A stretch of DNA of 64,000 nucleotides, taken from contig NC_015577.1 of NCBI RefSeq assembly GCF_000214355.1, forward strand, positions 1,940,453-2,004,452, written 5' to 3'. Shown piece by piece: positions 1-64,000 of the stretch. A model generated the notes under the pieces. The model did not search any database. It was given only the letters and a program-made list of their open reading frames with translations, and was not told the DNA's origin. This DNA is from Leadbettera azotonutricia ZAS-9 (GTDB lineage: Bacteria; Spirochaetota; Spirochaetia; Treponematales; Breznakiellaceae). Made by a program: the position numbers and the translations under genes. The stretch's first letter is position 1. Every line of letters begins with the position of its first letter.

Positions 1-155
1 CTGAGGGCAGGCCATTCATACCAAATGTTTCCGCTGTATTTTATAACGACGAATCCTATAATGATGAACTTGCGGCAATAATCGAATGCAAAGACGGCAA
101 GTGGAAATACAACCGTGTATTTGCGGCAGACAAGGGCTGCAACATTCCTGATTGA
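1..155 (+). CDS. C-terminal end of an unidentified protein (partial)
   Basis: The reading frame is open from the window edge and ends at a TGA at 153-155, giving about 50 residues that end in GCNIPD. I recognise no domain in this tail. The stop codon overlaps the likely -35 box of the rpsO promoter, so this gene probably ends the preceding transcription unit. It could be any globular protein; only the frame and the stop are certain. Confidence 0.5.
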   Translation, partial: EGRPFIPNVSAVFYNDESYNDELAAIIECKDGKWKYNRVFAADKGCNIPD

Positions 156-179
156 CTTTTTTGAAAATTTCAGTAAACT
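152..179 (+). promoter_or_regulatory. Probable sigma-70 promoter of the rpsO-pnp operon
   Basis: TTGACT (152-157) and TAAACT (174-179) are separated by 16 bases and lie 28 bases before the rpsO start codon. The -35 box matches five of six consensus positions and the -10 box four of six. It overlaps the stop codon of the upstream gene. Confidence 0.45.
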
Positions 180-206
180 GATAGATGAAATTTAGGAGTA
201 ATATAA

Positions 207-476
207 ATGGCTTTAAACAAAGAAGAAGTAACCTCTATCGTCGGAAAGTTCGGTAAGAATGAAAAAGACACCGGCACCTCAGAGGTCCAAATTGCCCTGC
301 TCACCGAGCGTATCAATCAGCTCACCGAGCATTGCAAGCAGTTCAAAAAGGATAAGTCCAGCCAACGGGGCTTATTGATCCTGGTCGGTCAGCGCCGCCG
401 GATGCTGAAATACATTCAGCGCACCAATTTGGAGAAATACCGCAGCTTGATCAAAGAACTGGGACTCCGCAAATAA
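207..476 (+). CDS. rpsO: 30S ribosomal protein S15
   Basis: The 89-residue protein has the normal length for S15, which binds 16S rRNA helix 22 and the three-way junction early in assembly of the small-subunit platform. The sequence shows the usual four-helix pattern with the family segments DTGTSEVQIALLTERI and GQRRRMLKYIQ. The ATG follows a TAGGAG ribosome binding site. The stop codon is followed directly by the ATG of pnp. rpsO-pnp is a widely conserved pair, and in other bacteria the two are cotranscribed. Confidence 0.97.
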   Translation: MALNKEEVTSIVGKFGKNEKDTGTSEVQIALLTERINQLTEHCKQFKKDKSSQRGLLILVGQRRRMLKYIQRTNLEKYRSLIKELGLRK

Positions 477-2648
477 ATGATTCAAAAAGTAACATTCCAA
501 ATTGCTGGCCAGGAGTTGATCCTCGAAACCGGCAGAATCGCGAAACAGGCCAATGGGTCTGTATTCGCACAGTACGCAGGGTCTGCGGTTATTGCCACGG
601 CCTGCTCCTCATCAGACGCAGTGGAGGGCCTCGACTATGTGCCCCTCACGGTGGATTACAACGAAAAGTATTACGCCGCAGGGAAGATCCCCGGCGGGTT
701 TATCAAGCGCGAAAGCCGCCCCAAAGACAAGGAGATTCTGGTCTCCCGTCTCATCGACCGGCCCATGAGGCCCCTCTTTGACAAGGCTTTCGGTCGTGAG
801 ATTCAGGTAGTGCCTACCACGCTTTCAACGGATCAGGTGAACCCTCCGGACATACTTTCCATCATCGCCTCGTCGGCGGCTGTGCACATTTCGGACATTC
901 CCTTTGGCGGGCCCATCGCGGGCGTGCGGGTCTGTTCGGTTGACGGGGAACTTGTGGTAAACCCCACATACGAGCAGATTGAAAAATCCACCCTCGAAAT
1001 CATGGTTGCCGGTACTAAAGACGGTATCACCATGGTAGAAGGCGGTGCCAACGAGGTAAGCGAAGATCTCATGATCGCCGCCCTCGAAAAAGCCCACGCC
1101 ATGATCATCGAGCTTTGCGATCTCCAGAATAAACTCAGGGAACTGGCGGGCAAGCCCAAGCTGCCCCTTACCACGGTTTCATTCACCTTGGACAACAAAG
1201 ACGCCATACGTTCCGCGGCCTATCCACGGCTTGAAGCAGCCTGTTTCCTGCCTACCAAGGGCGAGCGCCATGACGGCATCAAGGCGGTCAAAACAGACAT
1301 TGCCTCCCAATATGCCGCCCAGCTCGAAGACGAAAACCAGAAAAAGCTGTTCGACGCCCTTTTTGAGGATATGCAGTACGAAATCCTCCGTTCCACTATC
1401 CTGGACAAGGGAAAGCGTGTAGACGGAAGGGGTACCGAAGACATAAGGCCCATCAACTGTGAAGTGGGCATACTTGCCCGTACCCACGGTTCGGCTCTCT
1501 TTACCCGGGGCGAAACTCAGGCTCTGGCAGTTACCACTCTGGGCACTGTTTTTGACGAGCAGATCTTTGACGACATTGATGGGGACAAGCGGGAACATTT
1601 CATACTCCACTACAACTTCCCCCCCTATTCGGTGGGCGAAGTTGGACGCATGGGTACGGGCCGCAGGGAAATAGGCCACGGCAATCTTGCCCGCCGCTCC
1701 CTCGAAGCCATGATCCCCGGCAAGGACGTATTCCCTTACACTATCCGGGTGGTTTCGGAAATCATGGAATCCAATGGTTCATCCTCCATGGCCTCGGTCT
1801 GCGGCGGAACCCTCTCCATGCTCCACGCCGGCGTCCCCATGAAGAAGCCTGTGGCAGGCATTGCCATGGGCCTCATCACAGAGGGGAAGGGCGGACCCGG
1901 CGACCGTTTCGCGGTGCTCTCGGACATCCTTGGTGAAGAAGATCACCTGGGCGACATGGACTTCAAAGTCGCGGGAACCGAAGACGGCATCACCGGCTTC
2001 CAGATGGACATCAAGATCGCAGGGGTATCGCCTGAGATCATGAGGAAGGCCCTGGATCAGGCAAAGCGGGGAAGGCTCCATATCCTTTCGATAATGAACG
2101 CCACCCTTGCAAAGCCTGTGGAAGCTATCAGCGAATACGCGCCCAAGATCGTTACCCTGAGAATTGACATCGATAAGATCGGCGCCCTCATCGGGCCGGG
2201 TGGGAAGAATGTCAAAGCCCTCTGCGAGCAGTTCGGCGTAAGGATCAACACCGAGGACGACGGCACCGTCAGCATCTTCGGCAAGAACACCAAGGATGCG
2301 GAGGACGCAAAAGCCGCAGTGCTGGGCATAGTCCTGGATCCCGAAGTGGGAAGGATCTACAACGGTACCGTAAAGCGCATCATGGACTTCGGCGCCTTTG
2401 TCGAAATACTCCCGGGCAAGGAAGGGCTGGTGCATATTTCCAAACTTTCACGCCAGCGGGTAGCCCTGGTTACGGAGGTGGTTAAAGAAGGGGACTCGAT
2501 TCCCGTCAAGCTTCTTGAGATTGACAGAATGGGCCGCCTCAACCTTTCGTACATCGATGCCATAGACCCCCAGGGCAGTTCCGAACAAACCGAGAGCAGG
2601 CCCCAGGGCGGAAGCCAGGGGCGATACAACGACAGGCCCAGGCGCTAA
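477..2648 (+). CDS. pnp: Polyribonucleotide nucleotidyltransferase (PNPase)
   Basis: This 723-residue protein is a 3'-to-5' phosphorolytic exoribonuclease that works as a trimer in RNA turnover. The order is the standard one: a first RNase PH domain, an alpha-helical linker, a second RNase PH domain (about residues 315-540), a KH domain with the loop GPGGK near residue 570, and an S1 domain starting near residue 624 ([15 protein letters not shown]). The tail is rich in Gly, Gln and Arg. Its ATG directly abuts the rpsO stop, which suggests translational coupling. Its own stop overlaps the dut start as TAATG. Confidence 0.97.
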
Positions 2649-3115
2649 TGCCTTTTGATGAGCTTCATAAAGGGGAAAGGCCGCTTGTAAAGATCCGCAA
2701 AAAAGATCCCAAGGTGTCGCTTCCCCGATATGAAACTCAAGGCGCCGCAGGCATGGATCTGCGGGCCTTTATCGAAAAAGAAATTTTCCTCTCCCCTCTG
2801 GGGAGGGCCAAGATCCCTACAGGCCTTTTTATGGAAATTCCCCCTGGCTTCGAAGCCCAGGTGAGGCCCCGCTCGGGTCTTGCCGCCAAAGCAGGCATAA
2901 CGGTGCTTAATTCCCCGGGAACCATAGATTCCGACTACCGGGGTGAATTAGAAATAATTTTAATAAACCTTGGATCTGAAACCTTTACAGTCAAAAACAA
3001 TGACCGCATAGCCCAGCTTATCATTGCCCCGGTTATACAGGCTGAAACAGAAGAAACCTTTTCCCTTTCCGAAACCTCGAGGGGGGAGGGGGGATTCGGT
3101 TCTACCGGAGTATAG
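2648..3115 (+). CDS. dut: dUTP diphosphatase
   Basis: The 155-residue protein hydrolyses dUTP to dUMP, keeping uracil out of DNA and supplying thymidylate synthesis. All five motifs of the trimeric dUTPase family are visible: [40 protein letters not shown] and the C-terminal [10 protein letters not shown] that closes over the active site. The start overlaps the pnp stop by one base. A purine-rich run at the end of the gene (about 3080-3092) probably serves the next gene. Confidence 0.96.
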
Positions 3116-3116
3116 G

Positions 3117-4403
3117 ATGCCAACGAAACCCCCTACGGTAATAGGCCGGAATATTTCCTGGACTATATTCAGGTACATCGTTGCGGATGCGCTTTTTTCC
3201 TTTCTCGTAGCCTTCCTCTTTTTCTTTTTTATCTTTTTTGTGAATCAGCTGCTTCTGCTGGCCCAGGAGATTCTCACCAAAAAAGTGCCTTTTTTTCAGG
3301 TAGCATTGCTGGTGGTGTATTCCCTCCCTTCGATTATTGCAATGTCAGCCCCCTTTGCCTGCCTTGTGGGAACCCTTATGACCATAGGCCGCCTTTCTTC
3401 GGACAACGAAGTATTGGTGATGATGTCGTCGGGCCTTTCATACCGGAATATTTTTGTTCCGGCTCTGGCAGTGGGCATTGTCATATCCATGCTTTCTTTT
3501 TTTACCAACGATGTGCTTCTCCCCGCAGGGACCGTGCAGTTTTCGCGCCTTTACCGGCAGATATTGGTATCCACGCCGGCATTGGAACTGGAAGCCAATT
3601 CGGTTAAGCGTTTTCGTGATACCGTGATTGTAACAGGGCCTGTTACGGGGCGCGCCATAGACAATGTGCTGATCCTCGACCGTACCAGCGACGGCGAACG
3701 CCGCGTGATCATGGCAAAGAATGCTGAACTGAAAGACGCGGGCAAGGAAGGCTTGAGCCTCGACTTGAACGAAGCCTTTATTCAATCATCAAAAGAAATA
3801 ATGCGGGATGATTACGATTACGCCTCGTCGGGGTTTCTCCGTTACTGGGTACCCCAGGAAGATTTGATACAAGCCGTATCTTCAATCGGCCCCAGGGAAA
3901 TGAGCTCCGTCGATGTGCGGCGGGAGATTGGCGTCAAGAACGCGGACTTGCGGGAACGCCTTGATGATCGCTACGGCAAAGCCCTGATACAGGGTTTGAG
4001 CCTTGAAGACAGCCTCAGGAAAGGCCCTTCCAATGATGCATGGAACAGAAGGGAAAATTATTTTACCGCATATACAAGGGAATTTCAGGCTGCCAGGGCC
4101 ATTGAAAACGACAGGAGCCTTCTCATTTACCGGCTTGAATATTACAAGAAATTCTCCATACCCTTCGGCGCCTTTTCTTTTGTGTTTCTTGCGGTGCCCT
4201 TGGGATTATTGGCAAAAAAAAGCGGCCAGACTGTTGGGTTCATTTTCGGCCTCATCATTGCGGTAATTTACTGGGCCCTGCTCCTGGGGGGCCAGACCAT
4301 GGGTGTACGGCTCGGCTATTCGCCTTTCTGGTCCATGTGGCTGCCCAATATGCTTGCTGGGGGAATCGGGCTTTGCATGTGCATAGTGAGGCTCAGAAAA
4401 TGA
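3117..4403 (+). CDS. lptF: LptF-type permease of the LPS-transport-like exporter (YjgP/YjgQ family)
   Basis: The predicted 428-residue membrane protein belongs to the LptF/LptG permease family. It has N-terminal membrane spans (about residues 15-120), a large periplasmic beta-rich middle and C-terminal spans (about 320-425). I start it at ATG 3117, one base after the dut stop, because the longer frame would overlap dut by 90 bases and put charged residues before the first span. The stop overlaps the next start as ATGA. The adjacent paralogue fits the LptF-LptG heterodimer. Treponemes are generally reported to lack classical LPS, so the cargo here may be another outer-membrane lipid (inference). 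Confidence 0.85.
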   Translation: MPTKPPTVIGRNISWTIFRYIVADALFSFLVAFLFFFFIFFVNQLLLLAQEILTKKVPFFQVALLVVYSLPSIIAMSAPFACLVGTLMTIGRLSSDNEVLVMMSSGLSYRNIFVPALAVGIVISMLSFFTNDVLLPAGTVQFSRLYRQILVSTPALELEANSVKRFRDTVIVTGPVTGRAIDNVLILDRTSDGERRVIMAKNAELKDAGKEGLSLDLNEAFIQSSKEIMRDDYDYASSGFLRYWVPQEDLIQAVSSIGPREMSSVDVRREIGVKNADLRERLDDRYGKALIQGLSLEDSLRKGPSNDAWNRRENYFTAYTREFQAARAIENDRSLLIYRLEYYKKFSIPFGAFSFVFLAVPLGLLAKKSGQTVGFIFGLIIAVIYWALLLGGQTMGVRLGYSPFWSMWLPNMLAGGIGLCMCIVRLRK

Positions 4404-5464
4404 TATTGGACCGGTATCTGATAAAGCAGTTCATTCCCATTTTCATTGTTGCGATTTCCATGTTTGTGCTTCTCCTTTCTTTGATAGATCTTTTTGCCAA
4501 CCTTTGGCGTTATCTTAATTACGAAGTTCCTGCGAAGCAAATTCTTGCCGTGAGCCTTTACTACCTGCCCAAAAGTTTTTCCTATGCATTGCCGATTTCC
4601 CTGCTTTTTGCTTCCGCCTATACGCTTGGCGATCTTTACGGCAGGAATGAGTTAACCTCGATTTTTTCTTCGGGGATTCCTTTTTGGCGCTTTGCCATGT
4701 CTTTGCTGCTCATTGGTTTTATCGCTTCCTTCTTTTCGTTTTTTTTTGACGATCATGTTGTTATCCCGACACTGAAAATGAAAAACGATCTTTCCCGCAC
4801 CCTTTTGCACCAGCAGCGTGCCGAGAATAATTCCGATATTGTTATCAAGGCAAGAAACGGCCTCCTTATTTATTCAGTGGATTATTATGACAGCACCGCA
4901 ATAATCCTCAATGGCATTTCCATTATAGAACAGGACGAAGAAGGGCATCTTCTTTCTCTGGTTCGTTCTCCCAGGGCAGCATGGGCAGAGGATCATTGGG
5001 AGCTTGTCAGCCCCATTATTTACGAATGGCGCAATGATCTTCTGCGTTCCCGCCCTTTGGAAAAGGTGGATACATACCGTGAACTCCCCGACACCTTCCG
5101 CCGCAATATGGTGAAGGTTGAAGATCTGCATGCCACTGATGCGGGCCTCCTGGTCAAGGATCTGCAAAAGGCAGGCCTCCCCTTCACGGAAGCCTTGTCC
5201 GAATATTACCACCGCTTTTCATTCCCCACAGCCTCATTCGTAGTAATGATACTGTCCATTTCCATGGGGGGAAGGTTCAAAAAAAACATACTCCTTATGA
5301 CTCTGCTGGCGAGCCTTTCTTCCGCAGTGGTGTTCTATGTAATGGAAATGATCAGCATGATGATGGCAAAGCTCGGCTATATACCCCCCATAGTAGGCGC
5401 ATGGTTCCCGGTGATGATCTTCATTGGGGCAGGGCTGCTGCTGCTAAAAACCGCAAAGACATAA
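4400..5464 (+). CDS. lptG: LptG-type permease of the LPS-transport-like exporter (YjgP/YjgQ family)
   Basis: The 354-residue protein is the second YjgP/YjgQ-family permease in tandem. It shows a short cytoplasmic start (MILDRYLIKQF), paired N-terminal membrane spans, a periplasmic domain and three C-terminal spans ending AGLLLLKTAKT. The ATG at 4400 overlaps the previous stop (ATGA), which decides the start. No LptB, LptC or LptA gene lies nearby, so the ATPase must be encoded elsewhere. Confidence 0.85.
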   Translation: MILDRYLIKQFIPIFIVAISMFVLLLSLIDLFANLWRYLNYEVPAKQILAVSLYYLPKSFSYALPISLLFASAYTLGDLYGRNELTSIFSSGIPFWRFAMSLLLIGFIASFFSFFFDDHVVIPTLKMKNDLSRTLLHQQRAENNSDIVIKARNGLLIYSVDYYDSTAIILNGISIIEQDEEGHLLSLVRSPRAAWAEDHWELVSPIIYEWRNDLLRSRPLEKVDTYRELPDTFRRNMVKVEDLHATDAGLLVKDLQKAGLPFTEALSEYYHRFSFPTASFVVMILSISMGGRFKKNILLMTLLASLSSAVVFYVMEMISMMMAKLGYIPPIVGAWFPVMIFIGAGLLLLKTAKT

Positions 5465-5475
5465 AGGAAACGCTT

Positions 5476-6618
5476 TTGGGAAGTATTTTTGCTATTGATC
5501 AGCAGGATTCCTCATGCAGTGCCCGTACCGGCACTTTGGATCTGCCCCATGGAAAAGTATCGACTCCGGTGTTTATGCCTGTCGGTACCAATGCTACAGT
5601 CAAGGCTCTGACGAGGGAAGACCTTAAGGAAATCGGGTTTGACATTGTGCTTTCCAATACCTACCATCTTTATCTGCGGCCCGGTACTGAAGTGATAAGC
5701 GCGGCCAACGGTCTTCACAATTTTATGGGCTGGGACAGGAATATACTCACCGATTCGGGAGGCTTCCAGGTTTTTTCCCTGGCGCCGTTCCGCAAAATAA
5801 CTGAAGAAGGCGTCAAATTCCGTTCCCACATAGACGGATCTTATCACTTTTTAAGCCCTGAAAAAGTGGTGGAAGTTCAAGCCCTTTTCGGCAGCGATAT
5901 ACAGATGCAGCTCGATGTCTGCACCCCTTGGGGTGTAGAACGCAAAGAGGCGGTACGCGCCCTGGAGACCACTTCCCTCTGGATGAACAGGGCTAAACAA
6001 GCATGGGAAACTGAATTGGCCAAAGGTGAATACAAGGGCTTGTTTTTCCCCATAGTCCAGGGGAATTTTTTCAAGGAGCTCCGGGAAGAAAGCGCCAAGC
6101 GGGTTATAGACGCCGATTGCCCCGGTATTGCCATTGGAGGGCTTTCAGTGGGCGAGAGCGAGGAGCTGTTCCTCGAATTTTTGAATTATACCGCTGCTCT
6201 TTTGCCAAAAGAAAAGCCCCGCTATGTCATGGGCATAGGTACCCCGGAATACATTTTGGGAGCTATAGAAAACGGCATAGACATGTTTGACTGCGTGTTT
6301 CCTACCCGTACCGGCAGGAACGGCCATGTTTTTACCCATAAAGGGTGCTTTGCCCTAAAAAAAGCCGAAAACACCCTCAATTTTTCGCCGATAGATGAAG
6401 AGTGTGGTTGCAAAGTTTGCCGCAGCTATTCCAGGGCCTATCTGCGCCACCTTTTTAAGGCGCAGGAGATACTCTGCTCCATGCTGGCAAGCTATCACAA
6501 CCTCTATTTCCTGAACGACCTTGTGCTAAAGGCCCGCAGGGCTATAGGAGAAAACCGTTTCCTGGAATTCAAAAAGGAATTCCTTGGGCGTTATGAACAG
6601 AGCGAGGAAAAGATTTGA
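5476..6618 (+). CDS. tgt: tRNA-guanine transglycosylase
   Basis: The enzyme swaps guanine-34 for the queuosine precursor in GUN-anticodon tRNAs. I choose the TTG at 5476, 11 bases after the lptG stop and 7 bases after AAGGAA; this gives 380 residues, the family's usual size. Visible motifs are TDSGGFQVFSL with the active-site Asp near residue 92, FDCVFPTRTGRNG with the nucleophilic Asp near 271, and a zinc site CGCKVC followed by a His about 25 residues later in ASYHNLYF. The last codons overlap the start of the HEAT-repeat gene. Confidence 0.95.
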   Translation: MGSIFAIDQQDSSCSARTGTLDLPHGKVSTPVFMPVGTNATVKALTREDLKEIGFDIVLSNTYHLYLRPGTEVISAANGLHNFMGWDRNILTDSGGFQVFSLAPFRKITEEGVKFRSHIDGSYHFLSPEKVVEVQALFGSDIQMQLDVCTPWGVERKEAVRALETTSLWMNRAKQAWETELAKGEYKGLFFPIVQGNFFKELREESAKRVIDADCPGIAIGGLSVGESEELFLEFLNYTAALLPKEKPRYVMGIGTPEYILGAIENGIDMFDCVFPTRTGRNGHVFTHKGCFALKKAENTLNFSPIDEECGCKVCRSYSRAYLRHLFKAQEILCSMLASYHNLYFLNDLVLKARRAIGENRFLEFKKEFLGRYEQSEEKI

Positions 6619-8114
6619 AATTTTGGAAGTCCTTTGTTTTGCTGTTGATAGTCCTCATGTGCCCCCTGGCAATCTCGCAGGAGGCTGGTGAAGGCGCTGC
6701 CGCAGTGCCCCCGGAGCAAGCCCCGACAGACCAGGAGGCCGCCCTCCAAACTCCGGCAATTCCGGCGCCGCCAGCGGCAGACGAAAAACAGCTCAGCATA
6801 CTCCGGTATGGCACAGAAACAGAAATCGCAAATCTTATCCAGGTTTTAAAGACAAACAAGGACAGTTCCCTCGATTCGGAGCTTATAACCCTCACAAAAA
6901 GCTCCAAAAACAAAACCATACTTACCGGGATTTTTGCTTTCTTTGGGGATATGGAAAAACCGGGCCTGGAAGAGCGGGCCATCAGGATTATTGATGAAAG
7001 GGATGATGAAGCCAATGAGACCGTTTTGGCCGCAGTCAATTACCTGGGGCATGTTAAATCCAACGAGGCTATTGAGCCTTTGGAGAACCTCATAAACTCG
7101 GGCGAGAGCCGTTTCCTTAATGCCGCCATCCGGGCCCTGGGCAGGGCAGGCAAGGGGGGGGAGGGCGCCGACGACACCGCCAAGTACCTTCTGGATTATT
7201 ACAGCGAAAGAAATCCAAACAACGAAGATCAAAGGGAGATTATCGTTGCCCTTGGAGAAACCGGCTCAAAAGAGGTAGTAGCGTTTCTGTCAGATCTTAT
7301 AAAAGATACTGAAGAGCGGGCGGTGCTTCGCATGGCCGCCCTGGAATCCCTTTCCAAGATAGGCGATCATGGGGGCTTGCCGGCGATAATCGAAGCAGTC
7401 TCATCCGCGGACCCGAATGTGCGTTCATCGGCAATAGCCGCCCTGGGGCCTTTTGAAGGGGAAGAAGCGGACAAGGCCATACTCGAGGGCTTCAGGGATT
7501 CCTACTACCGCACGAGGATTGGGGCTGCCCAGGCTGCGGGAAAACGCAAACTCGAAGCCGCTGTACCGTATCTTAAATTCCGCGCGGAAAATGATGATGT
7601 CCCCAATGCCAAGGACGAGGCCATACGGGCCCTGGGATCCATAGGCAACAGCGAGGCTATGGGTATACTGGATGCGCTTTTTGCGGAGCGGAAAAATTCG
7701 GATCGGGTGCGCATACTCGCAGGGGAAATGCTCCTTAAGAATGACGCTTTGAATTATACCGGCAAGGTAATTGTCGAGCTGGATGATTCGAAAAACCGCA
7801 AACAAACTGCCCTTTACAATGGTTTTTTGCGAATTCTCGGCCCCGGCCAGGCGCCGTCCCTTGAAGCCCTGGCGAAGCGCTTCCTTGCGTCAGGCACGGT
7901 AATAGAAAAATCCTATGCCCTGGACATGATACTGAACAACGAATTCAAAGACCTTGCGCCAGAGATGCGCATTCTTCTTGACGAAAAGAAAAACAATGCA
8001 AGCATTGCCCGAAAGGCCAGGGCGACTTTGGAAAAACTGGGCCTTGACGCAGACCCCCAGGCACAGGCGCAAACCCAGGAGCCCCCTGCAGGGCAAAGCC
8101 CCGAGGCGCTTTAA
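6615..8114 (+). CDS. Exported HEAT-repeat protein
   Basis: A TTG codon overlapping the tgt stop (TTGA) and preceded by GAGGAAAAGA starts a 499-residue protein. It has a signal peptide (MKFWKSFVLLLIVLM...AIS), a Pro/Ala/Glu-rich linker to about residue 55 and then repeated helical pairs of HEAT/PBS-lyase type with segments such as ALGETGSKEV, ALESLSKIGD and AIAALGPFEG. The tail is Gln/Pro-rich. HEAT arrays are binding scaffolds, so I expect a periplasmic partner-binding role, but the partner is unknown. The gene ends convergently with the AraC-type gene, their stop codons overlapping. Confidence 0.75.
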   Translation: MKFWKSFVLLLIVLMCPLAISQEAGEGAAAVPPEQAPTDQEAALQTPAIPAPPAADEKQLSILRYGTETEIANLIQVLKTNKDSSLDSELITLTKSSKNKTILTGIFAFFGDMEKPGLEERAIRIIDERDDEANETVLAAVNYLGHVKSNEAIEPLENLINSGESRFLNAAIRALGRAGKGGEGADDTAKYLLDYYSERNPNNEDQREIIVALGETGSKEVVAFLSDLIKDTEERAVLRMAALESLSKIGDHGGLPAIIEAVSSADPNVRSSAIAALGPFEGEEADKAILEGFRDSYYRTRIGAAQAAGKRKLEAAVPYLKFRAENDDVPNAKDEAIRALGSIGNSEAMGILDALFAERKNSDRVRILAGEMLLKNDALNYTGKVIVELDDSKNRKQTALYNGFLRILGPGQAPSLEALAKRFLASGTVIEKSYALDMILNNEFKDLAPEMRILLDEKKNNASIARKARATLEKLGLDADPQAQAQTQEPPAGQSPEAL

Positions 8115-9391
8115 AAAAAAGCCCGGTATTCTTTGGGTGTAACGCCGACCAGTTTTTTAAAGGATTTGGCAAAATAATTGGGATCGTTAAAACCTGTTTT
8201 TTCCGCTATTTCCTGGATGCGCATGAATTTATTGCTTTTAAGAAAATCCTTGGCCTTGTTGATCCTCTGGCGGCAGACATAATCGGAAAATGTAGTGTCC
8301 ATTTCATTCCTGAATAAATGACTTAAATAAAAAGCGCTGACAAAAATGGCATCCGCGACTCTCTGAAGAGTTAGATCATCCTTATAATGAGTTTCAATAA
8401 AATTTATGGCCCGGGTAAGATGATCGCTTAATTGTTTTTGGCCGTGTTTTTTAAAAACCCTGGTTATGAATTCTTCCATTGCCCTGCGGGTTAAAAAGCA
8501 GAGTTTTTCAAAATCCGTCGCCTCGTTGAAAATTTCAAAAGCCCCTTCGGTGATATGGTTTATTTCTGAAAGCGGGGCGCCTGTTTCCACTGCGGCCCTT
8601 GAGAAAAACGCAATAAGCTCAAAAAGCCTTACCCTGATGGTATCCATTTTGCCATCCGCAAAAAGGAATATTTCCCCCAGGAGGCTGTTCAAAATCTTTC
8701 GGGACTGATCCAGGCTTCCTGAACGCGCAAAGGTAAGAAGCTCTTTTTCTTTTTCAGAAGGATAGGCAGGATCTTTTTCCTTGTCCAATTCTGCGGCGGA
8801 AACGCTTTTGCTCTCTATAATGAGTTCTGCAATTTTTGCCTGCTGCTCTGTGATGACAGCCCTTTGATCCAGATAAGCTGAATGTTCGGAGGAAAGGTTG
8901 TTGACAATAATATAAAGAATCTGGGCAGCGCTTGTCATATTGATGCAATCCAATGAGATTATGGAGCTGAAAATCTTTTCAACATCCACTTCAAGTTCCA
9001 TACGGCGGGTCTTTTCTTTAAATTCGGAAATTGCCACATCGTCGGCATCCCAGAGCAGAGCAGGGCCGCAGGCTATGCTTCCTATAAGCCTTTCCTTGAA
9101 CATAATGGGAAGGAAGCACATAATGAGCCCACAACCGCAGGAGCATATATACGGCTCCCCAAGATCCTGAGACATAAGGCCGCCATAGGATATACTCTCC
9201 CTGCAATGGGAACAGTTTTTCGCGGCATTGCAAATGGAGTTTTCCCTGCGGTTTACCAGTATTTCAAAACCGCCGCCGTCAAAAAGCCCTACATCAAGCC
9301 CGGTAATTACAGAGAAATTCCTGAAGAGCTTTTTAAACTCTTCAAGATCGAGAATTTCCCGGAGATGCCAATAATCTTTTCGTTGCGCCAC
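8111..9391 (-). CDS. AraC-family regulator with N-terminal PocR sensor domain
   Basis: The 426-residue protein begins with a PocR-type ligand-binding domain (about residues 8-165). It is marked by a cysteine-rich stretch (NSICNAAKNCSHCRES, then YICSCGCGLI) and by LIGSIACGPALL. A helical linker follows. An AraC DNA-binding domain with two helix-turn-helix units fills about residues 325-426, including IFVSAFYLSHLFR and FNDPNYFAKSFKKLVGVTP. PocR domains are known to sense propanediol or related small molecules; the ligand here is not deducible. The start is a GTG at 9391 with a weak ribosome binding site, 25 bases after the vWA gene, so the two are probably cotranscribed. Confidence 0.85.
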   Translation of the reverse strand: MAQRKDYWHLREILDLEEFKKLFRNFSVITGLDVGLFDGGGFEILVNRRENSICNAAKNCSHCRESISYGGLMSQDLGEPYICSCGCGLIMCFLPIMFKERLIGSIACGPALLWDADDVAISEFKEKTRRMELEVDVEKIFSSIISLDCINMTSAAQILYIIVNNLSSEHSAYLDQRAVITEQQAKIAELIIESKSVSAAELDKEKDPAYPSEKEKELLTFARSGSLDQSRKILNSLLGEIFLFADGKMDTIRVRLFELIAFFSRAAVETGAPLSEINHITEGAFEIFNEATDFEKLCFLTRRAMEEFITRVFKKHGQKQLSDHLTRAINFIETHYKDDLTLQRVADAIFVSAFYLSHLFRNEMDTTFSDYVCRQRINKAKDFLKSNKFMRIQEIAEKTGFNDPNYFAKSFKKLVGVTPKEYRAFF

Positions 9392-9416
9392 AATTTACCG
9401 CTTCGTGGACCGGCCT

Positions 9417-11156
9417 TTACCGCCCCGGGACATTAATGGAATGGAGCAGATTATTAAGAGCCTTAAGAGGATCTTCGTACCGCTCTATCCTGATATGGAG
9501 TTCATAGTTTTTGTCCGATATGACCCTGATAGTTTTGCCTATGCAGTTGGAAACCTGCTGGGAGCCAATATCCGGGAAATACTGTGCTTTTCTGGGAATA
9601 AAAGTGCATTGCCTTCCGTCAAAGTTTACATCCGCAATATGGGCCGGCATGGGCACCAGGAAGATGAGGAAGTCGGATTTTCCGCCCCCAACCGAGAACG
9701 TGTAACCGGACTTAAGCGCATGTATATTGCGTCTGCCAATGGCAGTATTCTGATCTTCCACAAAGAGGGAAAGCATGGGCGCGCCGTTTTCAAAGTCCAG
9801 GTTCTGATCAACAAGCTTGTCTTTAGGCATGGGCTTGCGCTTGGGCGGCGGATAGGCGAGAGGAGGACTGCCCGCGTTTTTCTGCTTTTCCGCATACTGC
9901 GACATCATTTCGCGGTTGTCCTCCGGAGGGGCAGCCGTCAAAATAGTCGGCGAAGATGCCTGAGCCATAACCCTGTTGGGCGAACTGTGGAGGTTCCTCG
10001 AAATAAGGAAGATGATGAGGGCAAGTATGAGGAGTGCGAGAATAATCAATCCAATGATGAGGGGAAGAGGCAGATCGCTGCCGCCCGAACTCCCCGCGGG
10101 CTGAGTCCGGGAAGTTTGAGCAGGAGTCGTCTGGCTAGGCTGCTGTTGCGGGGCTGTCTGGGCAGGAGTTGTCTGCTGTTGCGGGGTTGTTTGAGCAGGG
10201 GGCGTCTGGCCGGGCTGCTGGGTTGTTTGTGCGCCAGTATCCGTGGAATTCCCGACGGCAGAGCTTCCGGCGGATGGTTGGTCGGGCTGTTGAGCTGTTT
10301 CTTGCTGGGCGGGCTGCGAGGGAATTTGCTGGGCCGGAGTTTGCTGAGGCTGCTGTGGAGGCTGGGCTGCCGCTGCGCCTGAGGGCTGCTGCGCCTGAGT
10401 TGCTGGCTGGCTGGGCGTTTGCGCCGGACCAGTCTGCGCGGTTTGCGGTGTCGGAGAAGACTGTTGCTGTCCGGCCTGGGTTGATGGCGCATTTGAAGCG
10501 GAAGGCTGCTGCGCCGCAGGTTGGCTTGACTCCGGTGCTTGAGCAGACGGTTGCTGCTGTGCCGGGGTTTGAGTGACTGGCTGGGTTGCAGGCGCAGCAG
10601 GGGCACGAGGCGTCTGGGGAACAGCCGCCGGCCTTCCTGAAACAGGCGGCTTCCCTGCAATTGGCACTTTAATATATTGCAGATCCGAGTTTTGGTTTTT
10701 CAGCCGGGCCGATGAATCGTTAATTGCAGCCTGCGCTGCCGCAGATCCGCCATCGCCGTCAGTTACCAATACTACCTTACGGTGCCGGCTTCCGGGCAGG
10801 GAAGCGGCATATTTTTCAGCAAACGAAAGAGCCCCTGAAACATCAGAATTAGGATCCAGGGGATACATGAGCAGAAGACGGCCTATAATGGTTTCCACAT
10901 CCCCCACGCCCTCGACTCTGCGGGAAATTTCTATCTTGGGGGTTCCGGAAAACGAGATAAGATGAAAGGTATCCCCAATGCGGAGGAATTCCTTAAGGAA
11001 AGGCCCGATAAGGTAATCGCTGGTTTCCTGGTATGAATCACTCATACTGGCGGAAGTATCCAGGAGCACCACAAGATCCATAGGGCCCGCAGTTTGACCT
11101 GCAGCGCAAAAAATGAGTCCTAAGGCAAGTATCAAGGCAAATACTGTTTTTTTCAT
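9417..11156 (-). CDS. vWA-domain membrane protein with long Pro/Gln-rich linker
   Basis: The 579-residue protein has a signal peptide (MKKTVFALILALGLIFCAAG) and a von Willebrand A domain (about residues 27-165) with the metal-site motif DTSASMS and the later VTDGDGG. A linker of about 180 residues made almost only of Pro, Gln, Ala, Thr and Ser follows. A membrane span (LIIGLIILALLILALIIFLI, about 365-385) leads to a C-terminal domain of about 190 residues. The piece with IGRRNIHALKSGYTFSVGG looks like a divergent FHA-type fold, but this is uncertain. The architecture suggests an envelope adhesion or assembly protein signalling across the inner membrane (inference). The ATG follows AGGAGC. Confidence 0.7.
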   Translation of the reverse strand: MKKTVFALILALGLIFCAAGQTAGPMDLVVLLDTSASMSDSYQETSDYLIGPFLKEFLRIGDTFHLISFSGTPKIEISRRVEGVGDVETIIGRLLLMYPLDPNSDVSGALSFAEKYAASLPGSRHRKVVLVTDGDGGSAAAQAAINDSSARLKNQNSDLQYIKVPIAGKPPVSGRPAAVPQTPRAPAAPATQPVTQTPAQQQPSAQAPESSQPAAQQPSASNAPSTQAGQQQSSPTPQTAQTGPAQTPSQPATQAQQPSGAAAAQPPQQPQQTPAQQIPSQPAQQETAQQPDQPSAGSSAVGNSTDTGAQTTQQPGQTPPAQTTPQQQTTPAQTAPQQQPSQTTPAQTSRTQPAGSSGGSDLPLPLIIGLIILALLILALIIFLISRNLHSSPNRVMAQASSPTILTAAPPEDNREMMSQYAEKQKNAGSPPLAYPPPKRKPMPKDKLVDQNLDFENGAPMLSLFVEDQNTAIGRRNIHALKSGYTFSVGGGKSDFLIFLVPMPAHIADVNFDGRQCTFIPRKAQYFPDIGSQQVSNCIGKTIRVISDKNYELHIRIERYEDPLKALNNLLHSINVPGR

Positions 11157-11188
11157 GTATTGCTCCTGTTCTTTATTCTATTCTAATG

Positions 11189-13933
11189 CTAAAAGGCAGA
11201 GCTAATGGAAATTACCTGGTAAGAAATTTTCTCATTGTCCCGGACAATATCCATTTTATCACCCACACCCTTATCCCAAATAGCCGCGCCAAATGGCGAG
11301 AGATAAGAAATGATCCTCTTGTCAGGATCCGATTCCCATTGCCCGAATATCGTATAGACCTCTTCCTTTCCGGCAGTGTGGTTCTGAAGGACTACCTTGG
11401 TGCCGAAAGACACCCTTGCGGTATTTACCATGGAAGGCTCGAAAATCTGGGCCCGTTCGATATCTTCGCTGAGCTTTGCAACGCTTGCATTGAGCATGGC
11501 CTGTCTCCGCTTGGCCTCGTCGTGTTCGGCATTTTCCTTTAAGTCGCCGTGGAGCTTGGCCTCTTCCAGTTCCTTTGAGTTAGCCGGCAATTCTTCTTCG
11601 AGTATCTTCTGAAGCTCTCTTTGCTTCTCCTGATACATTGCCCGGGTAACAATGAAACCCAGGGGAACGACCTTCTTTTCGTCATCGCCGAAAAATTTAA
11701 AGTCGGGGTGCTTGCCCAGGATTCGGTTCCTAAGGCTCATCTTCTCTGCGGGATCAAGATCCTTGACATCGTTAATGAATGTATAGAACCGGATAATTGT
11801 ATCGGGATCAGCCTCGTCAATATAATGATTGATAACACCCTCTTTAAAGAGGATCGTGTAAACCTGTTTGTTGATTTTGCGGTTCTCTGTAGTATCCCTG
11901 CGGTTTTCAATTTCCCTGTACGTAACATTAAGAATATGTATCAGGGTGATAAGCTGCTTTTCGAAGGAAATATTCGCCTTTTTGTACCAGTCCTCCTGGC
12001 TCGAATTTTTATAGAGCCAAACCACCGCTTCCCGGTATTCCCGGTAGTTGTCAAAACAGGCAAGGGTAAGAGAAGTAAGCTTGTCGCTGTACCCTTCCTT
12101 TTGCAGATTAACAATGATGGAATGAAGGGGATAATGGGGAAAGAGCTTGATGAAAATACCCGCCCAGCCGGGGATGAAAAGCTGTATCTGCCTGAGAAAA
12201 TCTTCCTTCAGCTTCACATCCTTGAGATTGGTGTAGAGTTCGTTAGGATCGTCTATGCCTTCAAAGATCTCGGTAAAGCTCATTTTAAGCCCTGCGCCAA
12301 GGTGGGGGTATTGGCTTACCAGATCTTTTACCAGCAAATAGGACGCCACGACCTGTTCGTTCACCTGATTATAGGATTTAAGATAGCCCGTAAAATAAGC
12401 AAACATCTCGGTAAAGTATTCCGAATCAAGCTCCGGATCTTTCTGCTCTGTGAAGGCGCGTATGGTCTGGGCGCGGTCAAAGAAATTGCGCTCAGCCTTG
12501 AATTCGTTGTGGAGTTTTTCATCCATGCTGATGGGCCTGTCGCGTACCGTAAAAAGGTCGATGTTTTCGGGGCTGACGCCGAATGAAGAATTGGACTTGA
12601 ATTCTTCCCTGGCTTTGGCGCTCCATGTAGTCCATTCACCCGGAGAAAGAACCGAAGGAACCAGTTCAGCCTTGATGCGCTTTATATCGCAGGAATTGCC
12701 AAAACTTTTTATTACCGTCATAAGAGCCCATGCGTAATCTTTTTTTACTTTGTCATGAAGCTCGTCATGAAGCTCGCCGTTGATCACTTCTTTTTTTGTT
12801 GTTGCCCTTAGCACCCAAATATGATCTTTTGAAAGGGTCTGGAGGGAATCTACAGCCATCTTCAAGGACATGGAATGCTTGCGCTTTTTGGCGAAATCAA
12901 TGAGTATGTCGTCCCCTTTGACATTGGCTATGCGGCCCACGCCCCAGGTGCGGTGGTACACAAAGTTGCCCTTGTCGAAGGCGATGTGTTTCTCAAAGTC
13001 CGCCACTGCCTCTATCACGTTCCTCGGCCCCTGGGCAAGGCTGGAGACCCGTACATAGGCTTCAAGCTGGCTGTGGCCGGCGTATTTTTTCCTGAAACAT
13101 TCGGTAATATCCTTGCGGGCCTGTTTATCGTCATTGTCGTACCCAAGAATGATTTTCAAAACCGTTATTGCCGTATTGATATCATCCCGCTTTACGCAGA
13201 AATCGTACACATCCCTCAGGAGAAGCACTGCCTTGTCATCGCTGATGTTTTTGGCTATGCGCTTCTGCACATGGAGAAAAAATTCCGTATCTTCCGGGCA
13301 ATACTGCAGAAGCTTTTCCCAAATTTCTTTGATGTTGCTGAAAAGCGCCTTTACAATGTACCGGTGCAGGGCTTTTTTGTAATAGTCAACCGCATTCTCG
13401 ATATCCCCAAGCTTTTCGTAATGCTCGGCCAGGGCCTTGGCAAGATCGGCTTCTTCATAATCCACCTTCACCAGGCGCACCCATGTACTGTAAATGGCTT
13501 CTTCGTTATTCTCGTTTTTATAGCAGTCCGCCAGGGTACGGAGGGCGAATTTGGATTCGCCTATTTCGAGTATCCCTTCGCAGAGGTATTTTACAATGTT
13601 CCACTTGTGGTTGTCCACAAAAATGGTTACCAGGTTTATCATGGCCGAATCGTCGATGATCTGGCGCGACAAGGATACCATTCCCGCAAAGTAGAGAGCG
13701 ATAATGCTATTCTTGGTATGCACCAGATGATCTTCGCAGAGATTTTTTAAATCGTCAAAAATCGCCGCTTCCCTGGTTTCATTCAGAATAGAATCGAGTT
13801 CCTTGAACTGGGTGGTAGAGTAATTGCTGAGGGTAGCACGGGTAAACTTCTCTTCGGTCAGCATTTCCTGCACATTCTTAAGGAGGGGGTGTAAGCTTTT
13901 CGCTTCTGTTTCTACTGCTTCAACTTCAGACAT
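11189..13933 (-). CDS. greA: Large helical-repeat protein with C-terminal GreA transcript-cleavage domain
   Basis: The 914-residue protein starts at ATG 13933 after TAGGAG. Residues up to about 750 form helical, partly TPR-like repeats (for example ALAEHYEKLGDIENAVDYYKK). From about 757 the protein matches GreA: a coiled coil with the acidic tip HGDLKENAEHDEAKRRQ, whose Asp and Glu are the residues GreA inserts into the RNA polymerase secondary channel, followed by the FKBP-like domain ending ISYQVISISSAF. Ordinary GreA has about 160 residues, so this is a roughly six-fold larger form, which I recall from other treponemes. It should rescue backtracked RNA polymerase; the role of the extension is unknown. 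Confidence 0.85.
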   Translation of the reverse strand: MSEVEAVETEAKSLHPLLKNVQEMLTEEKFTRATLSNYSTTQFKELDSILNETREAAIFDDLKNLCEDHLVHTKNSIIALYFAGMVSLSRQIIDDSAMINLVTIFVDNHKWNIVKYLCEGILEIGESKFALRTLADCYKNENNEEAIYSTWVRLVKVDYEEADLAKALAEHYEKLGDIENAVDYYKKALHRYIVKALFSNIKEIWEKLLQYCPEDTEFFLHVQKRIAKNISDDKAVLLLRDVYDFCVKRDDINTAITVLKIILGYDNDDKQARKDITECFRKKYAGHSQLEAYVRVSSLAQGPRNVIEAVADFEKHIAFDKGNFVYHRTWGVGRIANVKGDDILIDFAKKRKHSMSLKMAVDSLQTLSKDHIWVLRATTKKEVINGELHDELHDKVKKDYAWALMTVIKSFGNSCDIKRIKAELVPSVLSPGEWTTWSAKAREEFKSNSSFGVSPENIDLFTVRDRPISMDEKLHNEFKAERNFFDRAQTIRAFTEQKDPELDSEYFTEMFAYFTGYLKSYNQVNEQVVASYLLVKDLVSQYPHLGAGLKMSFTEIFEGIDDPNELYTNLKDVKLKEDFLRQIQLFIPGWAGIFIKLFPHYPLHSIIVNLQKEGYSDKLTSLTLACFDNYREYREAVVWLYKNSSQEDWYKKANISFEKQLITLIHILNVTYREIENRRDTTENRKINKQVYTILFKEGVINHYIDEADPDTIIRFYTFINDVKDLDPAEKMSLRNRILGKHPDFKFFGDDEKKVVPLGFIVTRAMYQEKQRELQKILEEELPANSKELEEAKLHGDLKENAEHDEAKRRQAMLNASVAKLSEDIERAQIFEPSMVNTARVSFGTKVVLQNHTAGKEEVYTIFGQWESDPDKRIISYLSPFGAAIWDKGVGDKMDIVRDNEKISYQVISISSAF

Positions 13934-13944
13934 CTCGTATGCTC

Positions 13945-14886
13945 CTAATTTCGGTACTGTTCATAAATGGCCGGATCGATAAACTTTATCTTCAGCATGG
14001 TCTCTTCAACCGCTTCCGAATTATCCCGAACATTCTCATAATGGTCGATAAGCCTGAAATACCGGTTTATGAGCCGGGGTTTCAGGATGCCTGCATCGGA
14101 ACTGCCCCGGAGATCATTCTCCAGGGTCAGGATGGACTGTTTAAGCCCTCCAAGCTCCACGGGTTTAAGTTCCCGTTTAATGGAAAAAACGCCCCACAGG
14201 CAGCCATAAACCGGTATCCATTCAGCCAGTTCCTGGCCGCCATAGCCAAGCTCCGCTGTTTTCTCCTTAAGCCTTAGTATCATCTCCGATTCCATGGACT
14301 GGAGATCTATGCCCTGGGGGTTCAGAAAGAAGGCTTCCCTGAAAAGCACCTTGGCTGCCCTGGAATCCCCCAGCAGGGCTTTCGTGTCAGCCATCTCTGC
14401 GAGGGCGCCTGAGTCTTCCCGCTTTGCGCGGGCTGCCAGCTCCAGGTACTTCACCGCCTCCTCGTAATTCCCAACCCCCTTGTAGCAGCGCCCAACCTGA
14501 AGCATGACTTCAGGGTCCTGCTGACTCTCGCCCAAAGCCTCTCCAAATGAAGAGAGGGCCAGGGAAAAAACATAATGCCGCACAGCGAACTGGCAGGAAT
14601 CGAAAGAGCTTCCGGCGGCTTCGCTTATGCGTTCCTGAAACACCTGAAAGATCTTCCACTGGGCCAAAATGTACCCGCCTTTTTCATAGGGGCTGCGAAA
14701 ATCTTCAAGCCTCTTGAGCTTGTCAAGCCACCAAGTCAAACACTTAAGGGCGAAGAGGACTTCCTGATGCTCATAGTCCTCCTTCAAGGCTTCCTGAAGG
14801 AACCGGAGGGCTGTGTCCGCCCCTGCGTCTTTCAGGCTGTTGTAGGCTTTTTGAAGGAGCCCTTCGATAGTTGTTTCCCCGCTCAT
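13945..14886 (-). CDS. TPR-repeat protein
   Basis: The 313-residue protein has no signal peptide and consists of helical repeats. The clearest TPR unit is in the middle (EVMLQVGRCYKGVGNYEEAV). It is probably a cytoplasmic scaffold. It lies 11 bases upstream of the greA-fusion gene and shares helical-repeat character with that gene's N-terminal part, so the two products may work together (inference). A good promoter lies 25 bases upstream of its ATG. Confidence 0.65.
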   Translation of the reverse strand: MSGETTIEGLLQKAYNSLKDAGADTALRFLQEALKEDYEHQEVLFALKCLTWWLDKLKRLEDFRSPYEKGGYILAQWKIFQVFQERISEAAGSSFDSCQFAVRHYVFSLALSSFGEALGESQQDPEVMLQVGRCYKGVGNYEEAVKYLELAARAKREDSGALAEMADTKALLGDSRAAKVLFREAFFLNPQGIDLQSMESEMILRLKEKTAELGYGGQELAEWIPVYGCLWGVFSIKRELKPVELGGLKQSILTLENDLRGSSDAGILKPRLINRYFRLIDHYENVRDNSEAVEETMLKIKFIDPAIYEQYRN

Positions 14887-14910
14887 ACTTGATAATAATA
14901 TACCACTCTT

Positions 14911-14938
14911 ATTATATCATTTTGGCTGTTTTTGGCAA
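14911..14938 (-). promoter_or_regulatory. Sigma-70 promoter of the TPR-greA-vWA transcription unit
   Basis: On the minus strand TTGCCA (14938-14933) and a perfect TATAAT (14916-14911) are 16 bases apart. They sit just upstream of the TPR gene and face away from rpe. This is one of the best promoter matches in the window. Confidence 0.6.
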
Positions 14939-14977
14939 GACCTTTACAAGAAGCCTGCCGGGGATTATCATAAAAAC

Positions 14978-15637
14978 ATGAAGGTACCCGTCATAGCCCC
15001 TTCGGTTTTGGCCGCAAATTTTTCCCGCCTGGCAGAAGCAGAGGCTGCAATTGATGCTTCGGGCGCAGAATGGACCCATCTGGATGTGATGGACGGGCAT
15101 TTTGTGCCCAATTTGACCTTTGGCCCAAAAATGGTATCCGACCTGCGGCCTTTGAGCAGCTCGGTATTCGATGTCCATCTCATGGTGGACAATCCCGGTG
15201 ATTTCATAGCCCTCTTTGCCAATGCGGGGGCCGATTACATCACTTTTCATATTGAAGCAGCGGTTCATGCCCACAGGCTGATCGGCGCCATACGGGATCT
15301 GGGGAAAAAGCCCGGCATCAGCATAGTGCCTTCCACCCCGGTTTCCTTTATCGAAGAGCTGCTTCCGGATCTGGATCTTGTACTGGTCATGACAGTGAAC
15401 CCCGGTTTCGGCGGCCAGGCCCTTATCCCAGGCTGCCTTGAAAAAGCGAAAAGCCTTGCCCGCATAAGGGACGAGAGGGGGCTTTCGTTCCTCATCTCCG
15501 TGGACGGAGGGATAAACGCGAAAACCGCGGAAAAAGCCAGGGAGGCGGGGGTTGATGTCATGGTGGCCGGGGAGGCATTCTTCAAAGCCCAGGACAAAAA
15601 GGCTCTAGTCGCCCTTCTCAAGGGCTGTACCCCATGA
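14978..15637 (+). CDS. rpe: Ribulose-phosphate 3-epimerase
   Basis: The 219-residue TIM-barrel enzyme interconverts ribulose 5-phosphate and xylulose 5-phosphate in the pentose phosphate pathway. Family segments are IAPSVLAANFSRL at the start, THLDVMDGHFVPNLTFGP with the metal-binding and catalytic Asp, FDVHLMVDNP, VMTVNPGFGGQ and SVDGGINAKTA. The start is the first ATG after the divergent promoter region, though the ribosome binding site is weak. The stop overlaps an upstream ATG of the next gene (ATGA). Confidence 0.96.
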   Translation: MKVPVIAPSVLAANFSRLAEAEAAIDASGAEWTHLDVMDGHFVPNLTFGPKMVSDLRPLSSSVFDVHLMVDNPGDFIALFANAGADYITFHIEAAVHAHRLIGAIRDLGKKPGISIVPSTPVSFIEELLPDLDLVLVMTVNPGFGGQALIPGCLEKAKSLARIRDERGLSFLISVDGGINAKTAEKAREAGVDVMVAGEAFFKAQDKKALVALLKGCTP

Positions 15638-15657
15638 GCCGATATAAGGAACAACGG

Positions 15658-16623
15658 ATGGTAATACATAAAACCCCTATTCTAGCCTTCATTCTTGCCG
15701 CTTCCCTGGCTTTGTGCGCCTTTTCCCAGGCCCAGGATGCAAACTCCCTGATTGAACGGCTTCAGGGGGGCATAGATCTTTACAGCCAGGGCAGATGGCG
15801 CGAAGCTGTCGGGGAACTGCGCAGAGTCCAGGCAAACGCGTCCACCAGGACCCAGAAAGCCGAAGCCCTCTATTGGATAAGCCTCTCGGAGCTTTCGGCT
15901 GGGGAATATGAGGCTGCCTTGCGGGATATGGAAGCCATGGAAGCTTTGGATCAGGCAAACCGCCGCATAAGCGAACTTGCCTACCATAAGGGAAGGGTCT
16001 ACTACTACCTTGGCCGCTATGACGAAGCAATCGTGCTCCTCAAAAACTACAGCGATGGGATCCCTTCAAAGCCTGACGGCAGCTATGCCCCGCAGAATGC
16101 CTCCAAAAGAGCTTCGGCCCTTTATTGGGTTGGGGAGTGCCTCTATTCCCTGGGCCTTCTGGACAAGGCCAACGAAGTCTTCCTTCTTATTACGGAAGAA
16201 TTTCCCCGGAGCCCCAAATATGAGGCTTCTTCTTACCGCATTGCCCTGATCAACCAAAAAAGAGTGGAGGCCGAGCTTCTTGGCCTCCTCAAGTGGAGCC
16301 ACGAAGAATCCCTTAAAACTATGGAAGAGTACCAGCGCCGCGAGCATGCCTATGATCAGGCTCTTATAGCCTACCAGAAACGCATTGCCGACATGCTCAA
16401 GGACACGCGGCTTTCGGATTTGGAAAACGAAAACGCCCAGTTCAGAAAGGAACTGGCATTTGCCCAGGAGCGCATTTCGGGCCTGGAACGGGATCTCCAG
16501 TTGGCCCTTGCGGGGTTCGACCCGGACGCTTCCCGTGATAAAAAGGCCCGCCTTGAAGCCATGAGAGATCAAGCCTCGAGCCTGATAAACGAAATTTCTT
16601 CAGCCGGGAGGTCAGGCAGATGA
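15658..16623 (+). CDS. Exported TPR protein with C-terminal coiled coil
   Basis: I prefer ATG 15658, preceded by AAGGA at a normal distance, over the ATG at 15634 that overlaps the rpe stop. The resulting 321-residue protein then begins with a clean signal peptide (MVIHKTPILAFILAASLALCAFSQA). TPR units fill about residues 25-200 (LYWVGECLYSLGLLDKANEV), followed by a charged coiled coil (about 235-295). The layout resembles the cell-envelope TPR proteins of the YbgF/BamD kind, without enough similarity to name it. The stop overlaps the next ATG (ATGA). Confidence 0.65.
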   Translation: MVIHKTPILAFILAASLALCAFSQAQDANSLIERLQGGIDLYSQGRWREAVGELRRVQANASTRTQKAEALYWISLSELSAGEYEAALRDMEAMEALDQANRRISELAYHKGRVYYYLGRYDEAIVLLKNYSDGIPSKPDGSYAPQNASKRASALYWVGECLYSLGLLDKANEVFLLITEEFPRSPKYEASSYRIALINQKRVEAELLGLLKWSHEESLKTMEEYQRREHAYDQALIAYQKRIADMLKDTRLSDLENENAQFRKELAFAQERISGLERDLQLALAGFDPDASRDKKARLEAMRDQASSLINEISSAGRSGR

Positions 16624-17696
16624 TCAGATGCAGGGTTATGGCCGCGTTGTTTTTATTCGCATTTTTTCTTCCCCGCCTCGGGGCTGTCGAATACACCGAC
16701 GGCTCTGTCAAGCTGGTACTCTGGGAAGACAACGGCCGTTTTTCCCTTTATGCAAAAAATGCGCATTCCCAGTACGTTCCGTTTTTTACGGATCAGGATC
16801 CCAGGACCAGTTTCCTTGCGGTGATGGTCAATGACCATTCCTACAAACTGGGAGATACTTCAAGCTTTAAAATAAGGCTGGGGGGGGATTCCCGTAAACC
16901 ATCACTGGTTTTTGAATCTTCCTTTCTTTTGGTAACCGAGGAATTTTCTTTTATTCAAACCTCGGATGCCGGAGAGGCAAACGGCGTCTCCATAACCATC
17001 ACCATAGAAAACAAGGTCAACCAGCAGTCCATGGTGGGGCTGCGCTATCTTTTGGATACATCTTTGGGCGAGTACCGTTCGGGGCCGCCCTTTGCTATTA
17101 ATGCCAAAGCCATAAATTCTGAAACCCTTATTGAAAAAGGGGCAAGCACAGGCTATTGGGTCTCGGAGAACGACACCCTTTCCCTTACAGGCAGCCTGTC
17201 CGGCGACAGCATCCACTTTGCCAATTGGAAGCGCCTCAACGATGTGCCCTGGAAAACCCCCTATGCCCAGGGCCGGAATTTCAATTCCCCTCCATACTCA
17301 GTGGGGGATTCCGCAGTCTGCTACTACTTTGAGCCCAAGGCCATAAGCCGGGGCGAAACCCGCACGGTTTCTTTCACCCTTGCCGCAGGAAGATCCGGGG
17401 GCTTCCCGGTTCAAACAGCCGAAGTCCCGCCTCCGGCCCCTGAAACCTCTGAAACCCCCGAAACCCCTGCGGCAGTTCCTACAGCAATCCCCGAGCCGGT
17501 GGTTATTGTGCCTGCCCCTGTGCTAAGCCCCGAAGATCAGAAGGATAGGGATCTGGCCTTGATACGGCAGCTCATAGGGCGGATAGATGGGTACATGATT
17601 TCGGGGGCTGCCACCGAGGAAGAGCTTTCCGCCATGGAGTACACCCTTGGCCAGCTCATGGCAAAGTACGGGATGGAGCCCCATACCCGGCCTTAA
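16620..17696 (+). CDS. Exported protein of unknown function
   Basis: The 358-residue protein has a signal peptide (MIRCRVMAALFLFAFFLPRLGA). A beta-rich domain follows to about residue 255, containing ITIENKVNQQSMVGLRYLLDT and segments rich in Ser, Thr and aromatic residues. Next is a Pro/Glu/Thr linker and a short helical end. I recognise no catalytic motif. Its ATG overlaps the stop of the preceding TPR gene and the following gene begins one base after its stop, so the three form one envelope-related operon with rpe. Confidence 0.5.
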   Translation: MIRCRVMAALFLFAFFLPRLGAVEYTDGSVKLVLWEDNGRFSLYAKNAHSQYVPFFTDQDPRTSFLAVMVNDHSYKLGDTSSFKIRLGGDSRKPSLVFESSFLLVTEEFSFIQTSDAGEANGVSITITIENKVNQQSMVGLRYLLDTSLGEYRSGPPFAINAKAINSETLIEKGASTGYWVSENDTLSLTGSLSGDSIHFANWKRLNDVPWKTPYAQGRNFNSPPYSVGDSAVCYYFEPKAISRGETRTVSFTLAAGRSGGFPVQTAEVPPPAPETSETPETPAAVPTAIPEPVVIVPAPVLSPEDQKDRDLALIRQLIGRIDGYMISGAATEEELSAMEYTLGQLMAKYGMEPHTRP

Positions 17697-17697
17697 T

Positions 17698-18837
17698 ATG
17701 AAGAGCGATCCCCTTTTCAAAGCCAATCAAATAGCCCATAGGGGCAATTACGATGGCGCCATACGGATCCTGGAACCCGAGGTTTACCGTTACTACGGTT
17801 CTTATACCTATAATTACCTTCTTGGGATTTCCTATCTCTATAGCCGGGTGTACGGCATGGCCCTGACTTATTTGCGCCTTGCCAGGGAAATAAAAATGAG
17901 GGAGCCCTCTGTGCTCCTTGGCCTTGCTGCCCTCTACCTGAACCATGGCGATACCGACAGGGCAGTGGACCTCTATCTTGAAGTCCAGGAACTGGATGAA
18001 AAAAACCCCATAGCCCGCAAGGCTCTCAAAATAATACGCAGGAACCCAGGCCCTGAAAACATGTCCACCTGGATAGATTCAGGCAAGCTCCACACATTGT
18101 TTCCGCCCCTGCCCAAATTACAAAAAAATCCCGGAAGAATAATAGCAATTGCCATCGGCATTGTCGCGGTGCTTGGCCTTTCGGGAGGCATACTTGCCAA
18201 GACAGGGGTGTTGCCTTTCTTTGAAAAACAGAACCAGCGCCGTGCCCTGGAAGGCATAGAGCTTGCCAAAGAGGACCAGGATGCCCCTATGCAGGTGGAC
18301 GGCAGTTACCGCTATGTGCTGACCCGCAATCAGGTTCTGGATAATTACAACGAGGCGCGGCGCCTCTTCACCACTTACCGTGATGAAGCCGCCAGGGTCA
18401 ACCTTAACCGCATACTCGAATCCAACGGCCCCGAGCCTATCAAGAACAAGGCCCGGCTCCTCATCTCCTTTATGGAAACCCCCGGCTTTGACACCATGCG
18501 CAAGCTTCCCCCAAGCGATCTTTTCGCCTACTCGGTGGTCATAAAAGAGCCCGCAATTTACCGGGACTGCCACATCATCTGGAGGGGCATGGCCAGTAAT
18601 CTTAGCCAGGAGCAGACCCACACCTCCTTTGATTTTCTCGTCGGCTATGACACCCGCCATATCCTGGACGGCATAGTCCGGGTGGATTTCGATTTTGCCA
18701 TCCCGGTAAACCCCGAGCGTCCTGTCGAAATCCTGGGCCGCGTTATCCCCATCCTGTCGGAAAGCGGTTTGGACATACGCATCCAGGGCATAGCCCTTAA
18801 CCAGGCCGGGCTTTTGGAGCAGGCTCAGCAGCCATAA
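17698..18837 (+). CDS. TPR protein with a single central membrane span
   Basis: Starting at ATG 17698, one base after the previous stop, the protein has 379 residues. The N-terminal part (about 1-120) carries TPR-like helices (YLLGISYLYSRVYGMALTYLRLA and LGLAALYLNHGDTDRAVDLY). A membrane span lies near residue 145-165 (IIAIAIGIVAVLGLSGGILA). The rest, about 215 residues, is predicted extracytoplasmic and has no motif I know. A TPR domain inside and a sensor-like domain outside suggest an envelope assembly or monitoring role (inference). Confidence 0.55.
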   Translation: MKSDPLFKANQIAHRGNYDGAIRILEPEVYRYYGSYTYNYLLGISYLYSRVYGMALTYLRLAREIKMREPSVLLGLAALYLNHGDTDRAVDLYLEVQELDEKNPIARKALKIIRRNPGPENMSTWIDSGKLHTLFPPLPKLQKNPGRIIAIAIGIVAVLGLSGGILAKTGVLPFFEKQNQRRALEGIELAKEDQDAPMQVDGSYRYVLTRNQVLDNYNEARRLFTTYRDEAARVNLNRILESNGPEPIKNKARLLISFMETPGFDTMRKLPPSDLFAYSVVIKEPAIYRDCHIIWRGMASNLSQEQTHTSFDFLVGYDTRHILDGIVRVDFDFAIPVNPERPVEILGRVIPILSESGLDIRIQGIALNQAGLLEQAQQP

Positions 18838-18854
18838 GTCTGAATCGGAAATCC

Positions 18855-19361
18855 ATGAAAGCTGTCGTGCAACGGGTAAAGAATGCTTCGGTCTCTGTCG
18901 AGGGCAAAGTGTCCGGCTCAATAACAGAGGGCCTCCTGGTCTACCTCGGCGTTGCCAGGGGCGATGCCAAAGCCGATGCCGACTGGATGGCGGACAAAGT
19001 GGCAAATCTCCGCATCTTTGAAGACAATCAGGGAAAAATGAACCTGTCTGTCAAAGAAATCATACATGTTAAAGTAAATTCTCACGATATTCAGCCGCGT
19101 TTCGGCGTGCTGGCAGTGTCGCAGTTTACCTTGTTGGCAGATGCCCGCAAAGGCAGGCGGCCCTACTACGGCGATGCAGCGGATCCCATCGAAGCCAAGG
19201 CGCTCTACGAATATTTTATGGATAAAATAATGGAGCAGGGGCTTTTATGCGAAAGCGGCGTGTTTCAGGCCCACATGGAAGTTGCGTATACCAACGACGG
19301 GCCGGTGACGATACTGCTGGAACACCCAGAGGGCAAAAACGAACAGGTCTCTGAGGATTAG
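18855..19361 (+). CDS. dtd: D-aminoacyl-tRNA deacylase
   Basis: The enzyme hydrolyses D-amino acids and glycine mischarged on tRNA. The 168-residue protein shows the two signature loops of the DTD family, SQFTLLAD (about residues 91-98) and TNDGPVT near residue 146, which build the chiral-proofreading pocket at the dimer interface. It is slightly longer than the usual 145-150 residues because of a charged tail. It lies 17 bases downstream of the TPR gene and ends convergently with the ABC permease gene. Confidence 0.93.
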   Translation: MKAVVQRVKNASVSVEGKVSGSITEGLLVYLGVARGDAKADADWMADKVANLRIFEDNQGKMNLSVKEIIHVKVNSHDIQPRFGVLAVSQFTLLADARKGRRPYYGDAADPIEAKALYEYFMDKIMEQGLLCESGVFQAHMEVAYTNDGPVTILLEHPEGKNEQVSED

Positions 19362-19462
19362 ATTATTTCTTCTCTCAGCCCGTTTTTTTGAGCGCAGCCA
19401 ATAAGCGCCTTTGCTTTTAATGATTGGCCGCATCCCATTTTTCCGCCATATCATTAAAAAAA

Positions 19463-20302
19463 TTATGCCTTACCATGATCTTTCCCTGTTTGCAATAAAT
19501 GTGTTTTCCAGAATTCAATACCCTGGATGATGAACAAAGCCGCAGCCCCGATAATGATTATAGCGGAACTGACAGGTAAATCAAAAACGAAAGAAACTGC
19601 AAAGCCCGAAAGGTTCATCCCGGTTCCGAAGAGGGCGCCAAATATGATAAGGGCCCTGAAACTTTTGCCGATGCGCCGGGCCGCCAGAGCGGGGAGTATG
19701 GTAACCGCGTCCACCAAAAGCGCTCCGGTGATCCTCATGGCCACAGCTATGCCTAAACACACCGAAAGCATGATGCCGCCGTACACCAGTTTCGCCGGAA
19801 CGCCTACAGACCATGCCAGTTCTCGATCATAGAGTACTATGTGTATTTCCTTGTAGGCAGCGCAGAGAAACACAAGAATAACAACAGCGGTAATAACAGT
19901 AAGCCTGGTGTCCTCATCGGTGAGGGTAAGGATATTCCCCCAGAAGAGGTTGAAGGCTTCGATGGCGTGGACATTGCCTTTGTAGAAAATAATAAAGGCC
20001 ACCCCCATGCAGACCGTCATGATGAGCCCCAGCGATCCTCCTGCGGATACCCGGCCCCGCCAACTGACAATGGCAATGGCGATGCCGGCCAGTATGCTAG
20101 TGATCATTGCCGCAGTTGTTGTGCTAAAACCCAGGATCAGGGCGATGGCAGCCCCCAGCAAGGCCGCGTGCATTACGGCGAAGCGGGCGGGGATAAGTTC
20201 CAGGTTGAGGATAAAAATACCCAGCACGGGAAAGGCAATTCCCGTGGCGCAGAGGGCGATGAGGCCCCGTGAGAAAAAGGGCATGGCAAGGAGTTCACCC
20301 AT
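19463..20302 (-). CDS. Metal-type ABC transporter permease (ABC-3 family)
   Basis: The 279-residue protein has about eight hydrophobic spans and the ABC-3 family pattern seen in ZnuB, TroC and MntB permeases, including VGVPAKLVYGG and RITGALLVDAVTILPALAARRI. I start it at ATG 20302, which overlaps the 3' end of the ATPase gene by 8 bases; the longer open frame runs inside the ATPase gene and is not coding. It forms the inner-membrane channel of an importer with the two genes upstream. The metal cannot be read from the permease. Confidence 0.85.
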   Translation of the reverse strand: MGELLAMPFFSRGLIALCATGIAFPVLGIFILNLELIPARFAVMHAALLGAAIALILGFSTTTAAMITSILAGIAIAIVSWRGRVSAGGSLGLIMTVCMGVAFIIFYKGNVHAIEAFNLFWGNILTLTDEDTRLTVITAVVILVFLCAAYKEIHIVLYDRELAWSVGVPAKLVYGGIMLSVCLGIAVAMRITGALLVDAVTILPALAARRIGKSFRALIIFGALFGTGMNLSGFAVSFVFDLPVSSAIIIIGAAALFIIQGIEFWKTHLLQTGKDHGKA

Positions 20303-21026
20303 TGATGGCTTCCTGCCCGGTGAAAATTTTTTCTGCCCTGCCGTCAGTGAAGCGGTACATATCCCTGCATCCTGCAATTGTATCCTCGTCGTGGGAAACA
20401 ATGAGGACAGTAATATGTTTGTATTCCTGCCTCTCACGGATGATACGCAGCAAATCCGTGCGCCCTTCGGCGTCCAGATTGGAGCTGGGTTCATCCAGCA
20501 TGAAGAGTTCCGGCTCCATGGCCAGGGATCGGGCAATGGCAACCCGCTGGGTCTGTCCGCCCGAAAGTTCCTGAACCCGGCGCTTCGCCAAATCCGCCAC
20601 TCCGGTAGCTTCCATGGCGGCATCCACCAAATCCTTGTCCAGCCGGGACAGGGGCCGGCAAAATCCCGCCATGCCGTAGCGCCCCATGGAGACTGCTTCC
20701 CGAACCGTGGTCGGCAGACTACCTCCGGCGGTATTCTGGGGCACATAGCCTATGCGCAGCAGGGTCCGCCTGAAAAAGAGCGATCCCGGCCTGGTCCCCA
20801 TGACGGACATAGTGCCCTCCCTGGGCCTGAGCATGCCAAGGCAGAGTTTGAGAAAGCTTGATTTGCCTGCGCCATTGGGGCCGCAGAACGCAGTAACACT
20901 GTTTTTTTCAATCCTGAGGGAAACATCCCTGAGCACGGTCAGCCTTCCGTATCCGGCAGTGATATTCCGGGCTTCGATAACCGGTTCCGTCTTTAAATCC
21001 CGGAAACCGGGGATGGGGCCAATCAT
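20295..21026 (-). CDS. Metal-type ABC transporter ATPase
   Basis: The 243-residue protein carries every ABC ATPase motif: Walker A GPNGAGKSS, Q-loop VPQNTAG, signature LSGGQTQR, Walker B LFMLDEP and switch histidine SHD. The family is that of ZnuC/TroB-type importers, judging by its partners. The ATG lies directly after the stop of the binding-protein gene and the end overlaps the permease gene, so the three should be made together. Confidence 0.9.
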   Translation of the reverse strand: MIGPIPGFRDLKTEPVIEARNITAGYGRLTVLRDVSLRIEKNSVTAFCGPNGAGKSSFLKLCLGMLRPREGTMSVMGTRPGSLFFRRTLLRIGYVPQNTAGGSLPTTVREAVSMGRYGMAGFCRPLSRLDKDLVDAAMEATGVADLAKRRVQELSGGQTQRVAIARSLAMEPELFMLDEPSSNLDAEGRTDLLRIIRERQEYKHITVLIVSHDEDTIAGCRDMYRFTDGRAEKIFTGQEAING

Positions 21027-21797
21027 TTACTTTGCCTTAATAAGGACATCCGCATTGTAGCGGAACACATCTTCTATGCTCAGGGTTCCATCCTTGCCGG
21101 GGAAGTTCAGCAATTCCGCGTAGGACGCCCGCGCTGCTTCCGCTATGGGCTGTCCCGACGGCCCGTGGTAATTGTCGATTACCAGACCGGGCCTGAGTTG
21201 CACCATTTGCAGGATCACCGCAGGGGAGGGTTCCGCAGGGCCGTATTCCCCGATGATTTCAAAGCCCAGCCATGCGGCAAAGGGGGTCTGCATACGCTGG
21301 ACCACCGCCCGCCGGTCAGGATAGGCGGCGATGATTTTTTCCCGCAGATCTTCCGCAAAGGGCTCGAAGTTTTTCCACCACTCCGCAAAACGCTCTTCCG
21401 TGCCCAGGATACGGGCTATTTTTTCAGCCTCCGCCCGGAGATCCTCCGGCGTGTTGGAGGTATTAACTGTTACTATCCGCACCCCCGCGCTGCCCGCAGT
21501 CTCGGCAAGTTTTTTGGCGAACTGTTCCCACCCGGCATAGATGATAATATCAGCCTTGCTTGCCGCCGCCAGATCCGAAGGCTTCAACTCGTACTCCGGA
21601 GGATGCCGCAGATCCAATGGCGCCAGGATACGCACACTTTCTGCGCCCCCGGCTTTGGCAATAGCCGCAACCCAGGATGTAGAAGCAAGCACCGCCTTGC
21701 CTCCGGCTGATGCTCCGACAGAGCTGTCATTTTTGCCCCCCGCAAAAAGAAGGAAAGAAACCGCGAAGAGAAAAACAACAAGGTAAAATCGTTTCAT
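21027..21797 (-). CDS. Periplasmic substrate-binding protein of the ZnuA/TroA family, atypical metal site
   Basis: The 256-residue protein has a signal peptide (MKRFYLVVFLFAVSFLLFAGG) without a lipobox cysteine, so it is probably soluble in the periplasm. It follows the cluster A-1 fold: an N-lobe with LRHPPEYELKPSDL (the usual first metal His region), a long linking helix (about 115-140) and a C-lobe. The third His of TroA/ZnuA, normally in a His-x-x-Phe segment before the C-lobe strand, appears as Gln/Thr in RMQTPFAAWLGF, and the His-rich loop of ZnuA is absent. The ligand may therefore be a different metal or a chelate (inference). Confidence 0.75.
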   Translation of the reverse strand: MKRFYLVVFLFAVSFLLFAGGKNDSSVGASAGGKAVLASTSWVAAIAKAGGAESVRILAPLDLRHPPEYELKPSDLAAASKADIIIYAGWEQFAKKLAETAGSAGVRIVTVNTSNTPEDLRAEAEKIARILGTEERFAEWWKNFEPFAEDLREKIIAAYPDRRAVVQRMQTPFAAWLGFEIIGEYGPAEPSPAVILQMVQLRPGLVIDNYHGPSGQPIAEAARASYAELLNFPGKDGTLSIEDVFRYNADVLIKAK

Positions 21798-21804
21798 ATT
21801 TATC

Positions 21805-22215
21805 CTATTCCATCAGCCGTATATATTCCGAGCCGTGCCCATAATTCTTCCAATTTGAAAACGCCATGGTTTCGTAGTCATCAATGACCGCAAATTCACC
21901 GTACACATCGATTCTGCCCATTTTTTTATTTTTATCATAAATGTAGGATACCAGATATATTCCTTCATTCTGATCATGATACATTGCCTCATCCGGCGTA
22001 TCAAAAGAGAGGGTTCTCCTGCCCCATTGGCTGTCCCAAAGCCATTTGGTGCCTGTCAGAGGATGATCCGGCGTGTGGACATATTCCAGCGGAACATCCC
22101 GGGGATCGGTCTGCTGCTGGCATCCCGGCAGGACTGCCAGAAAAAGGGCGGCCATAAGAACCGACAATATACTCCGGGCCGGCAGCAAACTTTTTCCTTT
22201 CAAATTATTCTTCAT
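21805..22215 (-). CDS. Small lipoprotein with one GTxW/YGH module
   Basis: I start it at ATG 22215, giving 136 residues; an ATG at 22230 would add five residues. It has a lipoprotein signal ending LAVLPGC (Cys 32). The mature part is one copy of a module that runs from LTGTKWLWD to MAFSNWKNYGHGSEYIRL. The same module occurs four times in the gene upstream and twice in the gene at 24012. The start overlaps the upstream stop by 11 bases and its stop lies 7 bases before the binding-protein gene, linking it to the ABC importer. Confidence 0.7.
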   Translation of the reverse strand: MKNNLKGKSLLPARSILSVLMAALFLAVLPGCQQQTDPRDVPLEYVHTPDHPLTGTKWLWDSQWGRRTLSFDTPDEAMYHDQNEGIYLVSYIYDKNKKMGRIDVYGEFAVIDDYETMAFSNWKNYGHGSEYIRLME

Positions 22216-23575
22216 CCTGAAACAATCCATGAGGCAAGTTTACAAAATCTGCACGATGCCCATAACCCTTGTAATTGGAAAAATAAAGATTCAGGGGTAC
22301 CACAGTGGTATCCTCAATGGCAAAACCTGCTTTGATTTCAAAATTTCCCAAAGCCCCTGCACTACTTGAGGTAGGCGATACCCTTTCGGCTGTCTGGATT
22401 TGGCCGCTATTTGCAGTACCGTTAAAAGTATATCCATAGATGTAAGGATAGGGATAATACCCGGTAAAGCTATACAGTATGGCCTGATCTTCCCTCACAA
22501 ATTCGAGGACCAAACTGGGCCAATACCATGCAGTTCCGAGTATTGTATTAGCCGCATCGGCATCCGGTGCATCGGAGAAAACAACTTCAAAAGAGGAATT
22601 CCGGTAGTTGCTGAAAGTTAAAGTGCCATTATCCGGGGACAGGGTGAAGTCTCCTACAGCGTTTATCGCATCCCCAGTTTCAATAACCCCATCAGCCTCT
22701 ATCGAGGCACTTATTCCTGTGTGCTGTCTCCCCGACCTGTCGCCGTCTATAGAACCAGTTCCTGTGCTTGCATCGTAGGTATACGCATAGTCCTTTCCAT
22801 GGATGCTTGCCGTGGCGGCATCTTTGAATTGAAGTTCAGCGTTGTGAAAATACCAGTTTGTTTCTGTTACAGAGGCTGGAAAAATTTCCAGAGGAGCACT
22901 GTCCTTTATTCTTTTTACAGAAACCGTAGCATGACTATAAAAGGCGGTGAACGTAATCACCGTACCATCATCGCTGACCGTAAAAGCGCCCAAACCGTTT
23001 GATACGCTCCCTGTTTTGGCTGTTCCGTCATAGGTATAAGTGTAGTTTTGCTGGGTGTTATCGTGGGTAAAAGTAACCCTTACCGCTCCCCCAGCATTGA
23101 ATTCCAAAGAAAAGGGAAGGCCATTGGGATTCAAACCAGCCCACCAACTGCCGGTTAAATAGGGCAGATCTGCTGTTCCACTGGCGGTATACGTTTTTTG
23201 AAGCCGTGCAGCCGGGACAGATGCATGACCGTAGAAGCTCGCAAAAGTCAAGTTACCATCATCGTTAACGATGAATGCGCCTATGCCTCCACCAATCGTC
23301 CCGGTTTTAGCGAAAGCGTCAAAAGTATAATCCCTTGCCTGCTGACCGTTATCTGCGGCAAAAGTGGTTTTCACCTTTCCTTCTACCTGAAATGTGAACA
23401 ATACCGGAGCGCCATTGGGGGCGTTACCGGCCCAGGATGTACCCACTATCAAAATACTATCCGCCGCTTGCTCTTCAGGCGTATCGGTTGAACACCCAAA
23501 AGTAACCATAATGGAAAAAACCGCAAGAAGGGCTATTGCTACGGTCGATCCGCTTAACCAAAATCGCTTTTTCAT
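22205..23575 (-). CDS. Lipoprotein with four GTxW/YGH modules
   Basis: ATG 23575 follows GGAGG at a good distance and gives 456 residues; the longer frame starting at 23626 lacks a ribosome binding site and is not used. The signal ends MVTFGC (Cys 28). The mature protein is four tandem modules of 85-105 residues (about 41-130, 140-230, 240-345 and 350-456). Each starts near GTSWAG, GSWWAG, ETNWYF or GTAWYW, has a YTYDGTAKTGSV-like strand pair and ends FTAFYSHATVSVKRI or LYFSNYKGYGHRADF. The pattern suggests repeated small beta domains. It is the first gene of the left arm, behind the leader at 23576-23713. Confidence 0.75.
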   Translation of the reverse strand: MKKRFWLSGSTVAIALLAVFSIMVTFGCSTDTPEEQAADSILIVGTSWAGNAPNGAPVLFTFQVEGKVKTTFAADNGQQARDYTFDAFAKTGTIGGGIGAFIVNDDGNLTFASFYGHASVPAARLQKTYTASGTADLPYLTGSWWAGLNPNGLPFSLEFNAGGAVRVTFTHDNTQQNYTYTYDGTAKTGSVSNGLGAFTVSDDGTVITFTAFYSHATVSVKRIKDSAPLEIFPASVTETNWYFHNAELQFKDAATASIHGKDYAYTYDASTGTGSIDGDRSGRQHTGISASIEADGVIETGDAINAVGDFTLSPDNGTLTFSNYRNSSFEVVFSDAPDADAANTILGTAWYWPSLVLEFVREDQAILYSFTGYYPYPYIYGYTFNGTANSGQIQTAERVSPTSSSAGALGNFEIKAGFAIEDTTVVPLNLYFSNYKGYGHRADFVNLPHGLFQDEE

Positions 23576-23713
23576 AAAAACCTCCAAATTGTTTAAAAAA
23601 ACTTTACAAGCTCCTTCAGAAGCCAAAAAAAAGCCCGAGACCCCTTTCTGTATTGCACAGAAAAGAAGTATCGGGCTTCAGCCGTTTAAAACGGAATCCA
23701 TGTTCCGCTAATA
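23576..23713 (-). ncRNA. Structured leader with attenuator, left arm (copy 1)
   Basis: Upstream of the four-module lipoprotein gene the minus strand can form a hairpin GCGGAA-CATGGA-TTCCGT (23708-23691), then CCGTT/AACGG, which shares bases with the first hairpin. A long terminator-like hairpin and a T-run (23678-23625) follow. The order and the conserved parts are the same as in the right-arm leader at 23907-24011. I find no match to a riboswitch class I know. Its 5' end depends on which of two candidate promoters is used. Confidence 0.65.
23625..23678 (-). terminator. Intrinsic terminator inside the left-arm leader
   Basis: AAGCCCGA pairs with TCGGGCTT, with an inner stem closed by CTG/CAG around the loop TGCAATA, about 20 base pairs in all. 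An eight-base T-run follows. It lies between the candidate promoters and the ribosome binding site of the lipoprotein gene, so it would stop transcription before the operon unless prevented. Confidence 0.75.
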
Positions 23714-23716
23714 GTC

Positions 23717-23745
23717 AATTTATGGCGGCAGCAATTCAAGATCAA
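23717..23745 (-). promoter_or_regulatory. Candidate promoter of the left arm (proximal)
   Basis: TTGATC (23745-23740) and TAAATT (23722-23717) are 17 bases apart. Transcription from here would begin just before the first leader hairpin, as in the right arm. A second candidate lies further upstream (TTGACA 23825-23820, TATTAC 23802-23797, spacer 17) and would give a longer leader. The sequence does not decide between them. Confidence 0.4.
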
Positions 23746-23872
23746 AAACCAGGGACTTCATGCCCCCGGCAAAATCAACTGCCTTCGTTCAATATGGTAA
23801 TACTACAAACATATTTTTTTGTCAAGCGATGTCAATGAATTTTTTAAAACATTCGCATTAATAAATTTCCGC

Positions 23873-23901
23873 TTGACAAAAAATTCTTTTGATGGTAAAA
23901 A
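23873..23901 (+). promoter_or_regulatory. Candidate promoter of the right arm
   Basis: A perfect TTGACA (23873-23878) is followed after 17 bases by TAAAAA (23896-23901). Transcription would start near 23908, a few bases before the conserved hairpin of the leader. Confidence 0.55.
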
Positions 23902-23906
23902 ACTAA

Positions 23907-24011
23907 GCATCGCGGAGCATGGATTCCGCCCATAGAAGGCATGAAGCCCGACTTTTTCCTCTGGACTATACAGAGGGAAGTGTCGGGCTTTTTTTTTAAA
24001 GGAAAAATGAT
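23907..24011 (+). ncRNA. Structured leader with attenuator, right arm (copy 2)
   Basis: The leader begins with the hairpin GCGGAG-CATGGA-TTCCGC (23912-23929). A short GCC/GGC hairpin (about 23928-23940) follows, then TGAAGCCCGA and a long terminator hairpin. Against copy 1 the loop CATGGA is identical, while the stem differs at two pairs in a way that keeps pairing (A-T against G-T, and G-T against G-C). The ribosome binding site AAAGGAAAA and the ATG at 24012 follow the T-run directly. Confidence 0.65.
23944..23997 (+). terminator. Intrinsic terminator inside the right-arm leader
   Basis: AAGCCCGAC (23944-23952) pairs with GTCGGGCTT (23982-23990), extended inward by a near-perfect stem closed by CCTCTG/CAGAGG around the loop GACTATA. 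A run of T follows to 23997. The hairpin stands between promoter and start codon, as expected for attenuation. Confidence 0.8.
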
Positions 24012-24758
24012 ATGGCAAAAAAAATTGTTTTATTAAAGGCCCTTTGCGGTGCTTTTGTCATGGCTATTCTTTCAGGCTGTATTGCGGACCCGGTTGATCC
24101 GGAGCCACAGCTTGCGGCCCTGGACGGAACCGTCTGGGCAGGCCCCCAGGGCGACACCGGTTGGGTCACCCTGGCCTTTAGGGCTGCTGCCGGAGGGGAC
24201 CAGAAAAAGGACGCAGCAATTCAATTTGCCTCCGAGACAAATCCCGGAAACACGGCCCACACGGAAGAATACACCTATGATGAAACTGCCAGAGAAGGTT
24301 TCATGCCCAAACCGATCCGCAGTTCTCCGTCTGTTGATTATGAGGCGCCCGGCGCCTTTGCCCTAGGGGCCGGCGATAAAACCCTTCGTTTTACGGATTT
24401 CCAGGGGAGCGGTTCTCCTCTTACCCTGAAGAAGCTCCTTCCCGATGCCGGGAATACCTTTGCCTTGATAGATCCGCTGCCCGGAGACTTGGAAAATACC
24501 ATCTGGGTAAGCGAGGGCTTCAGAACAGACGACTGGGTTACCCTCAGTTTCAGGGGCGCAAACGGCAGCATGATCGTGCAGGTAAGTCATGTTGCGGATA
24601 GTACCCAATATTCACGGGTTTATACCTATAGTGGCAATACCAAAACAGGAGGCATTGTTTCTGTCGGCAGCTTTGAGATTCTTGAAAACGGTGTAAAACT
24701 AACGATGGTAAATTATTACGGCCACGGAGTTCCGGTTGATTTTAAACGGGTACGCTAA
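24012..24758 (+). CDS. Lipoprotein with two GTxW/YGH modules
   Basis: The 248-residue protein has a lipoprotein signal ending AILSGC (Cys 23). Two modules follow: about 35-145 (LDGTVWAGPQGDTGWVTLAF to LRFTDFQGSGSPLTLKKL) and about 155-248 (LENTIWVSEGFRTDDWVTLSF to LTMVNYYGHGVPVDFKRV). The modules are recognisably the same as those in the two lipoproteins of the left arm. It is the first gene of the right arm. The next gene starts inside its last 23 bases. Confidence 0.72.
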   Translation: MAKKIVLLKALCGAFVMAILSGCIADPVDPEPQLAALDGTVWAGPQGDTGWVTLAFRAAAGGDQKKDAAIQFASETNPGNTAHTEEYTYDETAREGFMPKPIRSSPSVDYEAPGAFALGAGDKTLRFTDFQGSGSPLTLKKLLPDAGNTFALIDPLPGDLENTIWVSEGFRTDDWVTLSFRGANGSMIVQVSHVADSTQYSRVYTYSGNTKTGGIVSVGSFEILENGVKLTMVNYYGHGVPVDFKRVR

Positions 24759-25776
24759 GTATTTTTCTGCAGCAGGTATATTCCTGTTTCTCCTCCTGTT
24801 CCTGTGCTGCAATAATCCCGCCGGGGATGATGGCGACAGAGGCATAAAAACCCCGGTCAAGTACCGTGAGATTATCGTAGTTGTCCCCCAGGGAAAAACT
24901 GTGCTTGTCAACGGAAGTGGCAGCGCCGGTGTCTTTGTCGAATACCGTTCGATCGTCCTTTCGCCCTACGGCATAGCGCGGTACGAGACCACCTGGGAAC
25001 TCTGGGACGAAGTATGCCGATGGGCTCGGTCTCACGGCTACAGTATTGCCAACCCCGGCAGGGAAGGCCACGGGAGTACCGGCACCGGTAACCCAAATAA
25101 GGGCTGGACCGAAGCCCAGCGGAAAGCCCGGCCCGCAACAAGCATGACCTGGCGGGATGCCATTGTGTGGTGCAACGCATACAGCGAAATGAGCGGCCTT
25201 GAACCAGTGTATTACGAAGGCGAAGACGGTCCCGTACTCAGGCAATCCCTCAATATTATGAGCCATCCGCCTGCGACAACAGCGGATCTGCCCTTTGCAA
25301 AGGCGGGGGCAGAAGGCTACAGGCTGCCCGCCGAAGCTGAATGGGAATTTGCCGCCAGGGGCGGGGATCAAAATACTGCGGGCTGGAATTATGAATATCC
25401 CGGGAGCGGCACCATCGACAGCGTGGCATGGTACCTCGATAATTCCTCCGCCTTGGGAAGCGCTCATGCCGATTACGGCGCTCATCCGGCAGGGAGCAAA
25501 GGGGACGGAACCGGCGCAAACCAGCTGAGTCTGTATGACATGGGCGGCAATGTTTCCGAATATTGCCGGGATTGGTACGGCGATACTGATGCTATTGCTG
25601 CGGATACAGCCCCCGAAGGCCCTGACATGGGAGCATTTGCCCACAGGGTCATGCGGGGCGGCGGCTGGAACAGTTACGCTGCCGATTGCATGGTCACAAG
25701 CCGGAACTATACCCGGCCCTGGATAGGGAGCCCCTATGTAGGGTTCCGTGTTGCAAGATCCCTGGGCGCTGAATAA
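24736..25776 (+). CDS. Lipoprotein with a formylglycine-generating-enzyme-type (SUMF1) domain
   Basis: I accept the TTG at 24736, seven bases after GGAG within the previous gene. It gives 346 residues with a lipoprotein signal ending LLFLCC (Cys 24 or 25). Residues about 75-345 match the FGE-sulfatase fold: IARYETTWELWDEVCRWA, WRDAIVWCNAYSEMSGL, GYRLPAEAEWEFAARGG, LYDMGGNVSEYCRDWYG, RVMRGGGWN and YVGFRVAR. True formylglycine-generating enzymes use two cysteines near RGGSW. Here the first position is Asn (GGGWN) and only the second may remain (AADC), so oxidase activity is doubtful and a binding role on the membrane is more likely. Confidence 0.8.
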   Translation: MILNGYAKYFSAAGIFLFLLLFLCCNNPAGDDGDRGIKTPVKYREIIVVVPQGKTVLVNGSGSAGVFVEYRSIVLSPYGIARYETTWELWDEVCRWARSHGYSIANPGREGHGSTGTGNPNKGWTEAQRKARPATSMTWRDAIVWCNAYSEMSGLEPVYYEGEDGPVLRQSLNIMSHPPATTADLPFAKAGAEGYRLPAEAEWEFAARGGDQNTAGWNYEYPGSGTIDSVAWYLDNSSALGSAHADYGAHPAGSKGDGTGANQLSLYDMGGNVSEYCRDWYGDTDAIAADTAPEGPDMGAFAHRVMRGGGWNSYAADCMVTSRNYTRPWIGSPYVGFRVARSLGAE

Positions 25777-25790
25777 AGGGGAGAACAGAG

Positions 25791-27821
25791 GTGAAAAAAT
25801 CCGCATCCTTTTTCATGGCTTTAGTTTTAAGCATGGGCTTTTTTGCATTTCCTGTTCAGGCGCAGTCAAACGATGAAGAGCTCGATGGCTGGGAAGATGA
25901 TTTCGATCTTGTCATGTCCAGCGAGGAGGGGCTTACCATTTCCGCAGAAGGGCAGGGGCAGGAGCAAAACCCCGCAGCCCCGGTGCAGACTTTTTATGGC
26001 CCCCATAACGAAGTAAGGGAAGAACAGATACACGACCAAGGTTCTCTTGATTTGCTGGATACATTGCGGGATGTTCCAGGTGTAGTTATCAGCAAGCAGA
26101 ATGTGATAGGAACCACCACCGGCGCCAGTCTCTATATCCGGGGGCGGGGCTATGATCATCCTTCCCTCGGCATAACCACGTCTTTTGACGGAGTTCCCCG
26201 GTACGGCCTGATTTACGGTCAATCCATGGCCGACAGCTTTCCCGTGTTTGCTGCGGATAGCATAGAGCTGTACAAATCGCCCCAGCCCTCAAGTTTCGCC
26301 GCAGGGTATGGCCTGGTAAATGTTACCCCGAAATATATGGCGGAACAAGGCTGGGAAGCCCGGACAGGGTTTTCCTACGGCAGCTATCAAACCATAGGCG
26401 AAAACGCATCCTTCGGTATACGGAAAGGGCGCTTCGATGTTCTGGCAGCCCAAAGCTGGGTTTCGAGCGATGGCCATGTGGTTCATTCGCAGGCGCATCA
26501 GCAGAGCTACTACCTTAATGCCGGTCTATGGATTAACGCATATTGGAACCTGCGGCTTCTGGGCAATTTTGTGGACGCGAAAACAGAAAAGCCGCCGCAA
26601 ATCGGGCAGAGCAAAGCTGATATACTTCCTTTTTTTACAACAGATACTGTTTTTTCCACTGCTACTCTTAACAATGAATTTGACAATGCGGAAGGCTTTA
26701 TCAAACTGTATTACACATACACGAATTTCAGGATCTTTGACGAAGATGCGCGTCCCCCAAGGGGATGGTCAAAACAGCTGCTCCATGCTTTTGGCGGCAG
26801 GGCAAAGGAAACATGGCATTTGTGGGAAGGCGGTGAAATTATAACCGGCATGGATCTTGATTTTTCTCAAACCGCAAACGAGGCTCACAGGCCCGGTACA
26901 GTCGATTACTACCATTTTCCCGGCATGGTGTTGTTCACCCCTTATGCGGCAATAAGCCATTTCTTTATAGTGAACAAATTCCGCATAATCCCCTCGGCAG
27001 GGCTTCGGGGTTATATTCATAGCGTATGGGCCAATGCGATTGCGCCCCAGGCAGGGCTGGAATTGGGATACGGAAATACAAACCTCAATCTCAGCTATGC
27101 CTTTGGGCTACTCTACCCATCGCCGGGGAATATTCAAAACATGGTTTCAGGCGGAGACTTTGATGTTGCGGATCTTAAACAGTCAAAGCCTGAAACTGTC
27201 CATCACTACGAAGCCTCCCTCCGCCATGACTGGTCCAATGCATCCCTTGGCGCAACCTGGTTCTTTGACGACGGCCATGACCGGATAATTCCAAACCCAA
27301 CAGGCGCCCCGGGCAATGTAAACGAAACTTCCTACTTCCGCATACAGGGCCTGGAATTCAACGGCAGTTTTACTATTGAAAGGGACCTGCTGTTTTTGGA
27401 AAAATTCAACGTCTTCGCCGGAGGCGCCTGGATGTATAAAATTGAAGCAAAGGGCGAAGACGGCAAGGCGGTCAGTCGTATGCCCTATACGCCAGTATTC
27501 AGCATGTTGGCCGGCTTTAAATGGCAGTTTTTAAAACGTTTCCATCTCAGCGGCGATTACCAATTTATAAAAGAACTGTACGGAGACGGCGGGACAAAAT
27601 ATGCCGTATTCACGGATCTGTCTGATGCGGTTAAACTGGATGACCAGCATCTGGTGAACCTGCGTCTTTCCTGTGAGTTTGCCTATGCAAAATGGCGGGT
27701 AGATAAAGCCGAAGTTTTTGCCGGGGTAAACAATATACTCAATCATCAATACCAATACTATGCTGGATATATAATGCCGGGAATAACCTATTCCATGGGC
27801 GTGGATTTTAAATTTAAATAA
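25791..27821 (+). CDS. TonB-dependent outer-membrane receptor
   Basis: A GTG after GGGGAG starts a 676-residue protein with a signal peptide (MKKSASFFMALVLSMGFFAF...AQA) and an acidic N-terminal stretch. A possible TonB box is GLTISAEG. The plug domain lies at about 75-180 (LLDTLRDVPGVVISK, SLYIRGRGYDHPSLG, IELYKSPQPSSFAAGYG). A beta-barrel runs to the end, with alternating strands and the common KAEVFAGVNNILNHQYQYY. It would carry a scarce ligand across the outer membrane using TonB energy. Its place in the same locus as a metal-type ABC importer points to a metal or metal chelate (inference). The last residues FKFK end the final strand. Confidence 0.88.
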   Translation: MKKSASFFMALVLSMGFFAFPVQAQSNDEELDGWEDDFDLVMSSEEGLTISAEGQGQEQNPAAPVQTFYGPHNEVREEQIHDQGSLDLLDTLRDVPGVVISKQNVIGTTTGASLYIRGRGYDHPSLGITTSFDGVPRYGLIYGQSMADSFPVFAADSIELYKSPQPSSFAAGYGLVNVTPKYMAEQGWEARTGFSYGSYQTIGENASFGIRKGRFDVLAAQSWVSSDGHVVHSQAHQQSYYLNAGLWINAYWNLRLLGNFVDAKTEKPPQIGQSKADILPFFTTDTVFSTATLNNEFDNAEGFIKLYYTYTNFRIFDEDARPPRGWSKQLLHAFGGRAKETWHLWEGGEIITGMDLDFSQTANEAHRPGTVDYYHFPGMVLFTPYAAISHFFIVNKFRIIPSAGLRGYIHSVWANAIAPQAGLELGYGNTNLNLSYAFGLLYPSPGNIQNMVSGGDFDVADLKQSKPETVHHYEASLRHDWSNASLGATWFFDDGHDRIIPNPTGAPGNVNETSYFRIQGLEFNGSFTIERDLLFLEKFNVFAGGAWMYKIEAKGEDGKAVSRMPYTPVFSMLAGFKWQFLKRFHLSGDYQFIKELYGDGGTKYAVFTDLSDAVKLDDQHLVNLRLSCEFAYAKWRVDKAEVFAGVNNILNHQYQYYAGYIMPGITYSMGVDFKFK

Positions 27822-27890
27822 CTAAGGCTACACGGCAAGTAAAAACGTGAGAATTTACTTTAACATGTATAAAATAATAGACAATTCTTG

Positions 27891-28991
27891 CTATTGATTG
27901 AACAAATTCGGCGATTTAAGGTACTTTTCAGCGTCAAAGGATCTCATAAGCTTGCTCATGGATTCATTGGAAATAAGGGTGCGAATAATCCTGGCAGAAA
28001 GCTCGGCCGAGGGCACTACTTCCAAATTGGGGATCGTTTCAGGCAGGGAACAGGGACAGACCGTGTCCGTAACCATGATACGGTGAAGCAGACCTTCATC
28101 GATAAGCTGGTTCAACCGTGCCGGAGCGGGGAGAGAGAAGGGGGCATGGACAGCGATGATGTTTATCTCCTTGGGCTTAAGGGGGCCAAGGGCGCGTATG
28201 AGGCTTTCCACAGAGCCGCCGGTGTCTATCATGTCGTCCACAACCCAAAGGACTTTACCTTCCACGGGTTCCGCCGAGAGTATATTGATGGACTCGATGG
28301 CATTGCTCCGGGAATAGTCCCGCTGCTTGTGGGCAACTACCAGTGGGGCGCCGAAAGCATTGGCGAAACTCCGGGCCAATTTTTCGCCCCCTGCGTCTAC
28401 GGAACAAAAAGCCCATCCGGGACGTACTACATTTTCGAGAGTTTCATAGTTATGAATGTAGGCATCACAAAGATATTTTTCGAGTATCGTGAGGGCCGGG
28501 ATATCATCCAGTGCGCAGATGGTCGGGTCCAGCATGGATTCTGATTTATTGGAATGAAGCTGGTAGGTGAGTATGTGTTTTGTTCCCAAACTTGAGAGGG
28601 TCTTAAAATGAATCCAAAGGCCCACGGAATTGCGGCGGGTAGTGCGGTCTGAACGGGAACAGGAAATGAAGGGCTCAAAGACCGTGATATTCCTGGCCTG
28701 GGATCGCTTTAAGGCATCCACAGCATGGTAGAGTTCAATCTTGGCTTCTTCTACGGAGAGATTGGATTCGTTCCGGGAACAGCAAGCAAAGAGCACCACA
28801 TCCAGACCCCTGACAGAGCGGCCCAGGGACACTTCCATTTCGCCGTCGGCAAAGCGGTCGGTATTCAGCATTCCCACGCCGTCTATGGTTTCAGCCATGG
28901 GGGCGAAACTTGGAAACTTGGTCAGATACCCGGTTACCCGGGCAGCATAATCCTGCATTGACCGGGTAGCAGCGACAATAAACCCATTCAT
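27891..28991 (-). CDS. prs: Ribose-phosphate diphosphokinase
   Basis: The enzyme makes PRPP from ribose 5-phosphate and ATP for nucleotide, histidine and tryptophan synthesis. The 366-residue protein shows the PRPP-binding loop VLWVVDDMIDTGGSV in the second domain, the FADGE segment near residue 47 and the flexible loop around CSRSDRTTRRNSVGL. It is about 50 residues longer than the commonest form. The motifs around the ATP site differ somewhat from class I enzymes, so its regulation may differ too. It points away from recA. Confidence 0.88.
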   Translation of the reverse strand: MNGFIVAATRSMQDYAARVTGYLTKFPSFAPMAETIDGVGMLNTDRFADGEMEVSLGRSVRGLDVVLFACCSRNESNLSVEEAKIELYHAVDALKRSQARNITVFEPFISCSRSDRTTRRNSVGLWIHFKTLSSLGTKHILTYQLHSNKSESMLDPTICALDDIPALTILEKYLCDAYIHNYETLENVVRPGWAFCSVDAGGEKLARSFANAFGAPLVVAHKQRDYSRSNAIESINILSAEPVEGKVLWVVDDMIDTGGSVESLIRALGPLKPKEINIIAVHAPFSLPAPARLNQLIDEGLLHRIMVTDTVCPCSLPETIPNLEVVPSAELSARIIRTLISNESMSKLMRSFDAEKYLKSPNLFNQ

Positions 28992-29210
28992 TATCTTCGA
29001 CCCCCACAGCCGGAGTTTATAGCAAAAGCCTCAATCCGCATAGGGGCGTCAGCATCAAGGATACTTCCCAATTCTTGAAAACCATGATATTGTTGAAAGG
29101 ATTTGAGAAACAATGAATTTTTGCGAATTTTTCCTGAATTCTAAAAAAAATGAAGCAAAATTCAAAGCGCTATCCATGCGGATGCCATATATGGTATGGG
29201 AGGGAAAGGC

Positions 29211-30497
29211 ATGGCAAAGATGACTGAAGAAAAAACCCGGGGAACCCCGGCCTCTGCGGAGGAAAAACAGAAGGCTCTGGAAGCCGCCAGGCTCCAGATT
29301 GAAAAACAGTACGGCGCGGGCTCCATCATCAAGATGGGGGATCCGTCCCGTGCGCAGGGGATAGAAACCATCCCCTCGGGCTCCATTCTTTTGGACGAAG
29401 CCCTTGGCATAGGCGGCTATCCCCGGGGCAGGATCATCGAGATCTACGGTCCTGAATCATCGGGCAAGACCACCCTGGCCCTGCATGCCGTTGCCGAAGC
29501 CCAGAAGCTGGGAGGCATAGCCGCTTTCGTGGACGCCGAGCATGCCCTTGACCCGGTCTACGCCAAGAACCTGGGAGTCAACATCGACGAACTCTGGGTG
29601 TCACAGCCCGATTCCGGCGAGCAGGCCCTGGAAATCACCGAAAGTCTCGTGCGTTCCGGTGCTATGGATGTCATTGTTGTTGACTCCGTAGCGGCCCTGA
29701 CGCCCCAGGCCGAAATCGACGGCGACATGGGCGACGCCCAAATGGGTCTCCAGGCCAGGCTTATGAGCCAGGCCATGAGGAAGCTCACCGCCATCATCGG
29801 CAAGTCTCACACCCTGCTCATCTTCATCAACCAAATCCGCATGAAGATAGGCGTGATGTTCGGAAACCCCGAAACCACCACCGGCGGCAATGCCCTTAAA
29901 TTCTATTCCTCGGTCCGCCTTGAAGTGCGCAAGACCGAAACCATCGAAGGGGGCAAAGACGAGGATGCTTTAGGCAACCGGGTCCGGGTCAAAGTGGTCA
30001 AGAACAAAGTAGCCCCGCCTTTCCGCAGGGCGGAACTCGAAATCCTCTTCGGCAAAGGCGTTTCCGCAGCGGGAAGCCTGCTTGACGCGGCAGTGAAATA
30101 CGAAATCATCGACAAAAAAGGCGCATGGTACTCCTATGGCGAAGAAAAAGTAGGCCAGGGCCGGGACAGCGCCAGGGAATACGTTGCAACCAACACCGCC
30201 TTCGCCAAAGAAATCGAAGAGAAATTGAGGAAAATAATGTTCCCGGGCAGGGAATTCCCCCAGGCCAAACCAGCCAAGAAAAAAGGGGAGGGCCCGGCCG
30301 ATGGAGATGCGCCCAAGGCCCCTGCGGTGACAGAAGCGCCAAAAGTCCAGACTGCTGATGCGGTCAAACCGTCAGCTGCTGAAGCTAAAGCCCCTGCTCC
30401 TGCGGCAACGGCGCCCTCCGCCGAGCCCAAACCAGGTCCGGGCCGGCCGCGCAAAGCAGCGCCGGCCGCACCGGAAAGCGATGACGGGCTGTTCTAG
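29211..30497 (+). CDS. recA: Recombinase A with extended Ala/Pro-rich tail
   Basis: The 428-residue protein catalyses homologous strand exchange. I use ATG 29211, seven bases after GGGAGG, rather than the ATG at 29196 that lies on the ribosome binding site. The core (about 20-350) has Walker [10 protein letters not shown], Walker [11 protein letters not shown] and the DNA-binding loop [12 protein letters not shown]. After the usual end, about 80 residues rich in Ala, Pro and Lys follow, with GPGRPRKAA, an AT-hook-like motif, and the acidic end ESDDGLF. No LexA-type operator of the E. coli or Bacillus form is visible upstream. Confidence 0.95.
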
Positions 30498-30533
30498 CGT
30501 TCTGCCTTTGCTTAGGACAGAGCACTAGCTGAA

Positions 30534-31025
30534 ATGCCGCTGGTAGTTTTGGGGCTTGGTTCAAATCAGGGGGACTCTCTCCGAATTTTGGAAAAAGCCG
30601 TGGAGGTTCTGGGAATCATCCTGGGATCTCTGCGGCAAGCTTCAATTTACGAGACCGTCCCCCTCCATGTAACAGATCAGCCCAAGTTCTTCAACACTGC
30701 GGTGGCCGGAGAATACAGCAAGGAGCCATGGGCCCTTCTTTCAGAGATTCACAAAGTTGAAGCCTCTTTCGGCAGGGATCGTTCCAAAGAACGCCGCTGG
30801 GGTGAACGCACCCTGGACATCGACATACTCCTCTTTGGCGATCAGATCATAGCCAATCACCCCCTGCTGGAAGTCCCTCATCCCCGTTTAAAGGAACGCC
30901 GTTTCGCCCTTGAACCTCTCCTTGAACTCTGCCCTGATGCCATCGACCCGGCAAGCGGCATACAGTATTCAGGAATATGCAGAGCCCTGCCTGAGCAGGG
31001 TATACGGCGGATTTCCGGAGTCTAG
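30534..31025 (+). CDS. folK: 2-amino-4-hydroxy-6-hydroxymethyldihydropteridine diphosphokinase
   Basis: The 163-residue enzyme transfers pyrophosphate from ATP to the pterin in folate synthesis. Family motifs are VLGLGSNQGDS at the start, QPKFFNTAVAGE, GRDRSKERRWGERTLDIDILLFGD with the two magnesium-binding aspartates, and VPHPRLKERRFALEPLLEL. It lies 36 bases after recA. Its 3' end overlaps the end of the convergent ATPase gene by four bases. Confidence 0.94.
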   Translation: MPLVVLGLGSNQGDSLRILEKAVEVLGIILGSLRQASIYETVPLHVTDQPKFFNTAVAGEYSKEPWALLSEIHKVEASFGRDRSKERRWGERTLDIDILLFGDQIIANHPLLEVPHPRLKERRFALEPLLELCPDAIDPASGIQYSGICRALPEQGIRRISGV

Positions 31026-32167
31026 CACAAAAATTCCTCCACGTTTTCTGGGCTTATTACTTTAAAACTGCTGCCCGGATACCGTTCCAAAAATGTTTTG
31101 GGAGCTTTGTGTTTAGCGGTAGCATTCCATTTAAATTCAAAGGCATTCAGGGTTTCGTCCCCATCTTCCAGATAATCGATTTCCTGCTGGCTCACGGTCC
31201 GCCAGAACCAGGTATTTTTCCAAATATGGTCATATTCGAGTTTTTTCTTTCGCTCGGAGACAAGAAAATTTTCCCAGAGCTGGCCTATATCCTTCCGCAG
31301 CTCGGGAAGGGAAAAATTGGCAATAAGGGCATTGCGGATTCCGGTATCGTAGAAGTAAATTTTCTTGCTGAATTTTAATTCATTCCGCAAATTCCGGCTG
31401 AATGAGCCCAGGCGGAAAATCACAAAACATTGTTCCAGCAGAACGATATAACGCGCTATGGTCTTCGAATCCAGTCCACATAGCTGCCCCAGCTCGGAAT
31501 AGGAAACCTGGGAACCGATCTGCATAGCCAGGGCTTGCAGGAGCTTGATCAGTTTCTCCGGTTTTTTTATCTGTTCCCACATAAGAATATCCTTAAAGAG
31601 ATAGCTGTCGGAAAGCTGCTTCAAAAGTTCCTTTTCATCTCCGGGATTATTCACTACCTCTGGATAATATCCATAGACCAGGCGATGGGGGATGAGGCGT
31701 TTTTCTTCCAGGAGGCCATGGTGCATTACCATCTCTGCAAATGAAAGAGGATACATTCTGTATTCCCACTTTCTCCCGGTAAGGGGTTCGTTTACCTGGT
31801 TTGCCAAATCGAAAGACGAGCTTCCCGTGGCAATAAGCTGCACATCGGGCATTTCATCGGTGATGAGTTTCAGTTTGATGCCTATATCTTTAATACGCTG
31901 GGCCTCGTCAAGCACCACATAGCGTTTTTTGCCGAAGATGTGCTTGAGTCGGCTTGAGGAAATGTTTTCAAAAAGGGCCTGAACATCCTGCTCATCCCCA
32001 TTCAGCCAGAGCAGATCCTCTCCGGAACTTCCGGCGAAGCTCCCTGCGGATTTGCAGAGTCCCTTAAGCAATGTGGTTTTACCCACCTGCCGCGCGCCCA
32101 TGAGAATAATGGTTTTCCCCTTGCCAAGCCGTTCAGTGATTGTCTGTTCAAGGATTCTTTGGATCAT
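31022..32167 (-). CDS. AAA-type ATPase (AAA_14 with DUF4143)
   Basis: The 381-residue protein has an N-terminal P-loop domain with GARQVGKTT near residue 25, the Walker B-like YVVLDEAQRI and the sensor IATGSSSFDL. A C-terminal DUF4143-type region with a winged-helix part (YSELGQLCGLDSKTIARYI) and a nuclease-like end (EIDYLEDGDETLNAFEFKWN) follows. This family is common in archaea and bacteria as single, often mobile genes. Its biochemical role is not established, so I propose none. Confidence 0.8.
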   Translation of the reverse strand: MIQRILEQTITERLGKGKTIILMGARQVGKTTLLKGLCKSAGSFAGSSGEDLLWLNGDEQDVQALFENISSSRLKHIFGKKRYVVLDEAQRIKDIGIKLKLITDEMPDVQLIATGSSSFDLANQVNEPLTGRKWEYRMYPLSFAEMVMHHGLLEEKRLIPHRLVYGYYPEVVNNPGDEKELLKQLSDSYLFKDILMWEQIKKPEKLIKLLQALAMQIGSQVSYSELGQLCGLDSKTIARYIVLLEQCFVIFRLGSFSRNLRNELKFSKKIYFYDTGIRNALIANFSLPELRKDIGQLWENFLVSERKKKLEYDHIWKNTWFWRTVSQQEIDYLEDGDETLNAFEFKWNATAKHKAPKTFLERYPGSSFKVISPENVEEFLC

Positions 32168-32321
32168 ATATACAGTATATTGCTATTTTTGCGGAATGTA
32201 AACCCTATATATTACTATCTTTACGGATTTAACTCCTTAAAAATGGCAATTTTTATATTCTCTATAAAACACCTGAATGGCCTATTTACCATCTCCCATA
32301 AGAATGGCTATACTATCAAGG

Positions 32322-33077
32322 ATGGAAGCGACCCTTACGAGTTCAGGGCGGAGTTTCAGGCTTGACGAGTTTGAAGGACCTCTGGATCTCCTCCTCTTTT
32401 TGATAAAAAAGAATGAAATCAACATTTACGATATTCCCATTGCCCAGATAACCGAGCAGTACCTCCAGTATTTGATCTATGCTTCGGAGCTCGACCTGGA
32501 CGAAGTCTCGGAATTCCATGCCATGGCTGCCACCCTCCTCCTCATCAAGTCCCGCATGCTCCTCCCTGTGGAACTGGACATGGGGGACGACGATGACGAT
32601 CCCCGGCAGGAGCTGGTGGAGCGCCTCATTGAATACCAAAAATTCAAGAAGCTTTCGGAGCTCATGGAGGACAAGGAACGGGAGGCTGAATGGGTCATAG
32701 AGCGGAAAAAACTCCAGAGGCCCCTGCCTTTTGCCGATGACGATCTCTGGGAAAAGGCGGATGTCTGGGCCCTTTTAAAAACTTTTTCAAGCCTCATGTC
32801 AAACCTTTCAAAAGAGCGGATCATCGACATGTACGAAGAGGTCTCGGTGAACGAAAAAATAACCCTTTTGGCGGAGCTTCTGGAAAATAAAAAAGAGTGC
32901 AGCTTTACGGACCTCGTGGTGCGCCACGGCTCGGTGCTGGACATAGTCTGCGCCTTCCTGGCTGTCCTGGAAGCGGTAAAACTCCGCATGGCCATGATAT
33001 TTCAAAACCGCATGTTCGGGGATATAATAATACGCCCCTATACCAAGGAAACTTATGATGGAGCTGAAGTTGGATAA
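32322..33077 (+). CDS. scpA: Segregation and condensation protein A
   Basis: ScpA is the kleisin that bridges the SMC heads in the bacterial condensin. From ATG 32322 the protein has 251 residues; starts at 32277 and 32304 are also in frame, and no ribosome binding site decides. I prefer 32322 because the family motif FEGPLDLLLFLIKKNEINI then begins at residue 17, as is usual. The middle is acidic (DMGDDDDDPRQE) and the C-terminal winged helix ends with FGDIIIRPYT. scpB starts inside its last 23 bases. Confidence 0.9.
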   Translation: MEATLTSSGRSFRLDEFEGPLDLLLFLIKKNEINIYDIPIAQITEQYLQYLIYASELDLDEVSEFHAMAATLLLIKSRMLLPVELDMGDDDDDPRQELVERLIEYQKFKKLSELMEDKEREAEWVIERKKLQRPLPFADDDLWEKADVWALLKTFSSLMSNLSKERIIDMYEEVSVNEKITLLAELLENKKECSFTDLVVRHGSVLDIVCAFLAVLEAVKLRMAMIFQNRMFGDIIIRPYTKETYDGAEVG

Positions 33078-33609
33078 AGAAACGGCCCTCATCGAGGCTA
33101 TACTCTATTTGGAATCTGACCCCCTGGACGAGGCCAGCATTTCCCGCATCTCGGGTCTTGCTAAAGAAGCAGTGGACAAAGCCCTGGAAAACCTCACTGC
33201 CCGGTACAATGCCGAGGACTCGGGCATGGAGCTTGCCCGCATCGGCGGAGGCATCATGCTCTCCCCAAAAAAAGAATATTGGGAAAACCTCAAAGAGCGG
33301 TACGGCAAAAAAAACGAGGCCAGGCTTTCACGGGCTGCCATGGAAACCCTTTCCATCATCGCCTATTCCCAGCCTGTCACCAGGGCTGAGGTAGAGGCCA
33401 TCAGAGGCGTACAGGCGGACAATATGATACGCCTCCTTTTGGAGCGGGAAATGATAAAGGAAGTGGGCAAAAAGGACGTACCCGGCAAGCCCATACAATA
33501 CGGCACAACCAAGGATTTCCTCAAAATCTTCAGGCTGAACAGCATTGCGGACCTGCCCAAACTGAACGAAAGCGAGGCAGAGCGATTTGAACTCGACGGA
33601 GAAAACTGA
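33055..33609 (+). CDS. scpB: Segregation and condensation protein B
   Basis: The 184-residue protein is the dimeric winged-helix partner of ScpA in the SMC-ScpAB complex. Typical segments are ALIEAILYLESDPLDEASIS and LSRAAMETLSIIAYSQPVTRAEVEAIRGV. The ATG at 33055 is preceded by AAGGA and overlaps scpA, indicating coupling. Its 3' end overlaps rluB. The order scpA-scpB-rluB-cmk is widespread. Confidence 0.93.
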   Translation: MMELKLDKETALIEAILYLESDPLDEASISRISGLAKEAVDKALENLTARYNAEDSGMELARIGGGIMLSPKKEYWENLKERYGKKNEARLSRAAMETLSIIAYSQPVTRAEVEAIRGVQADNMIRLLLEREMIKEVGKKDVPGKPIQYGTTKDFLKIFRLNSIADLPKLNESEAERFELDGEN

Positions 33610-34375
33610 GGGAGCCACAGAAGTTCCTGCAGGGAGCGCGCCTCCCCTTGTTCGCTTGCAGGTATACCTGGCCCACGCAGGGGCAGCTTCAAGGCGGGCC
33701 GCCGAAAAGCTCATAACTGAGGGCAGGGTAGAGGTCAACGGCAAAAAGGTCACTGCCATGGGCGAAAAGGTAGGCCCCGGCGACATGGTAACCCTGGACG
33801 GCAAACCTTTAAAACCCGAAAGCCGCTTTCACTACCTGGTCCTGAACAAGCCCCCGGAGTTTATCTGCGCCTCGTCAGACCCCCAGGGAAGGCGTCTGGC
33901 CTTGGAACTGCTGCCTCCCCTGGAAGAGCGGCTTTACAATGTAGGCCGCCTGGACTACCTCTCCTCGGGCCTTATCCTGTTTACCAACGACGGCGATTTC
34001 GCGGCCAAGGTAAGCCACCCAGGCTCGGAAATCGAAAAGGAATATGTCGTGGAGTCCTCGGTCCCCATACCCGACAGGGCAGTTGACGAATTCGGCCGGG
34101 GCCTCATTATCGAGGGTGTTTTGTACCGTGCCCTGGAAATAGAAAAGCTGGACCGCAAATCTTTGCGGGTAGTGCTTGTCGAAGGGAAGAACCGCGAAAT
34201 CCGCCGGGTCTTTTCCCACTTCCGCCTCCACCCCGAAAAGCTCCAGCGCGTCAGGATAGGGCCGGTTAAGCTGGGCAATTTGCCCGAAGGCCAGGCCCGG
34301 ACATTGACAATAGAAGAGCGCAAAGAATTATCAACCGTCAAGGATAAAGAGGTGAAGAAGGAGATTATATGGTAA
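33587..34375 (+). CDS. rluB: 23S rRNA pseudouridine synthase of the RsuA/RluB family
   Basis: The likely start is TTG 33587, inside scpB and nine bases after GAGG, giving 262 residues. An S4 RNA-binding domain comes first (VRLQVYLAHAGAASRRAAEKLI, about residues 22-65). The catalytic domain with the active-site Asp in GRLDYLSSGLILFTNDG follows, and then VEGKNREIRRVFSHF. The gene ends ATGGTAA, overlapping the ATG of the next gene. RluB-type enzymes usually modify position 2605 of 23S rRNA; the exact target here is inferred from the family. Confidence 0.88.
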   Translation: MNSTEKTEGATEVPAGSAPPLVRLQVYLAHAGAASRRAAEKLITEGRVEVNGKKVTAMGEKVGPGDMVTLDGKPLKPESRFHYLVLNKPPEFICASSDPQGRRLALELLPPLEERLYNVGRLDYLSSGLILFTNDGDFAAKVSHPGSEIEKEYVVESSVPIPDRAVDEFGRGLIIEGVLYRALEIEKLDRKSLRVVLVEGKNREIRRVFSHFRLHPEKLQRVRIGPVKLGNLPEGQARTLTIEERKELSTVKDKEVKKEIIW

Positions 34376-36792
34376 TTGCGATTGACGGCCCCGCCGGGTC
34401 GGGAAAAAGCACAATAGCCCGCCTTTTGGCGGAAAGACTCAAACTACCCAAGGGCAAAAGCTTCACCTATATCAATTCAGGCAACCTCTACCGGGCCATC
34501 TGCCTTGGCTGCCTCAGGGCGGGCATTAGCCCTGTAGACCCTGTAAAGGCCCTGGAATTCGCCAAAAACGCCTCTATCGAGTACAGGAACAAGTCCGTGT
34601 TCCTGGGCGGCGAAGATGTTACCGCCCTTCTCCATACCGACGAAATAGACCAGCATACAGCGCCGCTTTCTGCCATTGTGCCAATACGGCATGTGGTAAA
34701 TGATATCATCAGGAAAATTGCAGCGGACTGCGATGCGGTGGTGGAGGGGAGGGATATGACCACCGTGGTCTTCCCCGATGCAAAGTACCGTTTTTACCTT
34801 GACGCCTCGGCGGATGCCAGGGCAATGCGGCGGAAAAGTCAGGGTGTGTCTCAGCTGGGGCTGGAAGAGATAAAAGAGGCCATTCTTAAGAGGGACGAGA
34901 TAGACAGGAACAAAACCGAAGGGAGTCTTAAAATAGCCCCTGGGGTGGACTATATGGATACATCGGACTTGACCATTGACCAAGTTTATGCCAAATTAGA
35001 AGGGAAAATACAGTTAGAAGGAAACAGCATGGCGCAGAAGGAAGTGGGATCGGACACAAATCTGAAGGATGGAGGAGCCAAAACCCAAGGCCCCAAGGAA
35101 AACATCCAGACAACATTACAGGAAGAATACCTCAAAAACCTGGAGAACCTTGAAGAAGGCCAACTCATCGAAGGGTATGTTATTCAGGTAACCTCTGATC
35201 AGGTATTCATTAACATTGGTTACAAGTCAGAAGGCAAAATTCCCATTACGGAATTCACCGAGATCCCCAAGGAAGGCGAGAAGGTCCAGGTCATTCTCGA
35301 AAAGATGGAAGACAGGCACGGTGAAGTGGTGGTCTCCAAGCAGAAAGCGGATGTCAAGATTTTCTGGAAAAATCTGCGCCAGGCTTTTCAGGATCATACC
35401 ATGATCGAAGGAACCATCGAGAAGCTCGTCAAGGGCGGCTACGATGTCAACCTGGGGGCAGGGGTTCACGCCTTCCTGCCTATAAGCCAGTCGGACGCCC
35501 AGAAGGTGGACAAGCCCGAAAAACTCCTGGAGCTCAAAAGCCCGTTCTATGTGGAGCGCCTCTATTCTGACGGCAAGGTCAACATTGTGGTGAACCGCCG
35601 CAAGTGGATCGAGGAAGAAATCGAGCAGAAGCGCAGCGACTTCTTTGCCAATACCCAAATCGGCGCGGACGTTACTGGTGAAGTGAAAAGCTTTACCTCC
35701 TTCGGGGCCTTCATCGACCTCGGCGGCTTCGACGGACTCCTCCATATCAACGACATGAGCTGGGGCCATGTTACCCGCCCCAAGGATTTTGTCCGCAAGG
35801 GCCAGGAGATACGCCTCAAGGTCATACGCATTGACCCTGCCGAAAAGCGGATCAATCTTTCGCTCAAGCATTTTACCGACGACCCCTGGGTGCACTTTGA
35901 AGACAAGTACCATGTCAACGATGTGGTCAAAGGCAAGGTCACCAAGCTCACCGATTTCGGCGCCTTTATCGAGCTAGAGGAAGGCATCGAAGGGCTTGCC
36001 CATATTTCTGAATTCTCCTGGATCAAAAAAATCCAGAAACCCGAAGAAGTGGTCAGCATCGGCGACGAAGTCGAATGCATGGTCCTGGGTTACGATCTCC
36101 AGCAGGGCAAGGTCTCCCTGGGGCTCAAACAGGTTACCGCCAACCCCTGGAACGAGATTGGCGACAAATACCCTGTAGGTACCCGGCTTACCCGCAAGGT
36201 GGTAAAGCTCACCAATGCCGGCGCCTTCATCGAGCTTGAAGACGGCATAGACGGCTTCCTCCATGGCGACGATATTTCATGGACCAAGAAAGTGAAGCAC
36301 CCTGGGAGCGAGATCCAGGTGGGCCAGGAAATCGAGATTATGGTCATCAGGGTCGAAAAAGACAGCCGGAACATAAAGCTGGGTATCAAGCAGCTTTCGG
36401 AAGATCCCTGGCAGAGCTTTGCCGCGACCTACAAGCCGGGAACCCTTATGGAAGGCGAAGTTTCCTCCATTACCGATTTCGGCATCTTTGTCCGGGTTCC
36501 GGGCGGCATAGAAGGGCTCATCCATAAAACCAACCTCCCCGAGAACAGGGAGGAAACCCCCGAGGATGCCCTCAAGAAATACCATGTGGGCGACAAGATC
36601 AAGGCAGTGGTGCTGGAGATTCAGAGCGACAAGCAAAAGGTCGCCTTCTCCATCAGGGATTACCAGAAGAAAGTTCAGCAGGACGAACTGTCCCATTATA
36701 TGGCGGGTGAAGAATCGGACGGCGATACCTATACGCTGGGCGATTTCCTCAAATCCAGGGACAAAGATACGGCCGAAGGCGCCGGGGAGTAA
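34369..36792 (+). CDS. cmk-rpsA: Cytidylate kinase fused to 30S ribosomal protein S1
   Basis: The 807-residue fusion begins with a CMP kinase (about residues 1-215) with P-loop GPAGSGKST and RDMTTVVFPDAKYRFYLDAS. Six S1 domains follow from about 255, for example FGAFIDLGGFDGLLHINDMSW and FGAFIELEEGIEGLAHISEF. The joint contains an in-frame ATG at 35029 with AAGGA (35018-35022) six bases before it, so free S1 could also be made from an internal start. I recall the same fusion in other treponemes. CMP kinase feeds CTP pools and S1 helps mRNA bind the 30S subunit. Confidence 0.93.
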   Translation: MVIAIDGPAGSGKSTIARLLAERLKLPKGKSFTYINSGNLYRAICLGCLRAGISPVDPVKALEFAKNASIEYRNKSVFLGGEDVTALLHTDEIDQHTAPLSAIVPIRHVVNDIIRKIAADCDAVVEGRDMTTVVFPDAKYRFYLDASADARAMRRKSQGVSQLGLEEIKEAILKRDEIDRNKTEGSLKIAPGVDYMDTSDLTIDQVYAKLEGKIQLEGNSMAQKEVGSDTNLKDGGAKTQGPKENIQTTLQEEYLKNLENLEEGQLIEGYVIQVTSDQVFINIGYKSEGKIPITEFTEIPKEGEKVQVILEKMEDRHGEVVVSKQKADVKIFWKNLRQAFQDHTMIEGTIEKLVKGGYDVNLGAGVHAFLPISQSDAQKVDKPEKLLELKSPFYVERLYSDGKVNIVVNRRKWIEEEIEQKRSDFFANTQIGADVTGEVKSFTSFGAFIDLGGFDGLLHINDMSWGHVTRPKDFVRKGQEIRLKVIRIDPAEKRINLSLKHFTDDPWVHFEDKYHVNDVVKGKVTKLTDFGAFIELEEGIEGLAHISEFSWIKKIQKPEEVVSIGDEVECMVLGYDLQQGKVSLGLKQVTANPWNEIGDKYPVGTRLTRKVVKLTNAGAFIELEDGIDGFLHGDDISWTKKVKHPGSEIQVGQEIEIMVIRVEKDSRNIKLGIKQLSEDPWQSFAATYKPGTLMEGEVSSITDFGIFVRVPGGIEGLIHKTNLPENREETPEDALKKYHVGDKIKAVVLEIQSDKQKVAFSIRDYQKKVQQDELSHYMAGEESDGDTYTLGDFLKSRDKDTAEGAGE

Positions 36793-36803
36793 ATCCCGTT
36801 GAT

Positions 36804-38315
36804 ATGCTGTCAAAGATTGATGTCCAAAAGTTTAGTACACTTGTTGAAATTAATAGCCTCATTAATTCCAACTACACGGATCTCAATGCTCTTTTGACCC
36901 AGATTTTGGAATCAGCTACCAGATTGTGCGAGGGCGACGCTTCGAGTCTCCTCCTGGTAAACAAGGAAAAGCAGGAACTGTATTTTGAAGTGGCCCTTGG
37001 AACCGCAGGGGCCGATGTAAAACGTTTCACGGTGAAGATGGGGGAGGGCATTGCCGGCTGGGTTGCCCTCCACAATAAATCCATCATTGTAGGGGACGCC
37101 GAGAATGACAAGCGGCACCTTAAAAATATCCCCAAGGCGGTTCACTATACCAGCAAGACCATGCTGGCGGTTCCTATGAGAATCAAGGACGAGTGCCTTG
37201 GGGTTATTGAGCTTATCAATAAAAAAAACGGTCAGAATTTTAATCAGGAAGATCTTGAATGGCTCGAAATCTTTGCCAACCAGGCGGGCATTGCCGTTGT
37301 CAACGCCCGTAGCATGGAAAAGGCCCAGACTGAGATCAAGCTGCTCCAGACCCAGCTGGGCTCTGAACAAGGCTATCATGCGATAATCGCCAAGAGCCCG
37401 GTGATCCTCGAAAAGCTCGAGATCATCGACAGGGTGGCCAAGACAGATTCGTCGGTGCTTATCCTGGGGGAGAGCGGGGTAGGGAAGGAAATTTTTGCTG
37501 AGCAGATACACCTCCGCAGCCTCCGGAATAAAGAGCCCTTTGTGCGGATCAACTGCGCAGCCATTCCGGAAGGGCTTTTGGAAAGCGAGCTCTTCGGCCA
37601 TGTGAAGGGCGCTTTTACCAACGCCGTTGCCACAAGGCAGGGGCGTTTTGAGCTTGCCGACGGGGGCACCATCTTTTTGGACGAAATAGGGGATCTTCCC
37701 CTGGCCCTCCAGGCAAAGCTCTTGAGGGTGATACAGGAAAGGACCTTTGAAAAAGTCGGCTCCGATACTACTGTTACTGTGGACGTGCGCATTTTGGCCG
37801 CCACCAACAGGGATATTGAAAAACAGGTGGAGAAGGGCGAATTCAGGAGCGACCTCTATTACAGGCTCAATGTGCTGCCCCTGTATATACCGCCCCTCCG
37901 GCAGAGGCTCGAGGACATTCCGGAATTGGCCGATTTTTTCCTCAAGAAATTTTCGATAGAGACAAAAAAAACTTTTGAAGGTTTTTCAGAGGATGCCATG
38001 GAAGCCATGCTTTCTTATGCGTGGCCCGGAAATATCAGGGAGCTTGAAAACTGCATTGAGCGCGCCTGTGTCATGGGGAAGAACAAGCTCATACTTGGGG
38101 GGGATCTTTTCCTCACCAACCCCTCCGGGATGCCGGAGACAGCAGGGGAGCGCAATCTGAAAAGCGCCCTCACTGTTTTTAAGAGCCGCTTTATTCAGAA
38201 GGTGCTTGAAGAGAACAAATGGAATCAGACAGAAACAGCAAAGGCTTTGGATATCCAGAGAACTTATTTATCCAGACTGGTCAAGGAACTGGATATAATT
38301 AATCCCAAGGAGTAA
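36804..38315 (+). CDS. Sigma-54-dependent transcriptional activator with GAF sensor
   Basis: The 503-residue protein has an N-terminal GAF domain (about 15-165: GEGIAGWVALHNKSIIVGDAEN), a sigma-54 AAA+ domain (about 190-425: Walker A GESGVGKE, Walker B GGTIFLDEIGD, YYRLNVLPLYIPPLRQR) and a Fis-type helix-turn-helix (about 455-498: NQTETAKALDIQRTYLSRLV). The loop that contacts sigma-54, usually GAFTGA, reads GAFTNA near residue 268. It has no receiver domain, so the signal should be a small molecule bound by GAF. No target promoter is evident beside it. Confidence 0.88.
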   Translation: MLSKIDVQKFSTLVEINSLINSNYTDLNALLTQILESATRLCEGDASSLLLVNKEKQELYFEVALGTAGADVKRFTVKMGEGIAGWVALHNKSIIVGDAENDKRHLKNIPKAVHYTSKTMLAVPMRIKDECLGVIELINKKNGQNFNQEDLEWLEIFANQAGIAVVNARSMEKAQTEIKLLQTQLGSEQGYHAIIAKSPVILEKLEIIDRVAKTDSSVLILGESGVGKEIFAEQIHLRSLRNKEPFVRINCAAIPEGLLESELFGHVKGAFTNAVATRQGRFELADGGTIFLDEIGDLPLALQAKLLRVIQERTFEKVGSDTTVTVDVRILAATNRDIEKQVEKGEFRSDLYYRLNVLPLYIPPLRQRLEDIPELADFFLKKFSIETKKTFEGFSEDAMEAMLSYAWPGNIRELENCIERACVMGKNKLILGGDLFLTNPSGMPETAGERNLKSALTVFKSRFIQKVLEENKWNQTETAKALDIQRTYLSRLVKELDIINPKE

Positions 38316-38323
38316 TTGATAAT

Positions 38324-39025
38324 ATGGCCCACGAAAAAAACGCTAAACATGGAGATTTAAGCTTCACCGAAAAGCTCAGCGAATTCCTCCAAAAAAACCG
38401 CAAAGGTTTGATTGTCTGCCTTGCGGCAAGCATTGTGATTCTCGCAGGCATTCTCGCAGGTTTCACCATCAAGGACAAGCTCGAATCCGGAGCCCTCAGC
38501 AAGGTGGAAGAATTCTCGAGGCGTTACGAAGCCCTCCGTGTTTTTATAGGCAGCGAAGAAGCCGACGCCGCTTCCAAGCAAGCCGACATTGCGGCCCTTC
38601 AGGAAGAATTGAATGCTTTTACCGCCAAGAACAGGGGCTATCCCGCAGCCAGGGCATGGGCTATTGCCGGCAATATTTACGGCGACCTGAAAAACTGGGC
38701 AGATTCTGAAAAAGCTTGGAGTTCCGCGGCCAAAGCAGCGGCGAAAACCTACTATGCTCCTATATCATTGTTCAATGCGGCAGCTGCGGCGGAAGAGCAG
38801 GGGAACAACGCAGGGGCCATAGACCTTTACACCCGGGCCCTTGATTTTGCCAGCGTTTTCCCCTCGGCCCCCAGGGCACAGTTTTCCATAGGCAGGCTCC
38901 AGGAAGCCCAGGGCAATAAGGCAGCGGCCCTTGAGGCTTACCGGACGCTTTTGAGCAAATGGCCCAATGATCAGGTATGGTCCAATTTAGCCCATAGCCG
39001 CATAGTAACCCTTTCGATACCATGA
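38324..39025 (+). CDS. YfgM-like membrane-anchored TPR protein
   Basis: The 233-residue protein has a charged cytoplasmic start, one membrane span (about 29-48, LIVCLAASIVILAGILAGFT) and periplasmic TPR-like helices (AAAAEEQGNNAGAIDLYTRAL, QFSIGRLQEAQGNKAAALEAY). This is the layout of YfgM/TPR_21 proteins, which work with periplasmic chaperones at the Sec translocon. It follows the sigma-54 activator after 8 bases, with AAGGAG upstream, and its stop overlaps the next start (ATGA). Confidence 0.65.
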   Translation: MAHEKNAKHGDLSFTEKLSEFLQKNRKGLIVCLAASIVILAGILAGFTIKDKLESGALSKVEEFSRRYEALRVFIGSEEADAASKQADIAALQEELNAFTAKNRGYPAARAWAIAGNIYGDLKNWADSEKAWSSAAKAAAKTYYAPISLFNAAAAAEEQGNNAGAIDLYTRALDFASVFPSAPRAQFSIGRLQEAQGNKAAALEAYRTLLSKWPNDQVWSNLAHSRIVTLSIP

Positions 39026-39807
39026 ACAAAACTGAGCCTGCCATAACAGCACATGCCGTTATGGGGGTCTTGGGGCTTTTGATTTTCCTATCCCTTTGTT
39101 CCTGCGGCATCGAGGATTACCCTTACATTTATGCCATACCCCAGGCGAATGTGCAGCCTCAGGTACTAGCGGAAAGCGCGACCGTATATGTCCCCTCCGA
39201 CAACTCCAGCAATACCTATTTTACCAATTTCACCGTTTATTACCGCATCTATGTAAGCGACATGATTACCGACGATCCCATAAACAATATAAACGCTATT
39301 AATAATACCCTCTACTCCCATTATTCCAGGGTTCGGCCTTATATTGATAACGATTCCATAGGCAGCTCTTCCGTAGGCTCTCTCTTTTCGAGCATGAATT
39401 ATTACAGCATTGCACTGGAAAATGCAAACATCGAAACCAATATTTTAAGCAGCGCGATCCTGGGCCGGACTATCACGTTCGATTTTATACAGATAGCGGG
39501 AAGATTGCCGTCCATGGTCATTGGGTCCAACACGTATCCATTGATACGTTCCACCGGAGGAGGGAATTTTACCATCCGCCCCAACAACCTTTATTTTTTG
39601 AACGATCCTGAACTTTACAATACTGATAACCTTGCCGATCCCAATGTGAATACTGACGTCACCGAAAAGGCCAATATGGTCGCGGGCCCTCGTTATACCT
39701 ATGTCAGCTTGTATATTGTGGCAACCGGGCTTGATACCCAAACCTATTCCCAAATTTTCAGCACCCCGACTTTTGTAGGTATATTGAGGCTTCCCGATCC
39801 GGCATAA
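39022..39807 (+). CDS. Lipoprotein of unknown function
   Basis: The 261-residue protein has a lipoprotein signal with candidate cysteines 26 and 28 (LLIFLSLCSCG). The mature part is rich in Asn, Ser, Thr and Tyr with a beta-strand pattern (FTNFTVYYRIYVSD, TITFDFIQIAGRLPS, NFTIRPNNLYFLND) and no motif I can name. The ATG overlaps the stop of the YfgM-like gene, so the two are translated together. I infer an outer-membrane or periplasm-facing lipoprotein. Confidence 0.55.
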   Translation: MNKTEPAITAHAVMGVLGLLIFLSLCSCGIEDYPYIYAIPQANVQPQVLAESATVYVPSDNSSNTYFTNFTVYYRIYVSDMITDDPINNINAINNTLYSHYSRVRPYIDNDSIGSSSVGSLFSSMNYYSIALENANIETNILSSAILGRTITFDFIQIAGRLPSMVIGSNTYPLIRSTGGGNFTIRPNNLYFLNDPELYNTDNLADPNVNTDVTEKANMVAGPRYTYVSLYIVATGLDTQTYSQIFSTPTFVGILRLPDPA

Positions 39808-39851
39808 GGACATTATGAATAGCATAATATGGTATTCTGGAGGAAAAAATT

Positions 39852-40067
39852 ATGCCTGATGAAGAACTTTCACGGGATGAAGTTGACCAGTTATTAAAAG
39901 CAATTGTTGACGGCGTTCCAATAAACAATAAGGCACTTGAGACTCTTGAAGAGCATTTAACAAAAAGTAAAAATGCATCGAAAAGTAAAGATACGCCAAT
40001 ACTTTCACAGGACGAAATTAACCAGTTATTAAAAGCAATTTCCACTGATGACTCGGGCCTGTCCTGA
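39852..40067 (+). CDS. Mini-protein with two FliM-type EIDQLL motifs, 3' end altered by an insertion
   Basis: After GGAGG a 71-codon frame encodes two copies of the short motif found at the N-terminus of flagellar switch proteins FliM and FliY: LSRDEVDQLLKAI near residue 6 and LSQDEINQLLKAI near residue 51, joined by a Lys/Ser-rich linker. In FliM this peptide binds phosphorylated CheY. No switch-protein domain follows. The IS256-type element lies in the last codons: the target duplication GATGACTC is followed on its far side by GTAA, so the uninterrupted gene would read TCG TAA and end after Ser 68. The element merely adds Gly-Leu-Ser. Confidence 0.6.
   Translation: MPDEELSRDEVDQLLKAIVDGVPINNKALETLEEHLTKSKNASKSKDTPILSQDEINQLLKAISTDDSGLS
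40047..40054 (+). repeat. Target-site duplication, left copy (GATGACTC)
   Basis: The eight bases GATGACTC stand immediately left of the IS256-type element and recur immediately right of it at 41396-41403. Eight to nine bases is the normal duplication for IS256. Confidence 0.85.
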
Positions 40068-41395
40068 AGTTTGTGTAAATGGCCAAAATATGGTAGAAAT
40101 ACCAAGGAGACAAAATGGCCAGTACACGAAAACTGAAAGAGAAGGATCTGATCGACCAAATACTCGATCAGATAGACCTTAAAGGAATGACCCAGGAAGA
40201 AATCCTTGGACAGGAAGGATTATTAAAGCATCTGACAGGGAAGCTGCTAAGCCGTGTCATGAATGCTGAAATGGACGAGCATTTGGGGTATGAAAAGAAT
40301 TCCAACGCCGGGGACAATTCGGGGGACAGCCGAAACGGGTACAGTGAAAAGACAGTCCTGACAGAGAATCAGAGTGCAGTGATACAGGTACCACGGGACC
40401 GCAATGGAACGTTCGAACCCAAGATACTGGCGAAACACCAAAGACGGCTCCCTATATTTAACGACCAGGTTATTTCGATGTATTCCTTTGGGATGACCGA
40501 CCGGGATATTAAATCACACCTGGAAAAAATATATAACGTGGAAGTCTCCCCTGAATTGATAAGCCGTGTCACTGCAGCGGTGATGGAAGAAGTGAAGGAG
40601 TGGCAGAATCGGCAGCTGGAAAAATCTTATGCCATCGTGTATTTGGACGCCCTGAGGGTCAAGACCAAACAGGACGGGAAAAGCTGTACCAAGAGCGTCT
40701 ATGTGGCTCTGGGAGTGAATTTCGAGGGTCAGAAGGAGGTATTGGGCCTTTGGATAGCGGAGAACGAAGGGGCTAAGTTCTGGATGGGCGTCCTGAACGA
40801 AATAAAGAACCGGGGAGTGGAAGACATACTCATCGCTTGCATGGACGGCCTTACCGGTTTCCCCGAAGCGGTTCGGGCAGTATTTCCCAAGACCCGTATC
40901 CAATTGTGCATTGTCCACATGGTGCGTAATTCCACCAAGTTTGTTTCCTGGAAAGACCTGAAAAAAATCTGTGCCGATCTTAAGGCCATATATTCGGCAG
41001 CCACCGAGGAAGCCGGCCGTGACGCACTGGAAGAATTCGGCAAGATATGGGATGCCAAGTACCCGATGATATACCAGTCCTGGGATACCCACTGGGATGA
41101 CTTAAGCGAGTTCTTTAAATACCCGCCTGAAATCCGCAAGGCAATTTACACGACAAATGCAATTGAGTCATTAAATTACCAGCTGCGAAAAGTCACAAAA
41201 AACCGCTCGACATTTCCGAACGATGATGCTATATTTAAGATATTGTATTTGGCAATTAGGAATGCGTCAGAGAAATGGACAATGCCGGTACGGGATTGGG
41301 GGATGGCGCTCAACCAATTCGCTATTATTTTTGGCAATGAACGGGTTCCGTTCTAAATAATTCATTGCCATTTACACAAAAATTCGGACACGTCC
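40055..41395 (+). mobile_element. IS256-family insertion sequence (1341 bp)
   Basis: The element is bounded by imperfect inverted repeats of about 29 bases. The left end starts GGGCCTGTCCTGAA and runs to GTGTAAATGGC; the right end, read inward on the minus strand, starts GGACGTGTCCGAA and also ends GTGTAAATGGC. The eight-base duplication GATGACTC flanks it. One intact transposase gene fills it. Intact repeats, gene and duplication suggest a recent insertion. Confidence 0.9.
40115..41356 (+). CDS. IS256-family (mutator-type) transposase
   Basis: The 413-residue protein has normal family length and an AAGGAG ribosome binding site. The catalytic triad is visible as Asp in YLDALRVK near residue 174, Asp in CMDGLTGFPEAV near 242 and Glu in TTNAIESLNYQLRK near 350. 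Cut-and-paste or copy-out transposition of the surrounding element is its known role. No frameshift is seen, so it may be active. Confidence 0.94.
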   Translation: MASTRKLKEKDLIDQILDQIDLKGMTQEEILGQEGLLKHLTGKLLSRVMNAEMDEHLGYEKNSNAGDNSGDSRNGYSEKTVLTENQSAVIQVPRDRNGTFEPKILAKHQRRLPIFNDQVISMYSFGMTDRDIKSHLEKIYNVEVSPELISRVTAAVMEEVKEWQNRQLEKSYAIVYLDALRVKTKQDGKSCTKSVYVALGVNFEGQKEVLGLWIAENEGAKFWMGVLNEIKNRGVEDILIACMDGLTGFPEAVRAVFPKTRIQLCIVHMVRNSTKFVSWKDLKKICADLKAIYSAATEEAGRDALEEFGKIWDAKYPMIYQSWDTHWDDLSEFFKYPPEIRKAIYTTNAIESLNYQLRKVTKNRSTFPNDDAIFKILYLAIRNASEKWTMPVRDWGMALNQFAIIFGNERVPF

Positions 41396-41403
41396 GATGA
41401 CTC
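41396..41403 (+). repeat. Target-site duplication, right copy (GATGACTC)
   Basis: This is the right-hand partner of the duplication at 40047-40054. The bases that follow (GTAA) supply the stop codon of the interrupted mini-gene. Confidence 0.85.
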
Positions 41404-41416
41404 GTAAATCCCCTTT

Positions 41417-41423
41417 GTTAGGC
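41417..41423 (-). other. Core-site-like heptamer at the distal end of the cassette-like region
   Basis: GTTAGGC on the plus strand (GCCTAAC on the minus strand) follows the 3' end of the hypothetical gene at 41439. It has the RYYYAAC form expected at the start of an attC site. No remaining attC arm is found to its left, where the mini-gene and the insertion element lie, so the site looks truncated. Confidence 0.4.
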
Positions 41424-41438
41424 GCTTTACCAATTGCT

Positions 41439-41981
41439 TTATGACAGTTCCGTTATTATACCCTTTTCTTCTTTTATTCTCTTGTATTCTTCTGTAAATG
41501 ATTGTGCCATATTCTTACCAATTTGTACTTCAGTTATTTTTAATATACCGTCATATGCTATTCGATCCTTGAATGGCATTAATGTTGTTTCAATATATAC
41601 AGGAATAAAAGGTAAATATTCTGCTATTGAATTTGAAAGACCTATTATGCCATATACATTTTCTTGTTTTTCATCTAGGAATATACAATAGTTTTTTAAT
41701 TGTTTTAGTATTATAAATTTTCCAGTTATCCTCTTTTTCCAAGATTTTAGTAAATATATGTCATCGTCGGATAATTTTTTGTTTATCTTTATGTATTCAT
41801 CTATAATTTTTGTATTTTCCCACAATTTAGTTTTAATTTCATCAACGTGATTAAGATTTATATCTTCACCTTTCTTTGGATGTCCAAATTTCTTAACTAT
41901 TTGATATTTATCGTTGACAAATGCTAAAATATCCAACCAATTCTTGAAATATATGTTGTTTTCCTCTTTCGAAAGATGCAT
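41439..41981 (-). CDS. Hypothetical protein, AT-rich cassette-type gene
   Basis: The 180-residue protein is soluble and charged, with no signal or membrane span; the most distinctive stretch is LPFIPVYIETTLMPFKDRIA. I do not recognise the family. The gene is much richer in A+T than the core genes around it. It is bounded by GTTAGGC-type heptamers at 42081-42087 and 41417-41423, as a single-gene cassette would be. It could be a toxin, an antitoxin or a defence accessory; nothing in the sequence settles this. Confidence 0.55.
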   Translation of the reverse strand: MHLSKEENNIYFKNWLDILAFVNDKYQIVKKFGHPKKGEDINLNHVDEIKTKLWENTKIIDEYIKINKKLSDDDIYLLKSWKKRITGKFIILKQLKNYCIFLDEKQENVYGIIGLSNSIAEYLPFIPVYIETTLMPFKDRIAYDGILKITEVQIGKNMAQSFTEEYKRIKEEKGIITELS

Positions 41982-42080
41982 CCTTTTCTCCTTCGGATGA
42001 TTGTATTACGTAATTGATTTATGTTCAAGATGCCTTTTGTATTCCTATTTTTTATTCCCAGCGTATTCAATTGGTATTGC

Positions 42081-42257
42081 GCCTAACGCTCAGAACTATA
42101 CGACGTTTTTACGGTTGCGATAAAGGAATTGCGAAGCAATTCCAGCAACTGCAAAAATGTGGCGGAAAAAAAATACACAAAGGCCGTAGGCCTACTGCAC
42201 TTTTTCGTAGCCCGAGGAGCGAAGCGACGAAGCGTATAGCGTGTGTTGCTGTTAAAA
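42081..42257 (-). repeat. attC-like recombination site 1 (177 bp)
   Basis: Read on the minus strand the site starts TTTTAAC and ends with a perfect core GTTAGGC. Inner arms CTATACG (42096-42102) and CGTATAG (42233-42239) are complementary, and TAACGC faces GC-GTTA at the ends. Inside is a perfect hairpin GGAATTGC-GAA-GCAATTCC. These are the features of integron attC sites (RYYYAAC, paired L arms, GTTRRRY). It lies between vapC and the hypothetical gene. Confidence 0.65.
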
Positions 42258-42270
42258 CCCTGCATCGAAT

Positions 42271-42290
42271 AGCCCGCCATGGACGGCGGG
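42271..42290. repeat. CCATGGAC hairpin, possible vapC terminator
   Basis: A seven-base stem GCCCGCC/GGCGGGC with loop ATGGAC lies 26 bases after the vapC stop. Two related hairpins with CCATGGATG in the loop region are at 45020-45049 and 46847-46868. Confidence 0.5.
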
Positions 42291-42315
42291 CGTATTTTCA
42301 CTTTAGACAATTATT

Positions 42316-42711
42316 CTATACTTTGTCCTGTTCATATATTCTTATTGGTATATATTCTGCCATTTCATTAAAATGTTTATCTTGCGCAATGATTTTTAAA
42401 TTATTCTGTAAACAGTTTTGTGCGATCATTAAATCTGTAATGCCTATGTTATTGTATCCATGTGTGTAATTCATTACTTGAATTTCTTGTAATTCGTTCC
42501 AATTTATTTTCATTTCGTATTTTGTTAAACGATTCAATAATTCTTCCAGATGTTTTTCTTTTCTATGAATTATTGAAGGCAATAATTCTGTTAATATCAG
42601 ATCATTGGTACAGGTTATATTACTGTATATTAAGTTCTTAATGTACCTATATTTTTCATTCCCTCTGAAATATTCTATCCAAGCCGAGGAATCTATTAAT
42701 ATACTTTTCAT
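42316..42711 (-). CDS. vapC: VapC-type PIN-domain ribonuclease toxin
   Basis: The 131-residue protein shows the four acidic positions of PIN nucleases: Asp in LIDSSAWIEYFRG near residue 7, Glu in LILTELLPSI, Asp in GITDLMIAQNC and Asp in AQDKHF. VapC toxins cut specific tRNAs or rRNA; the target here is unknown. The ATG overlaps the stop of the antitoxin gene (ATGA), the standard arrangement. Confidence 0.88.
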   Translation of the reverse strand: MKSILIDSSAWIEYFRGNEKYRYIKNLIYSNITCTNDLILTELLPSIIHRKEKHLEELLNRLTKYEMKINWNELQEIQVMNYTHGYNNIGITDLMIAQNCLQNNLKIIAQDKHFNEMAEYIPIRIYEQDKV

Positions 42712-42899
42712 CGTTTTCTCATTTCCTCAATATTAATTCCCAGGTCAATTTTTCCAAAATAGTCTGCTAATTCTTTGACTTTTTCCCGTTGGATTAAATT
42801 TTCCAGAGCTGTTTTAATAACTTCTGTTTTAGTGGAGATATTGGTTATTTCCATAGCTTCTGCGACCAATATATCAGGTAATTCCAATGTAGTTCTCAC
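42708..42899 (-). CDS. vapB: VapB-type antitoxin
   Basis: I start it at GTG 42899, six bases after GGAGG, giving 63 residues beginning MRTTLELPDILVAEAM. The upstream in-frame codons back to 42917 lie on the ribosome binding site. The N-terminal ribbon-helix-helix pattern (TLELPDILVAEAMEITNISTK) would bind the operon's own promoter, and the C-terminal KELADYFGKIDLGINI would wrap the toxin. With vapC it forms one cassette-sized unit between the two attC-like sites. Confidence 0.82.
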   Translation of the reverse strand: MRTTLELPDILVAEAMEITNISTKTEVIKTALENLIQREKVKELADYFGKIDLGINIEEMRKR

Positions 42900-43037
42900 A
42901 AATATCCTCCAGGGCATATAATATCATAAAACAGTATGTACTGTCAAGAGTTTTTTTGCATATTTCTTTGGTATTATTGTTTTTGAGGGCCGCACGGATG
43001 CGGCCCTGCCTCTTATTAAATTCCTGGTTTTAATGGC

Positions 43038-43206
43038 ATCTAACGTTCCAGTTGTATGCGAAGTTTTGGCCGCCCGAATAAGGAAATGCGCAGCATTTCC
43101 AGGGCGGACAAAATTTGGGTGAAGTGAGGCGTGGGAAGCGAAGCTGACCTAGCCGAACGGAACCCTGGAGGGCCGCAGGCCCGGAACGCATACAAACCTG
43201 TTGAGA
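43038..43206 (-). repeat. attC-like recombination site 2 (169 bp)
   Basis: Read on the minus strand it starts TCTCAAC and ends with a perfect core GTTAGAT. Arms GTATGCG (43054-43060) and CGCATAC (43187-43193), and TTCC and GGAA outside them, are complementary. An internal perfect hairpin GGAAATGC-GCA-GCATTTCC sits where site 1 has its own. Together with site 1 it brackets vapBC. The IS1182-like element begins at the very next base. Confidence 0.65.
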
Positions 43207-44980
43207 CTGTCGGATTAATATAAAAAGAAGTATTGTAACAAAAAAATAATTTTACTTAAAAAAGGATCGACCAGATTTAATCTTCGTGATATAATTCAAT
43301 TATTATGGCACGATATAAATACCAAGACCCTTCCCAGGGCTTATTTCTCAATGTTAATCTCAAAGACCAGCTGCTTCCCGGTTCCTTTGAGTGGACCCTG
43401 GATTATTTAATTGATAGAACAGACCTTTCATTATTCTGTCTTGCATATAACAATGATGAAAAGGGAGCGCCGGCTTATAATCCCTCTGTTTTATTAAAAA
43501 TAATCTTCTATTGTTATTCAAGGGGAATTATCACCTCCCGTCCTATTGAGCAGGCTGCCAAAACTAATGTGGTAATTAAAGCCCTTGCCTCTGATGCTGA
43601 ACCGGATCATGATACTATCGCCCATTTTATTTCCTCAAATAGCGATGCAATAAAAGACTTATTTACACAAATACTTATCCAGTGTAGCCAATTAGGGTTA
43701 ATAAATGGAGAAATGTTCGCCATAGACGGCTGCAAATTACCTTCCAATGCTTCCCGTGAATGGTCCGGCAGTATTGGGGAACTTAAAAAGAAAAGGACAG
43801 ATCTTCAAAAATTAGCTTCCAGGATAATAGAACAGCATAAAGAACTGGATAAAAGCGAATCGGCAAAGAAGATACAAAAACCCTTTAAAAAGACCATGGG
43901 GGATGACGAGGAAAGGAGACAGCGGCATATAGACCGTATAGAAAGGAAAATAGCCAAACTGGATGCCTTCCTTAAAACAGCGGAAAAACGCATAGGCAGT
44001 TCTGCAGGGGAAGTGCAGTCAAATATCACTGACGGCGAGAGTGCGCGGATTAAAAGTTCCCACGGCTATATTCAGGGATATAATGGCATCGCCATAGCTG
44101 ATTCAGCTCATCAAATCATAGTTTCGGCAGAAGCATTCGGTTCAGGGAGTGAGAGCCAGCATTTTCCCCAAATGCTTGATTCCCTTGAAGAGAATATGCG
44201 GACAGTGACGGGGAAAGAAGAACCCCTCAAAAAATCACTTGTTACAGGAGACACGGGATTTTTTTCCGAGAATAATTTACAGGAGGCAAAAAAACGAAAT
44301 ATCAACGTGCTTATCCCGGACCAGCAATTCCGCAGGCGGGATCCCTATTTTGATAATCGCAAAGGTCATAAAGTGAATCGGTTCACTGCCCATGATTTTA
44401 CCTATAACAAAGAAAACAATACCTTTATTTGTCCTAATAAAAAAGTACTTATATACAAAGGCTTTGTAAAACTAAACCGGAATAGCGGGGACAAGTATCA
44501 GGCTTCCCCCGGTGATTGCAAGTATTGTAAGTTTCTTTCACGGTGTGTCGCTTCCCGCGGAGGCAAAACCCATATGCGGACATTATATCTCCCTGCTTCA
44601 AAGAATATTGAAAATCTTAGTGACAAGATGCGGAATAAGATAGACGATCCTGCCTACCGGGAACTATATTCCCGGAGGATGCAGATAATAGAGCCGGTCT
44701 TTGCGGATATTACGTATTGCAAAGGCATGAACCGCTTTAGCCTGCGTTCAAAGGGAAAGGTTAACATTCAATGGCTGCTATTCTGTATGGTACATAATAT
44801 TGCCAAATGTATACACCCTCTGGAGCTTGGATATGGTAATTAAGCGGAATAATAAAAGAAATATGCCTGTAATTCGTATAAAAGATCATTTATTTGTCTG
44901 AATTTAAAATTAAATAAAAATTATTTCTGAATTGAATTATTTGGGGAAATTACTATTTTAAAAATATATTAAATCGACAG
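43207..44980 (+). mobile_element. IS1182-like insertion sequence (about 1774 bp)
   Basis: Terminal inverted repeats are CTGTCGGATTAATATA at the left and, read inward from the right, CTGTCGATTTAATATA. A single transposase gene fills the interior. I do not see a clear target duplication, so the exact ends are uncertain by a few bases. The left end abuts attC-like site 2. Confidence 0.75.
43305..44843 (+). CDS. IS1182-family (DUF772) transposase
   Basis: The 512-residue protein has the family's length and layout: an N-terminal DUF772 region (YNPSVLLKIIFYCYSRGIITSR), Asp in MFAIDGCKLPSNASREW, Asp in TGDTGFFSENNLQEA and Glu in QIIEPVFADI before CKGMNRFSLRSKGKV. A Cys pair region (CKYCKFLSRC) may bind zinc. 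The frame is intact. Its translation start has no strong ribosome binding site, which is usual for transposases. Confidence 0.88.
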   Translation: MARYKYQDPSQGLFLNVNLKDQLLPGSFEWTLDYLIDRTDLSLFCLAYNNDEKGAPAYNPSVLLKIIFYCYSRGIITSRPIEQAAKTNVVIKALASDAEPDHDTIAHFISSNSDAIKDLFTQILIQCSQLGLINGEMFAIDGCKLPSNASREWSGSIGELKKKRTDLQKLASRIIEQHKELDKSESAKKIQKPFKKTMGDDEERRQRHIDRIERKIAKLDAFLKTAEKRIGSSAGEVQSNITDGESARIKSSHGYIQGYNGIAIADSAHQIIVSAEAFGSGSESQHFPQMLDSLEENMRTVTGKEEPLKKSLVTGDTGFFSENNLQEAKKRNINVLIPDQQFRRRDPYFDNRKGHKVNRFTAHDFTYNKENNTFICPNKKVLIYKGFVKLNRNSGDKYQASPGDCKYCKFLSRCVASRGGKTHMRTLYLPASKNIENLSDKMRNKIDDPAYRELYSRRMQIIEPVFADITYCKGMNRFSLRSKGKVNIQWLLFCMVHNIAKCIHPLELGYGN

Positions 44981-45218
44981 CCTGGTTATACGCTGTTTTT
45001 TTACCCCCACAACCCAATCGCCCGCAGCCATGGATGGCGGAGGGCGGGCAATAATACTTTTTTATTATATTTTTATACAATTATTTTCTTATTTTTACAC
45101 TATACGGGTTTCATTCTACGGTAAAGGGTATAGCTTTTGTGGTAAATTTTACACCTTTTAAGTGCAGTATATTTGCTTTTAATAATTAATGCCTTGAGAT
45201 ATTTTTTGAACCATAATA
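44981..45218. other. AT-rich gap with a core-like motif and a CCATGGATG hairpin
   Basis: Between the IS1182-like right end and the end of trkH there is no plausible gene. GGTTATACGC at 44984-44993 resembles an attC arm but is not a full GTTRRRY core. GCCCGC (45020-45025) and a second arm ending 45049 form a hairpin around CCATGGATGGCG. The rest is an AT-rich stretch downstream of trkH on the minus strand. Confidence 0.45.
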
Positions 45219-46670
45219 TTAAAAACTTTTTTTCCAAAATCCAGGGTAAAAAAGTAAAATAAAAGTATAAATTTCCAACCTTCCAATTATCATCAGGGCA
45301 GACAAGCCCCATTTCACATATTCAGGAACCTCATAAAAAATAGCTCCCGATATAAGCTTCCCAAATCCAAGACCTATATTCCCCACGGTTATGAGGGCGG
45401 CATTGAGAGAATCGTACAAGCTCACGCCGGCACTACTTACGAGCAGGGTTCCTAAAACAACCATTATTGCATAAAGATAGAAAAAACTACTCACACTATA
45501 AACAATATCTTTCCGGCCGATTTTTCCGTCCAAGTGTATAGAAAATACACCTTTTGGATATAGATGGCGGAACATTTCATTCTTTGTCTGTTTGAATATA
45601 ATAACATAACGGATAACTTTTACCCCTCCGGCAGTTGAACCGGAACAACCGCCAATAAACATGAGCATAAAAACTACAAACTGTGCCAGAGGCGGCCATT
45701 GGTTGTGATCGTCAATCATAAAACCCGTGGTACTCATGATTGAGATTATATCGAAAAATGCAAAACGTAATGATTTTTCCAGTGACCCAATGCGCGGCAT
45801 GATCTGTATTGCAACAACGGTGGTTGCGATAATAACAATCATTGCATAGGCTTTTGCTTCACTATTCTTGGTTATTTCAGAAAACTTACCCTGTAGAAAA
45901 CGGTATATGAGAGTAAAATTAAAACCTGCAATTAACATAAATATTATACAGACCCATTCAATATATGGTGAATTCCATGCGGCAATGCCAGCATTTTTTG
46001 TGCTGAAACCACCGGTTCCAAGGGTGGAAAAAGCATGTATGATTGCATCAAACCAATTCATGCCTCCCAGCATGAGTAACACAGTCATAATGATAGTTAG
46101 TCCCAGATAAATGATCCAGAGTATTTTTGCGGTCATTGTTATTTTGGGCGTGAATTTTTCCTTCATTGGGCCAGTCGTCTCGGCATTTACCAAACTAAAT
46201 CCCCCTGCGCCTAAGAAAGGCACAAGTGCAACAGTAAGGACGACAATGCCCATGCCACCCAGCCAGTGGGTCATACCGCGCCAGAGATGAAAAGAACGAG
46301 GCAAAATTTCCAGATCAGGAATAATGGTTGCTCCTGTCGTCGTAAAGCCAGAAACGCTTTCAAAGACAGCATTGGAATAATGAGGCATAAACCCTGAAAG
46401 ATAATAGGGCACAGCGCCGAGGAGACTCGCCGTTATCCAGGCTATGCACACTAGGAAAATTCCTTCATGAGCCATAAAATTAGTTTTTTGTTTCTTTGAA
46501 AAAATAAAAACTGGCAGTGATATAACAAAAATGACAATGATAGTGATACCAAATGAAAAAACCATCACTTCTTCCTGAAAAATTATTGCTATCACCAGTG
46601 GAAAAAGCATTGCCAGAGAGAATATTCCTGAAAACATGATTATTAACCTGATAATGGGCCACCGTAGCAT
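45219..46670 (-). CDS. trkH: TrkH-type potassium uptake channel subunit
   Basis: The 483-residue membrane protein has the four-fold membrane-pore-membrane layout of the SKT family. The four selectivity-filter regions appear as SGFTTTGATII, FSTLGTGGFST, IMSTTGFMI and TVGNIGLGFG. It would carry K+ through the inner membrane together with a regulatory TrkA/KtrA subunit, but no such gene is in the window. It sits in the AT-rich island behind its own promoter and may be a captured cassette or simply an islander (inference). Confidence 0.9.
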   Translation of the reverse strand: MLRWPIIRLIIMFSGIFSLAMLFPLVIAIIFQEEVMVFSFGITIIVIFVISLPVFIFSKKQKTNFMAHEGIFLVCIAWITASLLGAVPYYLSGFMPHYSNAVFESVSGFTTTGATIIPDLEILPRSFHLWRGMTHWLGGMGIVVLTVALVPFLGAGGFSLVNAETTGPMKEKFTPKITMTAKILWIIYLGLTIIMTVLLMLGGMNWFDAIIHAFSTLGTGGFSTKNAGIAAWNSPYIEWVCIIFMLIAGFNFTLIYRFLQGKFSEITKNSEAKAYAMIVIIATTVVAIQIMPRIGSLEKSLRFAFFDIISIMSTTGFMIDDHNQWPPLAQFVVFMLMFIGGCSGSTAGGVKVIRYVIIFKQTKNEMFRHLYPKGVFSIHLDGKIGRKDIVYSVSSFFYLYAIMVVLGTLLVSSAGVSLYDSLNAALITVGNIGLGFGKLISGAIFYEVPEYVKWGLSALMIIGRLEIYTFILLFYPGFWKKSF

Positions 46671-47037
46671 ATTAAATTACCTTTCTTCTATCTTTCTATA
46701 ATACTTCTGTATAACTCGATTAACTATAAATAGTATAAATTTTCATCCGTGTATGTCAACTCTTTTGCAATGAATTTTAATAGATTCGATGGTGTTAGGC
46801 GTTATATTATACCACTAATGTTTTATACATATAATGCAAAATATTTCAGGCGCCATGGATGACGCCTGCGACGACAAAGGCGGGGTAAAATAATTGCGTA
46901 TAACGAATTTTATACGCCGTTCGCTTAATCCTTTATTCCGTATATATATGCGAATACACATAAATCAACTAGTAAGGGATATATGCGAACTAGGATGTGT
47001 GTATATCTTAAAAACAGAGGGGTAGGGGAGTATAGGG
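46671..47037. other. Gap with trkH promoter, core-like heptamers and a hairpin
   Basis: Besides the trkH promoter, the gap holds GTTAGGC (46794-46800), the hairpin CAGGCG-CCATGGATGA-CGCCTG (46847-46868) and GTATAAC (46898-46904). The two heptamers are about 100 bases apart and have the outward order opposite to a normal attC site, so this is at most a remnant or a rearranged attI/attC region beside the recombinase gene. No open frame here looks coding. Confidence 0.45.
46732..46759 (-). promoter_or_regulatory. Sigma-70 promoter of trkH
   Basis: On the minus strand TTGACA (46759-46754) and TATACT (46737-46732) are 16 bases apart, about 60 bases before the trkH ATG. An AAAGG-type ribosome binding site precedes the start codon. 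Confidence 0.6.
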
Positions 47038-48084
47038 TTAATCCTCTAGGGTCATGTTATCAAGGGGACTTTGAATCTGCAGGGATTTGCAGCGGGCTAC
47101 ATGGGTATAGCGCTCGGTGGTACGGATTGATGTATGACCCAGGAGTTCCTGGATGTAGCGGATATCGGTACCGGATTCAAGAAGATGGGTTGCAAAGGTG
47201 TGACGGAGACTGTGAATACTGGCTGATTTTTCGATCCTTGCTTTGCGAAGGGCGTTTTCGAATATTTTTTGAGCGGAACGTATTGACAATTGAAGGGAGG
47301 CGGTTCGGCCGGGGAATAGCCAGGTGTTTGTACGTTTAAGGGCAACCACCTCGTTTACACGAAGTCCGGATGAATAGACCATCATCAAAAGAAGGCGGTG
47401 CTTCAGGTTTTTTTCAGCATCGAAAATCGCTTTGATTTCTGATTTGGAAAGCACCACCGGCAGCCTTTTGTCCTGCCGGGGTCGATGCTGATCCTGAATG
47501 ATATCATGTTTCAGGACATTATTATAAAAGAATTTGAAAGCGCTTAGCGCCAAATTCATGGTGGAAGCTGAAAGGTTCAGTCTTTGGTTTTGATAGGCCA
47601 GATAGCCTTTAATATCTTCACCGGTGATATTTTCAGGGAGCTTTTGCAGCCGCCGGCAAAGATCCCGGTTGTATTGGACATAGGCGTCTATGGTATTGGC
47701 GCTGTATTTTCGTGAACGCAGTTCCACTTCCAGTTTTTCACGCCATATACAAGAAAAAAAATCCGGTAAAGGAGGGTATGCTGCTAAATAGGCTGAATCG
47801 GCGCCCGTAGTTTTATTTGAAAGATCGGAATTGTGTTTTTGATACAAAAAGCCGCCGACTGCGATAGGGGTGTTGGGATCCTTTTCAACCTCAACATAGG
47901 GTTTATTAACAAGAATCTGCTTTATCAAAATATCGCCATGTTCCGGCTGTACTATGAATTGATTGGATAAAGAGTCCCAGAAACCAAGCCGGCTGGCAAT
48001 CATTTTAGTAAACAAATTTTTATCATAGTCATAGAAAGGCATTCGGATTTTATTATGTTCGTAAAAAAGATAAACCACATCCAT
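47038..48084 (-). CDS. Tyrosine recombinase with an internal deletion in the catalytic domain
   Basis: The 348-residue protein follows AGGAG. Its first 110 or so residues are unusual; then come a SAM-like core-binding domain (LRSRKYSANTIDAYVQYNRDL) and a catalytic domain with Arg in SSGLRVNEV, HSLRHTFATHLL, LLGHTSI and the nucleophile in TTERYTHV. Between VVALKR and TNTWLFPGR about 45 residues of the normal fold are missing, including the DID...GKGRKDR hairpin that carries the catalytic Lys. The frame is kept. It is probably inactive or altered. Its place beside the attC-like sites suggests it was the array's integrase (inference). Confidence 0.8.
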   Translation of the reverse strand: MDVVYLFYEHNKIRMPFYDYDKNLFTKMIASRLGFWDSLSNQFIVQPEHGDILIKQILVNKPYVEVEKDPNTPIAVGGFLYQKHNSDLSNKTTGADSAYLAAYPPLPDFFSCIWREKLEVELRSRKYSANTIDAYVQYNRDLCRRLQKLPENITGEDIKGYLAYQNQRLNLSASTMNLALSAFKFFYNNVLKHDIIQDQHRPRQDKRLPVVLSKSEIKAIFDAEKNLKHRLLLMMVYSSGLRVNEVVALKRTNTWLFPGRTASLQLSIRSAQKIFENALRKARIEKSASIHSLRHTFATHLLESGTDIRYIQELLGHTSIRTTERYTHVARCKSLQIQSPLDNMTLED

Positions 48085-48247
48085 AACATACTCCTAATTT
48101 ATCATTTGCTTGTACCATAGCACATTTAAGGAATAATCCTATACTTTAGTAAGTATTTCAAGGGTTTGTTCCTTATATGCAAGTAGACAGAAGATACATT
48201 ATCTATAGTAATATGAAATATTATTTTTAGTATTTCTTCTGACAAGG

Positions 48248-50692
48248 CTATGCGCCGGTTTCAGGATAAATTTTTCTGAAGGCTTCCATATAAAGTTCGG
48301 GCTGTTCGGGATCATCCTGGTTTTTTGCCAGCACCCCCAGGCGCTTAACGCCATAAAGGGAGCCTTCCTGTTCCAAACGGCCCATGCGGTAAGTTTTTTC
48401 ATCCTTAAAGGGAATGCGTTCTTCGATGCCTGCATGAGACTCATACATTCCTCCCCAGAGCAGGGCCGAGAGGGAATATTTTTTAGAGCCCGATGCAACA
48501 ACAATGTTCATGGTATTGTGAATGAGTATGCCCTCGGGCAAAACCTTATTCATCCGCGTCAGGAACTCATTGCCCTCAAGAAACCCCTGGGTTTCTATGG
48601 CTGCCATTTCGCTCATTGCAGTTATCCCAATGGCCAGGGGGGACGCGATTTCAAGGTGAGGTAAGGGATTGAAACCCCCGGTGTACAAAACAGGCAACCC
48701 TGCCCTAACCATGGCCATGGAAAAAATTTCGACAATAGTCAGGTGGGAATAAAAGACACCCGGGCCGCTCTTGGAAAAAGAAAAAATTATTTTATAGGTT
48801 GAGGGATCTTTGCGATACTCAGTATTGCCGCCAAACACGGTTTCGCTTTTGACTTCATTCACAACAGGAACGTAAAGTAAATTCTCATCATGTATGGTAT
48901 TTTGCACTATTTTACTCTCTCCTCGACAAATTCCACAGGGATGGGTGCACTTTTCCATACATGGTAAAGTAAATTCTCCGGACTTTGATTTTTCCGCTTC
49001 GCTTTCAAGAAAATTTGAGCCCAGACCTGGCTTGATAAAATCCCAGGGCAGGCTTTTTTCCGAATTGCCATTCCGATCCCCTGGATTCATGATTCCTGAA
49101 ACATACTCTGAATGAGCCTCGAAAATTTCCTTCCAGACATCCCTTTTCAGGTATTCAGTCCAGGCATCCAGGCGACAGCCTTTTTTCCAGGCTTCTTCGA
49201 TAAGGGCCCCTGCCTGCGCATCGCCACGGGAAATGACCCCTTCGATAACGGAAATAAAGGGGTCCTGTACGCCTGTTTTGTGACCCCGGCTTTTTAATTT
49301 TTCCCTGATGAACTTAAGCTTTTTGCCGGCAGTTTCTTCGTCGAGCTGGCCTGCCCATTGGTAGGGTGTGTGGGGCTTGGGGACAAAGGTCCCTACATTC
49401 ACATTGAAGTTCATATTGGTTTCTTTGGCAGCCCTGAATATAAAATCGACAATAGCTTCTTCTTCATTGATTCTTTCACCTGATGCGTTGAGAGGCTCCA
49501 AGGGCAATCCAATCATGAAATAAAACTTGGCGCCCCGCCAGCCATGCTTTTTGGCTTCCTTGATTATGGAAACCACACTTTGAAGGGACACTTCCTTGTT
49601 GATGGCATGCTGCCAAAATTCTTCAGGGGTCTCCACCGCAAAGGTAAGACCGCTCCTCCGCACTTCGGATATCTTTTCCAGCAAAGGCAGGGAAAAAGTT
49701 GAAACCTTTAGGGAGGGAAGCTGAAAGCTGATATGGCTTTCGCTGTAAAGCTTATTGAGGGACTCTACAAGCTCCCCTATCCCCGTATAATCCCCTGTAG
49801 AAAGGGAGGAAAGGCTTATCTCCCTGTAGCCTCCAAGTTTGATAAAATCGGCCGCCTCGGACCTGACCATTTCCGCGCTCTTCTGCCTCATGGGCCTGTA
49901 CCAGAAGCCTGCATGGCAGAAGCGGCAGCCGTTAGGGCAGCCTCGCATTATTTCGACTGCCCCATGGTTCTGAATGACTTTTAAATTGGGCACGGGATAG
50001 ACCGAGGCCGAAGGAGGCCGCTTTGAAAAATTCCAGTCTATGGCCCGCCGGGCTTCACCCTTCCCTCTTGCCCATACCGAGGGGTGGGAAATTATTTTTT
50101 CCAGAATTTCTTTCCTGCCCTTCCCTCCCGCTCTCTTTTTTATATCCCGTGCTTCCGCGGCAAGATCAAAAAAACCACCTTCAGCCTCGCCTATCCAGAA
50201 AGCGTCAATAAAGGAAGCATAAGGCAGGGGGTTTGAAACGCAGGGGCCGCCCATGATTACAATTGGGTCATCCTCCCCTCTCTCGTCCGCATGAAGGGGA
50301 ATAGCCCCTAAATCCAGCATGGTAAGAACCCCGGTAATGCCCAGCTCATAGCCCAGGGTAAAAAGGAGGAGGTCAACACTTTTAATGCTAATCCCTGTAT
50401 CAAGTCCGTAAAGGGGGATGCCCTTGTTTCGCAGCAGGGCTTCGAAATCGGGGGCAGGGGCAAAGGCGCGGTCGCAGGAAACATCATCAATGCAGTTTAA
50501 ATAATTGTAGAGTATTCTTAAGGCCTGGTTGGACATGCCTATTTCGTAGAGATCCGGAAAAGCGATAAGGGCCTGGAAAGAAGCGTCCTTTTTTGCAAGG
50601 CGGCCATATTCGCCCCCGACATAACGTACGGGTTTTTCAGCATCAAGAATTGCGCCGCCAATATCCTTCAGAACATCAATATAGTCCCTAAT
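48248..50692 (-). CDS. Radical SAM protein of the TIGR03960/TIGR03936 type, probable AUU start
   Basis: The first ATG (50536) cuts into the conserved start: upstream codons in the same frame read KPVRYVGGE and AFPDLYEIGM, which belong to this family. The frame extends to an ATT at 50692 that overlaps the rodA stop and lies seven bases after AGGAGG, giving 814 residues; there is no in-frame ATG, GTG or TTG in between. A B12-binding-like domain is followed by the cluster motif CPNGCRFC near residue 250, a second Cys group (CMEKCTHPCGIC) and a DUF2344 domain at the end. The reaction is unknown; the families are linked by context to RNA or ribosome functions. Confidence 0.82.
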   Translation of the reverse strand: MRDYIDVLKDIGGAILDAEKPVRYVGGEYGRLAKKDASFQALIAFPDLYEIGMSNQALRILYNYLNCIDDVSCDRAFAPAPDFEALLRNKGIPLYGLDTGISIKSVDLLLFTLGYELGITGVLTMLDLGAIPLHADERGEDDPIVIMGGPCVSNPLPYASFIDAFWIGEAEGGFFDLAAEARDIKKRAGGKGRKEILEKIISHPSVWARGKGEARRAIDWNFSKRPPSASVYPVPNLKVIQNHGAVEIMRGCPNGCRFCHAGFWYRPMRQKSAEMVRSEAADFIKLGGYREISLSSLSTGDYTGIGELVESLNKLYSESHISFQLPSLKVSTFSLPLLEKISEVRRSGLTFAVETPEEFWQHAINKEVSLQSVVSIIKEAKKHGWRGAKFYFMIGLPLEPLNASGERINEEEAIVDFIFRAAKETNMNFNVNVGTFVPKPHTPYQWAGQLDEETAGKKLKFIREKLKSRGHKTGVQDPFISVIEGVISRGDAQAGALIEEAWKKGCRLDAWTEYLKRDVWKEIFEAHSEYVSGIMNPGDRNGNSEKSLPWDFIKPGLGSNFLESEAEKSKSGEFTLPCMEKCTHPCGICRGESKIVQNTIHDENLLYVPVVNEVKSETVFGGNTEYRKDPSTYKIIFSFSKSGPGVFYSHLTIVEIFSMAMVRAGLPVLYTGGFNPLPHLEIASPLAIGITAMSEMAAIETQGFLEGNEFLTRMNKVLPEGILIHNTMNIVVASGSKKYSLSALLWGGMYESHAGIEERIPFKDEKTYRMGRLEQEGSLYGVKRLGVLAKNQDDPEQPELYMEAFRKIYPETGA

Positions 50693-52007
50693 GGAGGAAC
50701 CTCCTCACATGTATGCTTAGCGCTAGGCCTATTCCAACCATGGCGGAGATAATGGATGAACCACCGTAGGACATGAAGAGCAGAGGGATGCCTGTGATGG
50801 GCATGATCCCCATGGTCATCCCCACATTGATGAAAAAGTGAAATATGAACATGCCTGCAAGCCCTGCGCAGATATAAGCCCCAAAGGGATCTGCCGAGGT
50901 TCTTACTATGCGCATAAGGCGGAGTATGATGACCAGGAAAAGGGCAAAAACCAGGAGGCCCCCCAAAAAGCCCCACTCCTCGGTAAAAATCGAAAAGATA
51001 AAGTCCGTGCTCTGCTGGGGCAAAAAGCGGTAATGGCTCTGGGTGCCCTGTAAATAGCCTTTGCCCGCAAGGCCCCCTGAACCTATGGCGGTAACGGACT
51101 GGATAATGTTCCAGCCTGCTCCCTGGGGATCGACCTCGGGGTCCAGGAACACGATGAGCCGCATGATCTGGTAATCTTTGAGCACTTTGTGGGACATGAA
51201 TGAAGCCCCCAAAGAAAGTACCACTACTGCTGCGGAATAAACTATCCAGAAAAAGTAACGCTTCCTGTATTTTACAAACCCAAAAACAGCGATAATGCCT
51301 ATGGCGCCAAGGGCAAGTATTGCAAAGCCTATGAATTTTGAATTGCTCAAGAATGTCAAATCAAGGGATTGGTTTTTTAGTATCAGGCTCTGCCAGAGGG
51401 GCAATACCATAAGCCCCCCGGTGAGAGCTATGGTTGCCAAAAGAAAAAGCACATACCGCAATGCCACGCCGGCCGCAAAAGTCATCACCAGGAGTATAGG
51501 TATAAAGACAAGGGAAGTGCCGAAATCCGGCTGTATCAGGATCAGCCCCATGGGCAGAAAAACAATAAAACAGGAGATCACGAACCGCATAAATGAGTCG
51601 GCACCTCTGCCCGAATCCGCAAGATGGCGGGCCAGAAAAATAATGGTTGTGATCTTGGCGAATTCGGAGGGCTGTATGCCGAAAGCGCCTATGCCTATCC
51701 ATGCCCTGGCGCCGTTCACAACACGCCCGAAAACGCAGGTATAAAAAAGCAAAACCAGGGTTCCCAGATAAAACCAGAGTGAAAGATCTCTTATGCGCCT
51801 GTAATCGACCAGCACCAGCACCAGAGCGATTAAAAACCCGCTTATGCCCCAGATAATCTGCCGCATATATTCAGAGGAAGCCAAAGGCCCGGCGGAAGAA
51901 ATTCCCGAAATTCCCGATGAATAGATGAATAGCACTCCAAAGACAGTCAACACTACTGCTGCGAAAAGGAGGAAAAAATCTATTTCCAGATAGTCTTTAA
52001 GGGCCAT
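50688..52007 (-). CDS. rodA: Peptidoglycan glycosyltransferase RodA
   Basis: The 439-residue SEDS-family protein polymerises lipid II for side-wall growth. About ten membrane spans are visible, with family segments GARAWIGIGAFGIQPSEF, LILIQPDFGTSLVFIPILL, GGLAGKGYLQGTQSHYRFLPQQSTDFIFSIFTEEW (in pieces along about 280-330) and ITGIPLLFMSYGGSS. It starts one base after the mrdA stop. Its last codons contain the ribosome binding site AGGAGG of the radical SAM gene. Confidence 0.93.
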   Translation of the reverse strand: MALKDYLEIDFFLLFAAVVLTVFGVLFIYSSGISGISSAGPLASSEYMRQIIWGISGFLIALVLVLVDYRRIRDLSLWFYLGTLVLLFYTCVFGRVVNGARAWIGIGAFGIQPSEFAKITTIIFLARHLADSGRGADSFMRFVISCFIVFLPMGLILIQPDFGTSLVFIPILLVMTFAAGVALRYVLFLLATIALTGGLMVLPLWQSLILKNQSLDLTFLSNSKFIGFAILALGAIGIIAVFGFVKYRKRYFFWIVYSAAVVVLSLGASFMSHKVLKDYQIMRLIVFLDPEVDPQGAGWNIIQSVTAIGSGGLAGKGYLQGTQSHYRFLPQQSTDFIFSIFTEEWGFLGGLLVFALFLVIILRLMRIVRTSADPFGAYICAGLAGMFIFHFFINVGMTMGIMPITGIPLLFMSYGGSSIISAMVGIGLALSIHVRRFLH

Positions 52008-52008
52008 G

Positions 52009-53865
52009 CTATTCCCTGCGTCCCTGTATGGTCAGATTGTTTTGAATGCCCAGAGTGCGCGAGGCTTCCTCGTAGGTCTGGTCGGCAAATATGCCCTGAT
52101 AAATAATCGCGGAGCAGTAAACAGCCCACCATTCCCAGGCATTCACCGCTTCCACGATCACGGTCACCGCTACCCTTTCTTCGGGGTCATCAGTCTGGTA
52201 GGGCGCATAGGAAGTGAACCAGGAATGCCATTTGTCCTGGAGCCCCACTTCGGCAGTCCCTGTCTTGCCTGCGATCTCGACGGCTTTTATGTCCAAAGGG
52301 AAACGGGCTGTCCCTTCGCTGATTACGCCCCGCATGTCTTTGCGGACTTCTTCAAACACCGAAAGGGGCAAATCGCTCTGGTGCAGAACTTCCGGCTGCA
52401 TGCTCTGTTCCACTGCCCCTGTCCGCGGGTCCCGCACTTCCTTGAGGAGATGGGGCTTATAAACAACCCCGCCGTTCGCTGCCATGGAAACCATATTGTT
52501 CATCTGCAGGGGGGTTACCAGGGTATAGCCCTGGCCTATGGACATATTCATGGTATCGCCGCCCTGCCAGCGTTCGTGGAGGCGGCGATCCTTCCATTGG
52601 GGGGTGGGGACAAAGCCGGAGATTTCCCCGGGAATGTCTATGCCGGTTACATCCCCGTAACCATAATCCCTGGCATAGTTCACGATGTTTTCAACCCCAA
52701 GATAGTCGCGGCCCACGTTCCAATAATAAATATCGCAGGATTGCGCCATTGCCTGGTGCAGATTGAGCCTCCCATGCCCAGGCCGCCTGATATGGCAGCG
52801 CCAGAGACGGTCGCCATAGCTCAGTTCACCGAGGCAGTCGATTGTTTGATCCGGGGGGAACGCGTTCTCGGCAATAATGCCTGTGGTCATGATGATTTTA
52901 AAGGTAGAGGCCGGAGGATAGCTCGACTGTATGGCCCGATTAATGAGGGGCTTGTTGGGATCGCTTATCAGAGCCTGGTATTCTGAGCCAAGATCCGAAT
53001 GGTTGAAGATATTGGGATCGTACCAGGGATAGGAGACCATGGCTAAAATTTCCCCTGTTGACGGGCGGGTCACCACCACAGCCCCTATGCGCCTGCCCAG
53101 GGCTTTTTCAGCCAGGGTTTGAATTTTCCGGTCTATGGTGAGCACTAGGTTCTTGCCCATGGTGGGGGCGATCCGGGTATTGTCCCCCACGCGCCTGCCT
53201 CTCACATCAACAGTGCGGGTTTCCCGGCCTTCCCTTCCCCGCAGTATCTCGTCGTACTGCCGCTCTATGCCGTTCTTGCCGATGACATCATCCTGCTTGT
53301 AGCCCTTGTTATAAAGCATGGTAAGCTCATCCCGGGTTATGCCGCCCACATATCCTATGATGTGGGAAAGGCTCCCTATTTCAACATAGCTGCGCATGGG
53401 CTTGGACTGCCATGAAACCCCCGGCAGGGTATCAACCTGTTCAGCCAACGCGGCAATGGTGCCAAAAGCGACATTCGCCGCAACTTCCACAGGCTGGTAA
53501 AGATAATAAATTGAAGGAGGAAGCTTCCGTTCAATCTGCTCCCGGCCTACATTGAGTATTGCCGCGAGGCGCCCTATGAGATCGTCCATTTCGGCCCTGG
53601 GGACTTCTGCAGGAGTTACGCTCACCGCAAAGGAATCGGTGTTGAGCACCAGGGGCTGGGTGTAATTCCGGTCGTATATTTCGCCCCTCTGGGCCGGTAT
53701 GACCGTGGTCCTGCGGGCAATATTCTGGGCCCGGGAGCGGTACACATCGCCGCTTAAGATCTGCATGCTGAAAAGCCTTATTGCGTACGCAACGAAGATA
53801 AATATGAAAAGCCCCCTGAGGACCGCGATGCGCAATTCGGGCCTTTCTTCCCGTTCGGAAGCCAT
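52009..53865 (-). CDS. mrdA: Penicillin-binding protein 2 (class B transpeptidase)
   Basis: The 618-residue protein cross-links peptidoglycan with RodA in the elongasome. It has an N-terminal membrane span, a dimerisation domain and a transpeptidase domain with SxxK as STFK near residue 320, SxN-like SCD in AQSCDIYYW and KTG in IAGKTGTAE near 530. Its ATG overlaps the mreD stop (TAATG). Confidence 0.94.
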   Translation of the reverse strand: MASEREERPELRIAVLRGLFIFIFVAYAIRLFSMQILSGDVYRSRAQNIARRTTVIPAQRGEIYDRNYTQPLVLNTDSFAVSVTPAEVPRAEMDDLIGRLAAILNVGREQIERKLPPSIYYLYQPVEVAANVAFGTIAALAEQVDTLPGVSWQSKPMRSYVEIGSLSHIIGYVGGITRDELTMLYNKGYKQDDVIGKNGIERQYDEILRGREGRETRTVDVRGRRVGDNTRIAPTMGKNLVLTIDRKIQTLAEKALGRRIGAVVVTRPSTGEILAMVSYPWYDPNIFNHSDLGSEYQALISDPNKPLINRAIQSSYPPASTFKIIMTTGIIAENAFPPDQTIDCLGELSYGDRLWRCHIRRPGHGRLNLHQAMAQSCDIYYWNVGRDYLGVENIVNYARDYGYGDVTGIDIPGEISGFVPTPQWKDRRLHERWQGGDTMNMSIGQGYTLVTPLQMNNMVSMAANGGVVYKPHLLKEVRDPRTGAVEQSMQPEVLHQSDLPLSVFEEVRKDMRGVISEGTARFPLDIKAVEIAGKTGTAEVGLQDKWHSWFTSYAPYQTDDPEERVAVTVIVEAVNAWEWWAVYCSAIIYQGIFADQTYEEASRTLGIQNNLTIQGRRE

Positions 53866-54368
53866 TACGTTTCCCTCTTCCCTGCGAGCAGGGATTCAAA
53901 GAGGCGCAAAAACCCGAAGAGGAAAGGCGCTGAAACGATATTCATTCCCAGCTCCACCCAGAAAAGGGGCGCCGCAAAATCGTAGGATGGAATAGCACCC
54001 ACCAGGAGCAGATGAAGCAGAAAAAACACCAATGCTTTTAACACTGTCGCGCCTGCGCAAAGGGCCATGGGAAGCAAAAAGGGATCGAGAAAGAAGGCGC
54101 CCTTCATGAGCCCTGCCAAGGCCCCTGCCAAAGTGCGGACAAAAGCATTGAGCCCCAGAGGAGCCGCCGAAAGAAAATCCAGAAGCAAGCCGGAAAAGAA
54201 ACCGGTGAGCTGCCCTGTCATGGTGCCGTTCACATACGCAGTGTATACGACAATGCCCAGGACAAGATCGGGGACTGCGTGGTAAATCGCAAGCCTGCGG
54301 AACAAGGTTGATTGAAGCAGGGCGGCGGCTATGCAAAAGACAACAGCCCAAAAAATCTTCTTAGCCAT
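53865..54368 (-). CDS. mreD: Rod shape-determining protein MreD
   Basis: From ATG 54368, which overlaps the mreC stop by eight bases, the protein has 167 residues and five or six membrane spans, including LGIVVYTAYVNG and FFSGLLLDFLSAAPLGLNAF, the latter typical of MreD. It connects MreC to the inner-membrane machinery. The longer frame starting inside mreC is rejected. Confidence 0.88.
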   Translation of the reverse strand: MAKKIFWAVVFCIAAALLQSTLFRRLAIYHAVPDLVLGIVVYTAYVNGTMTGQLTGFFSGLLLDFLSAAPLGLNAFVRTLAGALAGLMKGAFFLDPFLLPMALCAGATVLKALVFFLLHLLLVGAIPSYDFAAPLFWVELGMNIVSAPFLFGFLRLFESLLAGKRET

Positions 54369-55245
54369 TGGGCGCCTCTGAAACAGCAGTTTCAGTTGAG
54401 GCGTCAATCACGAAAACATATTCAAGCCGCGAAAAATCAATGGCAGCGTCCAATTCAACTACCATGGAGTTTTCATTTTCCTGGTAATTTATGATATTCA
54501 CCCTGCCAATGTTTATCCCCGGAGGATAAATACCGCCCAGGCCCGAAGTCACAACCATCTCGCCTATGCTTATCTCGTCCCGGGCCTGCTTTTGTATAAA
54601 GCGCATGACAAGGCGATCCTCGGTCTTGCCCTGGCCTTCGCTTATTCCTTCGTAGCGGGATTCCGAAAGCCGGGAAGAAACAAAAGAGCTCGCGTCATAG
54701 AGGGGCATCACAAGGCTTTCGAAAGCCCCTGCCTGTATCACTTTTCCTACCAGGCCCTGGGTTCCGCCCTGATACGCTATGACAGGCATATTTGCCTTTA
54801 TCCCGGCGTGGACTCCCTTGTTTATCACAAAAGCCGAAAACAGATTGTCAGGATCTTTCCCGATAAGCTCGGCGGGAATATGACGGTAGCGCAGGGCCTG
54901 CGAAAAACCCAGCTGCTCACGGAGGCGGTTGTTCTCCTGGCGGATTTCCGCAGCGCTGCGCTCAAGCTGTTCATACCGGGATATGCGTTCCGTAAGTTCG
55001 TTGTATTCCCGGCGCAGTATCGCAAGCTCCCGGATGGAAAGAACAGTCCTGGACACAAAGGAGCTGGCCTCGTGTATTCCGCCCCTAAGTCCCGAAAACA
55101 CCGAAAGCCCCAAGTCTTTAAAATCCGAGACAAAACTGCGGGTGGAGAAAAACAGGACAGAAAACGAACCCAGCATAAGGACTATAAAGACAATGAGATC
55201 CGTATTCACCGGAGACTTTTGTTTTTTGCCCCCTCCCAAGCGCAT
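54361..55245 (-). CDS. mreC: Rod shape-determining protein MreC
   Basis: The 294-residue protein has one membrane span near the start (LIVFIVLMLGSFSVLFF), a coiled coil (about 65-110, with EYNELTERISRYEQLERSA) and two beta-barrel lobes with VINKGVHAGIKANMPVI and MVVTSGLGGIYPPGINIG, as in MreC. It activates PBP2-RodA from the periplasmic side. It begins four bases after the mreB stop. Confidence 0.93.
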   Translation of the reverse strand: MRLGGGKKQKSPVNTDLIVFIVLMLGSFSVLFFSTRSFVSDFKDLGLSVFSGLRGGIHEASSFVSRTVLSIRELAILRREYNELTERISRYEQLERSAAEIRQENNRLREQLGFSQALRYRHIPAELIGKDPDNLFSAFVINKGVHAGIKANMPVIAYQGGTQGLVGKVIQAGAFESLVMPLYDASSFVSSRLSESRYEGISEGQGKTEDRLVMRFIQKQARDEISIGEMVVTSGLGGIYPPGINIGRVNIINYQENENSMVVELDAAIDFSRLEYVFVIDASTETAVSEAPNG

Positions 55246-55249
55246 AAGC

Positions 55250-56278
55250 CTATCCGTTCAGGCTGTCGTAGATGCTGCGGGAATTGTCAAAACCCTTAGC
55301 GTACTCAAAATACTTCCCTGCCCCCAGGGCCACGCAGTTGAGGGGTTCATCCGCAAGAATGACAGGCACGCCTGTTTCTTTTTGAATGAGCTTGGGAAGC
55401 CCTTTGAGAAGCGATCCGCCCCCTGTCATCACAATGCCCCACTCCACAATGTCCGCCGCAAGTTCGGGAGGGGTCTTGCCCAGGGTGGCTTTAATCTCGT
55501 CCACGATCTTGGTGATGGGATCTTTTAAGGCTTCCCTTACTTCAACGCTGTCGATCTCGAGGCGCCGAGGAAGCCCTGTGATGGCATCAGTGCCCTTAAT
55601 CTCAACCTTTTCAATTTCTTTTTCGGGGAACGCATTCCCAATTTCTATCTTGAGCCGTTCCGAAACCCCATTGCCGATGATGAGGTTATGAATGCTCCTT
55701 ACATGGCGCACAATGGCATCGTCAAACTTGTCGCCCCCAAGGCGTATGGCGCTGGTGACCACCATGCCCCCCAGAGAGATAACCGAAATTTCCGTGGTGC
55801 CCCCGCCTATGTCGCAGACCATGTGGCCTGCGGGCTCGAAGATGGGGATATTGGCGCCAATCGCCGCCGCGAGGCTTTCTTCGATAACGGTTACTTCCCT
55901 GGCCCCTGCTTTGTAGGCGCTCTCTTCGACTGCCCTGCGCTCGACTTCGGTGATGCAGGAGGGCACGCCTATAACCATGCGGGGCTTTATAAAGCGATAG
56001 CGGGGCATGACCTTGGAAATAAAGTAACGGATCATTTTTTCTGTGGATTCAAGATCCGCAATGACCCCATCCTGCAAGGGCCTTATGGCAATGATATTGC
56101 CGGGCGTTTTAAAAAGCATACGTTTGGCGTCTACGCCAACGGCCATGACTTTTTTGGTTCCCCGTTCAACAGCCACTACCGAAGGTTCATTGATGACTAT
56201 GCCCTTGCCCCTGATGTAAATAAGGGTGTTGCAGGTGCCTAAATCAATTCCCATATCTGAAGATCCTCGTCCAAACAT
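55250..56278 (-). CDS. mreB: Rod shape-determining protein MreB
   Basis: This 342-residue actin homologue forms membrane-bound filaments that guide cell-wall synthesis. The nucleotide-binding motifs are present: [12 protein letters not shown], the [12 protein letters not shown] segment and [11 protein letters not shown] strong AGGGAGGG ribosome binding site precedes the ATG, fitting its high need relative to the other mre genes. Confidence 0.96.
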
Positions 56279-56287
56279 AATCCCTCC

Positions 56288-57220
56288 CTAAGTATTCAAT
56301 TTTAACCTGGACGGCCCATGGGCAGGATTAATCCTGACTGCCCTGCGCCACTCAGCCCTTGCACGGGTGGTATCCCCCCCTGCGTCATACAACACACCCA
56401 GCTGGTAATGGGCTTCGGCATTTTCGCCCCCATCTTCCAGAGCCTTCAAATACTGATCTTCAGCCCCGGCGGTATCCCCCGCCTTGACGAGTATATCCCC
56501 CAAAAGAAGCCGTGCGGCAACCTTGGTTTTGGAATCCCTCGACAGATCCACGCATCGGAGAAGGTAGGCCCTGGCAGAATCGTTTTCTTCCAGGGCAATA
56601 TAGGAACGCGCTATGGACAAGAGCAGCACATCCGAAGCGTCCCGGCCCAATGCCAGGGTAAAAGCCGCTACGCTGCCCCGGTAATCCCTGATAGCCGCAT
56701 AGGCAAGGCCAAGATACTGGGGTATGTCCCTGGCCTCATATCCCCGGGCCCTGGCTTTTTCGAGATACTCGACTGCCAGATCCGCGTATCCCTGCCCCTT
56801 GTCATAATAAGCTTTCCCCAGGACATAAAACAGCCTGCCGTCTTTTTCCGCTTCGTTTGAAAGCAAGGCCTTCCGCAAAGACCAGATGCAGTCATCAATG
56901 AATCTCAAGGTATCGGAATTGTTTATCTGGGCTATAGCCAGTTGATAAGCCGAAAACCCATGAATGGTGAGGAGAAAAAAATCCAAAGGCTTTTGCGCCA
57001 AAAGGCCGGCGCTTTGGGCATAGGCTTCGGCATAAGCGGAAGATTCCCAAAGGCTCTGAAGCTCCCTGCGCTCATTGCCCCGGGGATTTCCCAGCCTCAT
57101 GAACCCTGCCGCTGAAATTGAGATGAGTATAAGCACAGCAATTGCCAGCACGGCTCTATGGACAGCTTGCTTCCTGCGGAAACCTGCCCCATAACCGGAA
57201 TGAGGGCGATCTTTGGACAT
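56288..57220 (-). CDS. Membrane-anchored TPR protein at the head of the mre operon
   Basis: The 310-residue protein has a basic cytoplasmic start, one membrane span (about 24-42, AVLAIAVLILISISAAGF) and several TPR units outside (YVLGKAYYDKGQGYADLAVEYLEKA, LGVLYDAGGDTTRARAEWRRA). It is nine bases before mreB, so it may be an accessory of the elongation machinery, as TPR proteins often are in spirochaetes (inference). A weak promoter lies just upstream. Confidence 0.65.
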   Translation of the reverse strand: MSKDRPHSGYGAGFRRKQAVHRAVLAIAVLILISISAAGFMRLGNPRGNERRELQSLWESSAYAEAYAQSAGLLAQKPLDFFLLTIHGFSAYQLAIAQINNSDTLRFIDDCIWSLRKALLSNEAEKDGRLFYVLGKAYYDKGQGYADLAVEYLEKARARGYEARDIPQYLGLAYAAIRDYRGSVAAFTLALGRDASDVLLLSIARSYIALEENDSARAYLLRCVDLSRDSKTKVAARLLLGDILVKAGDTAGAEDQYLKALEDGGENAEAHYQLGVLYDAGGDTTRARAEWRRAVRINPAHGPSRLKLNT

Positions 57221-57232
57221 AATCTTATTCAG

Positions 57233-57259
57233 TTAATACGGTTTTTGGGAAATAGTCAA
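57233..57259 (-). promoter_or_regulatory. Possible promoter of the TPR-mre operon
   Basis: TTGACT (57259-57254) and TATTAA (57238-57233) face the TPR gene with a 15-base spacer, which is short. It lies just after the end of rnpB. Confidence 0.3.
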
Positions 57260-57263
57260 TGTA

Positions 57264-57274
57264 TAGCAAAAAAG
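57264..57274 (-). terminator. T-run closing rnpB
   Basis: The last helix of RNase P RNA (GCGATG pairing with CATCGC) is followed directly by six T on the minus strand, so the P1 helix can double as an intrinsic terminator. Confidence 0.5.
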
Positions 57275-57630
57275 CGATGAACCATAAGCCGGGTTCTGTA
57301 TGATTGGCTGTCATCTATCTTGGGGGATCCTCGCGGATTCCCTCTTTGCAGCCTACCCGCAGTCTTGAAGGGGCCCTCCAACTGCTGCTTGGCTTTGCTC
57401 CTGATGAGGTTTGCAGTGCCCCAGGCATTGCTGCCTGGGCGGTGGGCTCTTGCCCCGCCTTTTCACCCTTGCGGCCCAATGGGTTCGCGGTATATTTTCT
57501 GCTGCGCTCTCTGTCGCTTCGCCCTTTGGAGCGAAGCGCCCGGGCGTTACCCGGCATCATGCCCTGCGGAGCCCGGACTTTCCTCACCCGGAAGCAAAAG
57601 CTTCGCGCGGCGCGGCAGCCGGTCCATCGC
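57274..57630 (-). ncRNA. rnpB: RNase P RNA, bacterial type A
   Basis: The minus strand carries the near-universal segment GAGGAAAGTCCGGGCTCC near its 5' end and ACAGAACCCGGCTTATGG near its 3' end, which together build the catalytic P4 core. The ends pair as P1 (GCGATGGACC with GGTTCATCGC), fixing a length of about 357 bases. It removes 5' leaders from pre-tRNA. Its 5' end is 11 bases after the stop of the zinc-ribbon gene, so it may be processed from that transcript. Confidence 0.95.
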
Positions 57631-57641
57631 TAAAAAAACAC

Positions 57642-58484
57642 TTATTCGTCGAAGTCGTTCACTTTTTCTTCTTCTTCCTCTTCTTCTTCCTCCTCTTCCT
57701 CGTCCTCTATATCGTCAAGATCCGAGAGGCTGCCGGAATCGTCGTTGTCGAAGAATTCTTCCTCTCCCTGTTCGGCTTCTTCGTAGAAGAGTATACGGGA
57801 ACAGTAGGGGCAGAAGACGATTTCCTTGCCTACCCGGATGTCATTGGCAAACTGGGCAGGGAGTATCATGTGGCAGCCCATGCAGACGCCGCCCTTGATG
57901 GCTACGATGCCTTTGCCCATTTTGTTGCGGATGATCCTTTCGAATTTGAAAATGACTTCCGGATCCATGCCGCTGGTGAGTTCCTTTTCCTGTTTGGCAA
58001 GGGCGTTGACCTGCGCGACTTTTCCGGCCACTTCGGCTTCGATGCCTTTGCGGCGCTCGGACAGATCCGCTTCCTGCTGCTCTATTTGGGATGCTCTCTG
58101 CTTCATCTCCTCGTTAAGCTCGGAAATGTTCCGTTCTTCGCGCTGCAGATCCTTGCGGAACTGCTGCTCTTTCTCGGCGGCATTCTTGATTTCCGTATCC
58201 AGGGCTTCGTATTCCCGCTGGGTGGAAATGGAGTCCATGTTTTTTTCCGCTTTTTCCCGGTGAGACTCCGCCTCGAACAGCTGGTTGCGAAAATCAGCTT
58301 CCGCAGTTTTGGCCTTGTCATAAATCTCGTTCTTTTCGATATAGGTCTTCTTCATCCTGGAGAGGACTTCTTCCTGGGTATTGAGAAGCTTGGGGATTTC
58401 CAGTATGTCCTGCTCAAGGGTGATTTTTTCGGACAGAATGTCCTGCAGGGATCTGAGCTTTTCGAAAACATCGTCCATTGCCAT
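57642..58484 (-). CDS. Coiled-coil protein with C4 zinc ribbon (CT398 type)
   Basis: The 280-residue protein is mostly a long antiparallel coiled coil (about 20-185). A zinc ribbon of two CxxC pairs follows, KGGVCMGCHMILP and VFCPYCSRILFYEE (about 198-235), and then an extremely acidic tail of Asp and Glu. The build matches the CT398-like family (zf-RING_7), found next to rpoD in several bacteria. In Chlamydia the CT398 protein binds sigma-54, so a link to transcription is possible here (inference). Confidence 0.8.
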   Translation of the reverse strand: MAMDDVFEKLRSLQDILSEKITLEQDILEIPKLLNTQEEVLSRMKKTYIEKNEIYDKAKTAEADFRNQLFEAESHREKAEKNMDSISTQREYEALDTEIKNAAEKEQQFRKDLQREERNISELNEEMKQRASQIEQQEADLSERRKGIEAEVAGKVAQVNALAKQEKELTSGMDPEVIFKFERIIRNKMGKGIVAIKGGVCMGCHMILPAQFANDIRVGKEIVFCPYCSRILFYEEAEQGEEEFFDNDDSGSLSDLDDIEDEEEEEEEEEEEEKVNDFDE

Positions 58485-58563
58485 AAAATGCCTCTTTCTT
58501 CAAAAATTTGTTGCGGAGAATCGAAGATTCCCCTGAAGGACTTTTTCCATGAAAAGTCCTATG

Positions 58564-60327
58564 TCAGTGGTCAAGATAGTCTTTAAGACGGCGGCTCCGT
58601 TTTGGGTGGCGGAGGCGGCGCAGGGCCTTGGCTTCTATCTGGCGTATGCGTTCCCTTGTCACATTGAAGTACAACCCCACTTCTTCCAGGGTAAGGGAAT
58701 AGCCGTCATCCAGGCCAAAGCGCATTTTGAGCACTTCCTGCTCCCTTGCGGGCAGGGTGGAAAGGACCGTGGTGAGCTGTTCCTGGAGCAGGGTAAAGGC
58801 GGTGAGGTTCGCGGGGTTTTCCACATCCTTGTCCTCGATGAAGTCGCCCAGCAGGGAATCTTCTTCCTCGCCTATGGGGGTTTCGAGGCTTATGGGCTCC
58901 CGGGCCACGTTCTTCACCGATTTTACCCGCTGGGCAGTCCAGCCCAGGCGCTCGGCAATTTCCTCGTCTGTAGGCTCCCTGCCAAGCACCTGCATGAGCT
59001 GGCGGGACTCCCGCACGACCTTGTTGATCTGCTCGATCATGTGCACAGGCACGCGTATGGTCCGGGCCTGATCCGAAATAGAACGGGTAATGGCCTGCCG
59101 TATCCACCAGGTAGCGTAGGTCGAAAATTTGAAGCCCTTCTGGTATTCGAATTTTTCCACTGCTTTGATAAGGCCGATATTCCCTTCCTGGACAAGGTCG
59201 AAGAAATGGAGGCCCCTGTTGGTGTACTTCTTGGCGATGGAGACTACGAGGCGGAGGTTGGCTTTGATGAGCCTGTCCTTGGCATTCTTCATCATCACGC
59301 GGCCCCGGCTGATCTCCTTGGCCATGAGGTTGATGCTTTCGATGGTTTCTTCGAATTCGGCTTCCATCTGGCGGAGCTTTTTCTCGGTCAACTGGATAAG
59401 GCGGATCTTTTCCTTGATCTCGTCGGAGCTTAGGCCAAGGGATTCTTCAAGCTTTTCCCGCTCTTCCTTGATGGTGAGGCCCCTGCCCAGAGCGCGCAGC
59501 TCTTTGAGGGAGCCTACCCGGAGGTTCTTCTCGATGCGCTCCTGATCTTTCTTGTAGCGCTTGATGCGTTTGGACGCCTGGATGAATTTTTCGGAAAAGC
59601 CCAAAATCTCTTCAGGGTGAATCTCGGCGTTGGTGACAATCTTTATGACGCTGGCCCTGAGCTCGTTGAGCTCGGGATCTTCGAAGATGTTCACGCCCTT
59701 GGTGATGAGCTTTTTCTTGGTCTCGATATAGGTCTTGAGATCCGGCAAAACCACGCGCAAGGTTTCCTTGTAGAACTGGTTGAGCCGCCTGCGCTCGGTC
59801 ATATGCTCGGTGATCTCTTTTTTGGAGAGGTTCAATTCCCTGAGATCCCGTTTGGAAAAGGCTTTTTGGGCGATGTGGTAGAATTCGGGGATGATCATGC
59901 CCGACTTCTTGATCACCCCTTTGATGATGTTCTCGCCTTCTTCCATGGCTTTGGAGAGCTCAATCTCCTGCTCCGCTGTGAGGAGGTTCTCCTTGCCAAT
60001 TTCGCGGAGGTAAAGCCTGATAGGATCGTCCACCGACGATTCCTTGTCGTTTGAGACAAGGCGTTTCTTTTCGGTCTCCGCCGCCTTGCGGGTCTCGGTT
60101 TCAGGCTCGTCCTCCCCCGCTTCCTCGGTGAGCTGCACATTGTTGGCTTCCAGGAGGGCCAGAACTTCATCGATTTTATCGGAGTTGGCGATGTGTTCAG
60201 GCAGATAATCCTGCAATTCCTCATAAGAGAGGGTTTTCTTTTCTTTCGCGTATTCAATCAGCTTGATTACAGCAGGGTCCAGAGCGGTCTCCGGAGCTGG
60301 CACAACAGGCTTTTTGGTTTGGGTCAT
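58564..60327 (-). CDS. rpoD: Primary sigma factor RpoD
   Basis: The 587-residue protein has sigma region 1.1 at the start, region 1.2 ([20 protein letters not shown]), a non-conserved region, region 2 ([36 protein letters not shown]), region 3 ([16 protein letters not shown]) and region 4 ([20 protein letters not shown]). These contact the -10 and -35 boxes of housekeeping promoters. The ATG overlaps the dnaG stop (ATGA), the classical dnaG-rpoD pairing. Confidence 0.97.
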
Positions 60328-62186
60328 CGGCTATCTTCCTTCAGTTGACGCAATTTTTCGTCTATGCGCATTTTCTCGGCAAGTAAATCATCGGCTTCTT
60401 CATCCCCAGGGGAGGCATTTTTCTTCAGGCTCCGCAATTTTATGACAATTTCGTCCAGCTGGCGCTCCAGCTTTTTTCGGATCGTTTTTTTGATGCCATC
60501 GGCAAGGAGCCTTTCGGGGTTGATCGTAAATTCCTCCGAACTCCCCCTTTCAAGGAAAAAATCCCGTACTTCTTTCAGCTTAATCCTGTCCAGAAACTGA
60601 TCGACCCCGGCTTCATCATTTATGTAACTTTCTTCCAAAGCGATAAAAAGTTCTTTTGCCGCAGCGTCATCGATCTCATTTATTTTGAGGGCCTTCCGGA
60701 ATTCAGGGTATAGCTTTTGGTTCCCTTCCTTCATGTCATTCACCGCCACAACCATGAGCAGAAAAAGCTCATCGTTCATGCGGACTTGACCAGGTTTATC
60801 CTCCTTGTGGGGCTGAGGCTTTCCCTCGCCCTGACGAATACCTGCTGCTATGCGACGCAAATCGTTCTTCACCGCCTGACGGGATGCCCCAAAGGCATCG
60901 GCGGCGGCGTCTATAAAGGCGTCTTTTGCCACCTCGGAGTCCAGGGTCTGGATAAAGGGGAAGATAAAGGACACTGCCTTTGCCTTCCCTTCAGAGCCGC
61001 TGGTATCATAGAGAGACTTTGCCCGGGCAATAAGGTATTCAAAATCATTTATATAACATTTAACACTCTTTTGCAACGCCTCTGGACCATAATTTTTAAG
61101 AATATCGGCAGGGTCCTTTAATGCAGCTTCCCCTTCGCCTGTAGGGACCGCTACAGCGCAGGAAAGGCCGTTCCGGCGGCAGGTGAGTATGCCCTTGACC
61201 ACAGCGGCCTGCCCTGCCCCGTCCGAATCAAAAACCAGGATGGCTTTTTCGGCCCAGCGCCTGAGGAGCTTGGCCTGATCGTCCGTAAAGGCTGTGCCCA
61301 AAGGCGCCACAGTATTGGCGATTCCCGCCTGATGCATGGCGATTGCATCCATGTAGCCCTCGACAAGGTACACCTCCTTGGTATGCCGTATTTCGGGCAG
61401 GGCAAGATCAATGGCAAAAATGGTTTCGCCTTTTTTGTAAATTTCGATTTCCGGGGAGTTGATGTATTTAGGAGGCGCCCTGCCGTCGGCGCGCACGGGA
61501 CCCTGGGCGCCTTCGAGCACACGGCCCCCAAAGGCCACGATTCGGCCCTGGCGGTCGGAAATGGGGAACATAATGCGGCCCGCAAAAAGGGGCATTCCCG
61601 GATACCGGGACGAGAAAAGCCCCGACACATTGAGGAAATCCCTGGAGTACCCCTTTTTCAAAAGGAAACTGTAAAGCCATTGGCGATCCCCGGGGGCGTA
61701 GCCTAAATGGAAGCGTTCAATCATTTCGTTGTTCAAGCCTCTGCCTATAATATACTGTTTTGCGGGCCCTCCTTCAGCTTTTTTTTCCAAAAAATGCTGA
61801 AAAGTGGCAGCCATTCGCCTATAAAGCTCAAAAAGCTCTTCTTTCCGCTGGTTTTTCCCGTCATCCGGGGCCGGGCCGCTGCCGGAATTGTCGTAGACGA
61901 TCTCTATGCCCAGCTTTTTCGCCAAAAGCTCCACTGTTTCGGGGAAGCTGAGCTTGTCCATTTCCATGACAAAGTTCAAGACCGAGCCGCCTTTTCCGCA
62001 GCCAAAACAGTGATAGGCTTTCATTTCCGGGTTGACCGTGAAGGAACCTGTCTTTTCAGAATGAAAGGGACAGAGGCCCCACCAGCGGCCTCCCCTTTTA
62101 TCGAGGCGCACATAATCCTGAACAACCGCCACGGCGTCCATGCGGCTGTTCACTTCATCGATGGTGGTTTTGGAAATAAGGGGCAT
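60324..62186 (-). CDS. dnaG: DNA primase
   Basis: The 620-residue enzyme makes RNA primers for replication. Visible are the CHC2 zinc finger ([13 protein letters not shown] then HCFGCGKGG, about residues 39-67), the catalytic core with a TOPRIM domain ([15 protein letters not shown] and [11 protein letters not shown]) and a helical C-terminal helicase-binding region. The ATG follows directly on the mltG stop. Confidence 0.96.
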
Positions 62187-63263
62187 CTAGCGGGCGCTCC
62201 CCTTGAGGTAAAGGGCTCCCGCTTTTATATGGTCGTCCAGGGTTCTGGAAAAATAGTGGCTGCCTGCTGCGGCGTCTACAAGCCTAAAGTAGAGGAAGTC
62301 CGAAGGCACGGGGTGGAAAGCCGCGTCCAGGGCTACCCTGCCGGGGGCTGAAATCGGCCCTGGAGGAAGGCCCGGCCGTATGTAGGTATTGTAAGGGTCC
62401 CGGATCTCAATGTCCCGGTTATAAAGCACTTCCGGGTGGGGCCGGCCCTGAATCTCGGTGATGACGTATTCGACAGTGGCGCAGGACTGGAGTGCCATGC
62501 CGATTTTAAGGCGGTTGAGGAAAACACCCGCCATAATGGCCGCTTCCTGGTTAACCCGGTATTCCCGCTCAACAATGGAAGCGAGTATCACCCTATCGTT
62601 GAGTTCCCCGGCGCTCATGTTCAGTGCCTCCGGAGCAGCCTCGGAAAGGCGGCTGTAAAAGTTATCCGCCATTTGGGCAGCTACTTTTTCGGCAGGATAG
62701 GAAAGGGGGAAAAGGTAGGTGTCGGGGTAAAGATAGCCTTCCAGGGTTTTGTTAGGGATATGGTAATAGTTTAAAAGGCCTGGGGACGAGGCGGCTTCGA
62801 TAAATGCATCCCCCGGACAGATTCCTGATTCTTCCATGATGCGGGCGGTTTTTTTTAGGGTAACGCCCTCGGGTATGGTAACACGGACGAGGATTTGATC
62901 CCCCGCCACAAGAAGCGAATGAATGGCGATCTGGCTTGCGGGGAGTTCAATGCGGTAAGAACCGGTTTTTATATAGTCCTTTTTGTATCGCGACAGAACC
63001 TGCCAAAAATAACGATTGCGTATGATTCCAGCTTCCTGGAGGCGGTTCCCTACGGAAAGGGAAGTCTCGCCGCTCCTCACTTCAAGGAAAAGGGCGCCAT
63101 CGCTGTCTATTCTTAGAGTATTGTCCCCTGCAAGGGGATGGGCTGCCGAATCCGGAGGGGCATTGAAATACATAAAGCCCGCTACGGCCAGGCCGCACAG
63201 AACCAAAGCCAGGGCTATGAGTATGCTCATGAATTTGGCAATTCTACGTATTACCCGGAGCAT
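62187..63263 (-). CDS. mltG: Endolytic murein transglycosylase MltG
   Basis: The 358-residue protein has a membrane anchor (about 8-33), a LysM-like part (EVRSGETSLSVGNRLQEAGII) and the YceG catalytic domain. The catalytic Glu lies in ASIVEREYRV near residue 231, and NTYIRPGLPPGPI is conserved. It cuts new glycan strands and so sets their length. It sits directly before dnaG. Confidence 0.92.
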   Translation of the reverse strand: MLRVIRRIAKFMSILIALALVLCGLAVAGFMYFNAPPDSAAHPLAGDNTLRIDSDGALFLEVRSGETSLSVGNRLQEAGIIRNRYFWQVLSRYKKDYIKTGSYRIELPASQIAIHSLLVAGDQILVRVTIPEGVTLKKTARIMEESGICPGDAFIEAASSPGLLNYYHIPNKTLEGYLYPDTYLFPLSYPAEKVAAQMADNFYSRLSEAAPEALNMSAGELNDRVILASIVEREYRVNQEAAIMAGVFLNRLKIGMALQSCATVEYVITEIQGRPHPEVLYNRDIEIRDPYNTYIRPGLPPGPISAPGRVALDAAFHPVPSDFLYFRLVDAAAGSHYFSRTLDDHIKAGALYLKGSAR

Positions 63264-63305
63264 GAATTACCCCTTAAACACCATTGTTCAGTGAAATACC
63301 GATGT

Positions 63306-63476
63306 TCATTCATAGAGGTCTTCAAGCTCCTGAACAGTAAGGCGGGCATACAGCAGTTTCTCGATACGGCGGAGTATGTCCCGCTTGGCATCGGACAGAT
63401 TGGCTTCATCCTTTTTAAAAGCCAGGAACAAGGCTTTGCAATCGTCCATATCCAGAAAAACCCCGTCCTCGTCCAT
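63306..63476 (-). CDS. Small acidic helical protein (56 aa), hypothetical
   Basis: An ATG two bases after the stop of the metallo-beta-lactamase-fold gene opens 56 codons starting MDEDGVFLDMDDCKALF and ending LTVQELEDLYE. The product is charged and predicted helical, with DAKRDILRRIEKLLY as the likely main helix. The tight spacing and codon use like the neighbours favour a real gene, though a GGAG ribosome site is 13 bases away. I know no function. Confidence 0.5.
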   Translation of the reverse strand: MDEDGVFLDMDDCKALFLAFKKDEANLSDAKRDILRRIEKLLYARLTVQELEDLYE

Positions 63477-63478
63477 GC

Positions 63479-64000
63479 TTAAAGGGCCAGCTCCATGCCT
63501 TCCATCGCAAGGGAGATTTTAATCCCCTTGATGTTCATGCGCTCCGTATACCAGCGGGCAGACTGGAGTATATTGAAAAGCTTGTGATCGTCGTAGGTCG
63601 GGTCATGGTGGAAAAGAACCATATGCTTGATGCCCCAATTGGCCGCAAAATCCACCGCAAGGCTAAAAGCGCTGTGGCCCCAATTGTACTTGTCTATGGC
63701 CTCGCCCAGGGTGTATTGGGAATCTATGACAATAAGGTCGGCGCCCTGAAAATAGGCAATGTTTTCATCATTTTTGAGGAAATCGTCAGCCGAAAGCTCC
63801 GTGTCTGTAGCGTAAATGAACTTCTTCTGATGCTCCTCGACTTTATAGGAGTAGGAATCCCCAGGATGGTTCATCTTTTTCCAGGTAATTTTGCAGCCAT
63901 TGATATCGAGTGGCTCTCCCAGGGTGCGGAAAGCCTTTTTTGCCCCCATGGATTCCATGTGCACCGGAAAATAAGGGGACGCCATCTGGCCATGGAGGGC
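63479..64000 (-). CDS. Metallo-beta-lactamase-fold hydrolase, C-terminal part (partial)
   Basis: The frame is open to the window edge, so the N-terminal part with the first metal ligands is missing. The visible 173 residues include HGQMASPYFPVHM, DINGCKITWKKMNHPGDSY, the metal-ligand region FIYATDTE, LIVIDSQYT and the conserved FHHDPTYDD. This pattern is that of MBL-fold proteins of the Lactamase_B_2 or phosphodiesterase-like kind. The substrate is not deducible. Confidence 0.75.
   Translation of the reverse strand, partial: ALHGQMASPYFPVHMESMGAKKAFRTLGEPLDINGCKITWKKMNHPGDSYSYKVEEHQKKFIYATDTELSADDFLKNDENIAYFQGADLIVIDSQYTLGEAIDKYNWGHSAFSLAVDFAANWGIKHMVLFHHDPTYDDHKLFNILQSARWYTERMNIKGIKISLAMEGMELAL

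Follow-up and report, generated by a model that had tools for sequence, protein, structure and literature searches.

In the guanidine-II (mini-ykkC) riboswitch, which lies upstream of guanidine genes, hairpins in tandem combine short, conserved ACGR tetraloops with stems that vary. In ANTAR targets, each of the two hairpins must have a hexaloop with A1 and G4 (PMC3369931), and the known range of TwoAYGGAY covers the human gut, gamma-Proteobacteria and Clostridiales (PMC2864571). Here we describe an uncatalogued RNA element of repeated small hairpins that precedes nickel/cobalt/zinc uptake genes of termite-gut spirochaetes and seems capable of either halting or permitting transcription. A literature search found no description of such leaders, most subscription papers being outside its coverage. 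The element occurs in two divergent leaders within a 64,000-nucleotide stretch of the Leadbettera azotonutricia ZAS-9 genome (hereafter the window); this genome is a single contig of 3,855,671 bp, and genome-wide counts rest on model searches.

Both window leaders share the same anatomy of promoter, hairpin H1, hairpin H2 and an intrinsic terminator that shares the H2 3' arm (Table 1). An earlier note had placed twin leaders here, and their location, H1 stems and CATGGA loops were confirmed on both strands. The long terminator that it described, opened by TGAAGCCCGA after H1 and ending in a T-run, was present in both leaders, but its position directly before the ribosome binding site did not hold on the left, where the leader is longer, carries an extra hairpin (H0) and has its terminator end ~40 nt before that site. 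A variable short hairpin, CCGTTT-AAACGG, may act as a competitor in the left copy as proposed, but it is GGC-(A)TGAA-GCC that is conserved as the second hairpin. The key parts, namely this H2 together with the (A)UGAA hairpins upstream, were absent from the earlier description. The divergent promoters form an inverted repeat (23801-23828 versus 23870-23897), the right one mirroring the left with 79% complementarity across 28 nt; promoter and leader thus appear to have been duplicated as one module. A consensus promoter scan did not list the right-leader promoter and, at the left leader, listed an overlapping site with a different -35 at 23835.

Table 1. Features of the divergent locus, in window coordinates.
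Feature	Position	Strand	Remarks
Left operon, ABC-3 permease	19463-20296	-	
Left operon, ABC ATPase	20295-21026	-	
Left operon, ZnuA-like SBP	21027-21797	-	weak match, 31.6 bits vs cut-off 29
Left operon, second lipoprotein	21805-22218	-	
Left operon gene 1, lipoprotein	22205..23575	-	ATG at 23575
Left intrinsic terminator	23625..23680	-	T-run 23632-23625
Left H2, putative antiterminator	23674..23683	-	GGC-TGAA-GCC; P = 0.94 in nascent RNA
Left H1	23691..23708	-	GCGGAA-CATGGA-TTCCGT
Left H0, extra hairpin	23748..23770	-	GCCGGGGGC-ATGAA-GTCCCTGGT
Left-leader promoter, predicted	23797..23825	-	TTGACA, 17 nt, TATTAC; expected start ~23790; read by eye and from inverted repeat I1
Right-leader promoter, predicted	23873..23901	+	TTGACA, 17 nt, TAAAAA; expected start ~23907; read by eye
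Right H1	23912..23929	+	GCGGAG-CATGGA-TTCCGC
Right H2, putative antiterminator	23938..23948	+	GGC-ATGAA-GCC; P = 0.89 in nascent RNA
Right intrinsic terminator	23943..23997	+	GCC common to 5' arm and H2; T-run 23989-23997
Right operon gene 1, lipoprotein	24012..24758	+	ATG at 24012
Right operon, FGE-sulfatase-domain gene	24736-25776	+	
Right operon, TonB receptor	25791-27821	+	

From H1 to the terminator, both leaders fold far more stably than their shuffles (z = -5.85 and -5.29; 0/200 shuffles as stable). The stability of H1 plus H2 alone is unremarkable (z -0.56 and -1.14), and the case for this pair therefore rests on comparative evidence. A descriptor combining H1, H2 and an overlapping terminator matched only these two leaders in the window and nothing in 3.84 Mb of random sequence. 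Elsewhere in the window lies a class A RNase P RNA (57269-57631, minus strand, 254 bits).

A blastn search with the right leader found copies in another genus at 82% identity (E = 5e-16). Covariance model R1, built from 7 copies, picked up more genera, and R2, built from 19, gave 29 matches in 16/200 family genomes and 7/57 genera. About 25 copies in 15 genomes and 7/57 genera, all Breznakiellaceae (the family of the window), were accepted as good, with L058 (ambiguous), L072 (degenerate) and L067 and L065 (truncated) excluded. No convincing copy was found outside the family in 394 genomes sampled evenly from the order and 393 from the phylum, searched with Infernal strict filters under which weak copies may be missed. 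Covariance-model matches outside the family were rejected on reading, L069 and L070 as tRNA-Gly plus terminator and L071 and L112 as generic terminators. The ambiguous weak match L058 (G057:C228:1832-1930) reads GGCGGT-ATGGAT-GCCGCC right after TATAAT and continues into a terminator, with H2 not clear. Orphaned or truncated copies also occur (L016 5818-5913, L017 6701). As the earlier note had anticipated, further copies lie upstream of metal importers and TonB receptors, with covariation. Neither outcome that it had set against its reading, a lack of further covarying copies or a simple recent duplication, was encountered: the window copies are 73% identical to each other, while identity between the right one and copies L015a and L016m1 of another genus is 82-83%. 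Because identity is lower within the window than across genera, the window pair are old paralogues.

Across copies, H1 usually has a stem of 5-9 bp (longer in L057, 3 pairs only in L055 and L064), with loops CATGGA, CAGGGA, ATGAA, ACGAA, AGGAA, AGGAC, TGGAA or GGGAA. H2 follows after a gap of usually 4-8 nt as a stem of 3-4 bp with loop ATGAA or TGAA (AAAGA in L055), and its 3' arm is the terminator 5' arm in every copy read. The H1 covariation reported earlier between the window copies amounts to pairing that is kept through one-sided G-C/G-U and A-U/G-U changes only, and true two-sided H1 changes were seen only after relatives were added. H2 pairing survives sequence change in the copies read (GGC/GCC, GGGC/GCCT, AGGC/GCCT, GGGT/GCCC, GAGT/GCTC, GGGT/ACCC). 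In the fitted alignment 95.3% of cells were paired, and two-sided change occurred in 9 pairs versus 4.7 +/- 1.4 in shuffles (reached by 2/500) and 2-4 in slid versions, counts from an alignment that leans towards its structure and retains the relatedness among sequences. Judged from these aligned sequences, the helices covary across family copies. Conservation of H2 is partly shared, as the terminator also constrains its 3' arm. In L057, an H2 pair is A-T where the terminator at the same place has merely T-G, which favours selection on H2 itself.

When the prefix ending at the H2 3' arm was folded, H1 and H2 formed in most copies. Among the copies listed (L104 not included), P(H2) was at least 0.59 in all except L019, L052 and L064, with poor predictions (0.01-0.03) for L019 and L064. 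The completed transcript folds as H1 plus terminator. With H2 forming first in nascent RNA and the terminator winning when complete, H2 is predicted to lose unless held, which is the logic of an antiterminator. A terminator and an upstream helix sharing one arm, as in an intrinsic-terminator attenuator with a mutually exclusive antiterminator, are conserved in relatives.

The region upstream of H1 lies outside the models beyond 12 nt and provided an independent test for further hairpins, scored as at least 4 Watson-Crick pairs enclosing exactly ATGAA or TGAA. Such H0-type hairpins occurred in 17/25 copies, versus a mean of 0.28 and a maximum of 3 in 300 sets of dinucleotide shuffles, and the remaining 19 loop permutations gave 0-1 upstream hairpins each. 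Most H0 stems differ from copy to copy. Among 5-bp hairpins in L015-L019, no other pentaloop was as frequent as ATGAA (13, against 8 for the next). The left-window H0 was the top match of a single-hairpin model (R3) in its own genome, a match that belongs to the R3 training set. In a relative (G143, 4.06 Mb), R3 gave 6 matches at E up to 5, of which 4 lay within 120 nt in the leader of one divergent CbiM gene; some of these hairpins were in the training set, and the evidence is their clustering rather than their scores. Other arrays precede a ZnuA-like gene (L016 ~8.0 kb), FecCD (L018 ~7.9 kb), a His-rich protein (L018 ~6.5 kb) and a methyltransferase operon (L015 ~19.4 kb). The array pattern CATGAAG...CATGAAG picked up the cbiM leader and a single divergent leader, but most of its matches were background or tandem repeats in coding sequence. 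By eye, no loop-to-leader pseudoknot via UUCA was consistent.

At least 11 copies lie upstream of metal-acquisition genes, including NikA/CntA, Nik permeases, DUF4198-CbiMQO, CbiM, ZnuABC-like genes and TonB receptors. L092, L094 and L095 precede NikA (497 bits versus a cut-off of 393, with strong CntA similarity), Nik/Opp permeases and DUF364 heavy-metal chelation genes; L017 and L018 precede DUF4198 and CbiM with adjoining CbiQ/O-like genes. CbiM also stands behind L098 and L015, TonB plugs behind L093 and L097, and methyltransferases behind L015, L018, L091 and L094. By gene content the commonest theme is nickel/cobalt uptake, which does not single out one metal. The ZnuA-like match in the window's own operon is too weak to identify its metal.

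Several other features accompany the leaders. Behind leaders in several genera lie lipoproteins of one family, which share a recurring 'GTxW..W' at their start (e.g. LTGTKWLWDSQWG, LDGTVWAGPQGDTGWVTLAF) and include all three window lipoproteins of Table 1 and those of L097 and L104; the five members tested had no match in Pfam. Short ORFs immediately behind L100-L104 and L053 (genomes G068, G035, G062) contain poly-C/poly-G tracts at least ~10-15 bases long; these tracts may serve as phase-variable switches or may be artefacts of assembly. In the attenuator-to-gene interval, past the first terminator, L016p, L017a, L017b and likewise L018b carry a second conserved hairpin element, GCGCGTACAGAAGCCCCCGCT...CAAACC..TATCGAATGTTATTCGA..GGTTTGG.GCGGG.GCTTCTT, for which Rfam had no match. 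L015 holds a cobalamin riboswitch (16938-17129; 46.7 bits, gathering 31.5) ~130 nt upstream of an attenuator copy, the two standing in tandem ahead of methyltransferase genes.

We propose that the leaders are probably a lineage-specific transcription attenuator controlling metal-acquisition operons, in which a factor, likely a protein, holds H2 and turns uptake ON. As RNA polymerase leaves the promoter, H1 would fold and then H2, with upstream H0 also forming in many copies, each presenting a loop of (A)UGAA or related NGRA sequence. Without the factor, the longer terminator would displace the 3-4 bp H2 and transcription would stop before the gene. The factor, most likely an RNA-binding protein, would contact two or three neighbouring hairpins simultaneously through their loops and keep H2 closed; the terminator base then could not form, polymerase would read through and the uptake operon would be expressed, presumably under metal limitation. 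Whereas the anatomy and its conservation, the pairing kept through change, the H2/terminator overlap, the early folding of H1 and H2, the repeated loop and the gene context are computed results, we infer regulated readthrough with a protein factor, binding as the ON state and a metal-status signal, nickel/cobalt most often by gene content. An H2 stem of only 3-4 bp would need a stabilizer. A factor gripping several loops at once is the best fit to mutual exclusion of H2 and terminator, loops repeated on unrelated stems and variable spacing. All genomes checked also encode Fur-family proteins, and the main control could therefore be conventional repression.

A ligand-binding riboswitch, which we consider unlikely but the strongest of the competing explanations, would bring two to three (A)UGAA/NGRA hairpins together around its ligand (metal ion, metal chelate or cofactor), in a packing likened to that of the two hairpins of guanidine-II, so that the ligand directly stabilizes or prevents H2. 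Short tandem hairpins with invariant loops are in keeping with such an aptamer, as is the single functional theme (Ni/Co/Zn uptake, metallophore-like ABC genes and methyltransferases) in 7 genera, and arrays before genes without an obvious terminator (L018 ~7.9 kb) would suit an interchangeable one. However, H0 stems range from 4 to 14 bp, H0-H1 spacing varies widely (loop 46-79 nt before H1) and H0 is missing in the shorter copies, all of them unusual traits in a compact aptamer, and few nucleotides besides the loops are invariant. A metal ligand switching uptake ON would also be backwards. The identical loops, freely varying stems and variable spacing fit a protein-bound antiterminator at least as well as the metal or ligand sensing that the earlier note had raised, and we favour the protein account, taken as a whole, over a direct riboswitch.

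If the terminators were constitutive, only damping expression and travelling with a duplicated promoter-leader module in which H0, H1 and H2 are non-regulatory, this would account for the promoter similarity between window leaders and for those copies that are clearly relics. Such a history is improbable: drift would not keep H1/H2 pairing and loops through 7 genera or build differing stems around the same upstream loop, and the copies are old rather than recently duplicated. Control by CsrA, binding GGA in the H1 loop (CATGGA, CAGGGA, AGGAA) and altering termination or RNA stability, could draw on a csrA gene present in 5/5 genomes checked and on GGA within H1 loops in most genera. We rate it lower still, as the H1 GGA is lost in a whole subgroup with ATGAA and ACGAA loops (L016, L017, L018, L019), the H0 and H2 loops read are without GGA, and the invariant part is the UGAA loops; with loop GGA not conserved, the leaders were not accepted as CsrA-binding. 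Leader-peptide attenuation was rejected as well: in some copies the H1-loop ATG starts a short reading frame, but other copies (ACGAA, AGGAA) have lost this ATG, and by eye no well-spaced ribosome binding site precedes it.

The protein-held attenuator, if real, would place spirochaete metal uptake under a dedicated RNA switch and not just metalloregulators such as Fur. It is quite possible, although we advance it tentatively, that the (A)UGAA/NGRA hairpin arrays are a new class of metal-status RNA switch directing a Ni/Co/Zn regulon of Breznakiellaceae by antitermination, read by a new antiterminator protein family or a riboswitch ligand. With its minimal unit defined (H1-H2-terminator), natural variants at hand and target operons listed, the element allows a direct search for the factor through pull-down or ligand tests on the RNA. 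It may also reveal new members of metal acquisition among the lipoproteins, methyltransferases and poly-C ORFs behind leaders.

In agreement with the earlier note, the conserved attenuator falls outside known classes: no leader matched Rfam 15 at the gathering cut-off (NiCo, cobalamin, guanidine, Mn, TPP and others), and none had a sensible match at E < 10. NiCo and cobalamin riboswitches likewise control Ni/Co/B12 uptake genes in anaerobes, but neither model matches the leaders, which would add a second possible metal-responsive RNA logic besides NiCo and manganese riboswitches. With TwoAYGGAY, defined by AYGGAY hairpins, the leaders share ATGGAT, contained in H1 CATGGA-T; identity was not accepted, since the H2 and H0 loops are UGAA and the RF01731 covariance model matched no leader at E up to 10. 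Guanidine-II resembles the leaders in its hairpins, which stand in tandem and keep short loops while their stems vary, but the leaders have (A)UGAA loops, sit before metal genes and are unmatched in Rfam, and this identity was not accepted either. A search for the ANTAR domain (PF03861) gave no match in three genomes, nor any in control genomes. Leader H2 loops of 4-5 nt (UGAA, AUGAA), H1 hexaloops that begin with C (CATGGA, CAGGGA) and a common third upstream hairpin set the leaders apart from ANTAR targets, and as they break the A1/G4 hexaloop rule they were not accepted as such. Nonetheless, like the targets of EutV, NasR and AmiR, they have two small tandem hairpins of which the second overlaps an intrinsic terminator, a loop sequence as the conserved feature and a distribution over several unlinked operons; if our account is correct, tandem-hairpin antitermination extends beyond ANTAR targets.
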